Assembly (NCBI GenBank): GCA_000703065.1
Contig: JNLK01000001.1
Span: 2,068,001-2,132,000 of the forward strand
Source: Lachnospiraceae bacterium AC2029
GTDB taxonomy: Bacteria; Bacillota; Clostridia; Lachnospirales; Lachnospiraceae
Direction of reading: 5' to 3'
DNA length: 64,000 nt
Positions within the stretch are counted from its first letter, which is position 1; every line of letters begins with the position of its first letter. Of the stretch, positions 1 to 64,000 are shown in pieces. The notes under the pieces were generated by a model. It saw only the letters and a list, made by a program, of their open reading frames with translations. It did not search any database and had not been told where the DNA came from. Both the position numbers and the translations under genes were made by a program.

Positions 1-9
1 AAAACATGA

Positions 10-65
10 TAGATTGATAACCAGAAGCAAGGGCGTTTCATCCAATGGAGATGAAGCGCCTTTTT
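10..65 (+). promoter_or_regulatory. Promoter -10 plus terminator-hairpin leader, copy 1
   Basis: A -10 box TAGATT lies at 10-15; its -35 is outside the window. Right after it is an 11-bp stem (32-42 pairing with 50-60, one G-U pair, 7-base loop) followed by TTTTT at 61-65, the form of an intrinsic terminator. The same promoter-plus-hairpin arrangement recurs at 2393-2470. It lies about 250 bases upstream of the acyl ligase at 316, so it may act as a 5' attenuator or release a short RNA. The regulator is unknown. Confidence 0.6.
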
Positions 66-315
66 GTCTGCACAATAATGGCACCGAACTGGTATTGCGC
101 CTGCTGCGACGTCGAACGTATCAGGATGGCGCTCACCTTGATCTGACGATATATTGTAGAAAAAAACAGGTATACGGGAATTTACCATCTGTGGTACCCT
201 TTACACATGTTGTGTGCGCTCCTTCGAGGATTCTCCAAAAGAATCGGAGCATGGGAGCGGGGGAAACGGAAAAACAGTCCGTAAGACGAAGTGAAGAAAG
301 GAAATTAGGGGTAGT

Positions 316-2340
316 ATGGATTTTGAAGCAAAAGAGATCCTCTTTCATGAGTTTATAAATGTATTGTCGATCAAATATCCTTATGCTCCGGCATTAACAT
401 ACAATGGTCAGACCATGAATTACACTGACCTTAGAGTAATGTCTGACAGATGCAGTATTCTGCTTCGTAAAGCCGGAGTAAAAAAAGGAGATAAGGTTGC
501 GATCTGGGGCTATAACAGCAGTTCCTGGGTTGTGACATTTCTTGGGATCACCGGAGCGGGTGCGGTCGCAGGATTTATGAATTATGCCCTGAAGGCAGAT
601 GACATCACGGCACTCTTAAAGAGCATTGACGCATCATGGATGGTCCTTGGAAATAATACCGTATCCATGCAGTCGGAAGAGAAGGCCGTTGAAGCTGCAG
701 CCAATGCCGGAATTCCAAAGGACAGGATCATCAAAATGTCCGATCTGATCAATGAATGCACCACAATGGAGCTTTATACGGAGGATATGGACAATCTTTT
801 CGAGATCCGAAGTGAGATAAAGCCCCGTGATACTCAGCTTATCATATTTACCACCGGAACCAGCTCCTTCCCGAAGGCGGCTCAGTTGTCTTCCTATTCC
901 TGCATCAATGATGCCAGGTGTTTTGCGGAATACCTCTTTCGCCATGGAAAGAGAGAAGACAGCGGTATCCTGATCGCGCTTCCCATGTTCCACAGCTTTG
1001 GCCTGTTAATGCTCCTCTTTGCGTTGACGAAGGGAAACCATATCTATCTCCCTGTTGATTTTATGTCGGATTCGATCATAAAAATACTGGGAGAAAACCA
1101 GGTTTCGGATATGGTTGCAGTCGGTGCAATCTATGGAAGACTGATCGAGCATCCGGATTTTGACGCAAAGGTTGCCGGGAAAATGAGATACTGCGTTGTA
1201 GGCGGTTCATTTTCCACAAAAGCAATGTTCCTTCGTTATGAAAATGCATTCTGTGGCACAAAATTCCTGAACGGTTACGGCCAGACAGAGACTTCACCGA
1301 TGATATCCGTTGGTTTGCCGGGTGAGTCACTTGATCTGCGTGCGACCAGGGTAGGACATCCCCTTCCGGGACTGGATGTCCGTATCTGGTCGAAGGAAAA
1401 GGGCTTCCTTCCTGCCGGTGAAGAGGGAGAGATCGTCGTAAAGGGCTATAACGTAATGAATGGTTATTATGGCCTTCCGGAGGAGAGCCAGCCCTTTGAT
1501 GAAGACGGTTATCTGCATACCCAGGATCTTGGAGTCATCGATGAAGAGGGATTCCTTCAGATCACCGGACGCATCAAGGATATCATTATCCGATGCGGAG
1601 AGAATATATCTCCATCAGAGATCGAAATGATATTAATGGAGGACGAGAATCTGACTGCGGTCAAGGTTATGGGAGCACCCCACAGCGAATGGGGAGAGAG
1701 TGTGGAGGCCTGCATCGTTGTCAGGGATGAGGGAACGTTTGATGAAGAGGCAACGAAGGCCAAACTGAAATCAAGGATCGCATCCTTCAAGATACCGTCA
1801 CATTTCTTTATATATTCCGGTTTTCCGTATAATTCCAATGAAAAACTGGATCAGAGAAGCCTGAGGGATGATATGATGAAGAGACTGAATGTCTGCCATA
1901 TGCAGGAGACCCTTGTAAAAGGAATTCAGATCCTGAGTCTGTCATTAAATGAACAGATTTACTCGGTCAGCTTCTTAGGTCCTATGGTCCGTGGACTGAT
2001 GAAGGAATTCAAATATGATGATCAGATGTGTGATAGAGTAACCCGGGAAATGAAAGTGGTTCTGGGTCAGCAGGTTTTGGATGCGGAACAGATAGAAGAG
2101 GATGTCCGGATCAAAGTGGTTCTTATGCCGGACGTAGTTCGGATCAGTTTTACGACCGGTATGCAGGAATCCGTGTATGAAGCAACCAAGAAAGCGCCGA
2201 ACGTTTCAGCGGTCCCGACAGAATTGGGAGACAGAAATTCCGTGAACGTATTGAAAAACGGAGAGGTTGAATACTGCATCGATTACAGGTATCCGTCGGA
2301 TTTCAGGGCGGTTGAGTTCCTGGTGAAGGCAAAGGCGTAA
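316..2340 (+). CDS. AMP-forming acyl-CoA synthetase/acyl ligase with extra C-terminal domain
   Basis: A class I adenylate-forming enzyme of 674 residues, expected to activate a carboxylic acid as acyl-AMP. The phosphate-binding loop IIFTTGTSSFPKAAQ is near residue 176, GYGQTETSP near 320, and the hinge/A8 motif GRIKDIIIRCGENISPSEIE near 420. The A10 lysine region reads NEKLD instead of the usual GK motif. The last 150 or so residues go beyond the usual family length. They contain a helix followed by an IKVVLMPDVVRISF strand that vaguely recalls HATPase/anti-sigma folds; that resemblance is inference. The start is ATG 316 after AGGGGT. The gene is preceded by leader copy 1 and followed by two related-looking genes on the same strand. 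Substrate is unknown. Confidence 0.85.
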   Translation: MDFEAKEILFHEFINVLSIKYPYAPALTYNGQTMNYTDLRVMSDRCSILLRKAGVKKGDKVAIWGYNSSSWVVTFLGITGAGAVAGFMNYALKADDITALLKSIDASWMVLGNNTVSMQSEEKAVEAAANAGIPKDRIIKMSDLINECTTMELYTEDMDNLFEIRSEIKPRDTQLIIFTTGTSSFPKAAQLSSYSCINDARCFAEYLFRHGKREDSGILIALPMFHSFGLLMLLFALTKGNHIYLPVDFMSDSIIKILGENQVSDMVAVGAIYGRLIEHPDFDAKVAGKMRYCVVGGSFSTKAMFLRYENAFCGTKFLNGYGQTETSPMISVGLPGESLDLRATRVGHPLPGLDVRIWSKEKGFLPAGEEGEIVVKGYNVMNGYYGLPEESQPFDEDGYLHTQDLGVIDEEGFLQITGRIKDIIIRCGENISPSEIEMILMEDENLTAVKVMGAPHSEWGESVEACIVVRDEGTFDEEATKAKLKSRIASFKIPSHFFIYSGFPYNSNEKLDQRSLRDDMMKRLNVCHMQETLVKGIQILSLSLNEQIYSVSFLGPMVRGLMKEFKYDDQMCDRVTREMKVVLGQQVLDAEQIEEDVRIKVVLMPDVVRISFTTGMQESVYEATKKAPNVSAVPTELGDRNSVNVLKNGEVEYCIDYRYPSDFRAVEFLVKAKA

Positions 2341-2386
2341 GAATGGTGTCAGGCAAGGCGTGAGAATGGTGTCAGGCAAGGCGTGA
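2341..2386. repeat. Two tandem 23-bp units
   Basis: GAATGGTGTCAGGCAAGGCG plus TGA is repeated exactly twice (2341-2363 and 2364-2386), directly after the ligase stop codon. The last coding bases of the ligase resemble the unit's GGCAAGGCGT. It sits just upstream of the next promoter. Confidence 0.9.
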
Positions 2387-2392
2387 GAAGGG

Positions 2393-2420
2393 TTGACAAA
2401 TCCTGAAAACATGATAGATT
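2393..2420 (+). promoter_or_regulatory. Sigma-A type promoter
   Basis: TTGACA at 2393-2398, a 16-base spacer, then TAGATT at 2415-2420. The -10 and the next 20 bases match the first 35 bases of the window almost exactly, so the promoter and leader are duplicated. Confidence 0.75.
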
Positions 2421-2436
2421 AAATAGTAGAAGCAAG

Positions 2437-2470
2437 GGCGTTTCATCTTACAGAGATGAAGCGCCTTTTT
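2437..2470 (+). terminator. Leader terminator hairpin, copy 2
   Basis: An 11-bp stem (2437-2447 with 2455-2465, one G-U pair) with loop TTACAGA, followed by TTTTT. It begins only about 10 bases after the expected transcription start and 120 bases before the RelA/SpoT-like gene, so it would end most transcripts unless antitermination occurs. Confidence 0.75.
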
Positions 2471-2497
2471 GTATGTTGATACAATCGAAAATCCGGC

Positions 2498-2572
2498 ACA
2501 GATCGACCCATACAGATCGACCAATACGGATCAACCGGCACGGACCGATCGGCACGGATCGATCCATACAGA
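2498..2572. repeat. Degenerate tandem 12-15 bp repeat in leader
   Basis: About five degenerate copies of a GATCGACC / ACGGATCAACC-like unit lie between the leader terminator and the start codon at 2592. They encode no separate gene that I can support. Confidence 0.6.
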
Positions 2573-2591
2573 CAAGCAAAGCGAGGTAAAT

Positions 2592-3590
2592 ATGATCACA
2601 CTGAACGATTATCTTTTCTCCGGCGATACTGTTCTGAAGATCCTGCTTCAGTATTCCGCAGATCTGAAGGATGAGGCGATCAGGAATCACAATTCCATCG
2701 ATATGGCACACAGCAATTTCCTGATCCAGATCATCGAGATCCTGGAGCATACGGAATTCCTTACTTCACAGTCTCAGAGAATAAACGAATTCTACATGTA
2801 TATGGCGGAAAAATATCCGTTCCTTGCATTTACATTTAAGGGAAGGATCAAATCGCTGATCCGGGCCGAGGAGAAATTCAACGGATACATCCTGGAGTAC
2901 ATTCATAATTATTACACGGCAAACGGAAGATATCCCGGCGAGGCCGAGATCAAGAATAATCTGAACTGCTTCAGAGACCTGATTGCCTACCGGATCGTAA
3001 TCTCCCTTCCGCTGTGCCACGTATCGGAACAGGAAAGTGTGGAGGAGCAGGAGCTCCGGATCCTTTATGAAATAGCAAATGTGATCCCGGAGTTTCTTGA
3101 GGCGAGAGGCTTTACTGCGGAGCTGTCGGGACTTCCAAACGAAAAAAGCGCCGGGTATCTTTCCGAAAATAATCTGCCGTATTACAGAGATTATGTTCAG
3201 ACTCCGCGCACATCGGGCTACAGGTCTCTTCACATTACATTCTATGATAATTTCGCAAGATGCTATACGGAGCTGCAGCTCAGAACCAAGGAGATGGATG
3301 ATCTGGCGGAGATAGGAAGAGCAAATCATACCTTCTATGAGAAACAACAGGAAGAAAACCGTGCCAGGAGAGGGCTGATCCCGGAAGGGGAGTGTAAGTT
3401 CTTCGATGAGGCATACGAGAGACTCATAAAGCTTCAGGAGCTTGATCTGGCCTCGGTCAATGTAAATATGTTCATGGCTTACAACAATCAGCTGATCAAT
3501 GACGGATGCGGACTGTTCAGGGGGAGACAGATCCTGCCGTTCGAGCATTTATCCAGATTTCAGGATGACAGGATAAGAAAGACCATTTAA
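2592..3590 (+). CDS. RelA/SpoT-domain protein (possible (p)ppGpp synthetase)
   Basis: A 332-residue protein with the RelA/SpoT nucleotidyltransferase pattern: GRIKSLIRAEEK (substrate-binding Arg/Lys helix), DLIAYRIV, GYRSLHITF, and ELQLRTKEMDDLAEIG with a following ANHTFYE. This is the order found in small alarmone synthetases, which transfer pyrophosphate from ATP to GDP or GTP. No HD hydrolase, TGS or ACT domain is present. The frame is open upstream to 2469, but ATG 2592 follows AGGTAAAT and avoids translating the repeat leader, so I prefer it. The gene sits between an acyl ligase and a PEP-synthase-like fusion, so it may belong to a stress or nutrient response module. Activity is inferred from motifs only. 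Confidence 0.8.
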   Translation: MITLNDYLFSGDTVLKILLQYSADLKDEAIRNHNSIDMAHSNFLIQIIEILEHTEFLTSQSQRINEFYMYMAEKYPFLAFTFKGRIKSLIRAEEKFNGYILEYIHNYYTANGRYPGEAEIKNNLNCFRDLIAYRIVISLPLCHVSEQESVEEQELRILYEIANVIPEFLEARGFTAELSGLPNEKSAGYLSENNLPYYRDYVQTPRTSGYRSLHITFYDNFARCYTELQLRTKEMDDLAEIGRANHTFYEKQQEENRARRGLIPEGECKFFDEAYERLIKLQELDLASVNVNMFMAYNNQLINDGCGLFRGRQILPFEHLSRFQDDRIRKTI

Positions 3591-3616
3591 GTGGTTTGAT
3601 ATGGAGGGAGGCACTT

Positions 3617-6187
3617 ATGGCGGCGTTTGACAGGATCAAAAGCGGAATACCGGAAATGGATACAGCGCTTGATAATATCAGGCTGGGGGACAATGTTGTA
3701 TGGAGAGTATCCGATCTCTCGGAATTCAAGCTCTTTATGGAGCCGTATATCCGGCAGGCGACAGAGGATAAAAGGAACATCATTTATTTCAGATTTGCAA
3801 GTCACGAGCCGTTGCTGGAGGAGCGACCGGAGATAAAAAGGATCGATGTGCCGCTGTCACACCGGTTTGAGACATTTACGGTGGATATTCATAACGAGAT
3901 CGAGAAGGCGGGCAGAGATGCATTTTATGTATTTGACTGTCTGTCCGAACTGCAGGCTGCCTGGGCGACGGATCTGATGATGGGCAACTTCTTCCGGGTG
4001 ACATGTCCGTTTCTGTTCATTCTGGATACGGTTGCCTTCTTCCCGATCATCAGGGGCAAGCATTCCGTTCAGGCAATCAATAAGATACTGAATACGACAC
4101 AGCTGTTTTTTGACGTCTATTCGGATAAGAGAAATGTATACGTGCGTCCGGAGAAGGTCTGGAACAGAAATTCGGATACCATGTTTCTGCCGCATACCTA
4201 TGATCCGGAGAATGGTGAATTCAGACCGATCCTGGACGGCGTAAAGTCCAGCAGATTCTATCAGACACTGGGACTGGCACAGCGCTCGGCAGAGGAGCAG
4301 TATTCCGATTCCTGGGATCATTTTTTTATCCGTGTCAAACTGCTTCATGAAAATGGGATCGACATCACGAAGGAATGCAGCAGGATGTGCAACATCATGA
4401 TGACCCGTGATACCAAGATGCGGGAGATGGTGAAGAAGAACTTTACGCCCGAGGATTATTTCGCCGTGCGCGATCACATGGTCGGAACCGGCATGATCGG
4501 GGGCAAGTCCTGCGGAATGCTGCTGGCAAGAGCAATCATAAGGAACAAGGAGCCGGAGATCAGCGAGGTGCTCGAGCCCCATGATTCCTTCTATGTGGGT
4601 TCGGATATGTATTATACCTACATTGTGGACAACAATCTGTGGGACATCAGGATCCGGCAGAGAACGGAGGAGGGATACTTCACCCTTGCGGATGAATTTG
4701 CGAATAAGATCATGGACGGATCCTTCTCATCGGCCATGAGAGATCAGTTTATCCGTATCATTGAGTACTATGGCCAGGATCCGTATATCATTCGCTCCAG
4801 CAGTATTCTGGAGGACGGTTTCGGAAATGCATTTGCGGGAAAATACGAATCGGTGTTCTGCGCAAACCGCGGCAGTCTTGAGGACAGGATCAGTGAATTC
4901 GAGCATGCGATCAAGGTGGTCTACGCCAGCAGCATGAGCCTTTCCGCGCTGGACTACCGGAAGAGACGCGGGCTTGCCGGCAGAGATGAGCAGATGGCGC
5001 TCCTGATCCAGCGCGTATCCGGATCCTACTACGGAACCTATTATATGCCCTGTGCCGCAGGCGTCGGTTATTCCTACAGTCCGTACAGGATCATGAAGGA
5101 CTCGGATCCCACAGCCGGAATGCTCAGACTGGTCATGGGACTCGGTACATCCGCGGTCGACAGGACCGAGGGATCCTATCCCAGGATCGTCAATCTGGAT
5201 ATGCCCGAGAAATCCTCCTACTCCTCATCCGCGGATAAGCATAAGTTTTCCCAGGGAAAGGCTGAGGTGATCAATATGACGGAATGCCGCCTGGAGAAGC
5301 TGTCATATGAAAAAATGGAGCAGGATATGCCCAGGTATCTGGAGAAGATCCTGCTGGAACATGATACAGAGGCCGAATCAAGACTGAGAGAGATGGGCCG
5401 ACGTCGGGAGGTAAAATTCATCTCCTGCAGGGGGCTTGTGAAAAATGCGCCGCTGATGGATCAGATGCGCAGAATGCTTCACTGTATCCAGGAGGAATAT
5501 GAATATCCTGTAGATACCGAATTTACGATCAATATCTCGGAAAACGGAGAATACTCCGTAGATCTGCTTCAGTGCAGACCGCTTCAGGTTCAAAAGGGAA
5601 AGACAGGAAGTGTGGTTCCCGATGACATTCCGGAAGAGAAGATACTGTTAGAAAGTAAAGGCGCATCCATGGGTATCTCCAAGGCTGCCTCGCTGGATCT
5701 GATCGTCTATGTGGATCCCGTCAAATATTACGAGCTGCCGTACAGGGATAAGGACCTTGTGGCAAAGCTGATAGGGAAGATCAACTGGCACTATCGGGAT
5801 ATGAACAAGCATATGATGCTGATCGTTCCCGGAAGAGTCGGAACCACTTCGCCGGAGCTTGGCGTACCCACAACATTTGCGGATATCAGCGCCTACGACA
5901 TCATATGTGAGACGGAAGAATCACGGGCGGGATACAATCCCGAACTGTCATACGGCAGCCATATCTTCCAGGATCTTGTAGAGGCGGAAATACTCTATAC
6001 GGCGATTTTCCAGGGGGACAAGACACTGCATTATTCTCCGGAGAAACTTGCAGGTTCAAAGGACATCACAGGCGAGTTCGATGCTTCGGATGTGCTGAAG
6101 GACATCGTCCACGTTTATGATGTTTCGGATCGGAAATGTGAAGTTTATAACGATGTGGCGGGAGAGCATCTGCTCATAACCTGTTAG
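3617..6187 (+). CDS. KaiC-like (Walker-less) domain fused to PEP/pyruvate-binding PPDK-type domain
   Basis: An 856-residue protein. ATG 3617 follows GGAGGGAGG; an in-frame TTG at 3596 is less likely. The N-terminal 200 residues resemble a KaiC/RecA-like ATPase (SGIPEMDTALDNIRLGDNVVW, then IIYFRF), but the Walker A GxGKT is absent, so this domain is probably inactive in hydrolysis. The middle matches the N-terminal ATP-binding domain of PEP synthase/pyruvate phosphate dikinase: GGKSCGMLLARA, YIIRSSSILEDGFGNAFAGK, and the later TVNIS..GEYSVDLLQCRPLQ-type segment. I do not see the swivelling His domain or the TIM barrel. It is the third gene of a same-strand trio, 26 bases after the RelA/SpoT-like gene. 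Its substrate is unknown; it could phosphorylate or sense rather than make PEP. Confidence 0.75.
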   Translation: MAAFDRIKSGIPEMDTALDNIRLGDNVVWRVSDLSEFKLFMEPYIRQATEDKRNIIYFRFASHEPLLEERPEIKRIDVPLSHRFETFTVDIHNEIEKAGRDAFYVFDCLSELQAAWATDLMMGNFFRVTCPFLFILDTVAFFPIIRGKHSVQAINKILNTTQLFFDVYSDKRNVYVRPEKVWNRNSDTMFLPHTYDPENGEFRPILDGVKSSRFYQTLGLAQRSAEEQYSDSWDHFFIRVKLLHENGIDITKECSRMCNIMMTRDTKMREMVKKNFTPEDYFAVRDHMVGTGMIGGKSCGMLLARAIIRNKEPEISEVLEPHDSFYVGSDMYYTYIVDNNLWDIRIRQRTEEGYFTLADEFANKIMDGSFSSAMRDQFIRIIEYYGQDPYIIRSSSILEDGFGNAFAGKYESVFCANRGSLEDRISEFEHAIKVVYASSMSLSALDYRKRRGLAGRDEQMALLIQRVSGSYYGTYYMPCAAGVGYSYSPYRIMKDSDPTAGMLRLVMGLGTSAVDRTEGSYPRIVNLDMPEKSSYSSSADKHKFSQGKAEVINMTECRLEKLSYEKMEQDMPRYLEKILLEHDTEAESRLREMGRRREVKFISCRGLVKNAPLMDQMRRMLHCIQEEYEYPVDTEFTINISENGEYSVDLLQCRPLQVQKGKTGSVVPDDIPEEKILLESKGASMGISKAASLDLIVYVDPVKYYELPYRDKDLVAKLIGKINWHYRDMNKHMMLIVPGRVGTTSPELGVPTTFADISAYDIICETEESRAGYNPELSYGSHIFQDLVEAEILYTAIFQGDKTLHYSPEKLAGSKDITGEFDASDVLKDIVHVYDVSDRKCEVYNDVAGEHLLITC

Positions 6188-6247
6188 CCGGCGTGACATG
6201 ATCATTCACTGACAGTACTTTCGCCAGGCTCACTGTCCGGCGGCAAT

Positions 6248-6383
6248 AAAAAAGATCGGGGGAAGGCATCTGAATGCACATGCATCAAAAATGCTCCTCG
6301 TCCCCGGCTGTCCGTAAAGCCGTTAGTAATGGGGGCGGGATCATTTTCTTACGGACGCATCCCGAAGGATGCACCCCCGATCC
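6248..6383 (-). ncRNA. Structured small RNA, family not recognised
   Basis: On the minus strand the RNA would begin near 6383, six bases after a TG-extended -10 TATACT. Its first bases GATCGGGGG (6382-6374) pair with CCCCCGATC (6262-6254), which runs straight into six T at 6253-6248. The terminator stem is therefore formed by the two ends of the RNA. Inside are GCATCC-TTCG-GGATGC and an 8-bp stem GTCCGTAA/TTACGGAC. No ORF fits the interval. It lies 80 bases beyond the reverse transcriptase on the same strand. I cannot match it to SRP RNA, tmRNA or 6S RNA. Confidence 0.65.
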
Positions 6384-6389
6384 GAAATC

Positions 6390-6395
6390 AGTATA
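6390..6395 (-). promoter_or_regulatory. Extended -10 of the small RNA
   Basis: The minus strand reads TGGTATACT, a TG-extended -10 box placed exactly where the folded RNA would start. No good -35 is seen 17 bases upstream. Confidence 0.5.
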
Positions 6396-6413
6396 CCATA
6401 TTTTCAACAATTT

Positions 6414-6455
6414 AGCACCCCGGTAAAGAGGCGAAGCTTCTCTGACCGGGGTGCT
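6414..6455 (-). terminator. Hairpin after reverse transcriptase
   Basis: Perfect 11-bp stem AGCACCCCGGT (6414-6424) with ACCGGGGTGCT (6445-6455), with an inner AGAG/CTCT extension. It begins 7 bases past the reverse transcriptase stop on the minus strand. No strong T-run follows on the minus strand (AAATTG), so it may stabilise or process the 3' end rather than terminate. Confidence 0.5.
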
Positions 6456-6461
6456 GAAAAA

Positions 6462-7667
6462 TCAAACCTGAGAATTCCTTGTATAGTATGCATGAACCAG
6501 AGGAACATACCCCAGTTTCCGGATCTCCGAATACCGGAAGCGGTACTTGGCGTTGGTATGCCTTCCAATTGCCAGTACGCGAAGGCAGTCCTGGCACAGA
6601 TGATCCAGCCTTCTCAGTCTTTCCGCCGAGGTAATGTAGGGGAAGAAATGCTCGATAAAGCTGATCGCATCCCTTTCCGTATTTCCGTAAAAATACCTGT
6701 TTATGAAAAATGCCATTCTGCGCACGGCCTCTTCATTGGAAAGAACACCTTCCCTGATCCTGCGGTGGAGCCGGTCTGACCGGTGTTTGATCCTTGTGCA
6801 GGCCTTGATAAAGGTGTTATCTGAAATGTCCCGGAAGCCGGGAGCATATTTGATCCCGAGAAGATCATAGTCCTTTCCGGGAGGAATGATCTCCGTCTTT
6901 TCCTCATTTGCCTCCAGTCTGAACTCATGGATCATTTCCAGCAGCTTCGTCATATTTCTTTCCGCAGTCTCCCTGTCTTTGCAGATCATGCAGATATCAT
7001 CTGTATATCTGCTGCAAATGATGGAATTCTCCTGCATAAAGCGATCTACATCCTGAAGAAAGATATTCTGTAGAAACGGCACCAGAGGATTTCCGGGAAG
7101 TACGGAGGTAAAACCCTCTTCCTCTTTTCCGTTCCGGATATACCGGTTTCTTGTGATCAGCCACATGATGAAGGAATACACCTCCGGCTCATCCGAAAGC
7201 CACGTTCTGAGCATCTCATCCAGTACCATGGGATCTATGGATTCCCCGAAGCTGTGGATGTCGGCCTTGACCACATACATTTCCCGATTCGGATCTATCT
7301 CGCGGATCTGTGAGTAAAGCTGACGGATAGAACGCTTTCTTCTGAAGGAATAGAGGCAGTCCGGGAAAAGGTCGTCATATCTTTCCATCATCATATAGGC
7401 CAGGTACCGAAGGATCGCCTTGTTCTCAGGAGAGAAACTATAAACCTTCCTTCTTCTGTTCGACTGTCCTTTCCTGAGATAGATCAGGGTGGGGGTATCA
7501 AAGAAGTAATCCCCGGCCATGAGCCGGTCCATATCCTGATCGAACCGGTCGGACATCAGGTATTCCGACATGAACTTCAGCTCTTCAGGATCGCTGCTTA
7601 CGGCGTCTGCCTTCCTGGTCAGAAAAGCTTCTTTTATGGATTTCTGTTTCATTTCCGCAAAGATCAT
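6462..7667 (-). CDS. Reverse transcriptase (RVT_1 family), exporter-operon associated
   Basis: A 401-residue RNA-dependent DNA polymerase with ordered RT motifs: SFSPENKAILRYLAYMMMER (RT1-2), KADIHSF (first catalytic Asp, near 136), GNPLVPFLQN (near 192) and SRYTDDICMI (YTDD, near 221), then LGIKY in the palm/thumb region. There is no maturase X domain or HNH endonuclease, so it is not a typical group II intron protein. No retron msr/msd is evident in front of it, and there is no DGR accessory gene or template repeat that I can see. It starts 4 bases after the stop of the preceding ABC exporter, so it is almost certainly co-transcribed with both exporters. Its biological role is unknown. The small RNA at 6248-6383 lies just downstream and is a possible template or partner. 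Confidence 0.85.
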   Translation of the reverse strand: MIFAEMKQKSIKEAFLTRKADAVSSDPEELKFMSEYLMSDRFDQDMDRLMAGDYFFDTPTLIYLRKGQSNRRRKVYSFSPENKAILRYLAYMMMERYDDLFPDCLYSFRRKRSIRQLYSQIREIDPNREMYVVKADIHSFGESIDPMVLDEMLRTWLSDEPEVYSFIMWLITRNRYIRNGKEEEGFTSVLPGNPLVPFLQNIFLQDVDRFMQENSIICSRYTDDICMICKDRETAERNMTKLLEMIHEFRLEANEEKTEIIPPGKDYDLLGIKYAPGFRDISDNTFIKACTRIKHRSDRLHRRIREGVLSNEEAVRRMAFFINRYFYGNTERDAISFIEHFFPYITSAERLRRLDHLCQDCLRVLAIGRHTNAKYRFRYSEIRKLGYVPLVHAYYTRNSQV

Positions 7668-7671
7668 TTAC

Positions 7672-9849
7672 CTATTTCCTTTTCACCTGCTGTTTGCTTA
7701 CCAGTCTGGCAAACTTTCCGTTTTTCTCCATCAGTTCGGAGTAGGTGCCTTCTTCGGCGATCAGTCCGTCCTCCAGCATGATGATCCGGTCAAATCCCGT
7801 CACTGTTGACAGTCTGTGTGCAACCATGACGATCGTGCAGTTCATATGACCGATGTTCTCCAGAACCTGTTCCTGCGTCAGATTGTCCAGGGCAGAGGTT
7901 GCCTCATCCAGGATCAGCACCCTGGGGTTCTTGATCAGCGCCCGCGCAATGAGGAGCCGTTGTCTCTGACCACCGGAGAAGCCGCTGGAATTAGACTCGG
8001 AGATCTCGGTATCCAGCTTCATGGGAAGCGAGCGGATGTAATCTCCGATGGCGGCCTTGTCCACTGCCGCCCAGATCTCTTCATCCGATATCCTGCGCCC
8101 GGCGCCGAAGACCACATTGGAGGCTATGGTTCCGGGGAATACCTTGCTGAACTGAAATACAGAACCGATCCTCTTTCTGAGAGACTTGAGATTCAGAGTC
8201 TGTATCGGTTTTCCGTCGTAGCTGATGGTTCCTTCCTGCGGGGTTTCCATTCCCAGCATGAGCTTCAGCAGTGTGCTTTTGCCGCAACCGCTTTCTCCGA
8301 CGATCGCAAGCTTCTCGCCTCTGTGAATCTTAAGGGAAATGCCCCGAAGACATCCCTTCGGATCATTTTCGTAGCTGAACTTTACATTCTCCAGATCGAT
8401 GGCTCCGGTGAGCTTGCGCACATATTCCTTTGTGCCCTGCTGTTCCGTGGACGCATGGAAGATCGGCGAAGCATTTTCATACAGTGTTTTCATCAGAAAT
8501 GCATTCTCCAGCATATCCGTAAGACTTGCCACCGCCGAGATGACGAGCGAATAGGAAGCGACAAAGGACAGGTAATCCTCGGAGGACAGGCCCTCGTAGA
8601 TGGATGTACCAAGCAGGGCGATGGTCGCAGCCGTGGAGATCGCTGCGATGATCTCCGCATTGTATTTCAGGAAGAAGGGCTGCTGATAGGTGCGCGCCAG
8701 GATCTTTCTGTACATGCCGGCCCATCTGGCATAAACCGCATTTTCGCAGCCCATGCCCTTGATCCTCTGGATTCCCCGGATAGCTGCATACATGAAGCCG
8801 CTGTTTTCCATGTCCACTTCCAGCAGTTCCTTTTCGTTCGCCATGTTGTTAACCGCACTGATGATGGAAGCGATGATCTTCAGAAGCAGGAAGATCAGTG
8901 CCGGAAGGAAGAGCGCCGGTGCCATTCTGTTCATCTGGAACAGGTAGACCACGGAGAAAAGCACATCCAGCAGTACATCCATATAAAAGCTGAGGATCAT
9001 GTCCGAGAGCCTTCCGCAGCTGTTGATCCGCTTCGACAGCTTGCCGGAGGAGGTTTTCCCGAAGAAATCCCTGTCCAGATGAAGAACTCTGGCCATGACG
9101 GCAGACTGCATCTTCCTGGATATCCGGATCTTCGTTTCTGAGAGAAAAAGCGTTTTGACCATGGACAGGAAACCCCGGATAATGCTGACCAGAAGAAAGA
9201 TCAGCATCATCGTAAGGAGGAGGGACACTTTGCTCTCACCCATCGGGATATAGGCCTTATACACCCATCGGCTGATGATCGGGAGGAACAGTCCGAGGCC
9301 GGCAACCAGTGCTGCCGCCAGCAGAAGCCGGAAGATGTCCGAGAAGGTCAGGGATTTCAGAACGTTCCGGCGAAATGTGGCGTGGACGCCTTCCTGCTCC
9401 TCCAACGGCCGCTGAAAGATATAGCACCCCTTCTTCAGACTTCTGCAGTATTTTTTGGATGCGTATCCGCCGCTGGCATCATGCGGGCAGAAATAACGGT
9501 AGCCGATCAGCGTCGGGGTCAGGGCGACAGCCTTGCCGTCTTCGCGGAAGGCAAGGATATATTCTGTCCGGGCTCCCGAGAAGGTCTCCACGGATTCCTC
9601 GTAATCGTACATCATACCCAGCGGATCCAGCATCATTTCCAGCATCTCGTCCACATTTCTCAGTCCGTACAGCCTGTCCATCTGAATCCCGAATTTACTC
9701 AGAATGTAAAGCACGGTTGTCTGGGCGTCGTCAACGCCTTCCTCCAGCTTGATCATCGCCTTGTCATTCACCAGGGATTCGTCAGCATACTGCTCGTATT
9801 TTCGATTGTCTTCTTCTTTTTTTCTAATGGCTTTCGAATAAAGTCCCAT
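7672..9849 (-). CDS. NHLM-type ABC exporter, permease/ATPase (second subunit)
   Basis: A 725-residue half-transporter. The first 170 residues form a soluble domain typical in position of NHLM bacteriocin exporter subunit 2. About six membrane segments follow (for example LLLAAALVAGLGLFLPII and LLLTMMLIFLLVSII). The C-terminal ATPase carries Walker A GESGCGKST, signature SGGQRQR and Walker B VLILDEATSALD. Such proteins export leader-cleaved peptides as heterodimers. It follows its partner by 11 bases and precedes the reverse transcriptase by 4 bases. No precursor peptide with a double-glycine leader or modifying enzyme is seen nearby, so the substrate is unknown. Confidence 0.8.
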   Translation of the reverse strand: MGLYSKAIRKKEEDNRKYEQYADESLVNDKAMIKLEEGVDDAQTTVLYILSKFGIQMDRLYGLRNVDEMLEMMLDPLGMMYDYEESVETFSGARTEYILAFREDGKAVALTPTLIGYRYFCPHDASGGYASKKYCRSLKKGCYIFQRPLEEQEGVHATFRRNVLKSLTFSDIFRLLLAAALVAGLGLFLPIISRWVYKAYIPMGESKVSLLLTMMLIFLLVSIIRGFLSMVKTLFLSETKIRISRKMQSAVMARVLHLDRDFFGKTSSGKLSKRINSCGRLSDMILSFYMDVLLDVLFSVVYLFQMNRMAPALFLPALIFLLLKIIASIISAVNNMANEKELLEVDMENSGFMYAAIRGIQRIKGMGCENAVYARWAGMYRKILARTYQQPFFLKYNAEIIAAISTAATIALLGTSIYEGLSSEDYLSFVASYSLVISAVASLTDMLENAFLMKTLYENASPIFHASTEQQGTKEYVRKLTGAIDLENVKFSYENDPKGCLRGISLKIHRGEKLAIVGESGCGKSTLLKLMLGMETPQEGTISYDGKPIQTLNLKSLRKRIGSVFQFSKVFPGTIASNVVFGAGRRISDEEIWAAVDKAAIGDYIRSLPMKLDTEISESNSSGFSGGQRQRLLIARALIKNPRVLILDEATSALDNLTQEQVLENIGHMNCTIVMVAHRLSTVTGFDRIIMLEDGLIAEEGTYSELMEKNGKFARLVSKQQVKRK

Positions 9850-9860
9850 AGTATCCCTCG

Positions 9861-12005
9861 TTATTGTGCACCGATCAGGTTTCTGTACAGGCCTTCCTCG
9901 GCATATAGTTCGTCATGGGTTCCTTCCTGAACGACCCGGCCGTGATCCATAACATAGATACGGTCGCAGTCTACAATGGTCGATAACCGGTGAGCCACGA
10001 TGATACAGGTGGTTTTTTTGTCCCGGATGGATTGGATCACCTTATCCTCCGTCAGGGCATCCAGAGCGGAGGTGAATTCATCCAGGAACAGCAGTGTGGG
10101 TTCATGGGCCAGCGCGCGGGCCAGCTCCAGCCGTTGAAGCTCGCCACCGGAGAAATTCTTTCCGTTCTCCAGCATCCTTGCTCCGAAATCCTGCGGTTCC
10201 TTTTCGATCCGCTTCTGAATCTGTGCATCCCGGGCAGCCAGGATCACCTCGTAATCCTCTATGGTATTATCCCACATCCGGATATTGTTGTAGATTGAAT
10301 CATCAAACATGACGGTTTCCTGATCCACGGTGGTTATCGATGAATGGAACACCACATCCGGAATCTCGTTCCGGTGCTTTCCGGAATAGAGGATCTCGCC
10401 GGATTCTGCAGAATATAGATCTGCCAGGATCTTCAGAAGAGTACTCTTGCCGCAGCCGGTGGGACCGACGATCGCCACCATCTGACCGGGTTCTACCGAA
10501 ATACTCACATCATTTACCGCCAGATCGTCTCCCTGGAAATACCGGTAACAGATATGCTCTGCGCTAAGGCGGCCTTCCAGTTTGTCCACCATTTCCTCAT
10601 CACCTTCAGGAAGCGGGATGGGCGCTGTCTCCCTGCGGTTGTTGATATCATTTACCCGCTCGATATTTGTCCGCATCTTCTGCAGAGAACCTACCGTGGA
10701 GAGACAGTTGTTCAGGGAGGATACCATACTGTTCAGTACTGTTTGGAACAGTGACATCAGGCCGAGGGTGAAGCTTCCGTGGACGATAAAATATGCTCCC
10801 AGAAACAGCTGCACAGCCTGCAGCAGGGAGTTGTTCAGTGTGGATGTAAAGGAGGTCCATCCGTTGATCCTGGCGGTGGTAAGCTTGTTGCCGCAAACCT
10901 GCAGCTGAGAATCATACCAGATGTTGTAAAAATCTCTTTCGGCTCCCGTGGTCTTTATGGTATCGATCATGTTTAGACCATTCAGAACAGAGGTATTCAG
11001 AGAGCCTGTATTTGTAGTCATGCTTTTGGCTTCAATGGCATTTTTCTGCTGGAACTTCACGGTGATCATGATATTTACCAGGACGATCAGAAGACAGACG
11101 GCCGCCAATGTGGCATTGTAGTACATCATAAAGAAGATGTAGATGATGGTCATGACTGCATCGATCACTCTGGGAACAAGGGTCTTGATAATGGAATTGT
11201 CAAGCCTGACATTGTTATCCAGCCGGGACAGCAGTTCGCCCGTGCTGTACTGCTCAAAGAACTTCAGCGGCTGATGGAACATTTTCTTGAAAAGGCGGCT
11301 GCCCGAACGCGCGGAAAGATCCCGGCTGGACTTGTTGATCAGCCGTGTTTTCAGGATCACGGTAAGGGTATGGAGAGCCAGCACAAAAAGATAGATGCCC
11401 AGCACCATTTGCCAGGTGAATCCTGTGAATTCCTTCTCCTGGGGATCAAAGTAGATATCGATGGTGGTCTTCTGGATCCTGGCCATGAGCAGATTCAGCA
11501 GCACCGCAACGATCGTGAGAAAACTAAGGACGATCATCGTTTTCTTTAGAAGACGAAAACGGTCTCCGATCAGCCGGAACAGAGATTCTCTCTTTCCTCC
11601 CGGCTTGAAGCTGCTGTTTTTGGAAAGCGTGATGACCTTTCCCGAGTACAGCTCAAGAAAACGGTCCTTTTGCATCTTGTATTCACCCTTGGCCGGATCG
11701 GCTACCGAGACGATACCCTTCTTAATGGATTTGATGATGACATAGTATCTGCGCTTCCACTGCACAAGCAGCGGAAACGTCCTTCCCTCCAGTTCTGCGG
11801 CGTCGACCTTCTCCACCTTTCCGTCCAGACCGAAGGATGCCGCGGCATCGATTAGCTGCTCCGGACTGGAACCGTTTCTGGAGGTCACGCATTTCTCCCG
11901 GAGTTCCTCCATGGGAACATATTTCTTATAAAACCCGAGCATCATACTCAGTGCCGCTGCACCATTTTCGCCCGGCTGCATTTGTATTACTACAGGTATC
12001 CTCAT
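9861..12005 (-). CDS. ABC exporter with degenerate C39-like domain (first subunit)
   Basis: A 714-residue protein. ATG 12005 is preceded by AAAAGGAGAAGGGGAG; the frame extends to 12068 but without a better ribosome site. The N-terminal 130 residues follow the C39 peptidase plan (QMQPGENGAAALSMMLGFY, then PLLVQWKRRYYVII and SVADPAKGEYKM), but the catalytic Cys expected in the DCG/ECG position is Asn (ENG), so leader cleavage is probably lost. Six membrane segments and an ATPase follow (GPTGCGKST, SGGELQR, LLFLDEFTSALD). It heads an operon with the second subunit and the reverse transcriptase. It may bind a leader without cutting it, as C39-like domains of haemolysin exporters do. Confidence 0.8.
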   Translation of the reverse strand: MRIPVVIQMQPGENGAAALSMMLGFYKKYVPMEELREKCVTSRNGSSPEQLIDAAASFGLDGKVEKVDAAELEGRTFPLLVQWKRRYYVIIKSIKKGIVSVADPAKGEYKMQKDRFLELYSGKVITLSKNSSFKPGGKRESLFRLIGDRFRLLKKTMIVLSFLTIVAVLLNLLMARIQKTTIDIYFDPQEKEFTGFTWQMVLGIYLFVLALHTLTVILKTRLINKSSRDLSARSGSRLFKKMFHQPLKFFEQYSTGELLSRLDNNVRLDNSIIKTLVPRVIDAVMTIIYIFFMMYYNATLAAVCLLIVLVNIMITVKFQQKNAIEAKSMTTNTGSLNTSVLNGLNMIDTIKTTGAERDFYNIWYDSQLQVCGNKLTTARINGWTSFTSTLNNSLLQAVQLFLGAYFIVHGSFTLGLMSLFQTVLNSMVSSLNNCLSTVGSLQKMRTNIERVNDINNRRETAPIPLPEGDEEMVDKLEGRLSAEHICYRYFQGDDLAVNDVSISVEPGQMVAIVGPTGCGKSTLLKILADLYSAESGEILYSGKHRNEIPDVVFHSSITTVDQETVMFDDSIYNNIRMWDNTIEDYEVILAARDAQIQKRIEKEPQDFGARMLENGKNFSGGELQRLELARALAHEPTLLFLDEFTSALDALTEDKVIQSIRDKKTTCIIVAHRLSTIVDCDRIYVMDHGRVVQEGTHDELYAEEGLYRNLIGAQ

Positions 12006-12039
12006 AAGCTCCCCTTCTCCTTTTGTATACCTACTGTTC

Positions 12040-12068
12040 ATTTTACCGCGTTCCCGGTATTGCCGCAA
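12040..12068 (-). promoter_or_regulatory. Promoter of exporter-RT operon
   Basis: On the minus strand TTGCGG (12068-12063), a 17-base spacer and TAAAAT (12045-12040) stand about 35 bases before the chosen start of the first exporter gene. Confidence 0.5.
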
Positions 12069-12090
12069 CAGTGATGTCGGCTGTTTCGCT

Positions 12091-12237
12091 ATGCCGGATC
12101 ACAGGATCATCTTCACAGCCACCTACAACTACGTAGGTTCCAACAGCAAGGGCCTGGTGAAGGAAGTACGCAAGACCTACTCCAACAATGTATGGTTCAA
12201 TTCAGGATTCATTCAGAGAGGATTCAGCATGAGATAG
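12091..12237 (+). pseudogene. Short coding remnant, C-terminus of unknown protein
   Basis: A 48-codon reading frame starting at ATG 12091 with no ribosome site. The amino acid composition (VGSNSKGLVKEVRKTYSNN, then FNSGFIQRGFSMR) and clean stop look like the tail of a longer protein. It is divergent from the exporter operon. I do not recognise the parent family. Confidence 0.4.
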
Positions 12238-12269
12238 TCCTTAGTCGGAAGGCAAAGAATAAATGACGA

Positions 12270-12301
12270 TGAAAAATGAGGCGCGGTTCCTGTAACAGGA
12301 A
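12270..12301. terminator. Bidirectional-looking hairpin
   Basis: GAGGC..GGTTCCTG (12270-12284) pairs with CAGGAATCGGCCTC (12288-12301). On the minus strand it is followed by ATTTTTCAT; on the plus strand the T-run is weak. Confidence 0.45.
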
Positions 12302-12362
12302 TCGGCCTCATCTTCGTGCAGGGGTTGAAAGTGGAAATGGTCGAGCAACGGATAATAACCAA

Positions 12363-12391
12363 GTGACAGAAGTGCGTGAAAATGGTATAAT
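12363..12391 (+). promoter_or_regulatory. Promoter
   Basis: GTGACA (12363-12368), 17-base spacer, TATAAT (12386-12391) with upstream TGG. It reads into the 39-codon ORF and, past the hairpin at 12519-12565, the secreted CHAP protein. Confidence 0.7.
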
Positions 12392-12421
12392 GATAATTAC
12401 AATATGTATGGGGGAGAAGCA

Positions 12422-12541
12422 ATGATACTGTTCTTTATGATTGAGAAAAATCACATACATACTGAGGCAAATTACGCTGATACAGGCGTTTGTTTTGATG
12501 TAAATAAGGTGATGAATGACGCTTCGTCTGCTGCAGGGTAA
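12422..12541 (+). CDS. 39-residue small ORF, possible leader peptide
   Basis: ATG 12422 is preceded by GGGGGAG at good spacing and lies about 25 bases past a strong promoter. The 39-residue product (starts MILFFMIEKNHIHTEANY) has no recognised domain. Its last 20 bases form the left arm of a terminator-like hairpin before the next gene, an arrangement seen in transcription attenuation where ribosome position controls the hairpin. It could instead be a gene remnant. Confidence 0.45.
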   Translation: MILFFMIEKNHIHTEANYADTGVCFDVNKVMNDASSAAG

Positions 12542-12565
12542 CCATGTAGGGATGGGGCGTTTTTT
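12519..12565 (+). terminator. Terminator/attenuator before the CHAP gene
   Basis: ACGCTTCGTC (12519-12528) can pair with GATGGGGCGT (12551-12560), with three G-U pairs, followed by a run of six T. The 22-base loop is long. It overlaps the stop of the small ORF and precedes the gene at 12640. Confidence 0.5.
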
Positions 12566-12639
12566 GATAGAATAGAATCATTATACAGTAATGAGTTGCA
12601 AGCAAGAAGACAAATTGGAAACCAGAAAGGAGTTATAGA

Positions 12640-15324
12640 ATGAGAACAAGGAACATTTGTGGCTTGATGTGTACTGTATTGATATCTTTTGTTTTGGTGT
12701 TTGTATGTGTTTGGTTTGTTCCGATGGAGGTAAAAGCCGAGGATGCTTATCCATGGGCAGACCATACGCCTGTAAGTAAGGGATATGATCCGTACGGGTT
12801 TGTTTATCAAAACTGTACTTCGTATTGTGCATGGCGCTTAAATATGAATGGAATAGCTTTTCACAATAACTACAAAGGTGTGGAATGGGGTAACGCTAAG
12901 AATTGGGGAAATGCTGCAAAAAGTGTTGGAATACCCGTTGATATGAATCCGCAAGTTGGGGATATCGGTTATAAGACATCGGGGGATTATGGTCATGTTG
13001 CTTATGTTGCGGCAGTAAATGGGAACAAGGTGACCTGTGAACAGTACAATATGAATAGCGATCATAAATATCATAACAAAACGGAAAACATCACTTCTTT
13101 TGCTGGTTTCATACACTTTGGAGGAACTCCACGTCAGTTGGTTAACCTTGGTGCCGATTTCTACGCATGCATAGCAGCGTCTGGTGCCAATGAATGGAGT
13201 ATAATTGAGAATCGAGGAGGAAATGTGCAGATCAGCGCAGTTGGTAATGATCTGTCAAGCGCAAATCAGCAGTGGCATTTTGTCCGCCAGTCGGATGGCA
13301 GTTATCACATTATCAGTGTATACGATGGTAGATATCTGAATGCAGATCGTATGGACACAGCAGGAACCAATATATCTGCCGCTTCGTATATGAATTGGGA
13401 TGGGCAAAAATGGTATATTATCCGGAATGGAAATTGGTATCGTATTGTAGCCAAATATAATATGAATCTGAGCCTTGATGTTACAAACGTGATCTTTTCC
13501 GGTGGTACCAATATTCAGTTGTGGAACAATAATGATGGTCAGGGGCAGTTCTTTGATATTTACAAATACGACATGAACCAATATCCATTGGTTGAAAATA
13601 TGGGTGAAGATTTTTATGCCGGTATTGCGGCTTCCGGAGCGAATGAATGGAGTCTTTTGGAGAATCGAGGAGGAAATGTACAGATCAGCTCCGTAGGAAA
13701 TGATCTTGTAAGTGCGAATCAACAATGGCATTTTGTTCGCCAGTATGACGGCAGTTATCATATCACCAGCGTATACGATGGTAGATATCTGAATGCGGAT
13801 CGTATGGATACAGCAGGAACCAATATATCTGTAGCGTCGTATATGAATTGGGATGGGCAAAAATGGTATATTATCCGGAATGGAAGCTGGTATCGTATAG
13901 TGCCAAAATATAATATGAATTTGAGCCTTGATGTAACAAATGTGAACTTTTCCGGCGGTACCAATATTCAGTTGTGGAACAATAATGATGGTCAGGGGCA
14001 GTTCTTTGATATTTACAAATATGACATGAACCAATATCCATTGGTTGAAAACATGGGGGACGACTTTTATGCAAGCATCGCGGCTTCCGGTTCAGGCAAA
14101 TGGAGCCTGATAGAAAACTATGCCGGGAATGTACAGATAAACTCTGTGGGAAATGATTTATCCAATACACGGCAACAATGGCATTTTATTCGTCAACAGG
14201 ATGGTAGTTATAACATTATCAGTGTGCAGGATGGTAATTATCTGAATGCGGATTCAATAGACACTTCAGGATCAAACATTTTGACAACCACCGTTACAAG
14301 CGGGAATGAACCGAAATGGTATATCATCAGATGTAACGACTGGTTTGTCATAGCTCCAAAGAAAAATCTGAATCTGTGTTTGGATCTGGAGGAATCAAAC
14401 TATGCAGGCGGAACTAATATTCGACTTTGGGATAAAAACGGAAATGAAACACAGTTGTTTGATGTTTATAAAAACGAACTGGCACCCGGACACGTTCATA
14501 GCCTGATTAAGGTTCCGGCAAAAAAAGCAAAGTGTTTGGAAGATGGTAATAGGAGATATTGGAAATGCTCAGAATGTGAAAAGATGTTTTCAGATGACCA
14601 GGGACTTCGGGAAATTACGGAAATCCCTGTGATTGCGGCCACGGGTCACACCGAAGTAACGGATCCTGCAGTGCCTGCAACCTATGATAGTACCGGCCTC
14701 ACAGAAGGAAGTCACTGTTCTGTATGTGGTGCCGTGATCCGGAAGCAGGAAGTAGTGCCAAAGAAGGTAAAGAGCGGTTGGATTCGAGAGAACGGAAAGT
14801 GGTACTACTATGTCAAGGGTACAAAGCATACCGGTTGGGGGAGAATCAGTAAGAAGTGGTATTACTTTGATGCTTCGGGTGTCATGCAGACCGGTTGGCA
14901 GAAGATTGAAGGTACGTGGTACTATTTTACCTCAAAGGGTGTCCGTTACAGTGGCTGGCTCACAACGAAGAAAGGAGACACTTATTATTTAGATGAAGGC
15001 GGTGTCCCCGTGACCGGAAAACAGGAGATTGATGGGAAGGTTTACTATTTCAATTCCAAGTATGTGATGACAGTAGGGTGGCTTACAAAGAGCGGAAAGA
15101 CATTTTATTTCAATGTCGATGGAACCATGCAGACCGGCTGGACGAAGATAGATGGGAAATGGTATCGTTTCAGTGGCAAGGGAGTTATGCTCACAGGATG
15201 GACGACCTACAAAGGGAATAAGTATTATTTGGACGAAAATGGAGTGTTAGCAGTAAACTGTACTCTGACCATTGATGGTGTAGAATATACATTCGATAAG
15301 TCCGGTGTATGTGTGAGTCCGTAA
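12640..15324 (+). CDS. Secreted CHAP-domain, triple ricin-lectin, cell-wall-binding protein
   Basis: An 894-residue surface protein, ATG 12640 after AAAGGAG. A signal peptide spans residues 1-34 (ends EVKAED). A CHAP amidase/endopeptidase domain covers about 40-165, with NCTSYCAW as the catalytic Cys site and YGHVAYV as the His site. Three beta-trefoil (ricin-type) repeats of about 150 residues follow, each starting NLG/NMG.DFYA.IAASG; repeats 1 and 2 are nearly identical. Next comes a segment with CxxC pairs (KCSECEK, CSVCGA) and then about six aromatic cell-wall-binding repeats (GKWYYY..GW). It probably binds cell-wall polymer and cuts peptidoglycan, either its own or a competitor's. A strong terminator follows at 15351. 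Confidence 0.88.
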   Translation: MRTRNICGLMCTVLISFVLVFVCVWFVPMEVKAEDAYPWADHTPVSKGYDPYGFVYQNCTSYCAWRLNMNGIAFHNNYKGVEWGNAKNWGNAAKSVGIPVDMNPQVGDIGYKTSGDYGHVAYVAAVNGNKVTCEQYNMNSDHKYHNKTENITSFAGFIHFGGTPRQLVNLGADFYACIAASGANEWSIIENRGGNVQISAVGNDLSSANQQWHFVRQSDGSYHIISVYDGRYLNADRMDTAGTNISAASYMNWDGQKWYIIRNGNWYRIVAKYNMNLSLDVTNVIFSGGTNIQLWNNNDGQGQFFDIYKYDMNQYPLVENMGEDFYAGIAASGANEWSLLENRGGNVQISSVGNDLVSANQQWHFVRQYDGSYHITSVYDGRYLNADRMDTAGTNISVASYMNWDGQKWYIIRNGSWYRIVPKYNMNLSLDVTNVNFSGGTNIQLWNNNDGQGQFFDIYKYDMNQYPLVENMGDDFYASIAASGSGKWSLIENYAGNVQINSVGNDLSNTRQQWHFIRQQDGSYNIISVQDGNYLNADSIDTSGSNILTTTVTSGNEPKWYIIRCNDWFVIAPKKNLNLCLDLEESNYAGGTNIRLWDKNGNETQLFDVYKNELAPGHVHSLIKVPAKKAKCLEDGNRRYWKCSECEKMFSDDQGLREITEIPVIAATGHTEVTDPAVPATYDSTGLTEGSHCSVCGAVIRKQEVVPKKVKSGWIRENGKWYYYVKGTKHTGWGRISKKWYYFDASGVMQTGWQKIEGTWYYFTSKGVRYSGWLTTKKGDTYYLDEGGVPVTGKQEIDGKVYYFNSKYVMTVGWLTKSGKTFYFNVDGTMQTGWTKIDGKWYRFSGKGVMLTGWTTYKGNKYYLDENGVLAVNCTLTIDGVEYTFDKSGVCVSP

Positions 15325-15350
15325 GATGATGGTTTGAGGAAATGTCTCCC

Positions 15351-15399
15351 AAAAGAAGATGAGTCGTGTTTTAGAGAACTGACTCATCTTCTTTTTCAA
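15351..15399 (+). terminator. Intrinsic terminator
   Basis: Perfect 15-bp stem (15351-15365 with 15381-15395), 15-base loop and T-rich 3' arm, 26 bases after the CHAP gene. The A-rich left arm makes it potentially bidirectional. Confidence 0.85.
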
Positions 15400-15520
15400 T
15401 ATCGCAGTAGGTATTGACCGGTTGAGCAATACCCCGTAAAATGGTGCAGCATTCATGACCTTCATTATATCACCCCTTATGTCACAGAACAGGCACAGAA
15501 CTGTCACAGTGAAAATAAAG

Positions 15521-15549
15521 TCGCCAAAAACAACAACGGGCGGTATAAT
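15521..15549 (+). promoter_or_regulatory. Promoter for AlkD-like gene
   Basis: TATAAT at 15544-15549 in GGTATAAT, with a weak -35 TCGCCA 17 bases upstream. A small stem (15410-15416 with 15427-15433) lies farther upstream. The remainder of 15400-15630 holds no gene. Confidence 0.55.
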
Positions 15550-15631
15550 ATGGCTATGGTCGGCGGTTCGGTTAACGAAAATGAAACTGCATACGGATTC
15601 GAATGGATGAAATGGAAATGGGGGGGATGAT

Positions 15632-16336
15632 ATGTCTGAGCAGGGTTTGATAGAAGAGATACGTAATGAGTTGTTTGCACATCAGGATGAGAAATATCGG
15701 GAATTCCAGATTCCTCTTATGCCTACACTTCCGCCGGATTCCATGGTGGGTGTGCGGACACCGGAGCTCCGGAAGCTTGCGAAGGAGTTTGGAAAGCGGG
15801 AGGACATTCAGACATTTCTGGATGATCTTCCTCACAAATACTTCGATGAAAATCAACTGCACGCCTTTATCCTTTCCGGAATGAAGGATTATGAGGCATG
15901 CGTGGAGGGCGTAAAGACCTTCCTTCCCTATGTAGATAACTGGGCGACCTGCGATCAGATGTCTCCGAAGATCTTCAAGAAGCATCGCCCGGAACTGCTG
16001 AAGGAGATCAAGGTATGGCTGAAGTCGAAAGAAACCTATACCATTCGCTTTGGTGTGGGGATGCTGATGGAACATTTTCTGGATGAGGATTTTGATCCTG
16101 CATACCCGAAGATGGTTGCAAAGCTCCGATCGTCGGAATACTATGTGAATATGATGATCGCCTGGTACTTTGCCACGGCGCTGGCGAAGCAGTATGAGAC
16201 GGTGCTGCCGTATATCGAGGAACAGAAGCTGGATGTCTGGACGCACAACAAGACCATCCAGAAGGCGGTGGAAAGCTATCGTATCACACCGGAGCAGAAG
16301 GAATACCTGAAATCACTGAAGATAAAAACAAGGTGA
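15632..16336 (+). CDS. DNA alkylation repair protein (AlkD family)
   Basis: A 234-residue all-helical HEAT-like protein. The family excises positively charged alkylated bases such as 3-methyladenine without base flipping. Supporting segments are MVGVRTPELRKLAKE near the start, FLPYVDNWATCDQMSPK (the conserved Trp/Asp region) and YYVNMMIAWYFATALAK. Length is normal for the family. ATG 15632 follows a GGGGGGA ribosome site. It is the first of a same-strand series of independent-looking genes. Confidence 0.85.
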   Translation: MSEQGLIEEIRNELFAHQDEKYREFQIPLMPTLPPDSMVGVRTPELRKLAKEFGKREDIQTFLDDLPHKYFDENQLHAFILSGMKDYEACVEGVKTFLPYVDNWATCDQMSPKIFKKHRPELLKEIKVWLKSKETYTIRFGVGMLMEHFLDEDFDPAYPKMVAKLRSSEYYVNMMIAWYFATALAKQYETVLPYIEEQKLDVWTHNKTIQKAVESYRITPEQKEYLKSLKIKTR

Positions 16337-16418
16337 AAGATGCAGACAGTTGTGATGAAGAAAGCCACGTCAAAGACAGTGGAATGGAAAAGGATTTGAT
16401 GAAGGGGTGGGGGAACAC

Positions 16419-16883
16419 ATGGAATCGACAAAGGAAAAACTGATCCTGAGGGAGATACTGTTTCTGCTGATCACGGTTGCCCTTGCGGCCGTGGCTGCGA
16501 TGATTCAGACCATTGGGAAGGAATTCTCCGGTAAGAGCTCCAGCTTTATCTTTTCGTCAAAAAACTTTGATTATAACGCGCCGGTCTACCTTCTGGGGAT
16601 GCTCCTATTCTTTGGAGGCATGTGGGTTGCGTATCATTTCCTGATGAGGAAATACATGACGGAGTTGAAGGAAGACGGCGGTATCTGCGTGGTCTTCGGA
16701 ATTCTTGCGTTTCTTTTCTCGGCGGCGATGATAGTGGCTAATGCATTTACGCTTTATGCAATGGTGGGGACGGGAGTTAATCTCAAGCCGGACTGGATGA
16801 TGCTTTTCACATTGATCGGATGGCCGGTCATCACATTTGCGTTCATGATCGGAACGATGATCCGGGCGCGTAGAGAAAAATGA
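16419..16883 (+). CDS. Four-helix membrane protein, unknown function
   Basis: A 154-residue protein with four predicted membrane segments (ILFLLITVALAAVAAMI, VYLLGMLLFFGGMWVAY, VVFGILAFLFSAAMIVANAF, MLFTLIGWPVITFAFMI). ATG 16419 follows GGGGTGGGGG; an in-frame GTG at 16407 is inside that ribosome site. I recognise no family. Confidence 0.65.
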   Translation: MESTKEKLILREILFLLITVALAAVAAMIQTIGKEFSGKSSSFIFSSKNFDYNAPVYLLGMLLFFGGMWVAYHFLMRKYMTELKEDGGICVVFGILAFLFSAAMIVANAFTLYAMVGTGVNLKPDWMMLFTLIGWPVITFAFMIGTMIRARREK

Positions 16884-16989
16884 GAGTTTGCTGTCAGGTG
16901 GACGATGGGAGATGGAGCGGTTGATCGGACCGGATCACTATCCCTACCTTGATGACGCTTCGGTACCTGAATAATTAGTAAGTTGGATT
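16884..16989. other. Intergenic with short coding remnant
   Basis: The last part reads in one frame as WEMERLIGPDHYPYLDDASV.. to a stop at about 16974, with no start or ribosome site, so it is probably a degraded gene end. No terminator or promoter is clear. Confidence 0.3.
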
Positions 16990-18102
16990 ATGAAAAATCG
17001 CGTAAACTACATCGACAATTTACGCTGGATCACGGTATCGCTGCTGGTGCTGTATCATACAGCCATGGCGTACAATACCTGGGGCGAGGCGAATTACATC
17101 TTCTTTGAGGAGGTGAAGCCCATCGCGTCCGTCGTAAGCTTCATCTCGCCCTGGTTCATGCCACTGATGTTCCTGCTGGCGGGAGTTGCGTCCTCGTATT
17201 CTCTGAAGAAGAGAGGGTACGGGGCTTTTCTGCGTGAACGTCTGGTTCGGCTGGGGATACCACTTTTGCTGGGGATCCTGGTCCTGACACCTATCCTCAG
17301 TTACGTGGCAGATGTGACGCACAACGGATATACCGGTGGATTCTTCAGTCATTACGGGATCTTCTTCACAAGGTTCACGGATCTCACCGGGTATGACGGG
17401 GGCTTCACCATGGCGCACCTGTGGTTCCTTGCGGTGCTGATCCTGATCTCTATCCTGTCTGTCGGAATCCTTCGACTTGGCCGGCTGTGTGCACCCCATG
17501 GCGGGGAAACGCCCGGAAATGGATCCGGTCAGAACGAAAGGGATCGTAACGGGAACAGGACAAAGGTGATCCTTGGGATCCTGCTTTCGGTCCTTGCGGT
17601 TGCAACCTTTGATGTACGCTTTGGCGGCAAGCCGCTGATCCTCTATCTCTGCGTGTATCTTCTGGGGTATTACATTTTCAGTGACACTGAATTTGTTGAT
17701 CGTCTGTCCCGATTCAAGTGGATATTCGTGCTTGCTTTTCTTGCGTTTTCCATAACAAATGTGACGCTGTTTATCTACGTGGGCGGCTATGAAACCCTCA
17801 ATACGATCTGCAACTACGCGGCCTTTGTCACGGCGATCCCTGCGCTGATCAGCCTGGGACATGATCACCTGGATTTTAAGAACCGCTTAACCGCCTTCAA
17901 TGCGAAGATTTCATACACCTTCTATATTATGCATTTCCCTGTGGTGGTGCTGTGCCAGTACGTGCTTTGGCTGATGGGGGCGGAGATTATCGTGGGCTTT
18001 CTGCTGACCGTGGTTATCTCGTATCCGCTGACCTATGGGCTATGCTTCATAGTGGATGTTGTGAAGAGATATGTAAATAATAAGCCTGCTGAATCAAAAT
18101 GA
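16990..18102 (+). CDS. Acyltransferase 3 family membrane protein
   Basis: A 370-residue polytopic membrane protein. The N-terminus NYIDNLRWITVSLLVLYHT has the Arg and His typical of the acyltransferase 3 (OafA/OpgC-like) family, which moves acetyl or succinyl groups onto glycans across the membrane. About ten membrane segments follow, interrupted by a polar loop (near residues 165-190, GGETPGNGSGQNERDRNGN). Substrate is unknown; cell-envelope glycan decoration is likely. Confidence 0.8.
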   Translation: MKNRVNYIDNLRWITVSLLVLYHTAMAYNTWGEANYIFFEEVKPIASVVSFISPWFMPLMFLLAGVASSYSLKKRGYGAFLRERLVRLGIPLLLGILVLTPILSYVADVTHNGYTGGFFSHYGIFFTRFTDLTGYDGGFTMAHLWFLAVLILISILSVGILRLGRLCAPHGGETPGNGSGQNERDRNGNRTKVILGILLSVLAVATFDVRFGGKPLILYLCVYLLGYYIFSDTEFVDRLSRFKWIFVLAFLAFSITNVTLFIYVGGYETLNTICNYAAFVTAIPALISLGHDHLDFKNRLTAFNAKISYTFYIMHFPVVVLCQYVLWLMGAEIIVGFLLTVVISYPLTYGLCFIVDVVKRYVNNKPAESK

Positions 18103-18168
18103 GGGAAATGGATCAAACGAAGAAAATGAAGGGATAAGTGATCGGAAGATTGCAGAGGTGAAAATGGT

Positions 18169-19056
18169 TTGAAACTGCTGAATGACTATCTGAGAGAAAC
18201 CTTCGGATGTAAGGTATATAAGATTGCCCTGAACGCCGGTTTTTCCTGCCCCAACCGGGACGGAACACTTGGGACCGGTGGCTGTATCTTCTGTTCTGCC
18301 GGCGGCAGCGGGGAATTCGCGGAGGACGCAGCACGTAGCATCACGGAGCAGATTGAGGCCGGTAAGGCGAGGGTAGCACGGAAGATCAAGGACGGAAAAT
18401 ATATCGCCTATTTTCAGGCGTACACGAATACCTATGCACCGGTGGAACATTTGCGGACCCTCTACATGGAAGCTGCAGGACACCCGGACATTGTGGCAGT
18501 CTCCATCGCAACACGGCCGGACTGTCTGCCGGAGGATGTGCTGGATCTGCTGGAAGAGATGAGCAGGATCAAACCGGTATGGGTGGAACTGGGACTTCAG
18601 ACCATCCATCCGAAAACGGCCGCCTATATCCGGCGGGGCTATGATCTTCCGGTATATGACCGGGCAGTGCGGGAACTGCGCAGTCGAGGGATCGAGGTGA
18701 TCACCCATGTGATCCTGGGGCTCCCGGGAGAATCGGTTCCGGAGATGCTGGAGACGGTGCGCTATGTCTGTGACAGCGGAGCCACGGGGATCAAGCTTCA
18801 GCTCCTGCATGTGCTGAAGGGAACGGATCTGGAGAAGGAGTACCTGGAAGGAAAAGTGCGGGTTTTGTCGGAGGACGAATACCTGGATATCCTGGAGCAG
18901 TGCCTTCACGTGATCCCTGAGGATGTGGTGATCCACCGTCTTACCGGAGACGGAGACAAGCGCCTCCTGGTTGCACCGCTGTGGAGCGGAGACAAGAAGC
19001 ACGTATGGAACCGGATCCAAAGGATGCTTGACAGCATGGGATCCGTTAAGAGATAA
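18169..19056 (+). CDS. Radical SAM protein, TIGR01212/YhcC family
   Basis: A 295-residue protein with the family's cluster motif: NAGFSCPNRDG followed by GGCIFCSAGG, that is C-x14-C-x2-C for a 4Fe-4S cluster and S-adenosylmethionine. VSIATRPDCLPEDVLDLL, WVELGLQTIHPKT and VITHVILGLPGES are typical radical SAM barrel strands. The start is TTG 18169, with GAGGTG upstream; no ATG fits ahead of the conserved N-terminus. The substrate of this family is not firmly known. Confidence 0.85.
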   Translation: MKLLNDYLRETFGCKVYKIALNAGFSCPNRDGTLGTGGCIFCSAGGSGEFAEDAARSITEQIEAGKARVARKIKDGKYIAYFQAYTNTYAPVEHLRTLYMEAAGHPDIVAVSIATRPDCLPEDVLDLLEEMSRIKPVWVELGLQTIHPKTAAYIRRGYDLPVYDRAVRELRSRGIEVITHVILGLPGESVPEMLETVRYVCDSGATGIKLQLLHVLKGTDLEKEYLEGKVRVLSEDEYLDILEQCLHVIPEDVVIHRLTGDGDKRLLVAPLWSGDKKHVWNRIQRMLDSMGSVKR

Positions 19057-19160
19057 AAAGCATCTGCAGCCTTACGGTCAGGCACGCTCAGGAGGCCCGC
19101 AATCGGTCCAAGGTGTGTCTGAAAGTGTGCCAGAATGGAACGCCATTTTTCTTCGCCCCG

Positions 19161-19169
19161 TGGTATAAT
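19161..19169 (+). promoter_or_regulatory. Extended -10 promoter
   Basis: TGGTATAAT at 19161-19169, no convincing -35. It lies 59 bases before the VOC gene and probably serves it and the glycerate kinase. Confidence 0.5.
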
Positions 19170-19227
19170 ACAAACGTCTTCTGAAAGATATAACAGGGAA
19201 GAACACTTATTATTTGGAGGTTGAAAT

Positions 19228-19602
19228 ATGAAGATCACAACATTTAACCCGCAGATCATCACGAATGACGCGGAGACAGTGGAAAAACTCTTTGAAGAAC
19301 TGGGGTTTGAGAAAAAGCATAATCCAAAGGGAGTTGGAGAATATGACGTTAACGCGATCCGAATGAAGGACGCAAATGGATTCCATTTGGACATCTCTCA
19401 GCCTGAAATGCAGCTTCCGAGGGATTTGGTTGTGATCCGCATGAATGTGGACAATTTTGATGAAGCGTATGAGTTCCTGACCGCCCGTGGATTCAAGAAT
19501 TTCTATGGAGATAAGACGGTCGACAGGAAATCATCTCAGTCTGCGATCATGATCTCACCGTCCGGGTTTGCAATCAATCTGATCCAGCATATAAAGGACT
19601 GA
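19228..19602 (+). CDS. VOC (glyoxalase/bleomycin-resistance fold) family protein
   Basis: A 124-residue single VOC domain: paired beta-alpha-beta units with VEKLFEELGFEKKH, NGFHLDISQ, FDEAYEFLTARGFKN and SGFAINLIQH. The family binds a metal and acts on small molecules or serves as a binding protein; the specific role is unknown. ATG 19228 follows GGAGG. The glycerate kinase starts 5 bases after its stop, so they form an operon. Confidence 0.75.
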   Translation: MKITTFNPQIITNDAETVEKLFEELGFEKKHNPKGVGEYDVNAIRMKDANGFHLDISQPEMQLPRDLVVIRMNVDNFDEAYEFLTARGFKNFYGDKTVDRKSSQSAIMISPSGFAINLIQHIKD

Positions 19603-19607
19603 ACAAA

Positions 19608-20753
19608 ATGAAGGATCGATACCATTTTCTGTTTGCATCGGATTCCTTTAAAGGAACACTGACCTGCCAGGATACCATCCGTATGCTGACGCAGGCGGCG
19701 AAGCAGGTCTTTTCGGATGCTGTATGTGAGGGCGTGCCCGTGGCGGACGGTGGTGAAGGTACGGTGGATGCTGTGCTTGCTGCGGAAGGCGGCGAGCGGG
19801 TGGAGGTACGGATCCACGACCCGTTGATGAAGGAACGGGATGCATTCTATGGGATGATCGACGATGAGCGTGCAGTGATCGAAATGTCTGCGGCCTCCGG
19901 CCTCCCGCTGGTTCCTTCGGAGCAGAGAAATCCGCTTCTTACAACCAGCTATGGAACCGGTGAAATGATCCGTGACGCGCTGGACCGCGGGATCCGCGAT
20001 ATATCAGTCGCCATCGGAGGAAGTGCAACAAATGACGGCGGTATGGGATGCCTCAGTGCTCTGGGTGTTCGGTTCCTTGATCGGAACGGAAATCCTTTGG
20101 AGGGCAGAGGCGAGGACCTGGAAAAGGTATGCAGCATTGATCTGAAGGGACTGGATCCACGGGTGATGGAAGCCGGGATCACGGTGATGTGTGATGTGAC
20201 CAATCCGCTCACCGGACCGACGGGTGCGACCATGACCTATGGGAAGCAAAAGGGTGGTACACCTGAGATCCTGGAACGGCTGGAAGCGGGTATGTGCAAT
20301 TATCGGAATGTGCTGCTCAGGGAAACCGGTGTGGATGCCGACAGGATGCCGGGAAGCGGCGCGGCCGGCGGACTTGGCGCTGCTCTGGCGATCTTCCTTG
20401 GAGGAAAAATGCGTTCCGGTATCGAAACGGTATTGGATCTGGTACATTTTCAAGAGCGGCTTTCCGGTGTGGATCTGGTGATCACCGGAGAGGGACGTGC
20501 GGACCGGCAGAGCTGCTACGGGAAGGTGATGCAGGGCATAGGACAACAGGCCGGGGCTCTGCATATCCCGGTGATCGGACTGTGTGGATCTTTGGGTGAG
20601 GGCTACGAAGAACTGTACGATCATGGGATCACCAAGATAATGACAACAACTCCCGCGCAGATCGCCTTAGAAGAAGCCATGAGTCGCGCAGAGGAACTGT
20701 ATTTCGAAGGCGCAGTCCGGATGTTTGAAATGATCCGGGCAAGGGGAATCTGA
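19608..20753 (+). CDS. glxK: Glycerate kinase
   Basis: A 381-residue enzyme of the GarK/GlxK family, phosphorylating glycerate with ATP. The N-terminus ASDSFKGTLTCQD, then VPVADGGEGTVDAV, MSAASGLPLVP, YGTGEMI, IGGSATNDGGMGCLSALG, and GAAGGLGAALAIFLGG with VITGEGRADRQS are all family hallmarks. Length is normal. It starts 5 bases after the VOC gene and ends before a strong terminator. Confidence 0.93.
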   Translation: MKDRYHFLFASDSFKGTLTCQDTIRMLTQAAKQVFSDAVCEGVPVADGGEGTVDAVLAAEGGERVEVRIHDPLMKERDAFYGMIDDERAVIEMSAASGLPLVPSEQRNPLLTTSYGTGEMIRDALDRGIRDISVAIGGSATNDGGMGCLSALGVRFLDRNGNPLEGRGEDLEKVCSIDLKGLDPRVMEAGITVMCDVTNPLTGPTGATMTYGKQKGGTPEILERLEAGMCNYRNVLLRETGVDADRMPGSGAAGGLGAALAIFLGGKMRSGIETVLDLVHFQERLSGVDLVITGEGRADRQSCYGKVMQGIGQQAGALHIPVIGLCGSLGEGYEELYDHGITKIMTTTPAQIALEEAMSRAEELYFEGAVRMFEMIRARGI

Positions 20754-20835
20754 AGCGTCAGCGGTAACAGAACCGCATTTATCCGGCGGTTGAGAATGAG
20801 ATCACGATAAGAGAAATGTAAAACGAAGGCATTAG

Positions 20836-20868
20836 GGCGTTTTCCGACGGAAGACGCCTTATTTTTTG
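20836..20868 (+). terminator. Intrinsic terminator
   Basis: GGCGTTTTCC (20836-20845) pairs with GGAAGACGCC (20849-20858), followed by TTATTTTTTG. It ends the VOC-glycerate kinase unit. Confidence 0.85.
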
Positions 20869-21062
20869 TCTGCATTTTAATGGCTTTTTTAATCTTTGCT
20901 CAAAGATGAATTCATTTTTCTCCTGTATCAGCACATGTCCGAAGCAGGCGATAACTCTTTTGGGAAAGGAAGTCCGGGACCAGTACCGGTTTGAGAAATA
21001 TGTAGAATAGTGATCTGAGAGATGTTCCGGGAGTTGCCATGAAGGTGGTCACTCCCGGATAC
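20869..21062. other. Intergenic with short remnant and hairpin
   Basis: About 190 bases without a gene. One frame (about 20938-21010) reads CPKQAITLLGKEVRDQYR.. to a stop, possibly a gene end. CCGGGAGT and ACTCCCGG form a stem near 21028-21057. Confidence 0.3.
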
Positions 21063-21102
21063 TTGCAGATTAACTAAAATAATGTATAATAGAATTAGCT
21101 AA
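21063..21102 (+). promoter_or_regulatory. Promoter and probable operator of toxin-antitoxin operon
   Basis: TTGCAG (21063-21068), 16-base spacer, TATAAT (21085-21090). The -10 is flanked by TTAACTAA (21070-21077) and TTAGCTAA (21095-21102), an inverted repeat with one mismatch, as expected for autoregulation by a Phd-type antitoxin. Confidence 0.6.
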
Positions 21103-21122
21103 TGAGAAAGTGAGGTGATAAC

Positions 21123-21371
21123 ATGATCAAGAATACAGCAACAGCAACGGCAACAGAGATGCAGAATAACTTTGGGCGATATCTGGCTTTAGTTCAGAAC
21201 GGCGGTGAGGTTATTGTCACAAAAAACGGCAAGGAAGTGGGACGGTTCATACCTCGGGCAGCGGTTGTATCATATTTGACGGATTCACTTACAGGCATCC
21301 TTAAAGGTGATATGGATATGGATAAGGCAAGAGAAGAAAGGCTGAGGGAGAAGTATGAGATTATTGATTGA
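21123..21371 (+). CDS. Antitoxin, Phd/YefM family
   Basis: An 82-residue protein. TEMQNNFGRYLALVQNGGEVIVTKNGKEVGRFIP is the Phd/YefM DNA-binding fold; the C-terminal tail (LKGDMDMDKAREERLREKY) would wrap the toxin. GTGAGGTGA precedes ATG 21123. It overlaps the toxin gene by 17 bases. It probably represses its own operon through the palindrome at the promoter. Confidence 0.85.
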   Translation: MIKNTATATATEMQNNFGRYLALVQNGGEVIVTKNGKEVGRFIPRAAVVSYLTDSLTGILKGDMDMDKAREERLREKYEIID

Positions 21372-21762
21372 TGGCAACATCCTTCTCGATGTTCTTCAGA
21401 AAAGAGCGCCACACTACGAGGATTCGGCCAAGGTCTGGAAGATGTGTGAAACGGATATGGCTGACGGATATATTTCAGCTCTCACTTTTGCAAATTTGGT
21501 TTATATTATGCGAAAGGAACTGGACGCGGAGAAGGTAAGTGAAGTTCTGAAAAAAATGTCGTTGATCTTCATATTTGAGGATCTGACCGCCTCAGATATA
21601 AACACTGCAGCCGAGATGAAGTGGGCGGACTTTGAAGACGCTGTTCAAGCGGCTACAGCTAAGCGTATCCATGCGGATTATATCATAACAAGGAATGTAA
21701 AAGATTTCAAAAACAGCGAAGTGATCGCATTTACGCCATCGGAGTTTTTGGCAAGATATTAG
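21355..21762 (+). CDS. PIN-domain toxin (VapC-like ribonuclease)
   Basis: A 135-residue PIN domain. The acidic residues expected for Mg-dependent RNA cleavage are in LLIDGNILLDVLQ (Asp), the ALTFANLVYIMRKE segment (Glu), DFEDAVQAATA (Asp) and ITRNVKDF (Asp). VapC-type toxins often cut tRNA or rRNA; the target here is unknown, but an RNA ligase and a tRNA array lie 3 kb away. Translation is coupled to the antitoxin. Confidence 0.82.
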   Translation: MRLLIDGNILLDVLQKRAPHYEDSAKVWKMCETDMADGYISALTFANLVYIMRKELDAEKVSEVLKKMSLIFIFEDLTASDINTAAEMKWADFEDAVQAATAKRIHADYIITRNVKDFKNSEVIAFTPSEFLARY

Positions 21763-21779
21763 AATGGATTAGTCTTTTT

Positions 21780-21822
21780 CCAAACGAGCAGGCTTTGTTT
21801 AGAGTTTGCTCGTTTGGTTTAT
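21780..21822 (+). terminator. Intrinsic terminator
   Basis: CCAAACGAGCA (21780-21790) pairs with TGCTCGTTTGG (21807-21817), followed by TTTAT. It lies 17 bases after the toxin stop. Confidence 0.8.
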
Positions 21823-22083
21823 CCTAAATAATAGTTTAGCGCTTATAGCCGGATTCTACCACTAAAATGGTCGGGAAAAAGGTGTTTTGAACGATATTAT
21901 GACGCTAACCCCTTCCTCTTTAGGGAGGGGTTAGCGTCCGGGCCCACCCCCTGGCTCTCTGGCGTCTCATTTTGACACTTCAGATGTCCTACTCAAACAA
22001 AAAATCGAACAAATGTTCTTGCGTTTGTTTCTGTAATGTGTTATAATTATATCAGTCGATGATACAGAAAGGACTGATATTCT

Positions 22084-22325
22084 ATGGATTTTGATACAAA
22101 TCAACATTCAGTGTTTTTGTTGCGCTATCACCTTATTATGTGTGTGAAATACAGAAACAAAGTAGCAGTCGGATCATTAAAAAGGAGTTTCCTCATATTC
22201 GCAAGTCTCTTTGGAAAGAAATGTTCTGGTCTCAGAGTTACTGTCTGATCACAACGGGTGGTGCGACGGTTGATGTGATCAAACAGTATATTCAATCACA
22301 GGGGGCGAAAGATCATGGCAAATAA
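22084..22325 (+). pseudogene. tnpA, IS200-type Y1 transposase with internal deletion
   Basis: From ATG 22084 the frame reads MDFDTNQHSVFLLRYHLIMC.., the normal TnpA start. Near 22155 it switches frame to SSSRIIKKEFPHIRKSLWKE.., the normal C-terminus with the catalytic Tyr (VIKQY). The middle, including the HUH metal site, is missing. The gene cannot make an active transposase, so mobility would need TnpA supplied by another copy. Confidence 0.85.
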
Positions 22326-23433
22326 GGCGTACGTTTACAGGATATATCCTGATCAGATGCAGGAACAACTGATGCAGAAAACCTTCGGTTGTTGCAGATT
22401 TGTATATAACAGCCTGCTTACTCTGCAGGAAGAACGATACAGATCAGGTGAAAAGCATCTCTCCAAAACGGAGGTGAATACATACTGTAACAAGGTGCTG
22501 AAGGATGCTTATCCATTTCTCAGAGAAGTGGATAAGTTTGCTCTTACCAACGCAATCTTTCATCTGGAAGAAGGATACCGCAGATTTTTTCTTCGTCTGG
22601 GGAAACACCCAAGGTATAAGAGCAGACATAAGGCAAAGTGGTCTTATACAACAAATTTTACCAATCACAATATTGAGATCGGTGAAAGATATATCAAGCT
22701 TCCGAAACTCGGAAAGGTAAAGGCGGTTATCCATCGCTTTCCGCAGGAAGGCTGGCAGGTCAAAACGGCAACGGTTACCCGGAACCGGGATAACAGCTAT
22801 CAGGTATCTGTGTTATTCTTTTACGAGGATCAGCAGATATCCATCCCCGTATCGTGCGGAAAAAGCATTGGTCTGGATTATAAGTCGGATGGCTTATATA
22901 CAGACAGCAACGGACATTTCTGTGATATGCCCCATTACTACCGAAAATCTGCCCCCATACTGGCAAAAGCACAGCGTAAGTTACGGCATAAGATAGCCGG
23001 AAGCCGGAATTATGATAAGCAGCAACGAAGGATTGCCCGTATTCATCGGCATATAGCAAATCAGCGAAAGGATTATCTACACCAAGAGTCAACTGCGATA
23101 GCCAAACGGTATGACATCGTTTGTGTGGAAGATCTGAATATGCGGGCGATGGCAAATCGAGGCTTTGGAAACGGCAAAGCTACACTGGATAATGGATATG
23201 GAATGTTTCTTAACATGCTGGAGTATAAGCTGCAGGATCAGGGGAAATGTTTCATCAAGGTCGGAAAGCATTTTCCTTCCAGTCAACTATGCCATCGATG
23301 TGGAAGGATTCATCCGGAAATGAAAGACCTTCGTATCCGGATCATGGATTGTACATGTGGATGCAAAGTCGATCGAGATTATAACGCGGCACTGAACATT
23401 AAAACAGAGGGACTGAAAATGATCGCGGCTTAG
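22315..23433 (+). CDS. tnpB: TnpB RNA-guided nuclease
   Basis: A 372-residue IS605-type TnpB. The RuvC pieces are present: SIGLDYKSDGL (Asp), CVEDLNMRAM (Glu), and DRDYNAALNIK (Asp). The zinc ribbon is CHRCG..CTCGC. The N-terminus YRIYPDQMQEQLMQKTFG and the FFLRLGKHPRYKSRH segment are typical. TnpB uses an RNA read from the element's right end (omega RNA) to cut DNA and keep the element in place. ATG 22315 overlaps the end of the tnpA remnant. It looks catalytically intact. Confidence 0.92.
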   Translation: MANKAYVYRIYPDQMQEQLMQKTFGCCRFVYNSLLTLQEERYRSGEKHLSKTEVNTYCNKVLKDAYPFLREVDKFALTNAIFHLEEGYRRFFLRLGKHPRYKSRHKAKWSYTTNFTNHNIEIGERYIKLPKLGKVKAVIHRFPQEGWQVKTATVTRNRDNSYQVSVLFFYEDQQISIPVSCGKSIGLDYKSDGLYTDSNGHFCDMPHYYRKSAPILAKAQRKLRHKIAGSRNYDKQQRRIARIHRHIANQRKDYLHQESTAIAKRYDIVCVEDLNMRAMANRGFGNGKATLDNGYGMFLNMLEYKLQDQGKCFIKVGKHFPSSQLCHRCGRIHPEMKDLRIRIMDCTCGCKVDRDYNAALNIKTEGLKMIAA

Positions 23434-23580
23434 GCCGTAAATGATAACAGGTAGGTGAGGAACTCGCCGAACCGTAACGCTTGTGGAGATTATGGGAAAA
23501 CTACCATGTGGTGTGACAATAACCGGGATCGATGAAGCAAGAAGCCCCGACTTCTATACGAAGTGTAAGTGGGGGTAGTT
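23390..23580 (+). ncRNA. Probable omega RNA/reRNA of TnpB
   Basis: By analogy with other TnpB elements, the guide scaffold covers the 3' end of tnpB and the right end. This stretch is non-coding after 23433 and contains paired segments ending in the terminal hairpin at 23541-23575. The guide would be the sequence just past about 23583. Limits are inferred. Confidence 0.5.
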
Positions 23581-23581
23581 C

Positions 23582-24223
23582 ACCAGTAATGAAAAACTTG
23601 CCGAAGGAACTCCGGTGCTGCAGTATAAGGAACAATTGCTTGGAACGGGCAATTTTATCCCGGGAGGCTGGGCTATTGCATATGTTGGAGGGGAAGTGAA
23701 GGTTTATGTCATAGGGAAGACATACGACTGGGGAGTATCGGAGTATACGAGCAAAGTAGAGGTGTATCCGAATACGGATGACAACTATAAGGAAAAAATA
23801 GATACAGGAGATGTATATCAAGATGCGAAAGACGCCGATATTCGAAGTGCCGGCGATTTGGCTTCGTTTGCGATAGCCGGCCTTGCTTACGATGATGCTT
23901 ATAATGAGGTTTACCTGGAACTGGACAGTGGAAGAATAATCGCATGGGCAAAAGAAGGCGGTGAATTTGTAGATGGCGGAAGAGGGTTCGACAATTATGT
24001 TAAAGAGATAAATGATTCCTATAAATTAAAAGGCGGTGCCCCGCTTCTTCAGTATAAGGAGAAGATAATGTCGGATACGGAATTCATCCCCGGTGGTTGG
24101 GCGATTGCGTTCAAAAAAAACAAACCGGTTATCTATATTACAGACGGAACCATGACAGAAAATACCATTGACTCCGCTCCGAAGGTGGAGATGCAACCGG
24201 ATGTTGACTTCAATTATAGGTGA
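23582..24223 (+). pseudogene. 5'-truncated gene with duplicated domain, family unknown
   Basis: An open frame starts directly at the IS right end and runs to 24223. Two related units occur: GTPVLQYKEQLLGTGNFIPG and GAPLLQYKEKIMSDTEFIPG, each followed by GWAIA. The start codon is missing, so the IS probably cut or displaced the 5' part. The internal GTG at 23615 has no ribosome site. I do not recognise the family. Confidence 0.55.
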
Positions 24224-24242
24224 TCGCAATGAAAGAGGCCCC

Positions 24243-24311
24243 ACCGGGGCCTTGCCCCCCAAAGGGCCAACGGTTTTCAAGACCGCTCCCTCACCACCCG
24301 GACATGCAGCA
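24243..24311 (-). pseudogene. tRNA-Ser(UGA), 3' end missing
   Basis: The minus strand has a serine-type D-arm (TGTCCGGGTGGTGAGGGA) and anticodon arm GCGGT-CTTGAAA-ACCGT (anticodon UGA), then the start of a long variable arm. No T-arm (TTCGAAT) follows; instead a GC-rich palindrome (GGCCCC..GGGGCC) takes over. It is the last, decayed member of the tRNA array. Confidence 0.6.
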
Positions 24312-24315
24312 AGTA

Positions 24316-24379
24316 TGTGGCTGTGGGGATTCGAACCCCAATCATCAGATCCACAATCTGAGGTACTGACCTGTACCAT
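24316..24379 (-). tRNA. tRNA-His(GUG) body with replaced 5' acceptor strand
   Basis: The anticodon arm TCAGA-TTGTGGA-TCTGA (anticodon GUG), D-arm with GTAC/GTAC stem, T-arm TGGGG-TTCGAAT-CCCCA and 3' acceptor CAGCCAC plus A73 are all clear on the minus strand. The expected 5' strand GTGGCTG is absent. In its place is a perfect 10-bp hairpin CATGATTTCG-CTCG-CGAAATCATG running directly into the D-arm. No CCA is encoded. It may be a pseudogene, or the 5' piece may be supplied otherwise; a related GTGGCTGTTGTAC lies inverted at about 24500. Confidence 0.65.
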
Positions 24380-24515
24380 GATTTCGCGAGCGAAATCATG
24401 CCCGATTGCCCTAAGGGCAATCAGGTCGCCACTTCGTGGCGGTATCTCTCACTTCGTTCGAGACCACGGGGCCCTCCCTCACTTCGTTCGGGCAATCCCG
24501 TGGCTGTTGTACGAC
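24376..24515. repeat. Cluster of short palindromes
   Basis: Successive stem-loops: ATGATTTCG-CGAG-CGAAATCAT, GATTGCCC-TAAG-GGCAATC, GCCAC-TTC-GTGGC, and two copies of CTCACTTCGTTCG. Stems differ but sizes are similar. They separate tRNA-His from tRNA-Glu and resemble palindromes at 25036-25056, 25362-25385 and 29280-29350. Confidence 0.6.
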
Positions 24516-24523
24516 AGTCACAG

Positions 24524-24596
24524 TGATCCCAACGGGACTCGAACCCATATTTCCGGATTGAAAGCCCAGTGAATTGACCAGTTATTCGATGGGACC
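24524..24596 (-). tRNA. tRNA-Glu(UUC)
   Basis: Acceptor GGTCCCA/TGGGATC (one G-U), A73, D-stem GAAT/ATTC, anticodon loop CTTTCAA (anticodon UUC), T-loop TTCGAGT. No CCA encoded. Well formed. Confidence 0.85.
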
Positions 24597-24601
24597 ATGT
24601 G

Positions 24602-24672
24602 TAACGGTTATGGGACTCGAACCCACATCTTCCGGCTGAGAACCGGAGATCCTACCATTAGACGAAACCGCC
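24602..24672 (-). tRNA. tRNA-Glu(CUC)
   Basis: Acceptor GGCGGTT/AACCGTT with two terminal G-U pairs, anticodon arm TCCGG-TTCTCAG-CCGGA (anticodon CUC), T-arm with TTCGAGT. 5 bases from tRNA-Glu(UUC). No CCA encoded. Confidence 0.85.
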
Positions 24673-24687
24673 ATTTTGGGGTAAACC

Positions 24688-24912
24688 TTATCCTCGGTTT
24701 ACCCGAATGATATCGTTGACCGTGCAGCCGAACAGATCTGCCACGATGACCATGTTGTCGATCGTGGGCATAGTATCACCACGGAACCATTTGAAGATCG
24801 CCTGCGGAGTACCAAAGCCGCAGGCTTTCTGAATATCTGCGGTAGTCATCTGTCTGGCTTTCATCATGTTCTTGATGTTTGCGCCGGTCGCTTTTGCATT
24901 GATCGTTACCAT
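24688..24912 (-). CDS. Small XRE-family helix-turn-helix protein
   Basis: A 74-residue HTH domain: GANIKNMMKARQMTTADIQKA, then GFGTPQAIFKWFRGDTMPTIDN and LFGCTVNDIIRV. ATG 24912 follows AAGGAGGAATACAG, much better than the upstream in-frame ATG at 24972, which lies inside tRNA-Leu. It sits between tRNA-Leu and tRNA-Glu, transcribed with the array, and may regulate array transcription. Confidence 0.8.
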   Translation of the reverse strand: MVTINAKATGANIKNMMKARQMTTADIQKACGFGTPQAIFKWFRGDTMPTIDNMVIVADLFGCTVNDIIRVNRG

Positions 24913-24945
24913 ATCTGTATTCCTCCTTCCTTTCATTTTGGGACT

Positions 24946-25031
24946 TACCCTCGACAGGGATCGAACCCGCAACAGGCTTTCGCCACCCTGCAGCCTGAGT
25001 GCAGTGCCTTTACCAGTTTGACCACACGGAC
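24946..25031 (-). tRNA. tRNA-Leu(CAG)
   Basis: A class II tRNA of 86 bases. Anticodon arm CTGCA-CTCAGGC-TGCAG (anticodon CAG), D-arm GTCAAACTGGTAAAGGC, long variable arm with GGC..GCC, T-loop TTCGATC, A73. The acceptor GTCCGTG/CGAGGGT has one G-A mismatch and three G-U pairs, so it is weak. No CCA encoded. Confidence 0.75.
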
Positions 25032-25062
25032 AGTGTCGAAAATGCCTTCAGGCATGCAATAG

Positions 25063-25090
25063 AAAAAGGGAATGCCAGTGCGGCATTCCC
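25063..25090 (-). terminator. Intrinsic terminator inside the array
   Basis: On the minus strand GGGAATGCC (25090-25082) pairs with GGCATTCCC (25076-25068), then TTTTT. It lies just before tRNA-Leu, so read-through or a separate promoter is needed for the downstream tRNAs. Confidence 0.75.
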
Positions 25091-25187
25091 CGTTCAAGAT
25101 CCGTAGTCGGATCCTGCTCATAAAATACCGCTCATGCATTAAGCACAAGCGGTAATCTCTTTATCTGGACCTTATTCCACTCATATC

Positions 25188-25280
25188 TTAATGCATAACA
25201 ATTATTCCTTCGCCGGACTCTGATTCCGAACTAAGGAGAAGATATTCGCTATGCAGATACAAGTTTCTAAAAGCGTTCAT
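25188..25280 (-). CDS. 30-residue ORF with own promoter
   Basis: ATG 25280 follows GAAAGGAACC and lies 30 bases past a strong minus-strand promoter. The product is MNAFRNLYLHSEYLLLSSES.. with an acidic tail. A hairpin ACCGCT..AGCGGT with ATTTTAT follows at about 25130-25157. It could be a micropeptide, a leader or a small RNA. Confidence 0.4.
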   Translation of the reverse strand: MNAFRNLYLHSEYLLLSSESESGEGIIVMH

Positions 25281-25309
25281 TGTTTTGGTTCCTTTCATTT
25301 GATACTTCG

Positions 25310-25337
25310 ATTATAACAGATTCTCTCCTGATGTAAA
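25310..25337 (-). promoter_or_regulatory. Promoter inside the tRNA array
   Basis: Minus strand TTTACA (25337-25332), 16-base spacer, TATAAT (25315-25310). It can drive the small ORF and, past the terminator, tRNA-Leu, the XRE gene and the last tRNAs. Confidence 0.75.
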
Positions 25338-25415
25338 GTAGCCTGTAGGTATAGGTTCCGAAATGCCATCAGGCATTTCGAGAACCGTACGCGCCCTGCT
25401 CCGAAGTAGCAGCCC

Positions 25416-26624
25416 TCACTCCGATGCCTTAAAGTTGTAGATGGGCTTCAGGATATCGATCACATCTACAGACTCACGAACTACATCAATGATATCCTCC
25501 AGTGACTTGTACGCCATCGGCGCTTCATCCAGAGTGGCTTCGTTTACGGAAGTGGTGTAGATTCCTTTCATGGTCTCCATGTATTCTTTCATGGACAGAG
25601 TGTTCTTTGCCTTTGTTCGGGACATGAGACGTCCTGCACCGTGGGGAGCGGAATAGTTCCATTCAGCATTTCCCTTACCGACTGCCAGGATGCTTCCATC
25701 ACGCATGTTGATCGGGATCAGAACACGCTCTCCGGCATGGGCGGCAATCGCACCCTTACGCAGGATCCGTTCCTCTGTGTCGATATAGTTGTGGATCGTG
25801 TGAAATGCGTCGCCGGCTGTCAGACCGGTCCGATCCAGCAGAACCTCCGCCATTTTCTCCCGGTTCTTTCTCGCAAATCTCTGGCAGATCTCTACATCAT
25901 GCAGATAGTTCTCCAGATATTTACCGCTGAGATAGCAGAGATCCTCCGGGATGTCCGGTTGGAGAGTTTCCTTCTTCCATTTCAGTTCCTTCAGTGCGTT
26001 CTGAATTTCGCTTCTTCGACCCTGTTCCTTATAGGTGTGGATGATTTCTTCTCTGGCTTCCAGGTACTCACCGATTCCACGGTTCAGATCGATGGCAAGC
26101 TGCTGGTACAGCTCAGCCACCTGCTTTCCAAGGTTACGGCTCCCACTGTGGATCACCAGATATTTGGTTCCATCTTCGGCAACATCGATTTCGATGAAAT
26201 GATTTCCACCGCCTAAAGTACCGAGGCTTCGCTCAATCCATCTGGTGTTCTTCAGATCCCGGTAGCAGTAGAGTTCTTCCAGATCAAACCGCTCCTGTCG
26301 TCCTTCCCAGATGTTTCGTCCGGACGGTACGTAGTGTGCGGCTTCATCGAACTTCTCCAGATCAATCTCAACCTTACCAAGATTTACCGTGTACATACCG
26401 CAGCCGATGTCAACGCCGACCACATTTGGAACAGCCTTATCCACAATGGTCATGGTTGTTCCGATGGTGCAACCTTTTCCGGCGTGAACATCCGGCATGA
26501 TGCGGACCTTCGCACCTGCAGTGAATTCATAATCGCACATTCGACGGATCTGCTCGATGGCTTCGTCCTCAACAACCTTCGCATAGCAGATGGCTGTGCA
26601 GACCTTTCCTTTGATTTCAAACAT
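25416..26624 (-). CDS. rtcB: RtcB RNA ligase
   Basis: A 402-residue tRNA-splicing/repair ligase. Metal and GMP-binding motifs are present: MPDVHAGKGCTIGTT, GVDIGCGMYTV, GGGNHFIEID, HSGSRNLGKQ, and the guanylylated His in APHGAGRLMSR. RtcB joins 2',3'-cyclic phosphate or 3'-phosphate ends to 5'-OH ends with GTP and Mn. ATG 26624 follows GGAGG; the frame continues upstream into tRNA-Lys but without sense. It lies within a minus-strand tRNA array, 69 bases after tRNA-Lys, so it is likely to act on the array's tRNAs. No archease gene is seen. Length is that of the shorter bacterial RtcB type. Confidence 0.93.
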   Translation of the reverse strand: MFEIKGKVCTAICYAKVVEDEAIEQIRRMCDYEFTAGAKVRIMPDVHAGKGCTIGTTMTIVDKAVPNVVGVDIGCGMYTVNLGKVEIDLEKFDEAAHYVPSGRNIWEGRQERFDLEELYCYRDLKNTRWIERSLGTLGGGNHFIEIDVAEDGTKYLVIHSGSRNLGKQVAELYQQLAIDLNRGIGEYLEAREEIIHTYKEQGRRSEIQNALKELKWKKETLQPDIPEDLCYLSGKYLENYLHDVEICQRFARKNREKMAEVLLDRTGLTAGDAFHTIHNYIDTEERILRKGAIAAHAGERVLIPINMRDGSILAVGKGNAEWNYSAPHGAGRLMSRTKAKNTLSMKEYMETMKGIYTTSVNEATLDEAPMAYKSLEDIIDVVRESVDVIDILKPIYNFKASE

Positions 26625-26693
26625 TGTTTTTTCCTCCATAGCAGTTATCAGATCCTTCCACGACAGATTTCCTGTTTCGGGGAAGATGCTGCT

Positions 26694-26765
26694 TGGGTAT
26701 GACGGGACTCGAACCCACATTGTCGATATTAAAAGTATCGTGTACTTCCATTATACTACATACCC
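26694..26765 (-). tRNA. tRNA-Lys(UUU)
   Basis: Perfect acceptor GGGTATG/CATACCC, D-stem GTA/TAC, anticodon arm CGATA-CTTTTAA-TATCG (anticodon UUU), T-loop TTCGAGT, A73, no CCA. Confidence 0.9.
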
Positions 26766-26768
26766 GGA

Positions 26769-26845
26769 TTGCAGCAATGGGGATCGAACCCATATTTCCT
26801 GAGTCAGAGTCAGGCGTGCTACCGTTACACCATTCGGCTATAGCA
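26769..26845 (-). tRNA. tRNA-Gln(CUG), irregular acceptor
   Basis: Anticodon arm CCTGA-CTCTGAC-TCAGG (anticodon CUG) and T-arm ATGGG-TTCGATC-CCCAT are clear. The 3' acceptor TGCTGCA pairs only in part with a 5' TGCTATA, which lies five bases farther from the D-arm than normal; the strand at the normal spacing (TAGCCGA) does not pair. It directly abuts the preceding tRNA-Gln. Confidence 0.6.
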
Positions 26846-26915
26846 GATGCCGAGAGATTCGAACTCGGTCTACAGGGGTCAAAGTCCTGTGTACTGACCG
26901 GATATACTATGCCCC
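26846..26915 (-). tRNA. tRNA-Gln(UUG), irregular acceptor and T-arm
   Basis: Anticodon loop CTTTGAC (anticodon UUG) in a stem with one A-C mismatch. The 5' strand GGGGCAT has no partner at the 3' side (GGCATC..). The T-arm is CCGAG-TTCGAATCT-CTCGG with a 9-base loop, or a normal loop with two mismatches. It runs into tRNA-Gln(CUG) with no spacer. It may be decayed. Confidence 0.5.
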
Positions 26916-26922
26916 GGAAAAG

Positions 26923-26996
26923 TGGAAAGGGAAGGAATCGGACCTCCGACGCGCAGGGCTTCAACCTGCCGCTCTACCTGACTGAGCTACCTTTCC
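26923..26996 (-). tRNA. tRNA-Phe(GAA)
   Basis: Perfect acceptor GGAAAGG/CCTTTCC, D-arm GCTCAGTCAGGTAGAGC, anticodon arm GCAGG-TTGAAGC-CCTGC (anticodon GAA), A73. The T-loop reads TCCGATT, with C in place of the usual T55. Confidence 0.88.
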
Positions 26997-27025
26997 CCAA
27001 TTGATCAATTCCTGCTCGATATACA

Positions 27026-27060
27026 CAAAAAGCCACCTGTCCGGCATCAGACAGGTGGCT
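27026..27060 (-). terminator. Intrinsic terminator upstream of tRNA-Phe
   Basis: On the minus strand AGCCACCTGTC pairs with GACAGGTGGCT across an 8-base loop, then TTTTTGTG. It would end transcripts coming from the Arg-Gly-Asp-Met part of the array. Confidence 0.85.
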
Positions 27061-27084
27061 ATGAACGAAGGAGTATCTTATAAC

Positions 27085-27210
27085 CTACATTTCGCATGAT
27101 CCACGTAATCTGACAAGGACATCACAAGGAAACCAGTTTTTCTGAATGCAGAACCAAAACTGGATTCTCTTTATCGAATTCTTTTCTCTTGTCAGAACTG
27201 TAGATCGCAT
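27085..27210 (-). CDS. 41-residue ORF of doubtful status
   Basis: ATG 27210 is preceded by AAAGGAAAAACAAG, a weak ribosome site. The product (starts MRSTVLTREKNSIKRIQFWF) has no recognised domain. It fills the 175-base gap between the split tRNA-Met and the terminator at 27060. Confidence 0.3.
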   Translation of the reverse strand: MRSTVLTREKNSIKRIQFWFCIQKNWFPCDVLVRLRGSCEM

Positions 27211-27240
27211 TTCTTGTTTTTCCTTTCTTTCTTGATGGAG

Positions 27241-27400
27241 TAGCGGGAGAGGGATTTGAACCCCCAACCTCCGGGGTATGGGCCCGGCTATCTGCCTCTC
27301 GCACTTTGTGCTCGAGGAGGACACTCGTCAAGGTATCTGTCATCCGTGCAAGCACGGGACAGATACTTTGACTCGTTTTGCCAATTGATAATATCCCGCG
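27241..27400 (-). tRNA. tRNA-Met(CAU), initiator-like, split by 86-base insertion in D-loop
   Basis: Minus-strand 5' part (27400-27379): CGCGGGA acceptor, TA, D-stem TTATC, and D-loop AATTGGCA. The 3' part (27292-27241) has D-stem GATAG, anticodon arm CCGGG-CCCATAC-CCCGG (anticodon CAU), T-arm with TTCAAAT, and acceptor TCCCGCT plus A. The two parts together give a normal 74-base tRNA: six acceptor pairs, five D-stem pairs and canonical D-loop GG. The C1xU72 mismatch and the three G-C pairs at 29-31/39-41 are initiator features. Between them lie 86 bases (27378-27293) forming a long hairpin (27372-27352 with 27349-27327) and a second one. GGCA occurs at both junctions. It needs splicing to function, or it is an inactivated gene. 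Confidence 0.75.
27293..27378 (-). other. 86-base structured insertion in tRNA-Met D-loop
   Basis: Contains GTCAA, GTATCTGTC and CCGTGC pairing in order with GCACGG, GACAGATAC and TTGAC around a two-base loop, then CCTC-GA-GCAC-AAA-GTGC-GA-GAGG. There is no ORF, no group I core of normal size, and the site is not the anticodon loop. GGCA is repeated at both edges, so a 4-base shift in the boundary is possible. It may be an intron or an inserted palindromic element. Confidence 0.65.
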
Positions 27401-27408
27401 ATAGGAAA

Positions 27409-27481
27409 CGACCATGTGGGGAATCGAACCCCAACCCCCAGAGAGACAATCTGGTACGCTAAACCGTTACGCCACACAGCC
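27409..27481 (-). tRNA. tRNA-Asp(GUC)
   Basis: Acceptor GGCTGTG/CATGGTC pairs fully with three G-U pairs; anticodon arm CCAGA-TTGTCTC-TCTGG (anticodon GUC); T-arm TGGGG-TTCGATT-CCCCA; G73. It ends 8 bases before the split tRNA-Met. Confidence 0.85.
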
Positions 27482-27587
27482 ATATGTGTGATTGTTTTTG
27501 CTGTCGGTACAATCCATAAACCTCACCGGCACAGCCGCCATAGCGGTATGCCATAACCTGTCTGTTCAGGTATTACTCCGGTATTTG

Positions 27588-27660
27588 AGCAAGTAACGAG
27601 ATTCGAACTCGTGTCTTATCGTTGGAAGCGATATATTCTGACCTGTTGAACTATACCTGC
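27588..27660 (-). tRNA. tRNA-Gly(UCC)
   Basis: Acceptor GCAGGTA/TACTTGC, anticodon loop CTTCCAA (anticodon UCC), T-arm ACGAG-TTCGAAT-CTCGT, U73 as usual for glycine. The 106 bases between it and tRNA-Asp hold only a small CCGCTATGGCGG palindrome. Confidence 0.88.
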
Positions 27661-27729
27661 AGGACGGATGAGAGAAGTGCCTGTTTCCCTCATCCTATAT
27701 TGTTTTAATGATCAGCCGAAGCTGATGTG

Positions 27730-27801
27730 CAGACCATACAGGAGTCGAACCTGTGTCTCATCGTTCGTAGCGATGTATACTTTCCGTTATACGAATGGTC
27801 T
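27730..27801 (-). tRNA. tRNA-Arg(ACG)
   Basis: Acceptor AGACCAT/ATGGTCT, anticodon arm CATCG-CTACGAA-CGATG (anticodon ACG), T-arm ACAGG-TTCGACT-CCTGT, G73, no CCA. First tRNA of the array. Confidence 0.88.
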
Positions 27802-27807
27802 AAACGT

Positions 27808-27847
27808 AAAAAACCGTCTGTGTTCGGATTCATTCCGAGACAGACGG
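27808..27847 (-). terminator. Intrinsic terminator before tRNA-Arg
   Basis: Minus-strand CCGTCTGT pairs with ACAGACGG, followed by TTTTTT. It lies between the 60-residue ORF and tRNA-Arg, so tRNA transcription depends on read-through or an unseen promoter. Confidence 0.75.
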
Positions 27848-27881
27848 CTTTACGCATTATTACAGTATTACTGTATAATTC

Positions 27882-28064
27882 TCACGTTCGTCTGTACCTG
27901 GAATGATCCCGGATATCCCAATTTGTCCTCTGATCTTTGTAATCATCAATGCCTTCAGCTATTGCGAGCTGGTCGGCCGGGGCTGCGAAAAAGCGCACGA
28001 AGGTAAACCCACAAGCTGCGGGCTTCTGAATGGTGTTCATTCTGTTCGTCATTATGCTTCTCAT
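27882..28064 (-). CDS. 60-residue protein heading the tRNA array, unknown
   Basis: ATG 28064 follows AAGGAAAAG at proper spacing, about 100 bases past a strong promoter. The sequence MRSIMTNRMNTIQKPAACGF.. continues with an aromatic/Ala stretch and a polar, charged tail (IDDYKDQRTNWDIRDHSRY). No family is recognised. It could be a small regulatory protein of the array or a peptide. Confidence 0.5.
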   Translation of the reverse strand: MRSIMTNRMNTIQKPAACGFTFVRFFAAPADQLAIAEGIDDYKDQRTNWDIRDHSRYRRT

Positions 28065-28172
28065 TTGCTTTTCCTTACCTCATTTCTGAACGTTTGGGTT
28101 TTGATTCTAAAAAATGCCCATGTCTCCATTTGGGCATACAAAATGGAGAGACAGGCACTTCTCTCATGGAGT

Positions 28173-28201
28173 ATAGTATCACCATGTCGGATGAATGTCA
28201 A
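28173..28201 (-). promoter_or_regulatory. Strong promoter of the tRNA array
   Basis: Minus strand TTGACA (28201-28196), 17-base spacer, TACTAT (28178-28173). It reads toward the 60-residue ORF and the array. Confidence 0.75.
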
Positions 28202-28309
28202 CATTTTTTTGAAAATTTTTTTGAACCTTTTTTCGACATGGTTCCGGCTTGATCCGGTATGTCCGGCATGGTGTGCCAATATGAAACGAGCTTTTTCACG
28301 TATCCATGA

Positions 28310-28315
28310 TATAAT
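28310..28315 (+). promoter_or_regulatory. Promoter -10
   Basis: TATAAT at 28310-28315, about 110 bases before the membrane protein gene; the -35 is weak. Confidence 0.45.
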
Positions 28316-28427
28316 GACTACTGTCCGGTTCTGCCGCATTTTCAAATTCCATTTACCGGGAAACAGTGTTATGATGAATCAGGATGGATCGGGATTCACA
28401 GTATTTCTTATCGGCGAGTGATTTGAT

Positions 28428-29099
28428 ATGAAAACGAAGAATTTTAAAGGTTTCTATGAAAAATACTATATCGGAGATTGGATAGAGATAGGCTTCAACC
28501 TTCTGTTTTTTGTCGTGTCTCTGATTCCGGCACTGAAGGCAGAAGAGGAGCATCAGATATCGGTAGCTCTTTTCTTTCTTGTTGTATCCCTGGCGGAAAT
28601 GTTCCTGTTTTTCTGGAACCTAAGGGCGAAGAAAAAAGGAAGTGTGATCAAGACACAGGCGGCTATGCTGATGGTCGCGGGAGATATTCTGCTGCTCATG
28701 CATACGCTGTCGATCATTGCGGTCATGTATGAAATGCGGCTTAAGGATGAAACGCCGCTGATGGCCAGCAATCTTGTATTTGCGATTGTTTATGGTATTT
28801 TTGCAATCTGGAGATTGGTTATAGGAGTTATGCGCGTGGTGAAAAGCGAAAGGAAGGATGCTTATCAGATCGCGCTTTCCGGATTCATGCTGGTTTGTCT
28901 GGTCTATACATTTGCTCTTTTTGTGGACTACATGCTGATCGTAAATAACGCGGCGGATCTTCTCTGGCCCAGGTATATCACGATCGCGCTTATGGGTATA
29001 ACTACAATCGCCCTGGCTATATGGATGCAGGTGAGGTCAATCCGGTTCCTGAAACATGGATGGGCAGAGGAGCGTGAGCGTGAATCGGATGGCAGATGA
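28428..29099 (+). CDS. Six-helix membrane protein, unknown
   Basis: A 223-residue protein with about six membrane segments (IEIGFNLLFFVVSLIPAL, VALFFLVVSLAEMFLFFW, QAAMLMVAGDILLLM, NLVFAIVYGIFAIWRLVI, ALSGFMLVCLVYTFALF, ITIALMGITTIALAIWM) and a charged C-terminus. The start at ATG 28428 has GGCGAGTGA upstream, a poor ribosome site. No family recognised; the IS6-like element lies just downstream. Confidence 0.6.
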   Translation: MKTKNFKGFYEKYYIGDWIEIGFNLLFFVVSLIPALKAEEEHQISVALFFLVVSLAEMFLFFWNLRAKKKGSVIKTQAAMLMVAGDILLLMHTLSIIAVMYEMRLKDETPLMASNLVFAIVYGIFAIWRLVIGVMRVVKSERKDAYQIALSGFMLVCLVYTFALFVDYMLIVNNAADLLWPRYITIALMGITTIALAIWMQVRSIRFLKHGWAEERERESDGR

Positions 29100-29177
29100 A
29101 AAAGGATGAAGGTCTTTTTCGGACAGGATGCATTTAGATACATTTCCATAGTATGGTCTATATGACAAAGTGTAATG

Positions 29178-29185
29178 CTATATTT
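29178..29185. repeat. Target-site duplication, left copy
   Basis: CTATATTT immediately left of the IS end; the same 8 bases lie at 31096-31103 right of the other end. Confidence 0.85.
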
Positions 29186-29274
29186 GATAGTGTCAAGTGA
29201 CCTATGAAAAACCATATTCAAGAAAAAAGACCCTGCTGGGCCTTGAAAACTTAGGATAATTATACCAAGGGCTC

Positions 29275-29480
29275 TCCGAGGGCTTAGGGCTCCGCCCTAA
29301 GAACCTGCAAGGGACGCGTCCCTTGACCCTGCTTGCGGGCTCTGCCCGCACCCGTCCTCGCCGGAAGCAGGGAAAGGCGCATAGCACCTTTCCCTAAGAA
29401 GAGGATGATCCGTGAACCTTATGTCAAGGGACTTTCGCGGCATATCCTCGCGGCAGAGCCGCTTCGTTATTCCACGGTTC
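29275..29480. repeat. Palindrome-rich stretch inside the IS
   Basis: Stem-loops CTTAGGG-CTCCG-CCCTAAG, AAGGGACGCGTCCCTT, TGCGGG-CTCTG-CCCGCA and GAAAGG..CCTTTC follow each other. No gene is supported here. They resemble palindromes near the tRNA array. Confidence 0.6.
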
Positions 29481-29504
29481 CCTTGACAACGGTTCCGCTC
29501 CGTT

Positions 29505-30962
29505 TTATACGGTTGTTGCATTCTGCATATTAAGAATGGTCTGTTGACCCAGGAGAATCATGAGCTGCCATTTGCCAGGCATATTTCCACCGTTTCTGAT
29601 CATTTCATCTTCGACTGGAGGGCGGAAACGATGGTGTTGGTGAGGTCGTAGAAAGTTATAATAAGCCACCCAGAGCGCAAGGTCGTAGTTCGCTCCGTCG
29701 TAGTTATCAAATCCGTTTGTTGGACGATAGGACGCCTTGTATGTACGGTTCAGCCGTTCAATCATCTGTTTGTAAGGCCGAAAAGCCTTTGAGACTGCGT
29801 CATCGTTGGTGAGGCCGATTACCTGAGTGATTTCAAACTTGAAATTATCGCCAAACTGACGGAAAAACTGCTGAGCCGCAAGAGGATATGCACTGTAACC
29901 ATCAGCGATAAACCGGAACTTTTCAGGTAACTCTTTCATGTGTTGGAAAGCCATACGCATAGCCATGATACATGGACCGACACCACGGTTGTCGGATACC
30001 TGATATCCGATGATTGCGCGGGATGCGGCGTTGATGATAAACCAGATATACCCTTTGATACCACGAACCTTGATATATGTTTCGTCAGCTGCAAATACAG
30101 AGTTCTTCTCGTAAGGGTAGGTATCAACGAAGGGTTTAATGCAGATGGCCGCGGTTTTACAATAGTTTGCCACCATCTGATGTGATATGGAGATATCGTA
30201 CAAATCCTTAAGAGCCTGCGAAGTCTTACGGAGGGAAAGTCCAAGATTCACATGCATAGTAAGGCAGAGAGACATGATGTAGGCGTTGTGTTTGCTGAAC
30301 TTTAGGGAGGACGCATTCTTCGGAAGAGATGTGATGTCCATTTTAAAGAAATCTATCGTGAACTCACGGTAGATATAGTGGAGTTTGTATTTAGCTTTTC
30401 CGTGTTCTTTCTCCAGGTCCTCTTTATCAACTTTTTTGAGATTGTGGAGATAGTAAGGGCATTGGGGGTTGATACACTTGTGGATGACGAAGTGTTTCCG
30501 ATCCTTCTTATGTTCCAAGGTATGAGAGCAGTGTGGACATTTCAGAGTCAGAACTTTTGAAAAGCGATTCTCATCCGGATGAAACAGAGTGCTGCAGACC
30601 TTACATAGCAACTGACCGCGCCTGCCGTTGTTACGGTAAAGAAAAGGATGAGGAGCCTTGCAACATGGGCAGGTGCAATCTTCAGGAATGTCACACTCGG
30701 ATCGATGGCGTACAGGTTTAATGGGCTTCCCATATTTCCAGGTATAGTAACGGTTTAGATCCTGCCAATTCCAATCCTGGCTGTGGTACACAATCTTTGG
30801 GAGCTGATCAACTTTGTACTTTTGATATTTGGGTGAATGCGAGTCATCGAAAGACCATTGTTTCAATGGGATGTAATGGCAGATGAAATTAATCAGCCAA
30901 CAATTTTGTTGATATAAAAACTGTATAATTTCGCAAAGATACTGTATAATAACCATGAGCAT
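29505..30962 (-). CDS. DDE transposase (IS6-like) with N-terminal zinc ribbons
   Basis: A 485-residue transposase. ATG 30962 follows AGAAGGAGACA. Two CxxC pairs (CTCPCCKAPH..CKVCS) and CPHCSH..CINPQCPYY suggest N-terminal zinc-binding DNA recognition. The catalytic core reads FAADETYIKVRGIKGYIWF (Asp), RFIADGYSAYPLA (Asp) and MIERLNRTYK (Glu), typical of the IS6-type DDE domain. It is longer than classic IS6 transposases (about 230 residues) because of the zinc region. It looks intact. Confidence 0.85.
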   Translation of the reverse strand: MLMVIIQYLCEIIQFLYQQNCWLINFICHYIPLKQWSFDDSHSPKYQKYKVDQLPKIVYHSQDWNWQDLNRYYTWKYGKPIKPVRHRSECDIPEDCTCPCCKAPHPFLYRNNGRRGQLLCKVCSTLFHPDENRFSKVLTLKCPHCSHTLEHKKDRKHFVIHKCINPQCPYYLHNLKKVDKEDLEKEHGKAKYKLHYIYREFTIDFFKMDITSLPKNASSLKFSKHNAYIMSLCLTMHVNLGLSLRKTSQALKDLYDISISHQMVANYCKTAAICIKPFVDTYPYEKNSVFAADETYIKVRGIKGYIWFIINAASRAIIGYQVSDNRGVGPCIMAMRMAFQHMKELPEKFRFIADGYSAYPLAAQQFFRQFGDNFKFEITQVIGLTNDDAVSKAFRPYKQMIERLNRTYKASYRPTNGFDNYDGANYDLALWVAYYNFLRPHQHHRFRPPVEDEMIRNGGNMPGKWQLMILLGQQTILNMQNATTV

Positions 30963-31095
30963 TGTCTCCTTCTGTATGGTTGATGTTTGGTCGCGGATAT
31001 TATACACGAAAAAGGGGGTCAATGCTCATTTTTTATTTGAACCCCGTAAAATAAAGGAATTGTAACAAATTTGAAGTGTCAAATTTGACACTACC

Positions 31096-31103
31096 CTATA
31101 TTT
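31096..31103. repeat. Target-site duplication, right copy
   Basis: CTATATTT directly right of the IS end, equal to 29178-29185. It is followed by the ribosome site of the next gene. Confidence 0.85.
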
Positions 31104-31118
31104 ATAGGGGGTATTGCT

Positions 31119-31808
31119 ATGAGTAAAAGAAGTTTCAGAGTATCTGCACTTTCGGCCTGCATGATTCTCGGGTTGTCCCTTGCGGGCTGCGGAAATAGCG
31201 AAACGAAAACGGAGCAGTCAACAACGGCAGCGACTGAAGCTACGTCGGCGACGGAGAGAGTTACCGATGCAAAGACCGAAGCGGCAAGTGCTACTGAAAA
31301 GGTTACGGAGCAGGCTACAGAGAAAGCGTCTGATACACAGAAAAAAGAAGATGTATCTGTTGAAAGCCTGACGACATTCGAAGTAACCACTACAAGTATT
31401 GAAAACGGCGAGTGGAAGCAGTCAACGGGGGGGAAGCTGGATAACAAATCTCCCGAGCTTTCCTGGGATGCCGTAGACGGCGCCGCCATGTATGCGGTTA
31501 TCATGCTTGATAAAGACGCCAGAAACTGGCTTCACTGGTATGTGACGGTAGATAAGACGCATTTGGAGGAAGGCGAGTTTTCCGGCAGGGAAGTCGGATA
31601 TATCGGGCCGTATCCGCCGAAAACCCATGAATATGAGGTTTATGTAGTAGCCCTTGCAGGGAAACCGGAAAAAGCGGATTTCAAGCTGGATGGGATCGGC
31701 GCAGATATAAATTTCAAACTGGGAGAGTTGGATGTCGCTGCTGACGGAAGTTCCGGAAATGTACTTGCTTACGGAATGATCGCTGCAAAATTTACTCCGG
31801 CTGAATAG
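31119..31808 (+). CDS. PEBP/YbhB-like lipoprotein
   Basis: A 229-residue protein with a lipoprotein signal (lipobox SLAGC at 23-27), a Thr/Ala/Glu-rich spacer (about residues 30-85), and a phosphatidylethanolamine-binding-protein fold: KSPELSWDAVDGAAMYAVIM, DKDA..WLHWYV, and GYIGPYPPKTHEYEVYVVAL. The family binds small anionic ligands; its function in bacteria is unclear. ATG 31119 follows AGGGGG. The IS right end lies only 23 bases before the start, so the original promoter has been separated from it and expression may now come from the IS. Confidence 0.82.
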   Translation: MSKRSFRVSALSACMILGLSLAGCGNSETKTEQSTTAATEATSATERVTDAKTEAASATEKVTEQATEKASDTQKKEDVSVESLTTFEVTTTSIENGEWKQSTGGKLDNKSPELSWDAVDGAAMYAVIMLDKDARNWLHWYVTVDKTHLEEGEFSGREVGYIGPYPPKTHEYEVYVVALAGKPEKADFKLDGIGADINFKLGELDVAADGSSGNVLAYGMIAAKFTPAE

Positions 31809-31843
31809 AGATCGGGGGTGATGTTATAAAGACCTGGGGAGAT

Positions 31844-32290
31844 ATGTCCAAAGAGGAGCGGATAAGTCGCAGCAAAAAGTGTGCGATTGGAAGTTTCATT
31901 ATAGCGTTAGTCTTTGTATGCCTTGCCATTTATTGCAAAATGGAGGCGCAAAATCTTCAGGACCGATGCACGGAAACTGTGACAGGGGAAGTAATATCAG
32001 TGTTTCCTGCCTCGGGTTTCAGGTTTCAGTCATATTTGACGGCCCATTACGTTGTAAATGATGTTACATATGAGACGGAGGGGCATTACAGTTCCGGCTA
32101 TTCAAGCTTCGACACTTTGTCGCGAAAGGCTGTGACAGTACATTATGACCCGGCTTCCCCTGATGTATCATATGCTGCTGATAGTCCGAAAAGGGACCTC
32201 ATGATATTATTTATTATTATAGCAGTCGTATTCGGAATAGGTGCTCCTGCGTTCCTTGGTCAGGCCGGGCATATCCGAAAGAGCATGTAG
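31844..32290 (+). CDS. DUF3592-type membrane protein
   Basis: A 148-residue protein with a membrane segment at each end (FIIALVFVCLAIYCKM and LMILFIIIAVVFGIGAPAFL). The external domain has the pattern TGEVISVF..Y..HYVVNDVTYETEG..VTVHYDPASPDVSY that characterises DUF3592. Role unknown. ATG 31844 follows GGGGAGA, 35 bases past the lipoprotein gene. Confidence 0.72.
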   Translation: MSKEERISRSKKCAIGSFIIALVFVCLAIYCKMEAQNLQDRCTETVTGEVISVFPASGFRFQSYLTAHYVVNDVTYETEGHYSSGYSSFDTLSRKAVTVHYDPASPDVSYAADSPKRDLMILFIIIAVVFGIGAPAFLGQAGHIRKSM

Positions 32291-32940
32291 GCGTTCCTTG
32301 ACAGTCTATACATTGAATCGGAATTCGAAAGAGTGCTTTCTGATAGCTCTTATATGGTGTTAAAAGGACACGACAGAATCACTGAGAAGCCTTATTCCAT
32401 AAGGGGTTAATGAATAATGAACGCCCTATGATGTTATGAGGTGTTATACCGTGTCGAGAGCGTCCGCGAAGCTGATAAGGGAAAAAACAAGGGAAAGAAA
32501 ACAGGACAAAACGAGATAACACCAGGCGGTGGAATGACAGAGATATGCGGATTTATGAAGAGCAGCTTCAATTGAGGCTGCTCTTTACTTTGCGCGATAC
32601 GGCCGGCAAGCGGGCGTGCTTGCACGCACATTTGCCGGCCAACGCGACATCGAGTAGGAGGGGACACCTCCTACTCGATTATGGACAATAAGGCGGATCA
32701 GTTGATGATACAGGGGAGATAATCTGTGCTGGACACCGGTGGTATGCTCTTCTATATTTCAAACGAGTTTTCCGTGAAATGATTCTTGTGTCCCTGTGGG
32801 GCACATGATTTACATGGATACTATGGCAGGCCCTGGACTGATGGGTATTGTTGTCCCGATGGGACAACGGCAGCAGCGCAAGTATAAGGGGGTAAATCCA
32901 GTGACTATGAATCTATATCTTCGCCGTAAACTGTGCCGGA
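32291..32940. other. Non-coding stretch with hairpins
   Basis: No gene is supported. It holds a 12-bp stem AAGAGCAGCTTC/GAGGCTGCTCTT (32558-32585), a GCCGGC..GCCGGC palindrome and ATCGAGTAGGAGG/CCTCCTACTCGAT (about 32650-32682), all similar in style to the palindromes elsewhere in the window. Confidence 0.5.
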
Positions 32941-32943
32941 CAT

Positions 32944-33105
32944 ATGGCAGGGCAGTACTACTCCGGCGACAGCTGCATCATCCGCCCGGACGGACAGGTA
33001 GTGCAGTCCCTTACGGGGGAGGCGGGAGTGCTCCGCTATGAATTTAACGATGATACCGAGGACTTCCGGGCGAAGTTCCCGGTGCTGCAGGATATGAGAC
33101 ATTAA
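32944..33105 (+). pseudogene. Carbon-nitrogen hydrolase (nitrilase superfamily), C-terminal remnant
   Basis: 54 codons, GQYYSGDSCIIRPDGQVVQS.. to FRAKFPVLQDMRH, match the last strand-helix segment of nitrilase-family amidases. The catalytic Glu-Lys-Cys part is absent. Confidence 0.6.
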
Positions 33106-33106
33106 C

Positions 33107-33239
33107 CTGTCATTCTGAACCGCCACAGGCGGTGAAGGATCCATCCACTCGAACAGGATTCTTCGCTTCGCTCAGAATGACGCCCATCTGTCATTCTGAA
33201 CCGCCACAGGCGGTGAAGGATCCATCCACTCGAACAGGA
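33107..33239. repeat. Two 52-bp direct repeats
   Basis: CTGTCATTCTGAACCGCCAC.. is present at 33107-33158 and again, identically, at 33188-33239. TCAGAATGAC at 33172-33181 is inverted to its start. The unit has the look of a dispersed, possibly MITE-like intergenic repeat. Confidence 0.85.
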
Positions 33240-33244
33240 AGAAT

Positions 33245-33421
33245 ATGGAAGAGAAAAACACCACCCTCGACGATGGCTCGAAGGAAGAAAAACTGCATAA
33301 CGCCCGTCGCGGTTCCAACCGGTACTTCCTGCTGATGGTGGTGAACATCGTTGGCTTTATTCTCTATGCCCGTTTTATCAAAGGAAGAAAGAACTGGGAG
33401 AAAGGACGTGGGATCTGGTAA
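33245..33421 (+). CDS. 58-residue single-helix membrane protein or gene remnant
   Basis: ATG 33245 to stop 33421. The product has a charged N-terminus, one membrane segment (YFLLMVVNIVGFILYARF) and a basic tail (KGRKNWEKGRGIW). No good ribosome site; it starts right after the 52-bp repeat, so it may be the end of a cut gene. Confidence 0.4.
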   Translation: MEEKNTTLDDGSKEEKLHNARRGSNRYFLLMVVNIVGFILYARFIKGRKNWEKGRGIW

Positions 33422-33498
33422 AGCCGATTGATTCTGATTTTTTATACGAAACCCTTCGTGATTGGATCGCGAAGACGAGGAAGGAGAAGAGGAAATGA
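33418..33498 (+). pseudogene. Receiver-domain remnant
   Basis: The frame reads VKPIDSDFLYETLRDWIAK.., the typical Lys-Pro end of a response-regulator receiver domain, with nothing before it. Its stop overlaps the start of the Hpt gene (ATGA). Confidence 0.55.
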
Positions 33499-33863
33499 CA
33501 CTTCAGGAATTATATGCGGCAATTGACGGTGACTATGATCAGGCAATCCGGGTTCTCCGGGTGGAGAAGCTGGTGGATAAGCATATCCGAAAGCTTATGG
33601 CCAACGGCGTGGTGGAAGGACTGATCGAAGCAGGAAACGGTATGGATGCGACGGAGCTTTTTGAAAAGGCCCATGCCATGAAGGGGGTCTGCGCGAATCT
33701 GGGACTCACCTCCCTTTCTGTGGCTGCTTCCGAGATCGCAGAGGAGTACCGTCCCGGAAATCCCCGCACCATGTCGGATGATGAGGTGAAGGCGCGGATC
33801 GCTGCCATTTCGGAAATGTATGCAAAAACGGCAGAAGGGATCCGCAGGTACGAAGAAAGCTAG
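33495..33863 (+). CDS. Hpt (histidine phosphotransfer) domain protein
   Basis: A 122-residue helical protein with the phosphorylated His in [17 protein letters not shown] (HxxKG). ATG 33495 follows AAGGAGAAGAGG. Receiver-domain fragments precede and follow it, so it is probably the surviving Hpt part of a hybrid kinase locus. It could still work as a free phosphorelay protein. Confidence 0.72.
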
Positions 33864-33877
33864 AGATTCTTTGCCCT

Positions 33878-34081
33878 ATGGGCTCAGGATGGCTTCGTAC
33901 CATAGGTATCGAGCCGGATACGAAAACTATTCCGATCATTGCCATGACGGCCAACGTTTTTGATGAGGATGTGGAGCGGTCCCTGCAGGCCGGTATGAAT
34001 GCACATCTCTCCAAGCCGGTGGAACCCGAGCGCCTGTATGAGACCATGGCACGGCTGATCCGGGAGCACTCGGAGCAGTAA
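33878..34081 (+). pseudogene. Receiver-domain fragment (C-terminal half)
   Basis: [20 protein letters not shown].. to [18 protein letters not shown] is the second half of a receiver domain (Thr and Lys switch residues kept). The phospho-accepting Asp half is missing. Confidence 0.65.
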
Positions 34082-34130
34082 AGTTAAGACGAAAGATGCA
34101 TGCCGGCGGCATGGCGGAGGAACCCCCTGT

Positions 34131-35408
34131 ATGGATGGAAGAGCAGTAAATACAAACCTGATCATTGCAATATCAGGTCTTGTGATCAGTGGACTTGGCC
34201 TGATCCAGGTTTGTGTCGGCTTTCGTTACGCAAAGAAAACCAAGAAGTTTTTCCTTCTGCTTTTCTCCTGTCTGATCGCGTATATCGGCATGGATATTCT
34301 GGGGCAGCTGACGGAAGGAAACCCGAATACCGTGCTGATATCACGGTTGGCCCTTTTTCTGGAATCGGCATTTTCCTCCGTCCTCATGCTGCTGCTTTCG
34401 GGATTCCTGCTGGAATCCTGTGGCATAGAACGAAAGAGGCATCCCCTGTTCATCACGTCCCTTGTTCTGTGGATCGTCTATATGGGGCTTCTGATCTTTA
34501 CCCAGTTTACAACGGAGATCTATTACTATGATGCCGGAGGGAATTATCAGCGCGGACCCTGGTATCCCGTGCTTCTGATCCCGCCGGTGCTTCTTATGCT
34601 CGTAAACCTGATCGGCCTCATCCGCTATCGGAAGCGGCTCTCGGAGAAGCAGTGGTTTGCGTTTGCCATCTATCTGATCCTGCCCATGATCGCCATGTTG
34701 CTCCAGATGCTGTTCTACGGAGTCTATGTGATCGTCCTCGGATCTGCCATGGCAGCCTCTTTCATGCTGACCTTCAACCTTATGGATCAGACGGAGCGGT
34801 TCTATAAGCAGGAGGCGGAAAATGAGAAGCTGAAGGCAGAGATCCTCATGGCAGAGGTGCGGCCCCATTTTATCTTTAACAGCCTTACTGCCATCCGGGC
34901 CTGTCTGGATGAGCCGGAGAAGGCGGAGGAGGCGCTGAATCACTTTACGAAGTTCCTCCGCAGCAGTATCGACGTGCTGTCGGAGACGGAGTGCATCCCT
35001 GTGACTCAGGAGCTGAATACGGTAGAGAACTATCTCTACCTGGCAAAGGAGCGCTTCGGCGAGAAGCTGACGGTGATCCGGGAGATCCGGGACAGTGACT
35101 TCATGCTTCCTTCCTTCTCCATCCAGACACTGGTGGAAAATGCGGTTCAGCACGGGATACGTGAGAATAAGGGGGGCAGGGGAACCCTGCAGATCCGGTG
35201 CTTCCAGAAGGACAGGACACATGTGATCGAGGTGGAGGATGACGGTACCGGCTTTCGGGAAGAGGCAACCGCTTCCGGGGATGACCGGTCCCATATAGGC
35301 ATCAACAACCTGAGGGAACGCCTTCGGATGATGTGTGACGGGGTGCTGGAGATTGAAAGTGAAGCCGGGAAGGGAACCCTGGCCCGGATCCTGATTCCCG
35401 TGGCGTAA
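34131..35408 (+). CDS. LytS/YesM-type sensor histidine kinase
   Basis: A 425-residue membrane kinase. Seven or so N-terminal membrane segments (about 8-220) serve as the sensor. The phosphorylated His is in MAEVRPHFIFNSLTAIRACL (His_kinase family), with ATP-binding N-box LVENAVQHGIRENKGG and G-box VEDDGTGF. It is followed by its partner response regulator 31 bases downstream. The signal is unknown. Confidence 0.87.
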   Translation: MDGRAVNTNLIIAISGLVISGLGLIQVCVGFRYAKKTKKFFLLLFSCLIAYIGMDILGQLTEGNPNTVLISRLALFLESAFSSVLMLLLSGFLLESCGIERKRHPLFITSLVLWIVYMGLLIFTQFTTEIYYYDAGGNYQRGPWYPVLLIPPVLLMLVNLIGLIRYRKRLSEKQWFAFAIYLILPMIAMLLQMLFYGVYVIVLGSAMAASFMLTFNLMDQTERFYKQEAENEKLKAEILMAEVRPHFIFNSLTAIRACLDEPEKAEEALNHFTKFLRSSIDVLSETECIPVTQELNTVENYLYLAKERFGEKLTVIREIRDSDFMLPSFSIQTLVENAVQHGIRENKGGRGTLQIRCFQKDRTHVIEVEDDGTGFREEATASGDDRSHIGINNLRERLRMMCDGVLEIESEAGKGTLARILIPVA

Positions 35409-35438
35409 GCGGAATCGATGAATAAAGAGGTACAGTAA

Positions 35439-36245
35439 ATGAAGATTCTGATCGTGGATGATGAACGGACGGCACTGCGAGACCTGGAGAGGGCCCTCGG
35501 CAAGGTGGTTCCGGAAGCTGGGATTGACAGTGCGGATGAGGTGGACACGGCACTCGCTCTTTGCAGGGAGCGGGAGTATGATGTGGTATTCCTGGATATT
35601 CATATGCCGGAACGGGACGGTCTCAGTCTGGCAAAGAAGATGAAGCAGATCCGCCCCATGCTGAATATCGTTATGGTGACGGCGTATCCGAACTACGCAC
35701 TGGATGCCATGAAGCTTTATGTCAGTGATTATATCCTGAAGCCTGCCATGGCGGAGGATCTGAAGAATGCGCTTACGCACCTCCGGAACCCGGTGCAGAC
35801 GAGGCAGAAGGGGCTCTATGTCCGGTGCTTCGGGAATTTCGAGGTCTTCCTGGACGGAGAGGTTGTCCGGTTCAGCCGTGCGAAGGTAAAGGAGCTCTTT
35901 GCCTATCTGGTTGACCGGAAGGGGTCTACCTCGACCAACGCCGAGCTCCGCGCCATTCTGTGGAAGAATGATGTATCGGATGATCAGAAGCAGCGGAAGT
36001 ATTTCGCTCAGATCGTATATGAGCTAAGGCAGAAACTGGAGGAACTGGGCTACGGAGATATCTTTACCCAGAGCCGGGATTCCTATGCGCTGATCCCGGA
36101 AATAATCCCCTGTGACTACTATATGGCGCTGGACCGGGATCCGGATGCCATAGCCCGGTACGAAGGGGAGTATATGAGTCAGTATGAGTGGGCAGTGAAT
36201 CGTCTGGGCATCCTGAATAAGGAGCTTCATTTTATCAGTGTGTGA
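35439..36245 (+). CDS. Response regulator, receiver plus winged-helix (SARP/OmpR-like)
   Basis: A 268-residue protein. The receiver has ILIVDDERTALRDLE, phospho-Asp in VVFLDIHMPERDGL, Thr in VMVTAYPNYA and Lys in YILKPAMAED. The C-terminal domain (about 120-268, KGLYVRCFGNFEVFLDGEVV..) resembles the SARP/OmpR-like winged helix with the opening FGxFEVxxDG, unlike the LytTR domain that usually partners LytS kinases. Likely phosphorylated by the kinase upstream. Confidence 0.83.
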   Translation: MKILIVDDERTALRDLERALGKVVPEAGIDSADEVDTALALCREREYDVVFLDIHMPERDGLSLAKKMKQIRPMLNIVMVTAYPNYALDAMKLYVSDYILKPAMAEDLKNALTHLRNPVQTRQKGLYVRCFGNFEVFLDGEVVRFSRAKVKELFAYLVDRKGSTSTNAELRAILWKNDVSDDQKQRKYFAQIVYELRQKLEELGYGDIFTQSRDSYALIPEIIPCDYYMALDRDPDAIARYEGEYMSQYEWAVNRLGILNKELHFISV

Positions 36246-36275
36246 TACGTGACAAATGATGATGCAATAAAAATG

Positions 36276-36312
36276 AACCGCAGAAGGTGTCAGCCTTCTG
36301 CGGTTCGTTTTT
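36276..36312. terminator. Bidirectional terminator
   Basis: AACCGCAGAAGG (36276-36287) pairs with CCTTCTGCGGTT (36294-36305), with T-runs on both sides. It separates two convergent genes. Confidence 0.85.
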
Positions 36313-36330
36313 ATTGATACTTAACTGTGT

Positions 36331-37944
36331 TTACGGATTTACGCAATATCCCTTTGCATCAAAGGTGTAGCTCTTTCCGTTGATCACGAGAGTCCGGTTC
36401 TTAGCATACCATCCGGATGTGTCGCTGTAGTACCAGCCGTTGGAATCCTGCTTCCAGGAAGCCTTCTTGCTGCCGTCCCATGCGCCGTCTTTTCCGATAT
36501 AGTATCCGTCTACATACTCACACTCTGCGATATATCCGTCAGCGTGGAAGTAATACCACTTACCGTCGATCTTCTTCCAGGTCTTAGCCAGCCAGGAGCC
36601 ATCCGGAAGGCTGTACCACCAGCCTGTGGAGGTCTTTCTCCAGCCTGCTTTCTTGTTTACGCCGTCCCATGCACCGTTCTTCTTAAGATAGTAGCCCTCG
36701 CGGTAAGCGTTTTCTTCCATGTAGCCGTCTTCGTCAAAGAAGTACCACTTGCCGTCGATCTTCATCCAGGCGTTCTGCGGATAGGACTCATCGGGCATCT
36801 CGTATCTCCAGCCCTTGGAATACTTCTTCCACTGGGAGATGGTTGATATGATGCATACCGGCTCCGTATCGTTATAAAGCAGATTGCCGACGATCATGTA
36901 CCATACATAGTAGGTTCCCTTATCCTTCGCGGTAGGAACTTCGGTGCTCCAAGCTGTATCTTCGATATCCTCATCTACGTCATATTCCGGAGCGATGATA
37001 GGATCCTCGCCAAGAGCGTAGTAGTAGGTTCCGCCCTTGCATTCGCCTTTGTTTACAAGTGCCTGAGCCTTCTTGTTGTAAGTAAGAGCCTTTCCGGCGG
37101 GTTCGCTTTCCACTACCGGGTCCTTCAGGACGATCAGCTTCTTGGCTTCTTCAATCAGCTTTCCGATCACTTCCTTAACTTCTTCGATCTTCGCGGGAAC
37201 CTTTTCCTTTACGGTTGCGATAAGCCCAGCAGCCTTTTCCTTTGCAGCGGTAAGAAGCTTCTCACCGGCTTCCTTTGCTTCTGCAAGAACCTTCTCTGCG
37301 GCTTCCTTTGCCTTTTCGATTACCTCGGGTGACTTATCCTTTACGTCTGCAATGATCTTTTCTGCGGCTTCCTTCGCCTGAGCATACTTCTCAGCAGCAG
37401 CTGCCTTTGCATTGGCGATGAGCTCCTCAGCCTTTTCCTTAGCTTCTGTCAGGGACTGCTTCAGCTGTTCCGCGGTCTCTTTTGCTTTCTCCAGAAGTGC
37501 TTCGCTCTTCTCCTTAACTGCCGTTACGAGCTGCTCGCCCTTTTCCTTGGCATCTGCAATGAACTGTTCAGCCTTTTCCTTGGTGTCGGCCAGAAGCTGC
37601 TCAGCCTTCTCCTTGGCATCGGCAACGAACTCCTCTGCGGCTTCCTTTGCTTCGGCAATCTTCTCACTGATACGTTCGGACAGCTCCGGTACCAGAGTGT
37701 CGATATAATCCTGAACATCAGCAAGCAGCACCTTCAGGTCTTCCATGATCTGCTGAAGGCTCTCACTAAAGACGTCGTCCATTTCGACTGGATCGCCTTC
37801 GCCACCCTCATTTTGGACTACGATATCATCACCTGCAGGAGCGGCAAAAACCGGTGTTCCGCTTAAGGATAATGACATGGCAACAGCAAGAACCAGAGTG
37901 AGGAATCTGCCTGCTTTTTTCTTCCGCATGGTCTTTTGCTTCAT
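36331..37944 (-). CDS. Secreted long-helix protein with cell-wall-binding repeats
   Basis: A 537-residue protein. ATG 37944 follows AAGGAGG. A signal peptide spans residues 1-36 (ends VFAAP). Residues about 60-285 form a continuous Ala/Lys/Glu helix of 11-residue type repeats (KEKAEQLLADTKEKAEQFIA..), like LEA or apolipoprotein helices. Then comes an Ig-like module seen in clostridial surface proteins (ALTYNKKAQALVNKGE..GTYYVWYMIVG), and finally about four aromatic cell-wall-binding repeats (KIDGKWYFFDEDGY). It probably extends from the wall as a rod. A TG-extended TATGAT promoter lies at about 38044. Confidence 0.8.
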   Translation of the reverse strand: MKQKTMRKKKAGRFLTLVLAVAMSLSLSGTPVFAAPAGDDIVVQNEGGEGDPVEMDDVFSESLQQIMEDLKVLLADVQDYIDTLVPELSERISEKIAEAKEAAEEFVADAKEKAEQLLADTKEKAEQFIADAKEKGEQLVTAVKEKSEALLEKAKETAEQLKQSLTEAKEKAEELIANAKAAAAEKYAQAKEAAEKIIADVKDKSPEVIEKAKEAAEKVLAEAKEAGEKLLTAAKEKAAGLIATVKEKVPAKIEEVKEVIGKLIEEAKKLIVLKDPVVESEPAGKALTYNKKAQALVNKGECKGGTYYYALGEDPIIAPEYDVDEDIEDTAWSTEVPTAKDKGTYYVWYMIVGNLLYNDTEPVCIISTISQWKKYSKGWRYEMPDESYPQNAWMKIDGKWYFFDEDGYMEENAYREGYYLKKNGAWDGVNKKAGWRKTSTGWWYSLPDGSWLAKTWKKIDGKWYYFHADGYIAECEYVDGYYIGKDGAWDGSKKASWKQDSNGWYYSDTSGWYAKNRTLVINGKSYTFDAKGYCVNP

Positions 37945-38138
37945 CCGATAAATACCTCCTTCTTCATTTTGATCACAAATTGATATGGTTTTATTACATT
38001 TTTGGACACGGGAATCGCCCATAACTTCACCTTAATCATATCACGTTCCATGGGCCCTGTGCTACTGTTTTCTTACATTTTTTCTTAATATTTCGTGAAA
38101 AAAGGCGATAATTATACAGACTGTGATACTTGGGTTGG

Positions 38139-38144
38139 TATAAT
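38139..38144 (+). promoter_or_regulatory. Extended -10 promoter
   Basis: TTGGTATAAT with TATAAT at 38139-38144, 35 bases before ATG 38180; no strong -35. Confidence 0.55.
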
Positions 38145-38179
38145 CTTGCCGTTAACATCAGATAAGGGGAGAGAGTTTC

Positions 38180-38923
38180 ATGTATTATGCAAGCATAGGT
38201 GTTTTATCCCTAATCATTCACGTCATTATCAATTTCGAGGCATTAAAGAAGAGAAACAGCCACAGGGTCAAGCAGTCCCAGGTAAGATACCGGCATTTTC
38301 TCTATGCTGTCATGCTGTTTTATATCTCGGATATCCTGTGGGGATGGTTCTATGAGCAGCACTGGATCGTTCCGACATATATCGATACCATGCTGTTCTT
38401 TATTTCCATGGGAGCATCCGTACTGATCTGGACCAGATTCGTTGTAGCCTTTATCGATAATCAGGGAAGGTTCGGAGTTCTGCTTAAGGCGGGGGGCTGG
38501 ATGATCTTTACCTTCCAGCTGGTTACCCTGATCATCAACTTCTTTACACCCATTGTTTTCAGATTCATGGAGAATGATGATTATAAGACCGGTCCGGTGA
38601 GAAATATCTCGCTGGTCCTTCAGATGATCCTTTTCATAATCGCTTCGATCTACACTCTGAGTGTTTCTGCCAGAGTGAAGGGAGAGACGCGGGCGCATCA
38701 CCGGACCATAGGCTTTTCCGGGATCGTGATGTCCCTTTTTATCCTGCTTCAGTGCCAGTATCCCCTGATGCCGTTTTATTCCATCGGTTGTCTTCTTGCC
38801 ACCTGCACCATTCACTCCTTTGTGTACAAGGATGAGATGCTGGAGCATTTTAAGGAAATGGAAGTCGCAAGAAGGATGGCCTTCCGGGATCCGCTTGAGG
38901 AATATCTTGGAGCGTTGAACTAG
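38180..38923 (+). CDS. Seven-helix sensor module lacking its GGDEF domain
   Basis: A 247-residue membrane protein with seven membrane segments. Its end EVARRMAFRDPLEEYLGALN matches the linker that normally reads ..A..DPLTG.. at the start of a diguanylate cyclase GGDEF domain, but the reading frame stops after it. It looks like a truncated diguanylate cyclase sensor; it could be a dominant-negative partner or just decay. A terminator follows at 38958. Confidence 0.65.
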   Translation: MYYASIGVLSLIIHVIINFEALKKRNSHRVKQSQVRYRHFLYAVMLFYISDILWGWFYEQHWIVPTYIDTMLFFISMGASVLIWTRFVVAFIDNQGRFGVLLKAGGWMIFTFQLVTLIINFFTPIVFRFMENDDYKTGPVRNISLVLQMILFIIASIYTLSVSARVKGETRAHHRTIGFSGIVMSLFILLQCQYPLMPFYSIGCLLATCTIHSFVYKDEMLEHFKEMEVARRMAFRDPLEEYLGALN

Positions 38924-38957
38924 ACACAGTTAAAACCCGAATATAAAGAAGTACCGG

Positions 38958-38987
38958 ATGAGAGCGCTTTGGCGCTCTCATTCTTCT
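38958..38987 (+). terminator. Intrinsic terminator
   Basis: ATGAGAGCGC (38958-38967) pairs with GCGCTCTCAT (38972-38981) around TTTG, then TCTTCT. Confidence 0.75.
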
Positions 38988-39057
38988 AACCTGCGAAAGC
39001 GTGGAATAGGCGAGATGCATTTAGTAGAAAGGCTGGTGTTAATATGCGAAAAGCAAT

Positions 39058-39195
39058 CTTGCTGATCTGGATATTCCCGTGGCATTTGGTTTCCCGGCAG
39101 GTCACGGTGAAAAGAATTATCCGCTCCTAATGGGAGCTGTGGCAGAGTTAAATGTCGGGGCTGAGAATTATGTGCTTACCTGCGGGGCAAAGTAA
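39058..39195 (+). pseudogene. LD-carboxypeptidase (S66 family) C-terminal remnant
   Basis: 45 codons reading DLDIPVAFGFPAGHGEKNYP.., the region with the catalytic His of S66 peptidases (FPAGHG). The rest of the gene is gone. Confidence 0.6.
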
Positions 39196-39212
39196 ACATA
39201 GTTGATGACTGA

Positions 39213-39241
39213 TTGAGTACACAGGCTTAAAATGGTATAAT
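39213..39241 (+). promoter_or_regulatory. Promoter of transporter-NRPS cluster
   Basis: TTGAGT (39213-39218), 17-base spacer with TGG extension, TATAAT (39236-39241), 74 bases before the ATPase gene. Confidence 0.75.
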
Positions 39242-39314
39242 AAGTCCGTTGGAATCGGGATGCTGAAGAAACCGTTTCATCGGTGGAAGCATATTCTTTC
39301 GGGGACAGGATGTT

Positions 39315-40037
39315 ATGGAAAGAAAAACGTCAAATGAAATCATATTGCAGACGAATGGTCTGTACAAGGTATACGGTAGCGGCGAAAATGCCGTAAACGC
39401 CCTGGACGGTGTGGATATTTCGGTTTATGCGGGGGAGCTTCTGGTAATCCTCGGAAGCAGTGGCAGCGGGAAATCCACGATCCTGAACATGCTCGGCGGG
39501 ATGGATGTGCCCACCGGAGGAGAGGTTCTGTTTCAGGGGACGGACATCGGGAAGTTCAGTGACAAGAAGCTGACCGCCTATCGAAGACATCATGTGGGGT
39601 TCGTGTTTCAGTCCTTCAATCTGATCGGAGAGCTTACGGTTCGGGAGAATGTTAAGCTGACCGCGGATCTAAAGAGCAATCCGAATATCGTGGACGAGAT
39701 GCTGGATATCCTGGGTCTTTCCGAAAAGAAGGATAAGTATCCTTCCCAGCTGTCCGGCGGACAACAGCAGAGAGTGGCAATTGCCAGAGCTCTGGCGGGA
39801 AATGCGGATATCCTGCTTTGTGATGAGCCCACCGGCGCGCTGGATTATGAAACCGGAAAGCAGATTCTGGTACAGTTACAGGATCTGGTGAGAGTACATG
39901 GGAAAACAGTGATCATCGTCACACATACAAAGGAAATTTCCACGATGGCAGACCGAGTGATCGTCATGAAGGACGGACGGGTGATCCGTACGGAGGTCAA
40001 CGATACACCTGCTTCGGCGGAAATGATCGAGTGGTAA
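39315..40037 (+). CDS. MacB/LolD-type ABC transporter ATPase
   Basis: A 240-residue ATPase: Walker A GSSGSGKST, Q-loop FVFQSFNLI, signature LSGGQQQR, Walker B ILLCDEPTGALD and His switch VTHTKE. This family (MacB, LolD, FtsE) powers mechanotransmission permeases. It is the first gene of the cluster; the permease starts 24 bases later. Confidence 0.92.
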   Translation: MERKTSNEIILQTNGLYKVYGSGENAVNALDGVDISVYAGELLVILGSSGSGKSTILNMLGGMDVPTGGEVLFQGTDIGKFSDKKLTAYRRHHVGFVFQSFNLIGELTVRENVKLTADLKSNPNIVDEMLDILGLSEKKDKYPSQLSGGQQQRVAIARALAGNADILLCDEPTGALDYETGKQILVQLQDLVRVHGKTVIIVTHTKEISTMADRVIVMKDGRVIRTEVNDTPASAEMIEW

Positions 40038-40061
40038 TATACATTTGGAAGTGGTTTTGGA

Positions 40062-43000
40062 ATGAAGAACAGCTTGTTTCGCGTGATCAGAAAAAAATAC
40101 GCCAGACTGCTGGTATCCATGCTGTTGGTATCATCGCTGGGATGTGGAATCATGTCCGGCATGTCCAATGGCTTTTTGTCGTTGAAACAGACACTGAATG
40201 AGTATATTTCGGATATGGGATATCCGGATGTGGTGATCTCGACGACAACCACAACCAAAGACAAGGCAGATCTGCTCCGTGCCCTGGATGGCGTGGATGA
40301 GGTGAATCCGAGACTGAAGGGAAATCTTGTTCTGATCGACAGAGAAGGGCGCTACATCTCAGCAGAAGCCCTGACCTACGACGAACAGGATTTTTCAAAG
40401 TTTTATTACTGGGAAAAGGTGGATAAAAAGGGAGAATATCCAATCCTTATGGAGCACGCCTTTTGTGAAAGCAATGGAATTCATGCAGGGGACGAACTGA
40501 CGGCCCGGCTGGGAGAGGATGAAAGGCTCTGTACGGTATATGGCGTGATCTCCAGACCGGAAACCCTGTCAACTCCAAGCATCGGACGTATGAAGGCATC
40601 CCCCATGGATGTCTGCTATATATATGTCCCCGCGTCGATTCTGGAGGATGAAGAAAACCCGGAATATGTGAAGGCCTTTGCCGAGTGGGAAACGAAGAAC
40701 CGGGAATATGAAGAGGCAAAGGAAAAAGCGGATTCGGAGCACGAAAAGACTTTGGATCAGATTACGGATTCCGAAAAACAGCTGTCGGAAAAAGAAAAGG
40801 AAATGACGGAAAAGCTTTCGGAAGCGGAGCAGCAGAAGGAGTCCCTGCTCCGGAACCGGGAGGAGCTAAGAAAGAAACAGCAGGAACTGGCGGAACTGGA
40901 AAAGCAGCTTCAGTCGAAGAAGGATGAGCTTGCGGATGGTGAAAAGAAGCTTTTGCAGGAAAAGCAAAAGCTGGAGGATTCGAAGAAGGAACTGGCCGGA
41001 AAGCGTGAGGAACTGGACCGGACCAAAAAGGAACTGGAGGCGCAGTATAACGAACTGAAGACGAAGCTGGATGAGGGAAGGCGTAGTCTGGATGAGAATA
41101 AGAAAAAGATCGACGAGTGGAAAGAGCTGATCCGGATTCTGGAAGACAATAAGGATCAGATCGAACAGCTCGTAGGGAGTATTAATCTTCCGAAGGATAC
41201 CTATGAACGTGCATCCGCTCTTGTTTCGGATGTGGACCGGATTCTTTCGAATACGGACTATGTGATCAGAATGCTGAAGTCCTTTGATCAGAAAATCCAT
41301 GATGTGAATGTGGACTCCCTGCTGGATCATATGGGACAGTATTCCGATACACTACGAAAGCTCCGGGATCAGTTGAGTGACGCGGTAAAGCGGGCGGAGG
41401 ATCCGGCGGTAGTGGAAAAGTTTCGGGAGGAGATCATATCCCAAAGCCGGTTATTCCTGGATACCTTTGTAAAAGATAGTAAAACCGTGAAGGAGGTTGT
41501 TGATTCCGCGGTTCTTTACGTGAAGGATATGGAGACTAAGCTGGAGGAGGGATATAAACAGCTGGAGGAGTATTCCGGTTATCTGAAGCAGATCGAGGAA
41601 GGCCTTCGGACCGTTGATGCCGGATACGGAGAGCTGGAGAAGTACGAGAAGAAGCTTTCGGATGGTGAGAAGCAGATCCGGGACGGCGAAAAGACGCTGG
41701 ATTCCTACAGAAGCCAGATCCGGGACGGTGAAAAGCAGATCGCTGACGGGAGAAAAGAGATCGAGAAGTATCTGATCGAGATCGAGAAAGCAATCGAAGC
41801 CATCGAGCAGGGAATCCTTGACGGAAAAACAGAGTTTGAAAATGCACGGGACCTGCTGAAGGAAGCAAAGGCAGAGGTCCAATCCGAGTGGTCGAAGATT
41901 CTGAAGGAACTGTCCCGGGGCGAGGAGGAGCTTGCGAATGCAAAGGATCAGCTGGATGACTGGCAGGGATATGAAAACTTCTGCAATCAGTTCCTGATCC
42001 GGGTTTCGGAGGGCATGGATCCGGAAGATGTACGGCGCCGGGCAGAGGAAGCCCTGATTGATGTTGAGATCAAGGAAAGCTACACGTATCAGACATCAGA
42101 ACTCCGGGATAAACTGGAGGGAGAAAACTTAAGTCCTCTGGAGATCATGACCATGTACATCCCCATGGTCTTCTTTGGCGTTGCACTGATCGTGATCTTC
42201 CTTTTCATGAATCTACTGGTTCGGCGGTGCCGCAGGGAGATCGGAATTCTGCGTGCCCTTGGCTTTTCTAAGCGTTCCATCGTATCGCAGTTTTGTACGG
42301 TGAGCCTGATCGTCTCCCTTGGTGCAGTTTTGATCGGGGCACTTATGGGGATTATCGTGGGAAGATTGATCGGTAACAGCTTTCAGGACTTTCTTGATCT
42401 CTATTATATGAACCACCAGTTTTACTGGGGACGGATCCTGCTTGCTGCCGGTATAACGGTGCTGGTGGGACAGATCGCCACCCTGCTTAGCATGGGCTAT
42501 GTGAATCATATTGCGCCTGCGGAGGCCATGACCAGGCCGGCTCCGAAGGAGGCGTTCCATGCAAGCGGTTTTATGAGAAATTCCAACTCGTTTTTCAAAT
42601 ACAGTGTATTCTCACTGATGAGGAATAAAATGCGATTCTTCTTTACCGTGATCTGTCTTGCCGCTTCATCCATGCTGATGTTCTCAGCCTTTTCCTTCGG
42701 GGCATGCAAGGATAAGCTTCTGGTCAGCTATTACGAAGACCGGGTCAACTATGACTGCGAAGCGTTTTTCAGTTATGAACCTTCTGCAGAAAAGATCGGA
42801 GAGCTGGAGCGGCTTGGGATCGCAAGCTCGCCGGAGTCCGTCAGGTATTATAAAAAGGAGATCCGTTTCGGGGATGCTTCGGAAGAGGCTTTCATCCAGG
42901 CAATCCCAAAGGATACCGATAAGGTCAGAATCCTTGATTCCGATGAAAAGGATTTAAGGCTATCGGAGGAGGGCCTGATTCTGGAGAGATATATCGCTGA

Positions 43001-43673
43001 GAAACTGAACCTTAAGGCGGGAGATGTGGTTACCATCGACGGAGAGAGTTTCCCGGTAACAGCCATTTCCGAGCAGTATGAAGGCCGTGTTCAGTTTATT
43101 TCTCTGGAAGCGGCAGAACGTCTCGGGGAACCTGTATTTTACTCGGTTCTCCTCTCGGTGGAACCGGATCAGCAGATCAAACTGGGGCAGAAGTTATCGG
43201 AGGTTGACGGATATATCCTTGCGTCCTTTATCGACCGGAATTACAACTATTGGAAGAAAAACTTCCGGGGCTTTACTGCCTGCGTGATTGCCGTCATTCT
43301 GTTCTCGGTCCTGATCGGATTTGTAATTATAACAAATACGCTTCTTGCCAACCTTCTGGAGCAGAAGAAGGATCTCTGTATCCTCCGGACACTGGGCTTC
43401 CAGTGCTCTGAACTATCCTTCCGCCTGTTTTTCCAGACAGCGCTATATTATGTATTCGCCTGTCTGATCGGGATTCCGGCGGGAGCGCTGGTGGCAAAAA
43501 TGGCGATCGATCATATGGAGACGGAGGGAAGAAGCTATCCCTTTGTGAATGAACCGTATCTTTACCTGCAGACCGCCGCGCTGGTTCTCGGGTATCTGAT
43601 CATCGGGCATATCATATCCATGAAGTCCCTTCGGAAGTGGGATATTGTGGAGAGTGTGAAGGATAAAGAGTAA
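40062..43673 (+). CDS. FtsX/MacB-like permease with long coiled-coil extracellular domain
   Basis: A 1203-residue permease. The first membrane helix (LLVSMLLVSSLGCGIMSGMS) is followed by a MacB-type external domain, then about 450 residues of coiled coil (about 205-660; repeated KKELxxKREELxxTKKELE and DGEKQIRDGEKT). Two FtsX cores follow (VFFGVALIVIFLFMNLLV..RALGFSKRSIVSQF and CVIAVILFSVLIGFVII..RTLGFQCSELSFRLF). Such proteins move peptides or lipids or activate wall hydrolases. Its placement between the ATPase and the NRPS suggests export of, or resistance to, the NRPS product. Confidence 0.87.
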   Translation: MKNSLFRVIRKKYARLLVSMLLVSSLGCGIMSGMSNGFLSLKQTLNEYISDMGYPDVVISTTTTTKDKADLLRALDGVDEVNPRLKGNLVLIDREGRYISAEALTYDEQDFSKFYYWEKVDKKGEYPILMEHAFCESNGIHAGDELTARLGEDERLCTVYGVISRPETLSTPSIGRMKASPMDVCYIYVPASILEDEENPEYVKAFAEWETKNREYEEAKEKADSEHEKTLDQITDSEKQLSEKEKEMTEKLSEAEQQKESLLRNREELRKKQQELAELEKQLQSKKDELADGEKKLLQEKQKLEDSKKELAGKREELDRTKKELEAQYNELKTKLDEGRRSLDENKKKIDEWKELIRILEDNKDQIEQLVGSINLPKDTYERASALVSDVDRILSNTDYVIRMLKSFDQKIHDVNVDSLLDHMGQYSDTLRKLRDQLSDAVKRAEDPAVVEKFREEIISQSRLFLDTFVKDSKTVKEVVDSAVLYVKDMETKLEEGYKQLEEYSGYLKQIEEGLRTVDAGYGELEKYEKKLSDGEKQIRDGEKTLDSYRSQIRDGEKQIADGRKEIEKYLIEIEKAIEAIEQGILDGKTEFENARDLLKEAKAEVQSEWSKILKELSRGEEELANAKDQLDDWQGYENFCNQFLIRVSEGMDPEDVRRRAEEALIDVEIKESYTYQTSELRDKLEGENLSPLEIMTMYIPMVFFGVALIVIFLFMNLLVRRCRREIGILRALGFSKRSIVSQFCTVSLIVSLGAVLIGALMGIIVGRLIGNSFQDFLDLYYMNHQFYWGRILLAAGITVLVGQIATLLSMGYVNHIAPAEAMTRPAPKEAFHASGFMRNSNSFFKYSVFSLMRNKMRFFFTVICLAASSMLMFSAFSFGACKDKLLVSYYEDRVNYDCEAFFSYEPSAEKIGELERLGIASSPESVRYYKKEIRFGDASEEAFIQAIPKDTDKVRILDSDEKDLRLSEEGLILERYIAEKLNLKAGDVVTIDGESFPVTAISEQYEGRVQFISLEAAERLGEPVFYSVLLSVEPDQQIKLGQKLSEVDGYILASFIDRNYNYWKKNFRGFTACVIAVILFSVLIGFVIITNTLLANLLEQKKDLCILRTLGFQCSELSFRLFFQTALYYVFACLIGIPAGALVAKMAIDHMETEGRSYPFVNEPYLYLQTAALVLGYLIIGHIISMKSLRKWDIVESVKDKE

Positions 43674-43716
43674 GAGTATTGCAGATGATTTCCTGATAAG
43701 GAGGTTTAAAGTAACA

Positions 43717-46700
43717 TTGGACAGAGTTGAAAAGAATTCCGGATACTGGTCAGAGCTGATGGCAGATTCCGGCAGGTATCTGAAATTCTATAACATCAAA
43801 GGAAACGACTATGGTTCCGTACCGGTCAGAATAAAGGAAGACAGTGTCCTTGCCCATGTGAGTGAGACGAATTCTTCGTTGTTTGACTTTTACGGGAGCG
43901 TATTTGCGCTGTATCTGTCACGGATCGACCGGCTCCCCGGTGTTTTGATGTATACCGGAATGCCTGCAAAGGAAGGTGAACAGCCCGGAAGGAAGACGCT
44001 GCTCAGGGTTCCTGTGGATCAGGAGAGCAGCTTCCCGGATTTCCTTCGGTCCTTTAAAGCAGCGTATCAGGAGGCTGTGGAGCATACGGATGTTGATGTG
44101 AGTCAGTATCTTACGGAGAAAGGCTCCTATTACTCGGTTTATGACCTTTCTGATTCTGATGAGAGTAAGGATGCGAATTCGGAGGATGCCTATGCCCTGA
44201 TGCTGATCCTTCGGGAAGGCGCAGTGGAGATAAAGTATAACACCGGGCTTTTCACGGAGACGTATATAAGTCACATGGTGAAGAATCTGGAAAGCTTAAC
44301 CGATGAGATCCTTCGCTCTCAGGAATGTAAGATTTCGGATCTGGACATTCTTTCGAAAGAGGAGAAGGAATGCCTATCCGAATTCTCCAAGGGTAAAACC
44401 ATTGAAGTAGATCAGGACAGGATGTTTGCAGAGGCGTTCCGAAGCTTTGCGGCAGAGAATCCGAATGCTCTGGCGGTAGATGACGGGGTGAATAAGATCA
44501 GTTATGTAGAACTGGAGAGATCCAGCAATTCCGTGGCTTATGATCTGGCAAACCGGTTCCATATTGCCCCCGGCAGCCGCGTGGCATTAATGCTTCCGAG
44601 AACCTATCATTTCCCGGAACTGGTTCTGGCTTTGAATAAGATTGGTGCAGCTTATGTTCCCATCGATACACAGTTTCCAGTGAACCGAATCCGGCATATG
44701 ATCGGCATCGCCGGAGTGGATCATTTCATCACAGTAAAAGCCATAGGAGAGAAACTGGATTCGGACATCCGTGTGATCTGTCTGGAAGATCTTAAATATG
44801 ACCATGATGTGGTAGTGGAGATACAGAGTAAAAAAGAGGACTTGTTCGCTATCCTCTTTACCTCCGGCACCACAGGCATCCCCAAGGGAGTTATGTTTTA
44901 CAACTGGCAGTTCCCATGGGCTGCCGTAGCTTTAACGGATGTGTTTCATACCTCCTGCGGGGACTGCATGGGATCTTTCTTCAGCTTCAGCTTTGTGGCA
45001 TCCTTTGTGGTCTGTGCAGCACTTTTTATGGGTTGCTCCCTCAGACTGTTCAACGAAGAGGAGCAAAGGAACAGCCTGCTGCTGATCAAGGCGCTGAAAG
45101 AAAATCATATGAACAGCCTGATCCTGCCTCCGACGGTGGGAATTCCCATCTACGAAAGGGAAGATTTGAATCTGGATTATCTGGTTCTGGCCGGTGCTAA
45201 GCTGAATGAACTCAGTCATACAGAGAGACACACCAAGCTGGTGAATTTCTACGGCACCACCGAAACCATAGTAGCCATCAGTAAGATCTATGATCTGGAG
45301 AACACTAAGGACGACCGGGTTCCTTTGGGAAGACCGGTTGCGAATACCTCGGCCTATATTCTGGATGAGCAGAATCGTCAGATGCCTGTAGGCGTTCCCG
45401 GTGAGATCTGCATATCCGGTGGCATTATGACGCCCGGATATTGCAATGATCAGGAGCTGACCGCCAAAAGCTTTGTGGAGAATCCCTATTCTGACTGCGA
45501 TACCAACCGGACCATGTATCGTACCGGCGATATCGGCTATTATAATTTTGATGGCGAGATCGAGATCATCGGACGGGAAGATGACCAGCTTTCTGTCAGA
45601 GGCTTCCGGATCGAATCCGGCGAGATCTCAGCCATCATGAAGAGCTTCCCGGAGATTGCTGATGTATGTCTGGATGTTGAAAATGATACACTGACCGCGT
45701 ATTATACACTCTCGAATAAAACCGGTGTGGATCAGAAAACGGAAGATGCGGATCAGGATTCGGAGCAGAATGACGACCTGTTGGAGAACCGGATCAGGGA
45801 AGCGCTGAAGCGGGAACTGCCCTATTATATGATTCCATCCCTTTTTGTAAAGCTGGATAAGATTCCGCTGAATATCAACGGAAAGGTCGATAGAACCGGC
45901 CTGAAAAGGGTGGCCCGGCAGCAGAACATAGAGATCAAGGATGAAACCCTCCGTGCAGTTGTGGAAGCGTTCCGTGAGGTTCTTAGGTTAGAGGTTGTAC
46001 TGCCGGATGACCGCTTTGTTGCTCTGGGCGGAACCTCTCTTTCTGCCATGAGGCTGCAGCTTCTGCTGCAGGATAAGCTGAAGATCAGTCTCTCCGCGAA
46101 TGAACTGATCGGCCTTTCCACGCCGGAGGAGATTGCGGATTATGTAAGGTCGAATCGAAATGCCCATCCGGTGGTGGATGAGAAGAAGTATTCCTTCGAT
46201 GCACCATGTCCCTTATCAGAGTCTCAACTGAATATATACCTGGATGAAAGCGTACATGACCGGGAAACTGCGTATAACAACCCGTTCACTCTGCGGTTCA
46301 AAAAGGACGGATTTTCTGCAGATCTGCTGAAGCAGGCACTGCAGAAGGTGTTTAAAGCATTCCCGATATTAAAAGCACGTGTCCTGAATCAGGATGGTGC
46401 TTTGTCCCTCTGCTTTGATGCGGAACCCGTGATCACGGAAGGATCTGTAGAGGAGATCGGGTCCTTTGTCGTGCCCTTTAAAACGGATGAATGCCTCGCC
46501 AGATTTCTGATCGCCCGGGACGGAGAAGCTACGATCCTGTGCGCGGATGTTCATCACCTGATCTTTGACGGTGTTTCGTTAAATGTCTTCCTGAACAGCC
46601 TCTTTTCTGCTTTAGGGGAGGAAGCGTTGGATTCCGTGGATCGGGGATTATTTAAGGAACTGGCCTTCGAGGAAGCAGTCGCTTCCTCCGGTATGGACGA

Positions 46701-49700
46701 GGCAAAGGCATTTTACAGAGAGATGCTTGCCGACAGAGAAGAAGCCCATGAACTGCTGCCTTCCGTCACCGGAGCAGGGGAAGATTTTGAATATATAGAG
46801 ACTTTTGACATGGATATGGAGCAGCTGGCTTCCTTTCTTCGAAAGCATGCCATCACCCACAACCAGTTTTTTGCGGGTGTCTTTGCCTATACCCTTTCCA
46901 GGTTCACCGGCGGAGAGAAGGCACTCTTTAATCTGATCGAAGACGGAAGGGGGCATGTGGATCTGTCCCGGTCTATCGGAATGTATGTAAAGACACTTCC
47001 GGTTCTTATGGACTGTAAGGATCAGGACATGGCGTCCTTCCTTTCGTTAGTCTCGGAACGGATCAATTCCGTCATGAAGTATGACCTGGTCCCCTTCCGT
47101 ATCCTGGCTTCCGAATTTGATCTTACCGCAGGTATTCTGTTCCAGTATTCTCATGCCATGTTTACGGATGCCCTGAACATGGAGGGAAGAAATATAGAGA
47201 TCGAACCGTTAAAGCATGATCTGGATTCGGAGCTGTCCTTTAATGTTTTAAACAACGGGGAGAAGGGACTGACACTCAGGATCCTTTCCTCCTCCCGCTA
47301 TTCGGAGGAGTTTATTACTCGTTTTGCCAAAGCGTATCAGCAGATCCTCCGGGGGATGATGACGGCAGAGCGGCTGAAGGAGATTCCTTATACATCCGAA
47401 GAGGATATCTCTCTGCTAAATGGCTGGAACCTGACGGAAGTTAGTCTTCCCTATGGGCATATTCTGGAGGCTTTCCGTGATACCCTGTCCAAGTATCCGG
47501 AAAATAAAATGGTTGTATATAAGGATGCATCCTATACCTTTGCGGAGGGGGCTTTTATCGCGGATCGGATCCGGCAGAAGCTTCTTTCCCTTGGCATTAC
47601 GCCGGAGGACAGAGTCGGATTTCTGGTCCCCCGTTCGGAGCTGTATATGTTCTCCGTTTTAGGTATTCTTTCCACAGGTGCAGCCTATGTTCCGTTGGAT
47701 GAGAATCTGCCGGATGAACGTCTGTCCTTCATGATTCAGGATGCCGTAACCGGTTGTCTGATCGTAAGCGATGATACACAGGAACGGGCAAAGAAGCTGG
47801 CAGGGGACGGTATTACCCTTTTCAATATCTCCGGGATCATGAAAGAGGATATCGGAACGCTGACGGAGCTTACCTTTACTCCGGGAACGATTGCTTCCAT
47901 ACTCTACACCAGCGGCAGTACCGGTATTCCGAAAGGTGTGAAGATTACTACAGGAGCGGTACTAAACTATACATCTTTCCACCTGAAGAAGATCCCGCTT
48001 CTTCCGGGAGATGTTTGTGCGTTATATGCTTCCATCGGGTTTGATGTCTCCATGGAGGTTCTCTTCTCCGTGCTTTCCTCCGGTGCATGTATGGATATCG
48101 TTCCGGAAGAGAAGAAGCTGGATATTCATGCGCTGAATCGTCATTTCGTGGAGCATGGTGTGACGCAGGCACATCTCCCTGCGCAGATGGCCCGGCTGTT
48201 TATCCGTGAGATTGCTGATACATCCCTTCGGGATCTGGTAAGCGGCGGAGAGAAGCTGGGGCAGGTTCGTGTTGACAGAGATTACAGGATCACGGATACC
48301 TATGGGCCTACGGAAGCATGTATAACCGTGACATGTATCGATCTGAAGGATAAGATCGATCCGTCCGGTATCGGTTTTGTGATCAGCAATATGAAAGCGT
48401 ATGTTCTGGACAAAGAGCGTAGAAGAGTACCGGTGGGGGCTGTGGGAGAACTGTATCTCTCCGGCCTGCAGCTTGCAGACGGATACCTGAACCGTAAGGA
48501 GGAAACCAACCGGGCATTTTTGACGAATCCTTTTGAAGACAGAAAGGAATACGGAATCATCTATGCCACAGGGGATGTGGTAAGGGTTTTGCCGGATGGA
48601 AGGTACGGATTCATCGGAAGGCGGGACAGCCAGGTAAAGATCCGTGGAAACCGGCTGGAACTTACGGAAGTCGAAGCCGTGATCCGAAAGATCGATGGGG
48701 TAAGCGATGTGACCGCCCAGATCCGGAAGCTGGACGGGAATAATGAACTGGTCGTTTATGTTGTATCAGAGGATCCGGATAATGAATCCGCCGCGAACAG
48801 GGTATTATCTTATCTAAGTGGCCGTGTACCGGAGTATATGGTTCCATCCTTTGTGATCCGTCTTGACAGCATTCCGGTGAATGTCAATGGTAAGGTGGAC
48901 AAGCGTGCATTACCGGAGGTTGATTTCGGCATGCTGCATGCAGAGTATGCTGCACCCCGAAATGAACTGGAAGAACGAGTTGTCCGTGAATTTGAAAGAG
49001 TCTTTGAACTGGAGCAGGTCGGAATCAATGATGATTTCGTCCGTCTTGGCGGCGACTCCCTGACGGCGGTGAAGCTGGTTTCTGTTTTGGGAAATACCGG
49101 CATCACGGTCGGCGATATTCTGCGCCTTCGGACGCCGGCGGCCATTGCCGATACTATGAAGGGATCTTTGTATTCGTTCAAGGCTGATCTCACGAAATAC
49201 TCCTATGACAGACCCTGTCCATTATCGGAATCCCAGTTAAATGTATATCTGGATGAAAGCGTTCATGAAAAGGGAACGGCATATAATATTCCCTATATCA
49301 TCCGGTTCCGTGAAAACTATTCCCCGGACAGGATCAGGGCTGCGCTGGAGGAACTTCTTACGGCATATCCGGTCCTGCGAGGCCGGGTCCGGGATACGGA
49401 AGGATCACCGGCCATGGCATATGACGCGGAACCCGAAATCCGGGAAGGCTCCGTGGATGAGATCAGTTCCTTTGTAAGGCCGTTCGAACTGGAAAAAAGT
49501 CTGTCGAGATTCATGATCCTCCGGGAGGAAGACGCCACAGTTCTTTGTGTGGATTTCCACCATCTGGTCTTTGACGGCGCTTCCATGAATGTCTTCCTGG
49601 ATAGTCTGGGGGCTCTCTTGCAGGGAGATACCATAGACTCTGTAGATATGGGAATGCTACAGGAGACTTCCCTGGAAGAGTTCATCCGTTCGTCCGGAAT

Positions 49701-52700
49701 GGATGAGGCTCTCGACTTCTATGCTCATATGCTTGCCGACAGGGATGAGGTTTATCCCATGCTCCCGTCTGTGAATGGTGCAGAGAAAGCTTTTGAATCA
49801 ATCCATACCTTCGACATTGATAAGAAGCAGTTGGACGCTTTCTTACGGAAGCATTCCATGACACGTAACCAGTACTTTATGGGTATCTTTGCCTATACCC
49901 TTTCCAGGTTCAGCGGCTCGGAGAAGGTGCTTTTCAATCTGATCGAAGACGGAAGAGGCCATATGGACCTGTCCCGTTCCATCGGAATGTATGTAAAGAC
50001 CCTGCCGATCCTTATGGATTGCCGGAATCAGAAGGTTGATGCTTTTCTTTCCTACGCATCGGATCTCATGAATTCCGTGATGAAATATGATCTGGTTCCG
50101 TTCCGAACGCTTGCTTCCGGATATGAATTGAATGCCGGGACTACATTCCAGTATGCGCATTCTCTCTATATGGATACCCTGAACCGATACGGGCAAAGTC
50201 TCAAACTTGAGCCGCTGCCGCAGGATCCGGATGCGGAGCTTTCCTTCTATGTATTTGACAATGAAGATGACGGCCTGATCCTTCGGATCAAGTCTTCCTC
50301 ACGTTATTCGGAAGATTTTATACAACGCTTTGCCGAGTCCTATGAAATGATTCTCCGGAGTATGATGACAGCTGAGCGGATGCAGGAGATTTCTTATATT
50401 TCCACGAAGGATCTGTCACTGTTAAACGGCTGGAATCAGACAGAAGCGAAACTCCCCTATGGGCATATTCTGGAGGCTTTCCGTGATACCCTGTCCAAAT
50501 ATCCGGGAAATAGATTAGTGACATATAAGGATACATCCTATACCTTTGCCGAGGGGGCTTTTATCGCGGATCGGATCCGGCAGAAGCTTCTTTCGCTTGG
50601 CATTACGCCGGAGGATAGAGTCGGATTTCTGGTGCCCCGTTCGGAGCTGTATGTGTTCTCTGTTTTAGGTATTCTTTCCACAGGTGCAGCCTATGTTCCG
50701 CTGGATGAGAATCTGCCGGATGAGCGTCTGTCCTTTATAATCCGGGATGCAGTGAACGGGTGTCTTATCGTTAGCGATGATACTCAGGAACGGGCGGAAA
50801 AGCTGGCCGGGTATGGAAGTACCCTTTTCAACATCTCCGGGATACTGAAAGAGGAGATCGGAACGCTGACGGAGTTGCCTTTTACTTCAGGCAATATTGC
50901 TGCCATACTTTACACCAGCGGTAGTACCGGTATTCCGAAAGGTGTGAAGATTACTACAGGAGCGGTACTAAACTATACATCTTTCCACCTGAAGAAGATC
51001 CCGCTTCTTCCGGGAGATGTTTGTGCGTTATATGCTTCCATCGGGTTTGATGTCTCCATGGAGGTTCTCTTCTCCGTGCTTTCCTCCGGTGCATGTATGG
51101 ATATCGTTCCGGAAGAGAAGAAGTTGGATATTCATGCGCTGAATCGTCATTTCGTGGAGCATGGTGTGACGCAGGCACATCTCCCTGCGCAGATGGCCCG
51201 GCTGTTTATCCGTGAGATTGCTGATACATCCCTTCGGGATCTGGTAAGCGGCGGAGAGAAGCTGGGGCGGGTTCGTTTTGACAGAGATTACAGGATCACG
51301 GATACCTATGGGCCTACGGAAGCATGTATAACCGTGACATGTATCGATCTGAAGGATAAGATCGATCCGTCCGGTATCGGTTTTGTGATCAGCAATATGA
51401 AAGCGTATGTTCTGGACAAAGAGCGTAGAAGAGTACCGGTGGGTGCTGTGGGTGAATTGTATCTCTCCGGGCCGCAGCTTGCGGACGGATACCTGAACCG
51501 CGAGGAAGAAACTGCCCGTGCATTTCTTCCGAATCCTTTTGAAGAAGGCTCGGGATACTATAGTACATTCTATGCCACAGGAGATGTGGTAAGAATCTTA
51601 CCCGATGGCAGTTACGGATTCATCGGACGACGGGACAGTCAGGTGAAGATCCGGGGGAACCGGCTGGAATTATCAGAAGTTGAAGCTTTGATCCGAAAGA
51701 TCGACGGGGTAAGTGACGTGACTGCCCGGATCCGGAAGCTGGATGGAAATAATGAGCTGATCGTTTATGTTGTAACGGAGGATCCGGATGAGGAAGCGGC
51801 AGCGAGCAGGGTACAGTCGTACCTCACCGGTCGTGTGCCGGATTATATGATTCCTTCCTTTGTGATCCGGATGGACAGTATACCGCTGAATGTCAACGGG
51901 AAGGTGGATAGGCGTGCGCTGCCGGAGGTTGACTTCAGCAGGCTGCACGCAGAGTATGCTGCACCGAGAAATGAACTGGAAGCGCGTATCGTCCGTGAAT
52001 TTGAACGGGTATTTGAAATGGAACGGATCGGTATCCATGATGATTTCATGAGCCTGGGTGGAGATTCCCTGACTGCGGTGAAACTGCTGTCAGGTCTTCG
52101 GGACTATGGAATTAGGGTGGCGGATATTCTAAGCCTTCGTACGCCGGCGGCCATAGCTGAGGGAGTGGAGGAGCTGTCTCCGAAAAAGGTACATTATACC
52201 CTTGACAGTGGCTGCCCGTTGAACAACTCCCAGATGACGATCTATAAGGACTATGAAAAACGCAGGAAAAATGACACCTTTATGATTCCGGTGATCATTC
52301 CCATCGATAAAAGATACAGCAAGAAGCAGATCCGGAGAGCGCTGGATATTGTATTTAAGGCACATCCGGTGATGAGCATGCATGTGGAACTCCGGGATGG
52401 AACCCCCTGGCTTGTAAAGGGTTCCAACCCGGAGGTACGGAAGGGTGTGACCAACCTGGCGAATATGATCAGGCATCTGGAAGAGGAGTTTGATATCTTC
52501 GAAAGCCTGTCAAAGCATGTGGTCGTAAGAACACCGAGAAAGCGTTATCTGGTGTCGATCTTCCATCATATCTGCTTTGACCTTATATCCGGGAACGTGT
52601 TCCGAAGGGAATTCCTGAATGCGCTGAGGGGTGTAGTGCCGAAGCGCGTAGATACCGATTTCTTAAAGATAGCCGCTTTCCAGCAGCAGACCCGAAACAG

Positions 52701-53397
52701 CGAGGGATATGATCAGATCATGCAGGATGCCAGGACCATGTTAGGGAATCGGAAGGGAGTCGGTTTCTACCGAAATCCCGGAGAAATGGGGCATGCCGGA
52801 TTTATCATGCAGGAGCTTTCCGTAAGCAGGAAGCAGGTAAAGAGATTTACGGACAGATTCGGAACCAACAAAAACATTTTATTTACTTCGGCGCTGGCCC
52901 TCACCTTAGCCGGACTGACCGGGAAGGATGACGTCCTCTTCGGCATAAATGAGAACGGACGGGACAGATTCCTAAGCTATAACGCCATTGGTTTATATAT
53001 GAATGTTGTCCCTATGGTGGCGCATGTGGACCGTCGGAATATGAAGACGTTTCTGAAGAGTCTTTCTGATCAGTATTATAAATATGCTCGACTCAGTCAT
53101 TATCCCTTTGGGCCTCTGGCGCTGGAATTAGGTGTTTCACCGATCATCTTGTTCCAGTTTTTGCCGGAATGGATCATTGATGACGGTGGATATGATCATT
53201 TACCGGTCGGGGAGAAGGTGCTCAATAAAATCGTCTCGACGATGACGGACCTTGTGGTGGAAGCACATATGGAGCTTGTGGAAGGGAAGAACGGCTATAC
53301 GCTCCGGATCTACCATTCAGGATATTATAGCAGAAAGATGATCAAACGGCTGGCGTATACCTATCAGGAGACATTATCCCGGATGCTGAGGGACTAA
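43717..53397 (+). CDS. Three-module nonribosomal peptide synthetase
   Basis: A 3226-residue NRPS. Layout by residue: half condensation domain (about 1-215, no HHxxxDG), A1 (core FTSGTTGIPKG near 381), T1 (LGGTSLSAM near 770), C1 (HHLIFDG near 945), A2 (TSGSTGIPKG near 1397), T2 (LGGDSLTAV near 1776), C2 (HHLVFDG near 1947), A3 (near 2399), T3 (near 2777) and a terminal C-like domain with HHICFDL near 2949. No thioesterase or reductase is present, so the last C-like domain may release the product. A2 and A3 share almost identical substrate-pocket sequence, so they should load the same amino acid. A1 has FSFVAS where FDxS is expected, losing the Asp that holds the amino group. The start is TTG 43717 with AAGGAGG 12 bases upstream, somewhat far. 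No phosphopantetheinyl transferase is seen nearby. Confidence 0.92.
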   Translation: MDRVEKNSGYWSELMADSGRYLKFYNIKGNDYGSVPVRIKEDSVLAHVSETNSSLFDFYGSVFALYLSRIDRLPGVLMYTGMPAKEGEQPGRKTLLRVPVDQESSFPDFLRSFKAAYQEAVEHTDVDVSQYLTEKGSYYSVYDLSDSDESKDANSEDAYALMLILREGAVEIKYNTGLFTETYISHMVKNLESLTDEILRSQECKISDLDILSKEEKECLSEFSKGKTIEVDQDRMFAEAFRSFAAENPNALAVDDGVNKISYVELERSSNSVAYDLANRFHIAPGSRVALMLPRTYHFPELVLALNKIGAAYVPIDTQFPVNRIRHMIGIAGVDHFITVKAIGEKLDSDIRVICLEDLKYDHDVVVEIQSKKEDLFAILFTSGTTGIPKGVMFYNWQFPWAAVALTDVFHTSCGDCMGSFFSFSFVASFVVCAALFMGCSLRLFNEEEQRNSLLLIKALKENHMNSLILPPTVGIPIYEREDLNLDYLVLAGAKLNELSHTERHTKLVNFYGTTETIVAISKIYDLENTKDDRVPLGRPVANTSAYILDEQNRQMPVGVPGEICISGGIMTPGYCNDQELTAKSFVENPYSDCDTNRTMYRTGDIGYYNFDGEIEIIGREDDQLSVRGFRIESGEISAIMKSFPEIADVCLDVENDTLTAYYTLSNKTGVDQKTEDADQDSEQNDDLLENRIREALKRELPYYMIPSLFVKLDKIPLNINGKVDRTGLKRVARQQNIEIKDETLRAVVEAFREVLRLEVVLPDDRFVALGGTSLSAMRLQLLLQDKLKISLSANELIGLSTPEEIADYVRSNRNAHPVVDEKKYSFDAPCPLSESQLNIYLDESVHDRETAYNNPFTLRFKKDGFSADLLKQALQKVFKAFPILKARVLNQDGALSLCFDAEPVITEGSVEEIGSFVVPFKTDECLARFLIARDGEATILCADVHHLIFDGVSLNVFLNSLFSALGEEALDSVDRGLFKELAFEEAVASSGMDEAKAFYREMLADREEAHELLPSVTGAGEDFEYIETFDMDMEQLASFLRKHAITHNQFFAGVFAYTLSRFTGGEKALFNLIEDGRGHVDLSRSIGMYVKTLPVLMDCKDQDMASFLSLVSERINSVMKYDLVPFRILASEFDLTAGILFQYSHAMFTDALNMEGRNIEIEPLKHDLDSELSFNVLNNGEKGLTLRILSSSRYSEEFITRFAKAYQQILRGMMTAERLKEIPYTSEEDISLLNGWNLTEVSLPYGHILEAFRDTLSKYPENKMVVYKDASYTFAEGAFIADRIRQKLLSLGITPEDRVGFLVPRSELYMFSVLGILSTGAAYVPLDENLPDERLSFMIQDAVTGCLIVSDDTQERAKKLAGDGITLFNISGIMKEDIGTLTELTFTPGTIASILYTSGSTGIPKGVKITTGAVLNYTSFHLKKIPLLPGDVCALYASIGFDVSMEVLFSVLSSGACMDIVPEEKKLDIHALNRHFVEHGVTQAHLPAQMARLFIREIADTSLRDLVSGGEKLGQVRVDRDYRITDTYGPTEACITVTCIDLKDKIDPSGIGFVISNMKAYVLDKERRRVPVGAVGELYLSGLQLADGYLNRKEETNRAFLTNPFEDRKEYGIIYATGDVVRVLPDGRYGFIGRRDSQVKIRGNRLELTEVEAVIRKIDGVSDVTAQIRKLDGNNELVVYVVSEDPDNESAANRVLSYLSGRVPEYMVPSFVIRLDSIPVNVNGKVDKRALPEVDFGMLHAEYAAPRNELEERVVREFERVFELEQVGINDDFVRLGGDSLTAVKLVSVLGNTGITVGDILRLRTPAAIADTMKGSLYSFKADLTKYSYDRPCPLSESQLNVYLDESVHEKGTAYNIPYIIRFRENYSPDRIRAALEELLTAYPVLRGRVRDTEGSPAMAYDAEPEIREGSVDEISSFVRPFELEKSLSRFMILREEDATVLCVDFHHLVFDGASMNVFLDSLGALLQGDTIDSVDMGMLQETSLEEFIRSSGMDEALDFYAHMLADRDEVYPMLPSVNGAEKAFESIHTFDIDKKQLDAFLRKHSMTRNQYFMGIFAYTLSRFSGSEKVLFNLIEDGRGHMDLSRSIGMYVKTLPILMDCRNQKVDAFLSYASDLMNSVMKYDLVPFRTLASGYELNAGTTFQYAHSLYMDTLNRYGQSLKLEPLPQDPDAELSFYVFDNEDDGLILRIKSSSRYSEDFIQRFAESYEMILRSMMTAERMQEISYISTKDLSLLNGWNQTEAKLPYGHILEAFRDTLSKYPGNRLVTYKDTSYTFAEGAFIADRIRQKLLSLGITPEDRVGFLVPRSELYVFSVLGILSTGAAYVPLDENLPDERLSFIIRDAVNGCLIVSDDTQERAEKLAGYGSTLFNISGILKEEIGTLTELPFTSGNIAAILYTSGSTGIPKGVKITTGAVLNYTSFHLKKIPLLPGDVCALYASIGFDVSMEVLFSVLSSGACMDIVPEEKKLDIHALNRHFVEHGVTQAHLPAQMARLFIREIADTSLRDLVSGGEKLGRVRFDRDYRITDTYGPTEACITVTCIDLKDKIDPSGIGFVISNMKAYVLDKERRRVPVGAVGELYLSGPQLADGYLNREEETARAFLPNPFEEGSGYYSTFYATGDVVRILPDGSYGFIGRRDSQVKIRGNRLELSEVEALIRKIDGVSDVTARIRKLDGNNELIVYVVTEDPDEEAAASRVQSYLTGRVPDYMIPSFVIRMDSIPLNVNGKVDRRALPEVDFSRLHAEYAAPRNELEARIVREFERVFEMERIGIHDDFMSLGGDSLTAVKLLSGLRDYGIRVADILSLRTPAAIAEGVEELSPKKVHYTLDSGCPLNNSQMTIYKDYEKRRKNDTFMIPVIIPIDKRYSKKQIRRALDIVFKAHPVMSMHVELRDGTPWLVKGSNPEVRKGVTNLANMIRHLEEEFDIFESLSKHVVVRTPRKRYLVSIFHHICFDLISGNVFRREFLNALRGVVPKRVDTDFLKIAAFQQQTRNSEGYDQIMQDARTMLGNRKGVGFYRNPGEMGHAGFIMQELSVSRKQVKRFTDRFGTNKNILFTSALALTLAGLTGKDDVLFGINENGRDRFLSYNAIGLYMNVVPMVAHVDRRNMKTFLKSLSDQYYKYARLSHYPFGPLALELGVSPIILFQFLPEWIIDDGGYDHLPVGEKVLNKIVSTMTDLVVEAHMELVEGKNGYTLRIYHSGYYSRKMIKRLAYTYQETLSRMLRD
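47922..48443 (+). repeat. Near-identical tract in A2, partner of 50925-51446
   Basis: About 520 bases of the second adenylation domain match the third one with only three differences that I can find, at an offset of 3003 bases, while flanking domain sequence differs clearly. This covers the substrate-pocket region. Confidence 0.85.
50925..51446 (+). repeat. Near-identical tract in A3, partner of 47922-48443
   Basis: See the matching tract in A2. The sharp change from identity to ordinary divergence at both edges suggests recent gene conversion rather than a simple old duplication. Confidence 0.85.
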
Positions 53398-53433
53398 GCA
53401 ACGCTTCCCGTATACAGCGGGAAAAAGAGGTGC

Positions 53434-53439
53434 TATAAT
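53434..53439 (+). promoter_or_regulatory. Promoter -10 after NRPS
   Basis: TGCTATAAT with TATAAT at 53434-53439. A short TTCCCG/CGGGAA stem lies just before it. Confidence 0.5.
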
Positions 53440-53504
53440 AATGCGTGCAAAGGGGAAGTAGTAAGCATTTATTTGGTAAAGGAAAAGAAGGAGAGGCGGA
53501 AGGT

Positions 53505-53705
53505 ATGAAGAAAAAACTGGTAAGCTGGATTCTGGTTGCAGCATTCCTGATCTCGGGCATAGCCATAAATGCCGGGGAAAGCTATAAAATGGCGTAAAAA
53601 GTCTTAGATGTTCAGACCGGGGAAAGCAGTCTGGGACCGGAGGAACTGACAGAACAGATAAGCTCACCATTATGTAAAAACATCAACAAATACGTTAAAA
53701 ATTAA
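53505..53705 (+). pseudogene. Small secreted protein with in-frame stop
   Basis: ATG 53505 begins a signal-peptide-like sequence (MKKKLVSWILVAAFLISGIA) that stops at TAA 53595; the same frame then continues for 35 sense codons (KVLDVQTGESSLGPEELTEQ..) to TAA 53703. It looks like a short exported protein broken by one nonsense change. Its place right after the NRPS could be chance. Confidence 0.5.
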
Positions 53706-53749
53706 AAGAGTATATTTTAATTAGTTGGAATTTCTGGTTAGTTAATTCA

Positions 53750-54275
53750 GGGGATTGGGGACGGATAGTCCCCAACAAGCTGTCCACGTATCTGCCGATG
53801 CTTTTCCGGCGGATGGGTGGACGTTGCTTGTCGGGGCTTCACATTTTTTGGCATGAGTTGAAATGGCTCCAAAATGTCATATTGGCATGGCTTTTCGGGG
53901 GCAATGGGCCCGAACATTTTGATAGAATTTCTGGGGCAATGCCCCAGAATGACATGAAGGGAAAGTTGGAACCGATGGTTCCAAAATGATTATCAGTATC
54001 GGGTATCAGATGCATGCAGTAGATTCTGCCGGAAAGTTGGACCCACTGGGTCTAACTTTTATACAGGATATGCAATGCTCCAGACTTCCGGAGATAAACA
54101 GGGGCGTCTATACATATTTTTTCGTGATTGAAATTCTGGGGCAATGCCTCAGAACGACATGAAAGGAAATTTGGAGCCAATGGCTCCAAAAAGCTAGTGC
54201 CGCCGGCACTAACTTCCTGCGCCGAATGAAGGATAATTTCTACCCACTGGGTAGAAATTTAGTGTGATTGGATAT
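53750..54275. repeat. Cluster of short palindromes with common core
   Basis: At least seven stem-loops: TTGGGGAC..GTCCCCAA, TCTGGGG-CAAT-GCCCCAGA, GTTGGAACCGATGGTTCCAA, GTTGGACCCACTGGGTCTAAC, TTTGGAGCCAATGGCTCCAAA, AGTGCCGCCGGCACT, and TTTCTACCCACTGGGTAGAAA. Stem sequences change but the centre is mostly (C)(A/C/G)(A/C)TGG. No gene is supported in this interval. Confidence 0.75.
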
Positions 54276-54288
54276 GCTATTAGCTCGT

Positions 54289-54696
54289 TCATTTTCCGGA
54301 CGAGCTCTTCTTTAGCTCATTCTGGATATCAATCTCATAATTCCGAAGGCATTCTCTGTATTCGGCTTCAAAGACTTTTACATCCCAGTCGCTGTGATCG
54401 GTTCCGTTGATATAATACTCAGCCTTGTTGATGGTGCTGTTTAGTGACATGAGGCAGGAAAGTCGGAGTGTGTAGCTGACATGGACGCCGGCCTCATCCA
54501 GCGAAAAGCTGTGACGGATTTCCATGCCGTATTTCTCAAATGAATCCAGATCGTTTAGAAAGGTAGCGAAAGCCTGCTGCCTTTCTTTTTTTGCTGCGTC
54601 CTTCAGTTCGGAAAGGAGAAGCGTCAGTGTCAGCCCACCGTCCCCGCGTCCGAAGAGTTCATCGCGTGCAGATACATGGATTCCCTGCTCGATCAT
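54289..54696 (-). CDS. Hypothetical protein
   Basis: A 135-residue protein from ATG 54696 (MIEQGIHVSARDELFGRGDG..), mostly helical and charged, ending KKSSSGK. The frame continues upstream to 54822 as a hydrophobic run that may be out-of-frame noise. No ribosome site supports either start well. It is divergent from the integrase remnant. Family unknown; it may belong to a former integrated element. Confidence 0.5.
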   Translation of the reverse strand: MIEQGIHVSARDELFGRGDGGLTLTLLLSELKDAAKKERQQAFATFLNDLDSFEKYGMEIRHSFSLDEAGVHVSYTLRLSCLMSLNSTINKAEYYINGTDHSDWDVKVFEAEYRECLRNYEIDIQNELKKSSSGK

Positions 54697-54839
54697 GGTT
54701 CGGATATGAACGATGATGAAAGAATGGCAAAGAATGACAAAAATGAAGAAACAATCTATCGCGCAGGCAGTCGGGACATGATATACTGAAGACGCATATC
54801 TCTGACGTTCCGGCTGCCTCACGGAAAGGAGTAATCAAG

Positions 54840-56126
54840 ATGGCAAAAGGATCAGTCAGAAAGAAAGGAAAGAAATGGTATTACCGTTTCTATGTGGAAG
54901 AAGCTTCTGGGAAGCTTATCCAGAGGGAATGCGTTGGTACGGAAAGCAAGAGCGAGACAGAGAAAATGCTTCGCTAGGCAATCGAGGACTACGAAGAAAA
55001 GAAATTCGTTGCAAAGACGGAAAATATTACACTTGGAGAGTTACTCGATGTATGGATGGAAGAAGAACTGAAGATTGGATCTCTCAGTAACGGTACGGTT
55101 GAGTTGTATACGCATATTGTGAAAAGGATCAAGACACATCCGATTGCAGACCGGAAACTGCGAACCATTACGGCAGATCATCTTCAGGCGTTCGCAGATT
55201 TAATCGCGTTTGGAGGATCGGAAGGCGATTTTACTTCAGCAGGAAATTATGTGGCAGATCATGTTACAAAGTATACCGGTGTGTTGAATCATGTATTTCG
55301 ATTTGCGGTATTTCCGAAGAGATATATTACTTTCAATCCGATGCAGTATGTAGTCCGCAGGAAGAAGAAGGATGGAGTGGATCTCTTCAATGAAGGAAAC
55401 GCTGAGACAATGCAGCCGCTAACGAAGGAAATGTATGATACGCTGATTGCCTATCTGAAACGGCATCATCCTGATGCTGTGCTGCCGGTTCAGATTTCCT
55501 ATTATTCAGGTCTTCGACTTGGAGAGGTGGCCGGCCTTACCTGGCAGGACATCAATCTGAAGGAACAGTATCTGACAGTCCGCAGAAGTGTGCATTACAG
55601 TACAAAGAATCATCGGATTGAGATCGGACCTACAAAGCGAGGGAAGATCCGGACGGTAGATTTCGGAAATACACTAACGGAAATACTGAAGGAAGCGCGA
55701 AAACAGCAGAAACAAAATGTCTGGAAGTATCGTGAACTATATCGTAAATGCTATTTCAGGGAAGTGCCGGAGAAGAATCGCGTGTATTACGTTTATGACA
55801 ATTTTGACGCAACGGAGTCCATTCCTGAAGGGTACAGGGAAATCGACTTTGTATGTAGAAAGGAATGTGGCTGTCTCCTTCGTCCTGCTACAATTGATAC
55901 AATTTGCAGGATTGTGTCAAGGAAGGTGCCGGAGCTGGAAGGGTTCCATTTTCATCTATTGCGTCATACATACACAACGAATCTTTTACTCAATGGTGCA
56001 AAACCAAAGGATGTGCAGGAACTTCTCTGACATTCAGATGTCAGTACGACAATGAATGTGTACGCTCACGCAACAAGAGAGTCCAAGCGAAATGCCGGAC
56101 GGTTGTTGGATAAGCTGTCAGGATGA
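54840..56126 (+). pseudogene. Tyrosine recombinase/phage-type integrase with two in-frame stops
   Basis: ATG 54840 follows AAAGGAG. The frame encodes an N-terminal arm-binding domain (GKKWYYRFYVEEASGK), a SAM-like core-binding domain and the catalytic domain: SYYSGLRLGEVAGLTW (Arg), HLLRHTYTTNLL (His-x-x-Arg) and MNVYAHATRES (Tyr). Two stops break it: TAG at 54975, where Gln is usual before AIEDYEEKKF, and TGA at 56028, where Gly is usual in QELLxHSDVSTT. Everything else is in frame over 428 codons, so the decay is recent. Confidence 0.85.
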
Positions 56127-56274
56127 GGTTTCCCTTGTAAATATCCCATAAGGGAAAAAGTAAGGGAAAACGAATCATTCAAAGAAGAAAAACATTCAGA
56201 TGTCCCTTGTAAACAGGGCATTCTTTTGAATATAGTCGATTAAATCGGAAAATAATAATCGTCCGGGGAATGAA
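56127..56274. other. Intergenic with direct repeat, possible attachment region
   Basis: TCCCTTGTAAA occurs twice (about 56131 and 56203), with TCCCTTGTAAATATCCCATA..AAGGGA forming a partial inverted repeat. The position right after an integrase gene would fit an attachment site, but no second copy far away was found. Confidence 0.3.
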
Positions 56275-56790
56275 ATGAGAAAAGTGAAGAATGAAAATGA
56301 AACACAATACTATATATGTGCAAGAAGAGATAATGGTTTTATTGCGGCTTACAGGGCGTATTTTTATATCTGTGGAAATGTAGTGAAAAAGATCCGAAAG
56401 TTCAGATATGAGTATCGTGTGATTTATGGAAAAAAGGCAGATCGTTTTAAGATTTTTTCTCCGGATTATTACGTATTCAATATTAAAGCCGGGAACACTG
56501 ATCCTGCGGACTGGAAGATAGAGCAAAGTAAGTATGAGAAGGTTCGGTATGACGTAAACAAATTAACCGAAATCCTCAAAAAGACGGAGATTACGTTGAA
56601 GGGATACATCCAGCTGGTTCTGAATGAATTTGATGGTTATCAGATCATTCATATGGTGAGAACAAGTGAGGAAACGCATGGACTCCATATGGGAGAGCAA
56701 AGTCTTCTTTTCAGGAATGGTAAGCCGATTGAGATTGGGAAGAAGATCAACTTCGGCTCTGTGAGGGATTTTTACAGGGAAGTTTTCTGA
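56275..56790 (+). CDS. Hypothetical protein
   Basis: A 171-residue soluble, Lys/Tyr-rich protein (MRKVKNENETQYYICARRDN..). ATG 56275 has GGGGAATGA upstream. No membrane segment, signal or known motif is seen. It lies between the integrase remnant and the GNAT gene and may be cargo of the former element. Confidence 0.55.
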   Translation: MRKVKNENETQYYICARRDNGFIAAYRAYFYICGNVVKKIRKFRYEYRVIYGKKADRFKIFSPDYYVFNIKAGNTDPADWKIEQSKYEKVRYDVNKLTEILKKTEITLKGYIQLVLNEFDGYQIIHMVRTSEETHGLHMGEQSLLFRNGKPIEIGKKINFGSVRDFYREVF

Positions 56791-56849
56791 GGCATTGGAA
56801 ACGGATATGGTAGTATAAACCTTCTTGTAAGGAACCTGGAGGGATTCAT

Positions 56850-58220
56850 ATGAAAGAAGAAAAATATTTCGTCAAAGAAATAGGGAAAGTGGATATTCCG
56901 GATTGCGTTAGTGTGATACGACGCAGTTTCCGAACTGTAGCCGATGAATTTGGCTTTACGGAAGAAAATGCGCCCGCATTTACTGCCTTTGCCACGACTG
57001 TAGAAAAGGTGGAACAATGGATGACCGAACAGCGCAGGCCTATGTACGGATGCTTTGAGAATAAACGGCTGGTCGGTTACTATAATCTGCTTTCTACGGA
57101 TGATGGATATGAACTGGGCAGTCTCTCGGTTCTCCCGGAATACAGGCATGAGGGTATCGGACGAGCACTTCTCACAGATGCCATGATCCGTGCTGCAGCA
57201 GGGGATGCGGACAAAATGAAACTCAGTATCGTGGAGGAAAATGTCATTCTTCGGAAGTGGTACGAGGATCTGGGCTTCACCCACACAGGAACCAGGAAGT
57301 TTGATTTTTTTCCTTTTACCTGCGGCTACCTGGAAAAGGACTTAAGAGAATGTCCCATCAGGATTGAGAACCTGATACTTAGCAGGGGTCATATCATCCT
57401 CTGGCTGGAGGATAAAATGTCGGCGGCAGAACCTCCGAGATTTGTTTATATATCGGGAGAACTGGTTTTGAACGGGAAGTTTTATGCGGATATGGATCGT
57501 GAAGTATATTGGGTTGAAAAACCCGATCGGTCCGTGTATTTTCCGGATGATCTTTCTGTTTTGGGGACGGTTACGGATGAAGAGAAGCTGCAGATCATCA
57601 TTGCAATGAATGAAAGAAATAAAGCAGATCCGGAAAATGTACAGATCATTTATGAACCGATCAATTCCCCGCGTGCAATTCGGGTGTGCAAACAGAACCC
57701 GCAGCAACAGGAAACGGAAGAATTTCCGCAGTCTGACTGCAGGCGGGAAGCCATGCACTTTTATGGAATATCCAGGGTTTTCTCAACAAAGAACGAAGAG
57801 CAATATGGGACGATTGGTGCATTCTGGGAAGAGATGTCGGCGCAGTACGGAATTGAAAACCTTCTGGGGATGGGATATCAATGGACAGAGGATACCATAT
57901 CCTATGCCATTGGTCTGAAGAAAGGAAGCATTGAAGACTATGATGTGGAGATCTGGTTGCCGGCAGAGGGTTGGAAGACGGTTAAGGGCAGAACGGAAAA
58001 GCTTGGTCAGATGTATGACAGTATCTACAGGGACGGAAGTCTTACTTATGAGTTAGAGACCTTTTCATCTGATGGTGAATGTGAAATCTGCTTCTACAGG
58101 ATCAAAGATGCCTGGAAGGACGGACAGTTTGAAATAGAAGACCAGTCCGCTCCAATATGTCAGAGTTACGGAGGAGATAAAACAGGAGGCGTTGAATATC
58201 CTGATACGAAAGGTGAATGA
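56850..58220 (+). CDS. GNAT acetyltransferase fused to a GyrI-like domain
   Basis: A 456-residue protein. The first 165 residues form a GNAT domain with the acetyl-CoA loop LGSLSVLPEYRHEGIGRALL. A middle domain (about 165-300) follows, of unknown type. The C-terminal part (about 305-440, MHFYGISRVFSTKNEEQYGT.., GMGYQW..YAIGLKKG, VEIWLP) resembles GyrI/AraC effector-binding domains that bind hydrophobic or peptide ligands. ATG 56850 follows GGAGGG. A role in drug or metabolite modification is plausible but unproven. Confidence 0.7.
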   Translation: MKEEKYFVKEIGKVDIPDCVSVIRRSFRTVADEFGFTEENAPAFTAFATTVEKVEQWMTEQRRPMYGCFENKRLVGYYNLLSTDDGYELGSLSVLPEYRHEGIGRALLTDAMIRAAAGDADKMKLSIVEENVILRKWYEDLGFTHTGTRKFDFFPFTCGYLEKDLRECPIRIENLILSRGHIILWLEDKMSAAEPPRFVYISGELVLNGKFYADMDREVYWVEKPDRSVYFPDDLSVLGTVTDEEKLQIIIAMNERNKADPENVQIIYEPINSPRAIRVCKQNPQQQETEEFPQSDCRREAMHFYGISRVFSTKNEEQYGTIGAFWEEMSAQYGIENLLGMGYQWTEDTISYAIGLKKGSIEDYDVEIWLPAEGWKTVKGRTEKLGQMYDSIYRDGSLTYELETFSSDGECEICFYRIKDAWKDGQFEIEDQSAPICQSYGGDKTGGVEYPDTKGE

Positions 58221-58277
58221 TTGATATAATCTTATAGAACTGAAGGTGGATGATGCTCCCACCCCATCGATAATATC

Positions 58278-58311
58278 AAAAAAAAGAGCGCCCTGCTTTT
58301 CAGCGGGGCGC
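58278..58311 (-). terminator. Intrinsic terminator of kinase-like gene
   Basis: On the minus strand GCGCCCCGC pairs with GCAGGGCGC, then TC and eight T. The stop codon of the kinase-like gene lies in the loop. Confidence 0.85.
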
Positions 58312-60588
58312 ATGTACTTTGCCTGGTTTGTTCAGCTTCATCTGCTTCAGCATATCCTCTGTCTGACGACGCTGGTTTGTCTGAAGCGTTTTTCGTTCTT
58401 CGTCACGGAGAGTGGTCTGATCCTTTACCAGCTTATGAAGGTCCTTTGTTACCTCCTTCATCTTCTTCATCCGGGTGACATCAGCGGCTTCCCCGCCGTT
58501 ATTCCGCACCTTCTCCGCCGCCTGATTATAATACGTCTCGGCGGCCACCTTGATTTTGGCAGCAGCGGCAGTCATGTCCGCAAGATCTGCGCGGGATACA
58601 TATCGGTTTGCCACCATTTCCACATCCTTCGCCCCTTTTTTCTTCTCATAGCTCTGACGGGCTTTGAGGATCCGGTTGTAGATCTTCTCGGCTTTCTCCC
58701 GGTATTGGGTCACGGCTTCCTGAAGCTTCCGATAGTCTTCTGTGGCGTATTTCTGCTTGCCTACCGCTTTCCTGAGTTCCTCCTCATAGTGCTTTGCATC
58801 CCTTGCTGCCTGTGAGATCCCGGTGAACTCCGCTCTGTTTGCTGTTCCGATGGTGGTCATGTTCTTCGGATCAAGGGGTTCCTTAAACTGAGAACGAATC
58901 CGTGAATAGTCATTCCATACCTTCTGGAACAGATTTTCGCTCTTTGCTTTGCACAATGTGTCCGTGTTTACCTCGCCCCACTGGTCTCCGGATAATTCAC
59001 GGATGTAGGGGAACTGGATATCATTTGAATCCTTCGGGAGCATCCTGCGGCTTGTCAGGATCGTCTGCTGCAGATACTCGAGGCGCTCTATCGCAGAGGT
59101 GATGGCATTGCTTTCCAGCTGGTCCTTCAATGCGAATTCGAGATGCTCCGGTTTCAATTGCAGGATACGATCTGCCATCTCTTTACTGAGCACCCCCATG
59201 TTCTTCGGGATGACCATTTCCTTGATATTCTGATCAAAGGTCTTGGGATTTTGGCCAAATGAAAGATCATTGTCAATTCCCTGTACACTGATAAAACAGC
59301 CATCATCATCGAGCTGATAAAACAGATTACCGGGATGGCGGTCTCCGTTTCCGCAGATAAAATCCAGCGCCTGCAACTCGGAGAGCCTTCTGAAGAATAC
59401 ACCGCCGGCACCGGTCATAGCGCCTTCGCGGCCGTTGCCGGAGATGGCGTGTCTTGCATCCTGTCCGGGGCGATTCGGGTCAAAGCCCTTTGCCTCTTCC
59501 ATGAAGGTTCCTTCGATCATGGTTCCGTCACTCTTACGGATCGTCATGGGACGTGCGTGGGCAACAAGATCGGATACGCCGAGGAGTCCGGCGACAGTGC
59601 ACATGGCGGAATTTCGTGAGTCCTTTCTTGAACCGTTCGGAACTCCGACTTCGGAGGCAATCATAAAGGAGTCCTTGATCCGGCTGATCTTCTGCACCAT
59701 AAGGTTCAATGCCTGAGAGCCACATTTTGCGGTGATATCCCGCTCGGGGACGCCATAGATTGTCGCCATTTCGGCAACCAGTTTATTCTTCGTGGTATCG
59801 TAGTATCTTGGCGCGCCCAGATTCTTAAATAAACGATTCCAGGTCCTATACTTGGTTCTGTCCGTAGGATGCTTACCATCAATATGTTCCGGGTCACTGT
59901 AATGCGTCATGTATTGATTCACGAAGTTCAGGATCATATTGGCACCTTCCGGTGTGGAAGCCTTTTTTGATACCTGCTTCTCCATCTTACTCAGCTTTGC
60001 GATACAATCGTAGTTATCCTTCTCGGTAAAGTACCCCCGGATCATCTTTCCGTCCGGGCCTTCCATCTGAAGCATATAACGATAATTCATGATACCGCCG
60101 ACCTTCTGGATGGTTTTATGTGCCGGATACTCATAGACGGTTGTTCTTGCATCCTCCAGGACGGAGAGGAAGGTCTTCTCACTTGCGGGATCATAGTTCT
60201 GTAATGCACGATAATCCTTGGAGATCAGACTTTCCAGTTGAAGACAGATTTTCTTTGTGCCCTGATGCCTGCCTTGCTCCTGCTTCAGAAACTGCCGAAG
60301 CCTTTTCCCTGTTTCCATATACATTTCCATCAGGGTGGCTTTTCTTTCGCGGTCCAGGATGGGCCAGCCGTCTGCGGTTGGCGTGGTCAGCACCCGGATT
60401 TCCTGATTCAGGTCCTTCAGTGACTGAAGAAAACCGGGATAAATCGCAGAATCGGGTTCCAGCTTAGACAGCTCCTCCAGAAACCTGTTCCTGTCCTTGT
60501 ATTCATCGGGCAGCTGATTCTCAGGAGCCTGAGCGGGCTTTACTTCACCGGTGTAGATCTCAAATTCTTCCTCATTGTATTCCTTCAT
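58300..60588 (-). CDS. PI3/4-kinase-fold kinase with C-terminal coiled coil
   Basis: A 762-residue protein, ATG 60588 after GGAGGAGAAG. The central domain has the catalytic loop ALDFICGNGDRHPGNLFYQ (near residue 416) and the metal-binding segment GIDNDLSFG (near 436), the pattern of PI3/4-kinases and actin-fragmin/HipA-type atypical kinases. SFMIASEVGVPNGSRKDSRN (near 305) may be the nucleotide-binding side. Residues 1-290 have no known motif; residues about 580-762 are Lys/Glu-rich helices likely to form a coiled coil. There is no signal peptide. It is divergent from a secreted protein gene 248 bases away. The substrate (protein, lipid or other) is unknown. Confidence 0.7.
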   Translation of the reverse strand: MKEYNEEEFEIYTGEVKPAQAPENQLPDEYKDRNRFLEELSKLEPDSAIYPGFLQSLKDLNQEIRVLTTPTADGWPILDRERKATLMEMYMETGKRLRQFLKQEQGRHQGTKKICLQLESLISKDYRALQNYDPASEKTFLSVLEDARTTVYEYPAHKTIQKVGGIMNYRYMLQMEGPDGKMIRGYFTEKDNYDCIAKLSKMEKQVSKKASTPEGANMILNFVNQYMTHYSDPEHIDGKHPTDRTKYRTWNRLFKNLGAPRYYDTTKNKLVAEMATIYGVPERDITAKCGSQALNLMVQKISRIKDSFMIASEVGVPNGSRKDSRNSAMCTVAGLLGVSDLVAHARPMTIRKSDGTMIEGTFMEEAKGFDPNRPGQDARHAISGNGREGAMTGAGGVFFRRLSELQALDFICGNGDRHPGNLFYQLDDDGCFISVQGIDNDLSFGQNPKTFDQNIKEMVIPKNMGVLSKEMADRILQLKPEHLEFALKDQLESNAITSAIERLEYLQQTILTSRRMLPKDSNDIQFPYIRELSGDQWGEVNTDTLCKAKSENLFQKVWNDYSRIRSQFKEPLDPKNMTTIGTANRAEFTGISQAARDAKHYEEELRKAVGKQKYATEDYRKLQEAVTQYREKAEKIYNRILKARQSYEKKKGAKDVEMVANRYVSRADLADMTAAAAKIKVAAETYYNQAAEKVRNNGGEAADVTRMKKMKEVTKDLHKLVKDQTTLRDEERKTLQTNQRRQTEDMLKQMKLNKPGKVHAPR

Positions 60589-60836
60589 ACACTTCTCCTC
60601 CTCTCAACGCAGAGTGGGGCGGTCATCTACCGCATCGGCATATTCATGCCGTATCTATCCTTATTATAAATCCCAAAAGGTAACAAAAGAGCAACAAGAG
60701 TTTAATTTTTTTTTTAAAGATTTCGATCTTTGCAAAGAAGTTGCAAAGGTAGGGTTGTTATAGTGGTATCAGAAACAGGGAAACAACCCGAAAAAATGTT
60801 CAACCACATGAAGAGATAGATAAGGAGGTAAGGATT

Positions 60837-62549
60837 ATGAAGAAGATGAATAATACAAAGGTTACAAAGAAGGCAAGAATCGGTATCGCAGCCCTGGCAG
60901 CGATCATGACATTAAGCTTCGCAGCTCCTCTCACCGCAAATGCAGCAACCCTGAAGGACCATGAAACCGCTGTGGCAGCAAGTGCCGGAGATAATACGGG
61001 CGATACGAAGAATGATAACGATTTCGGCATCGACACAACGGATGTTACCAAGTGGACCATCTCCATCATCAAGGATGATGATAAGATGAAGACTCTCCTC
61101 CAGATGTCGGAGAAGGCCGTACAGGGTATCGTAAAAAAGTTCCCCGAGGTGGGATATATCGCAGGTCCGATGATGGAAATGATCCATCTTCTTTACAACA
61201 GTGAGAATCCGGAAACCACCCTCGGAACCATCTCCAAGCAGCTGGAAGGGATCCAGGGACAGATCGAGGATGCCAAGGCAGCCATCATCGAGGCAATGGG
61301 AACCATGTCCGATATGGAGAAGTTCATCGATCAGTACAATCTGTTCAACGCAAAGTATAAGGAAGTATCCAAGCAGGTATCTCACATCTCCGGATTTGAT
61401 ATGAGCCAGGAAACCAAGAACGCCCTTCTGGCAGAGAAGGTAGGGGATGTAAAAGACTGGTACAGCCAGGACAATCTGGTCTTCAACCACATCGCTCTCG
61501 GAAGCTTCCTCTCCGGCGAAACCAAACTGGTATCCGGTCAGAAGGACATATACGCAGCCATCATGGATCACTACTCCAAGATTGTACTCTTCGGGAAGGA
61601 AGCCATGGACAAGACAGAGGAGCTCACCGCAGACGCGCTGGCGGTTTATCTGGAAAGCTCCAGCCAGCTGATCAACTGCATCATCGCTAAGAGAAATGTA
61701 CTGCTGGCTGAAGGCACCGAGCGTTCTCTCTGTGACGCAGACTACTGCAAGAACAAGATCAGTGAAATGCTGAACCAGATCATCAAGGTAAATGAAACCC
61801 TTGACGCATATAAAAAGAACAACGATCCTCTCACCTTCTACGACCGCACCGGAAACGGACAGAAGAACATCATCCTGGCGGAATCCGTAGAGAAGGCAGA
61901 CTTCAATAAGAAGAAGACCATGAATGACCTGGTGGGATCCAAGGCCCTCTCCGATAAGCAGCTGAAAGCTATCGTAGACTACGTAAAGACGAACTACCCC
62001 GGAAAGACCCTTCAGGAATACCTGACCTACGTCGGCTTCACCTTCTCCGACAAGACCTACGAAACCTACCTTGCGGAATATGAAAAAGAACGTGCAGATG
62101 CAGAAAAGGCTCTGAAGGAAGCAGAAGAGATCCTGGCCCGCAAGGCAAATGAAACCCCGGAGCAGCCGGTGGTCTCCTTCCCCGAGATCCCGGGCGTGAC
62201 CTTCTTTGATCCGATCCAGCCAAGTGTCTGGACAGACTGGGAAAAGGTAAATGCAGAGAATACAGTAAAAGAGATGACCGAATTCCTGAAGAAGGATGCG
62301 ATGACAAAAGAAGAATATCAGAAGAACTGCAAGGTATCCGACGGAGCATTCTTCCTGACCAGCCGCGGACGTAAGAACAGCACGAGCATGAGCAGCGGCA
62401 CCGCAGCAGACTACTACTACAAGGGAGTTGGACTTCAGGACAACTCCTGCAAGGAGAAAGAAAACCACTACCTCTACATCTCTGAGGGCTTCAGCACAAC
62501 CAAGAGAAATGAAGCAAAAGCAGATCTGTACTTCCTGGTAGCAAGATAA
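60837..62549 (+). CDS. Secreted helical protein, unknown
   Basis: A 570-residue protein, ATG 60837 after AAGGAGGTAAGG. A signal peptide (residues 1-36, ends TANAATLKD) is followed by a mostly helical, acidic/Lys-rich body without cell-wall-binding repeats. Helical stretches such as ISKQLEGIQGQIEDAKAAII and EYEKERADAEKALKEAEEIL suggest bundles resembling alpha-helical pore-forming toxins or phage-tail-associated proteins, but I cannot assign a family. It is divergent from the kinase-like gene. Confidence 0.7.
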   Translation: MKKMNNTKVTKKARIGIAALAAIMTLSFAAPLTANAATLKDHETAVAASAGDNTGDTKNDNDFGIDTTDVTKWTISIIKDDDKMKTLLQMSEKAVQGIVKKFPEVGYIAGPMMEMIHLLYNSENPETTLGTISKQLEGIQGQIEDAKAAIIEAMGTMSDMEKFIDQYNLFNAKYKEVSKQVSHISGFDMSQETKNALLAEKVGDVKDWYSQDNLVFNHIALGSFLSGETKLVSGQKDIYAAIMDHYSKIVLFGKEAMDKTEELTADALAVYLESSSQLINCIIAKRNVLLAEGTERSLCDADYCKNKISEMLNQIIKVNETLDAYKKNNDPLTFYDRTGNGQKNIILAESVEKADFNKKKTMNDLVGSKALSDKQLKAIVDYVKTNYPGKTLQEYLTYVGFTFSDKTYETYLAEYEKERADAEKALKEAEEILARKANETPEQPVVSFPEIPGVTFFDPIQPSVWTDWEKVNAENTVKEMTEFLKKDAMTKEEYQKNCKVSDGAFFLTSRGRKNSTSMSSGTAADYYYKGVGLQDNSCKEKENHYLYISEGFSTTKRNEAKADLYFLVAR

Positions 62550-62660
62550 TCATATAGAGAAAGGAAATAAGGAAAACAAAAAAACCGTAGAACCCCGTAG
62601 AACGTAAGAGATCTACAGGAGAATCAATGTCACAAGGAGAAAGGATAGGTTAAGGAGAAA

Positions 62661-62694
62661 AGACTCCGGGTCCGTAGCAACGGGCCCGGAGCCT
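62661..62694 (+). terminator. Hairpin after secreted protein
   Basis: GACTCCGGGTCCGT pairs with ACGGGCCCGGAGCC around AGCA; the following T-run is weak (TTCATC). Confidence 0.5.
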
Positions 62695-62700
62695 TCATCG

Positions 62701-62817
62701 ATGCTGTACGATATAATGAACTTCCGTCTGCCGCAGCTGTCAATCCAGCCATTGGTGGAAAATGCGGTGAAGCATGGCGTGGGAATGAAAAAGAAGGGCG
62801 GAACCGTGACCATATGA
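62701..62817 (+). pseudogene. LytS-type histidine kinase fragment
   Basis: 38 codons reading FRLPQLSIQPLVENAVKHGV.., the ATP-binding N-box of LytS-type kinases, alone. Interestingly it points toward the intact kinase on the opposite strand. Confidence 0.65.
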
Positions 62818-62841
62818 ACGATAAGAAATTGATGATCCCTT

Positions 62842-63999
62842 TTAGTCGGAAAGCAGCTGCGAAGACGGGATCAGGATCTTCACCACGGTTCCTCCGCCCT
62901 CTCCGGACCGGATGGACAGACTTCCCCCACACATAATCTCCAGACGCTGCCGGATATTTGAAAGGGCAGTATGGGGACTGCTCTCGTCGGAGGGATCAAA
63001 GCCGGGGCCATTATCCTCCACGGAGATCTCGATACCGGAATCCGTATATCTGGTCCGGACGCAGATATGAAGCACGCCGGAAGACTGGTTCATGCCATGC
63101 TTGATTGCATTTTCCACCAGAGGCTGCAGCGTGAGAGGCGGCAGTCGGAAGGCCTTAAAATCCGTATCCTGCTCGATCTGCAGTTTGTCCATATACAGCG
63201 CCTTCTCCACCGCCAGGTAGGCCTGGGTATGCCTAAGCTCCTCGCTGAAGGACACCAGGTTTGTCTCAGAGATTGCGGTAAAATTCCCCTGCAGATATTC
63301 GGTGAAATCATTCACCACAGTTGCTGCCTTCTCAGGATCCTCGCGGCAAAGCAGATAGATGGAAGCAAGGGTGTTGTAGATGAAATGCGGACGGATCTGG
63401 TTCATCATGGATTTCATCCGGGCGTCACGCAGCTCCTCTTCCTTTTTTCGCATCGTCCTTTCCCTGAGAACCGCAAGACGGATAAAGCCGTATCCACGGA
63501 TGATCAGGTTCAGGATCATCCAGATCAGGAATATGCATGCACTGTGCATGGAACCGGTCCAAAGATAGATCAGTAGGTCCGCCGCCATGGTAAGAAAGCA
63601 GGGAAGTGGCCACAGCCATTCCGACAGGCCGGACTTCTTCTTCAGCAAGGTGATGAGATGCATAGTAGCAGTACCCACCCCGAACCAGATCACGGCATCA
63701 TGCAGCTCAAGAGCGTTGAAGAACTGCAGGATCACCAGAAGGAAGGTTGCTCCTGCGGAAATGCAGGTACAGATGATGTCGATCTTCCCCGGTTTCTCTT
63801 CTCCCGTGAAACACATCATGTGGAGGGAGATGACCAGCATCAGCAGATAGCAGACGGTTCCGCCGTACCAGATCTCCTTGTGGATTCCGAAAGAATCAAG
63901 AAGCAGGAGAACCGACGAAAGCCCGCTGAGCTTCCACAGACCGCCCAAAACGGTAATCGTTCCTATACAGAACACCATATGCTTTTCGCGGGATGACAC
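62842..63999 (-). CDS. LytS/YesM-type sensor histidine kinase, cut by window edge
   Basis: At least 385 residues. Six or seven membrane segments (to about 180), then the phospho-His site MMNQIRPHFIYNTLASIYLL, N-box LQPLVENAIKHGMNQSSG, and G-box VEDNGPGFDP. The first codon visible is GTG 63999 at the very edge, so the true start may lie outside. The partner regulator is probably outside too. Confidence 0.85.
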   Translation of the reverse strand: MSSREKHMVFCIGTITVLGGLWKLSGLSSVLLLLDSFGIHKEIWYGGTVCYLLMLVISLHMMCFTGEEKPGKIDIICTCISAGATFLLVILQFFNALELHDAVIWFGVGTATMHLITLLKKKSGLSEWLWPLPCFLTMAADLLIYLWTGSMHSACIFLIWMILNLIIRGYGFIRLAVLRERTMRKKEEELRDARMKSMMNQIRPHFIYNTLASIYLLCREDPEKAATVVNDFTEYLQGNFTAISETNLVSFSEELRHTQAYLAVEKALYMDKLQIEQDTDFKAFRLPPLTLQPLVENAIKHGMNQSSGVLHICVRTRYTDSGIEISVEDNGPGFDPSDESSPHTALSNIRQRLEIMCGGSLSIRSGEGGGTVVKILIPSSQLLSD

Positions 64000-64000
64000 C

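Follow-up and report, generated by a model that had tools for sequence, protein, structure and literature searches.

In Lachnospiraceae bacterium AC2029, the D-loop of an initiator-like tRNA-Met(CAU) gene is interrupted by 86 bases. They are very probably a non-autonomous palindromic element that came in by insertion, the gene being part of a mobile tRNA array in decay. The host genome is a single contig of 3.86 Mb, and the window, i.e., the whole stretch of DNA analysed, covers 64,000 nucleotides of it (C1:2068001-2132000). The insertion is supported by empty sites, the dispersal of the repeat family, the presence of six split tRNAs, and an uninterrupted initiator-like tRNA elsewhere. The preliminary description of the locus had proposed that the tRNA is spliced in the bacterium, by cleavage followed by ligation with RtcB, with an inserted palindromic element as the fallback, and it is the fallback that the family dispersal and the empty sites bear out.

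The split gene lies on the minus strand. Its 22-nt 5′ part (27379..27400) holds the 5′ strands of the acceptor and D-stems and the D-loop up to GGCA. It is followed by the 86-nt palindromic insert (27293..27378), matched by the repeat model R1 described below at 27295-27383 with 84 bits, and by the 52-nt 3′ part (27241..27292), which completes the joined cloverleaf and is the only half scored by Rfam (RF00005, 27241-27305, 30.0 bits). ARAGORN found no tRNA in the uncut 27241-27400, with the anticodon-intron option on or off, while removal of the 86 bases resulted in a tRNA-Met(CAT) cloverleaf with D- and T-arms; the description of an initiator-like tRNA broken in its D-loop by structured bases thus holds. 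As described, the joined molecule has six acceptor pairs and C1xU72, and its anticodon stem, CCGGG/CCCGG, places three G-C pairs (GGG/CCC) next to the loop. Five D-stem pairs, as had been stated, can be read (TTATC/GATAG, one being U-G), but ARAGORN draws four and reports 75 bases for the 74 joined. When 86 bases were deleted at random 6000 times in the window, only one deletion gave a junction-spanning tRNA, and this deletion, 27300-27385, is the split site itself. The 160 bases fold with -69.2 kcal/mol (z = -6.2), and the fold contains the long hairpin and the second, shorter one that had been described for the insert. GGCA was indeed found at both junctions, so the exact ends of the insert are ambiguous by this 4-nt repeat; as a short target duplication it amounts to at best four bases and is equally ambiguous.

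The surrounding decayed tRNA array (24311..27801, minus strand) contains eight tRNAs recognised by ARAGORN, two split tRNAs, and others that are broken. Among the signs of decay are a Gln(TTG) copy scoring 26.6 bits, below the Rfam cut-off, and the tRNA-Leu at 24945-25032 (minus strand), which has a low Rfam score of 32.7 bits and reads as if two Leu genes of the array had fused. The window also contains a truncated tRNA-Ser(TGA) 5′ part followed by the start of a variable-arm insert also seen in a second array; since it has no 3′ half, it is not counted among the six split tRNAs. Within the array lies rtcB (25416..26624, minus strand; PF01139, 195.6 bits), which shares the strand of the split tRNA-Met and has its start at 26624, about 617 bases downstream of it, in agreement with the roughly 600 bases given earlier. 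The array also carries a small Cro/C1-type HTH gene (24688..24912, minus strand; PF01381/PF13443). A close counterpart is the array of genome G019 (L064 in its named copy, Eubacterium sp. RGIG6897), with RtcB (93% identical), the HTH gene (95% identical; 97% in a second array of G019), and 23 intact tRNAs. HTH relatives of 65% identity occur on the viral contigs L204 and L205. The best reading of the window array is that it is a mobile, phage- or plasmid-type array decaying in a Lachnospiraceae-type chromosome.

Several other features of the neighbourhood were observed. A 41-aa reading frame (27085-27210, minus strand), followed by a terminator-like hairpin, lies between tRNA-Met and tRNA-Phe; the viral contigs L204/L205 have a frame at the matching place, and a K-N-W-F-x-C motif is common to them by eye. 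An IS200/IS605-type tnpB (22128-23433, plus strand), preceded by a partial Y1_Tnp match, lies beside the 3′ end of the array. Further rtcB matches are found in the genome at C1:791938-793143 (84%), where no tRNA was found at the locus, and at C1:803865-804989 (about 42-50%), along with a partial match at C1:771076-771363 (45%). The nearest RtcBs among named genomes belong mostly to Lachnospiraceae, several of them from rumens. The link between RtcB and tRNA arrays is not general, because most RtcB loci sampled in the genus (L152-L154 and L156-L174) are without an ARAGORN tRNA, whereas L155 has three and L151, the G019 array, 23.

The six split tRNAs were found among 20 target loci, and all are located in two arrays of the host genome. 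The survey gave 18 candidate places, of which the six with both halves matching one tRNA type were kept; the other 12, single-reference matches judged without individual reading to bridge neighbouring tRNAs, were dropped (L064, L081, two in L090, three in L204, two in L205, L391, L392, and window 27240-27659). The second array (L002/L144, C1:2.607 Mb) is a decaying copy that carries the HTH gene, and its split tRNAs are Leu(CAA), His, Ser(TGA), and Tyr, the anticodon loop of Ser(TGA) being changed as well. In the window the second split gene is tRNA-His(GTG) on the minus strand. Its 5′ part (24507..24522) was delimited by alignment with the uninterrupted tRNA-His of L377, L064, L389, and L204, and its 3′ part (24315..24372) gives 37.3 bits with RF00005 at 24324-24378. 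Between them, in the D-loop, lies a 134-nt multi-hairpin insert (24373..24506, ends approximate) related to the His insert of the second array. D-loops hold five of the six inserts and a variable arm the sixth; stems and anticodon loops are free of them. This bias, like the D-loop position of both strong copies of the tRNA-Met insert family in the host genome, could stem from the sequence that is targeted, from survival of those insertions that do least damage, or from chance; six cases, drawn from two related arrays that have His in common, are too few to tell.

Two repeat families are involved. The Tyr insert of the second array belongs to the family of the tRNA-Met insert (74% identity over 93 bases), while the His insert belongs to a different one. 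The second-array His insert matches 15 more places in the genome outside the arrays, in eight clusters (E < 1e-7), some of them between chromosomal tRNA genes (L442, L444). Some of these repeats are tandem and outside tRNAs, with unit joints reading GGTACAA, and the GTACAA of these joints also precedes the insert in tRNA-His. Their hairpins carry GAA/GTA-type triloops (window 24373-24506; L439, L440, L443), and in the His copies of the two arrays the inner hairpins differ yet remain palindromic.

Comparison of the same tRNAs in related arrays revealed empty sites. In the RtcB-bearing array of G019 the tRNA-Met is uninterrupted, with 22 of 22 bases identical to the 5′ part in the window and 84% identity over 56 bases to the 3′ part, and the four bases GGCA belong to both matches. 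The viral contigs L204 and L205 carry homologous arrays of 26 tRNAs, again with the HTH relative and an uninterrupted tRNA-Met. A BLAST search over 397 genomes of the family, scoring at most two candidates per genome, gave no further filled tRNA-Met among the matches listed. Empty sites were likewise found for tRNA-Tyr (L064, L377), tRNA-His (L064, L377, L389, L204), and tRNA-Leu(CAA) (L377, L064, L390), and tRNA-Ser is uninterrupted in L377, L064, and L390; such empty sites in relatives are a mark of dispersed palindromic repeats. Because tRNA-Met is uninterrupted in both the G019 and the viral-contig arrays, its insert is most simply read, on sequence comparison, as a recent gain in a mobile array.

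In Rfam, the tRNA-Met insert resembles RF01699 Clostridiales-1 (37.1 bits, E = 1.1e-5) without reaching the gathering score of 48, and the tRNA-Tyr copy likewise stays below it with 33.4 bits. RF01699 itself occurs in 30 of 61 genomes (own included), often in several copies per genome, and in none of 14 controls; the four copies read in the host genome are longer, have multiple hairpins, and do not lie in tRNAs called by ARAGORN. A BLAST search of the host genome with the 160-base stretch found only two copies, both in tRNAs, which looked intron-like, an impression overturned by searches with model R1 and by rejoining the flanks. R1 was built from eight copies (A1), picked from the 14 places in sampled loci that matched a pattern centred on GCTTGC, some of the others resembling coding sequence. 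In the host genome it gave two strong matches, 91 and 84 bits, both in tRNA D-loops, and the next at 42 bits; at E <= 1 there were 20 matches, of which four were inspected (the two in tRNAs, L438/L300, and L301) and the other 16 are weak. At E <= 1e-4, R1 was found in 45 of 120 genomes of the family, own included. The sampled loci gave 44 matches, of which two weak ones in L086 (28.3 and 27.4 bits) were left out. When the flanks of the remaining 42 copies were rejoined, ARAGORN recognised a tRNA in only two, those of the window and L144. These copies come from loci chosen mostly among the best-scoring R1 rows and are not independent, several being from single genomes and five being near-identical copies in G151, where a longer unit sits at different sites. 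The dispersal outside tRNAs therefore holds at the level of the family in related genomes, where several copies lie outside the host gene; within the host genome alone such copies are weak (at most 42 bits), and the close ones are both in tRNA D-loops. Across the family, 93.4% of the cells are paired, 23 of 27 pairs show double changes, and none of 500 shuffles was as high, in an alignment of 44 rows (40 distinct, the two from L086 included) that is fitted to the model and so leans towards structure. We conclude from these comparisons that the repeat family of the tRNA-Met insert is dispersed and structured and consists of sub-threshold relatives of Clostridiales-1.

Most copies share a docking site. 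Among those examined (L407-L437, L286, L031, L086), 25 of 42 lie directly behind a terminator-like site in one orientation, beginning 7-14 bases downstream of the first base of a T-run that follows a stable hairpin. The same was true for 68 of 20,800 random positions (0.3%) in 26 of the loci, and the opposite side of the elements gave 0 of 42; the criterion, a T-run starting 7-14 bases upstream and a 34-base hairpin of <= -8 kcal/mol, was set after the copies had been read. By reading, the TTTTGTGT with which several G173 copies begin has its complement, ACACAAAA, at their end. The consensus of the left edge, GTAGGCAACGAG, resembles GGCA and GGTAGC, the tRNA sequences before the inserts, and both are native to the empty sites, from which we infer insertion at short sequences matching the end of the element. 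Most likely, then, the element would insert where the target matches its own end, GGCA in tRNA-Met and GGTAGC in tRNA-Tyr, and the second family would do so at GTACAA in tRNA-His. Transposition might proceed via single-stranded hairpin intermediates handled by a host enzyme, e.g., a Y1/HUH transposase, and the split tRNA would have lost its function. As to the enzyme, the genome gives 11 Y1_Tnp matches; at the one candidate locus read (252 aa, C1:370206), which was considered as a RAYT link, the flanking palindromes are of the GGGACGGTTCTGATC type and not the tRNA-Met element, so no mobilising enzyme is named.

Several observations are not readily accommodated by the insertion of a mobile repeat. 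The strong copies in the host genome (91 and 84 bits) both sit in tRNA D-loops, as do five of the six inserts, and neither stems nor anticodon loops contain any. A target duplication would be ambiguous and no longer than four bases, and no mobilising enzyme has been linked to the element from the one Y1_Tnp locus read. Moreover, the tRNA-Met halves pair fully, and compared to G019 the T-stem has pair-preserving changes at two pairs; for this reason the split tRNA-Met may be functional. One way would be a true bacterial intron, with a nuclease cutting at both junctions and the array RtcB joining the exons. The cloverleaf that is intact once the 86 bases are removed, the RtcB in the array (with two further rtcB genes and a partial match in the genome), and the preference for D-loops agree with it. 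However, the insert is absent from the sister array that carries the same RtcB, the family lies mostly outside tRNAs among the 42 copies examined, and the second array has four split tRNAs but no rtcB: at E <= 1, RtcB had no tblastn match in its 18 kb L144 locus, and the rtcB of L143 is found by the same search. The splicing endonuclease family of the EndA type (PF01974) had no match in the host genome, although the control search detected it in four archaea among 14 genomes, and the tRNA-Ser(TGA) of the second array has an altered anticodon loop in addition to its insert. We therefore consider such an intron extremely unlikely, and the splicing originally proposed is not supported by the comparison with the sister and second arrays. 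In the minimum-energy fold, no bulge-helix-bulge was seen by eye at the junctions. No group I or II intron family was among the Rfam matches of the window, or of 24000-28400 at E <= 1, and the insert has only 86 bases. RtcB is also present in the array of a relative without inserts, and the array RtcB probably serves RNA repair and not splicing of the tRNA-Met insert.

It is also very improbable that the tRNA is used unspliced, with the insert as an extended D-loop domain folding on its own. The D-loop and variable arm are the places least harmful to the fold, and the acceptor, anticodon, and T stems are still paired in tRNA-Met, but the minimum-energy fold of the 160 bases is without a D-stem and other tRNAs of the array are broken. 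In addition, the genome has an intact initiator-like tRNA-Met with C1xU72 and GGG/CCC at C1:239271, clustered with ordinary tRNAs, and can therefore probably dispense with the split copy. The broader idea that D-loops are a second safe harbour besides terminators, where palindromes are tolerated through removal in pre-tRNA processing (nuclease and RtcB) or as an autonomous extra domain, is one to which we give little credence. The strong covariation of the insert stems across the family could mean an RNA function, and the element might be a small RNA akin to Clostridiales-1 and functional as such, for which the tRNA gene is a landing site or an expression aid, a view compatible with mobile insertion. 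It accords with the pairing statistics over 40 distinct rows and with the finding that 25 of 42 copies sit behind terminators at a set position and in one orientation. On the other hand, palindrome turnover at the DNA level would keep the pairing too, the tRNA copies appear by reading to be without the outer TTTTGTGT...ACACAAAA arms of some G173 copies, and no paper on the function of RF01699 was found, the excerpt of PMC2864571 giving it as a table entry. A small-RNA role is therefore possible but unlikely.

Insertion of a palindromic repeat removes a tempting candidate for RtcB-dependent tRNA splicing in bacteria and shows how such candidates originate, namely when dispersed repeats with hairpins invade tRNA arrays in which the genes are densely packed. 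A further outcome is a strongly covarying repeat family, docked behind terminator-like sites in 25 of 42 copies; searches of open-licence literature gave no description of the insert or of the R1 family.

The insert shares with RF01699 the order of two hairpins, the GTGCTTGCAC first loop, and the GAGCA...TGCGA second stem, but is shorter and scores 37.1 bits against the gathering score of 48. Like REP/REPIN, BOX, RUP, and MITE-like elements, the family is short, palindromic, without a gene of its own, dispersed, and sometimes tandem. It differs from them in that 25 of 42 copies are docked in one orientation behind terminator-like sites and that no partner transposase was identified (one Y1_Tnp locus of 11 read). 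The tRNA introns of archaea and eukaryotes are cleaved by EndA/TSEN, with RtcB as ligase. The likeness to these introns lies in a tRNA gene broken by a structured insert, here with RtcB nearby; unlike them, the insert is present or absent between close relatives, its family is mostly outside tRNAs, and no EndA was found. The array itself is reminiscent of the trn operon of Anabaena, in which, according to excerpts of PMC10272220, 26 tRNAs are encoded on a megaplasmid and rtcB is under the same repressor, TrcR, so that in both cases a large tRNA array is tied to RtcB and a DNA-binding regulator. According to the same source, the Anabaena rtcB lies on the chromosome and TrcR belongs to the RHH lineage, whereas in the window rtcB and a Cro/C1-type HTH gene lie inside the array.
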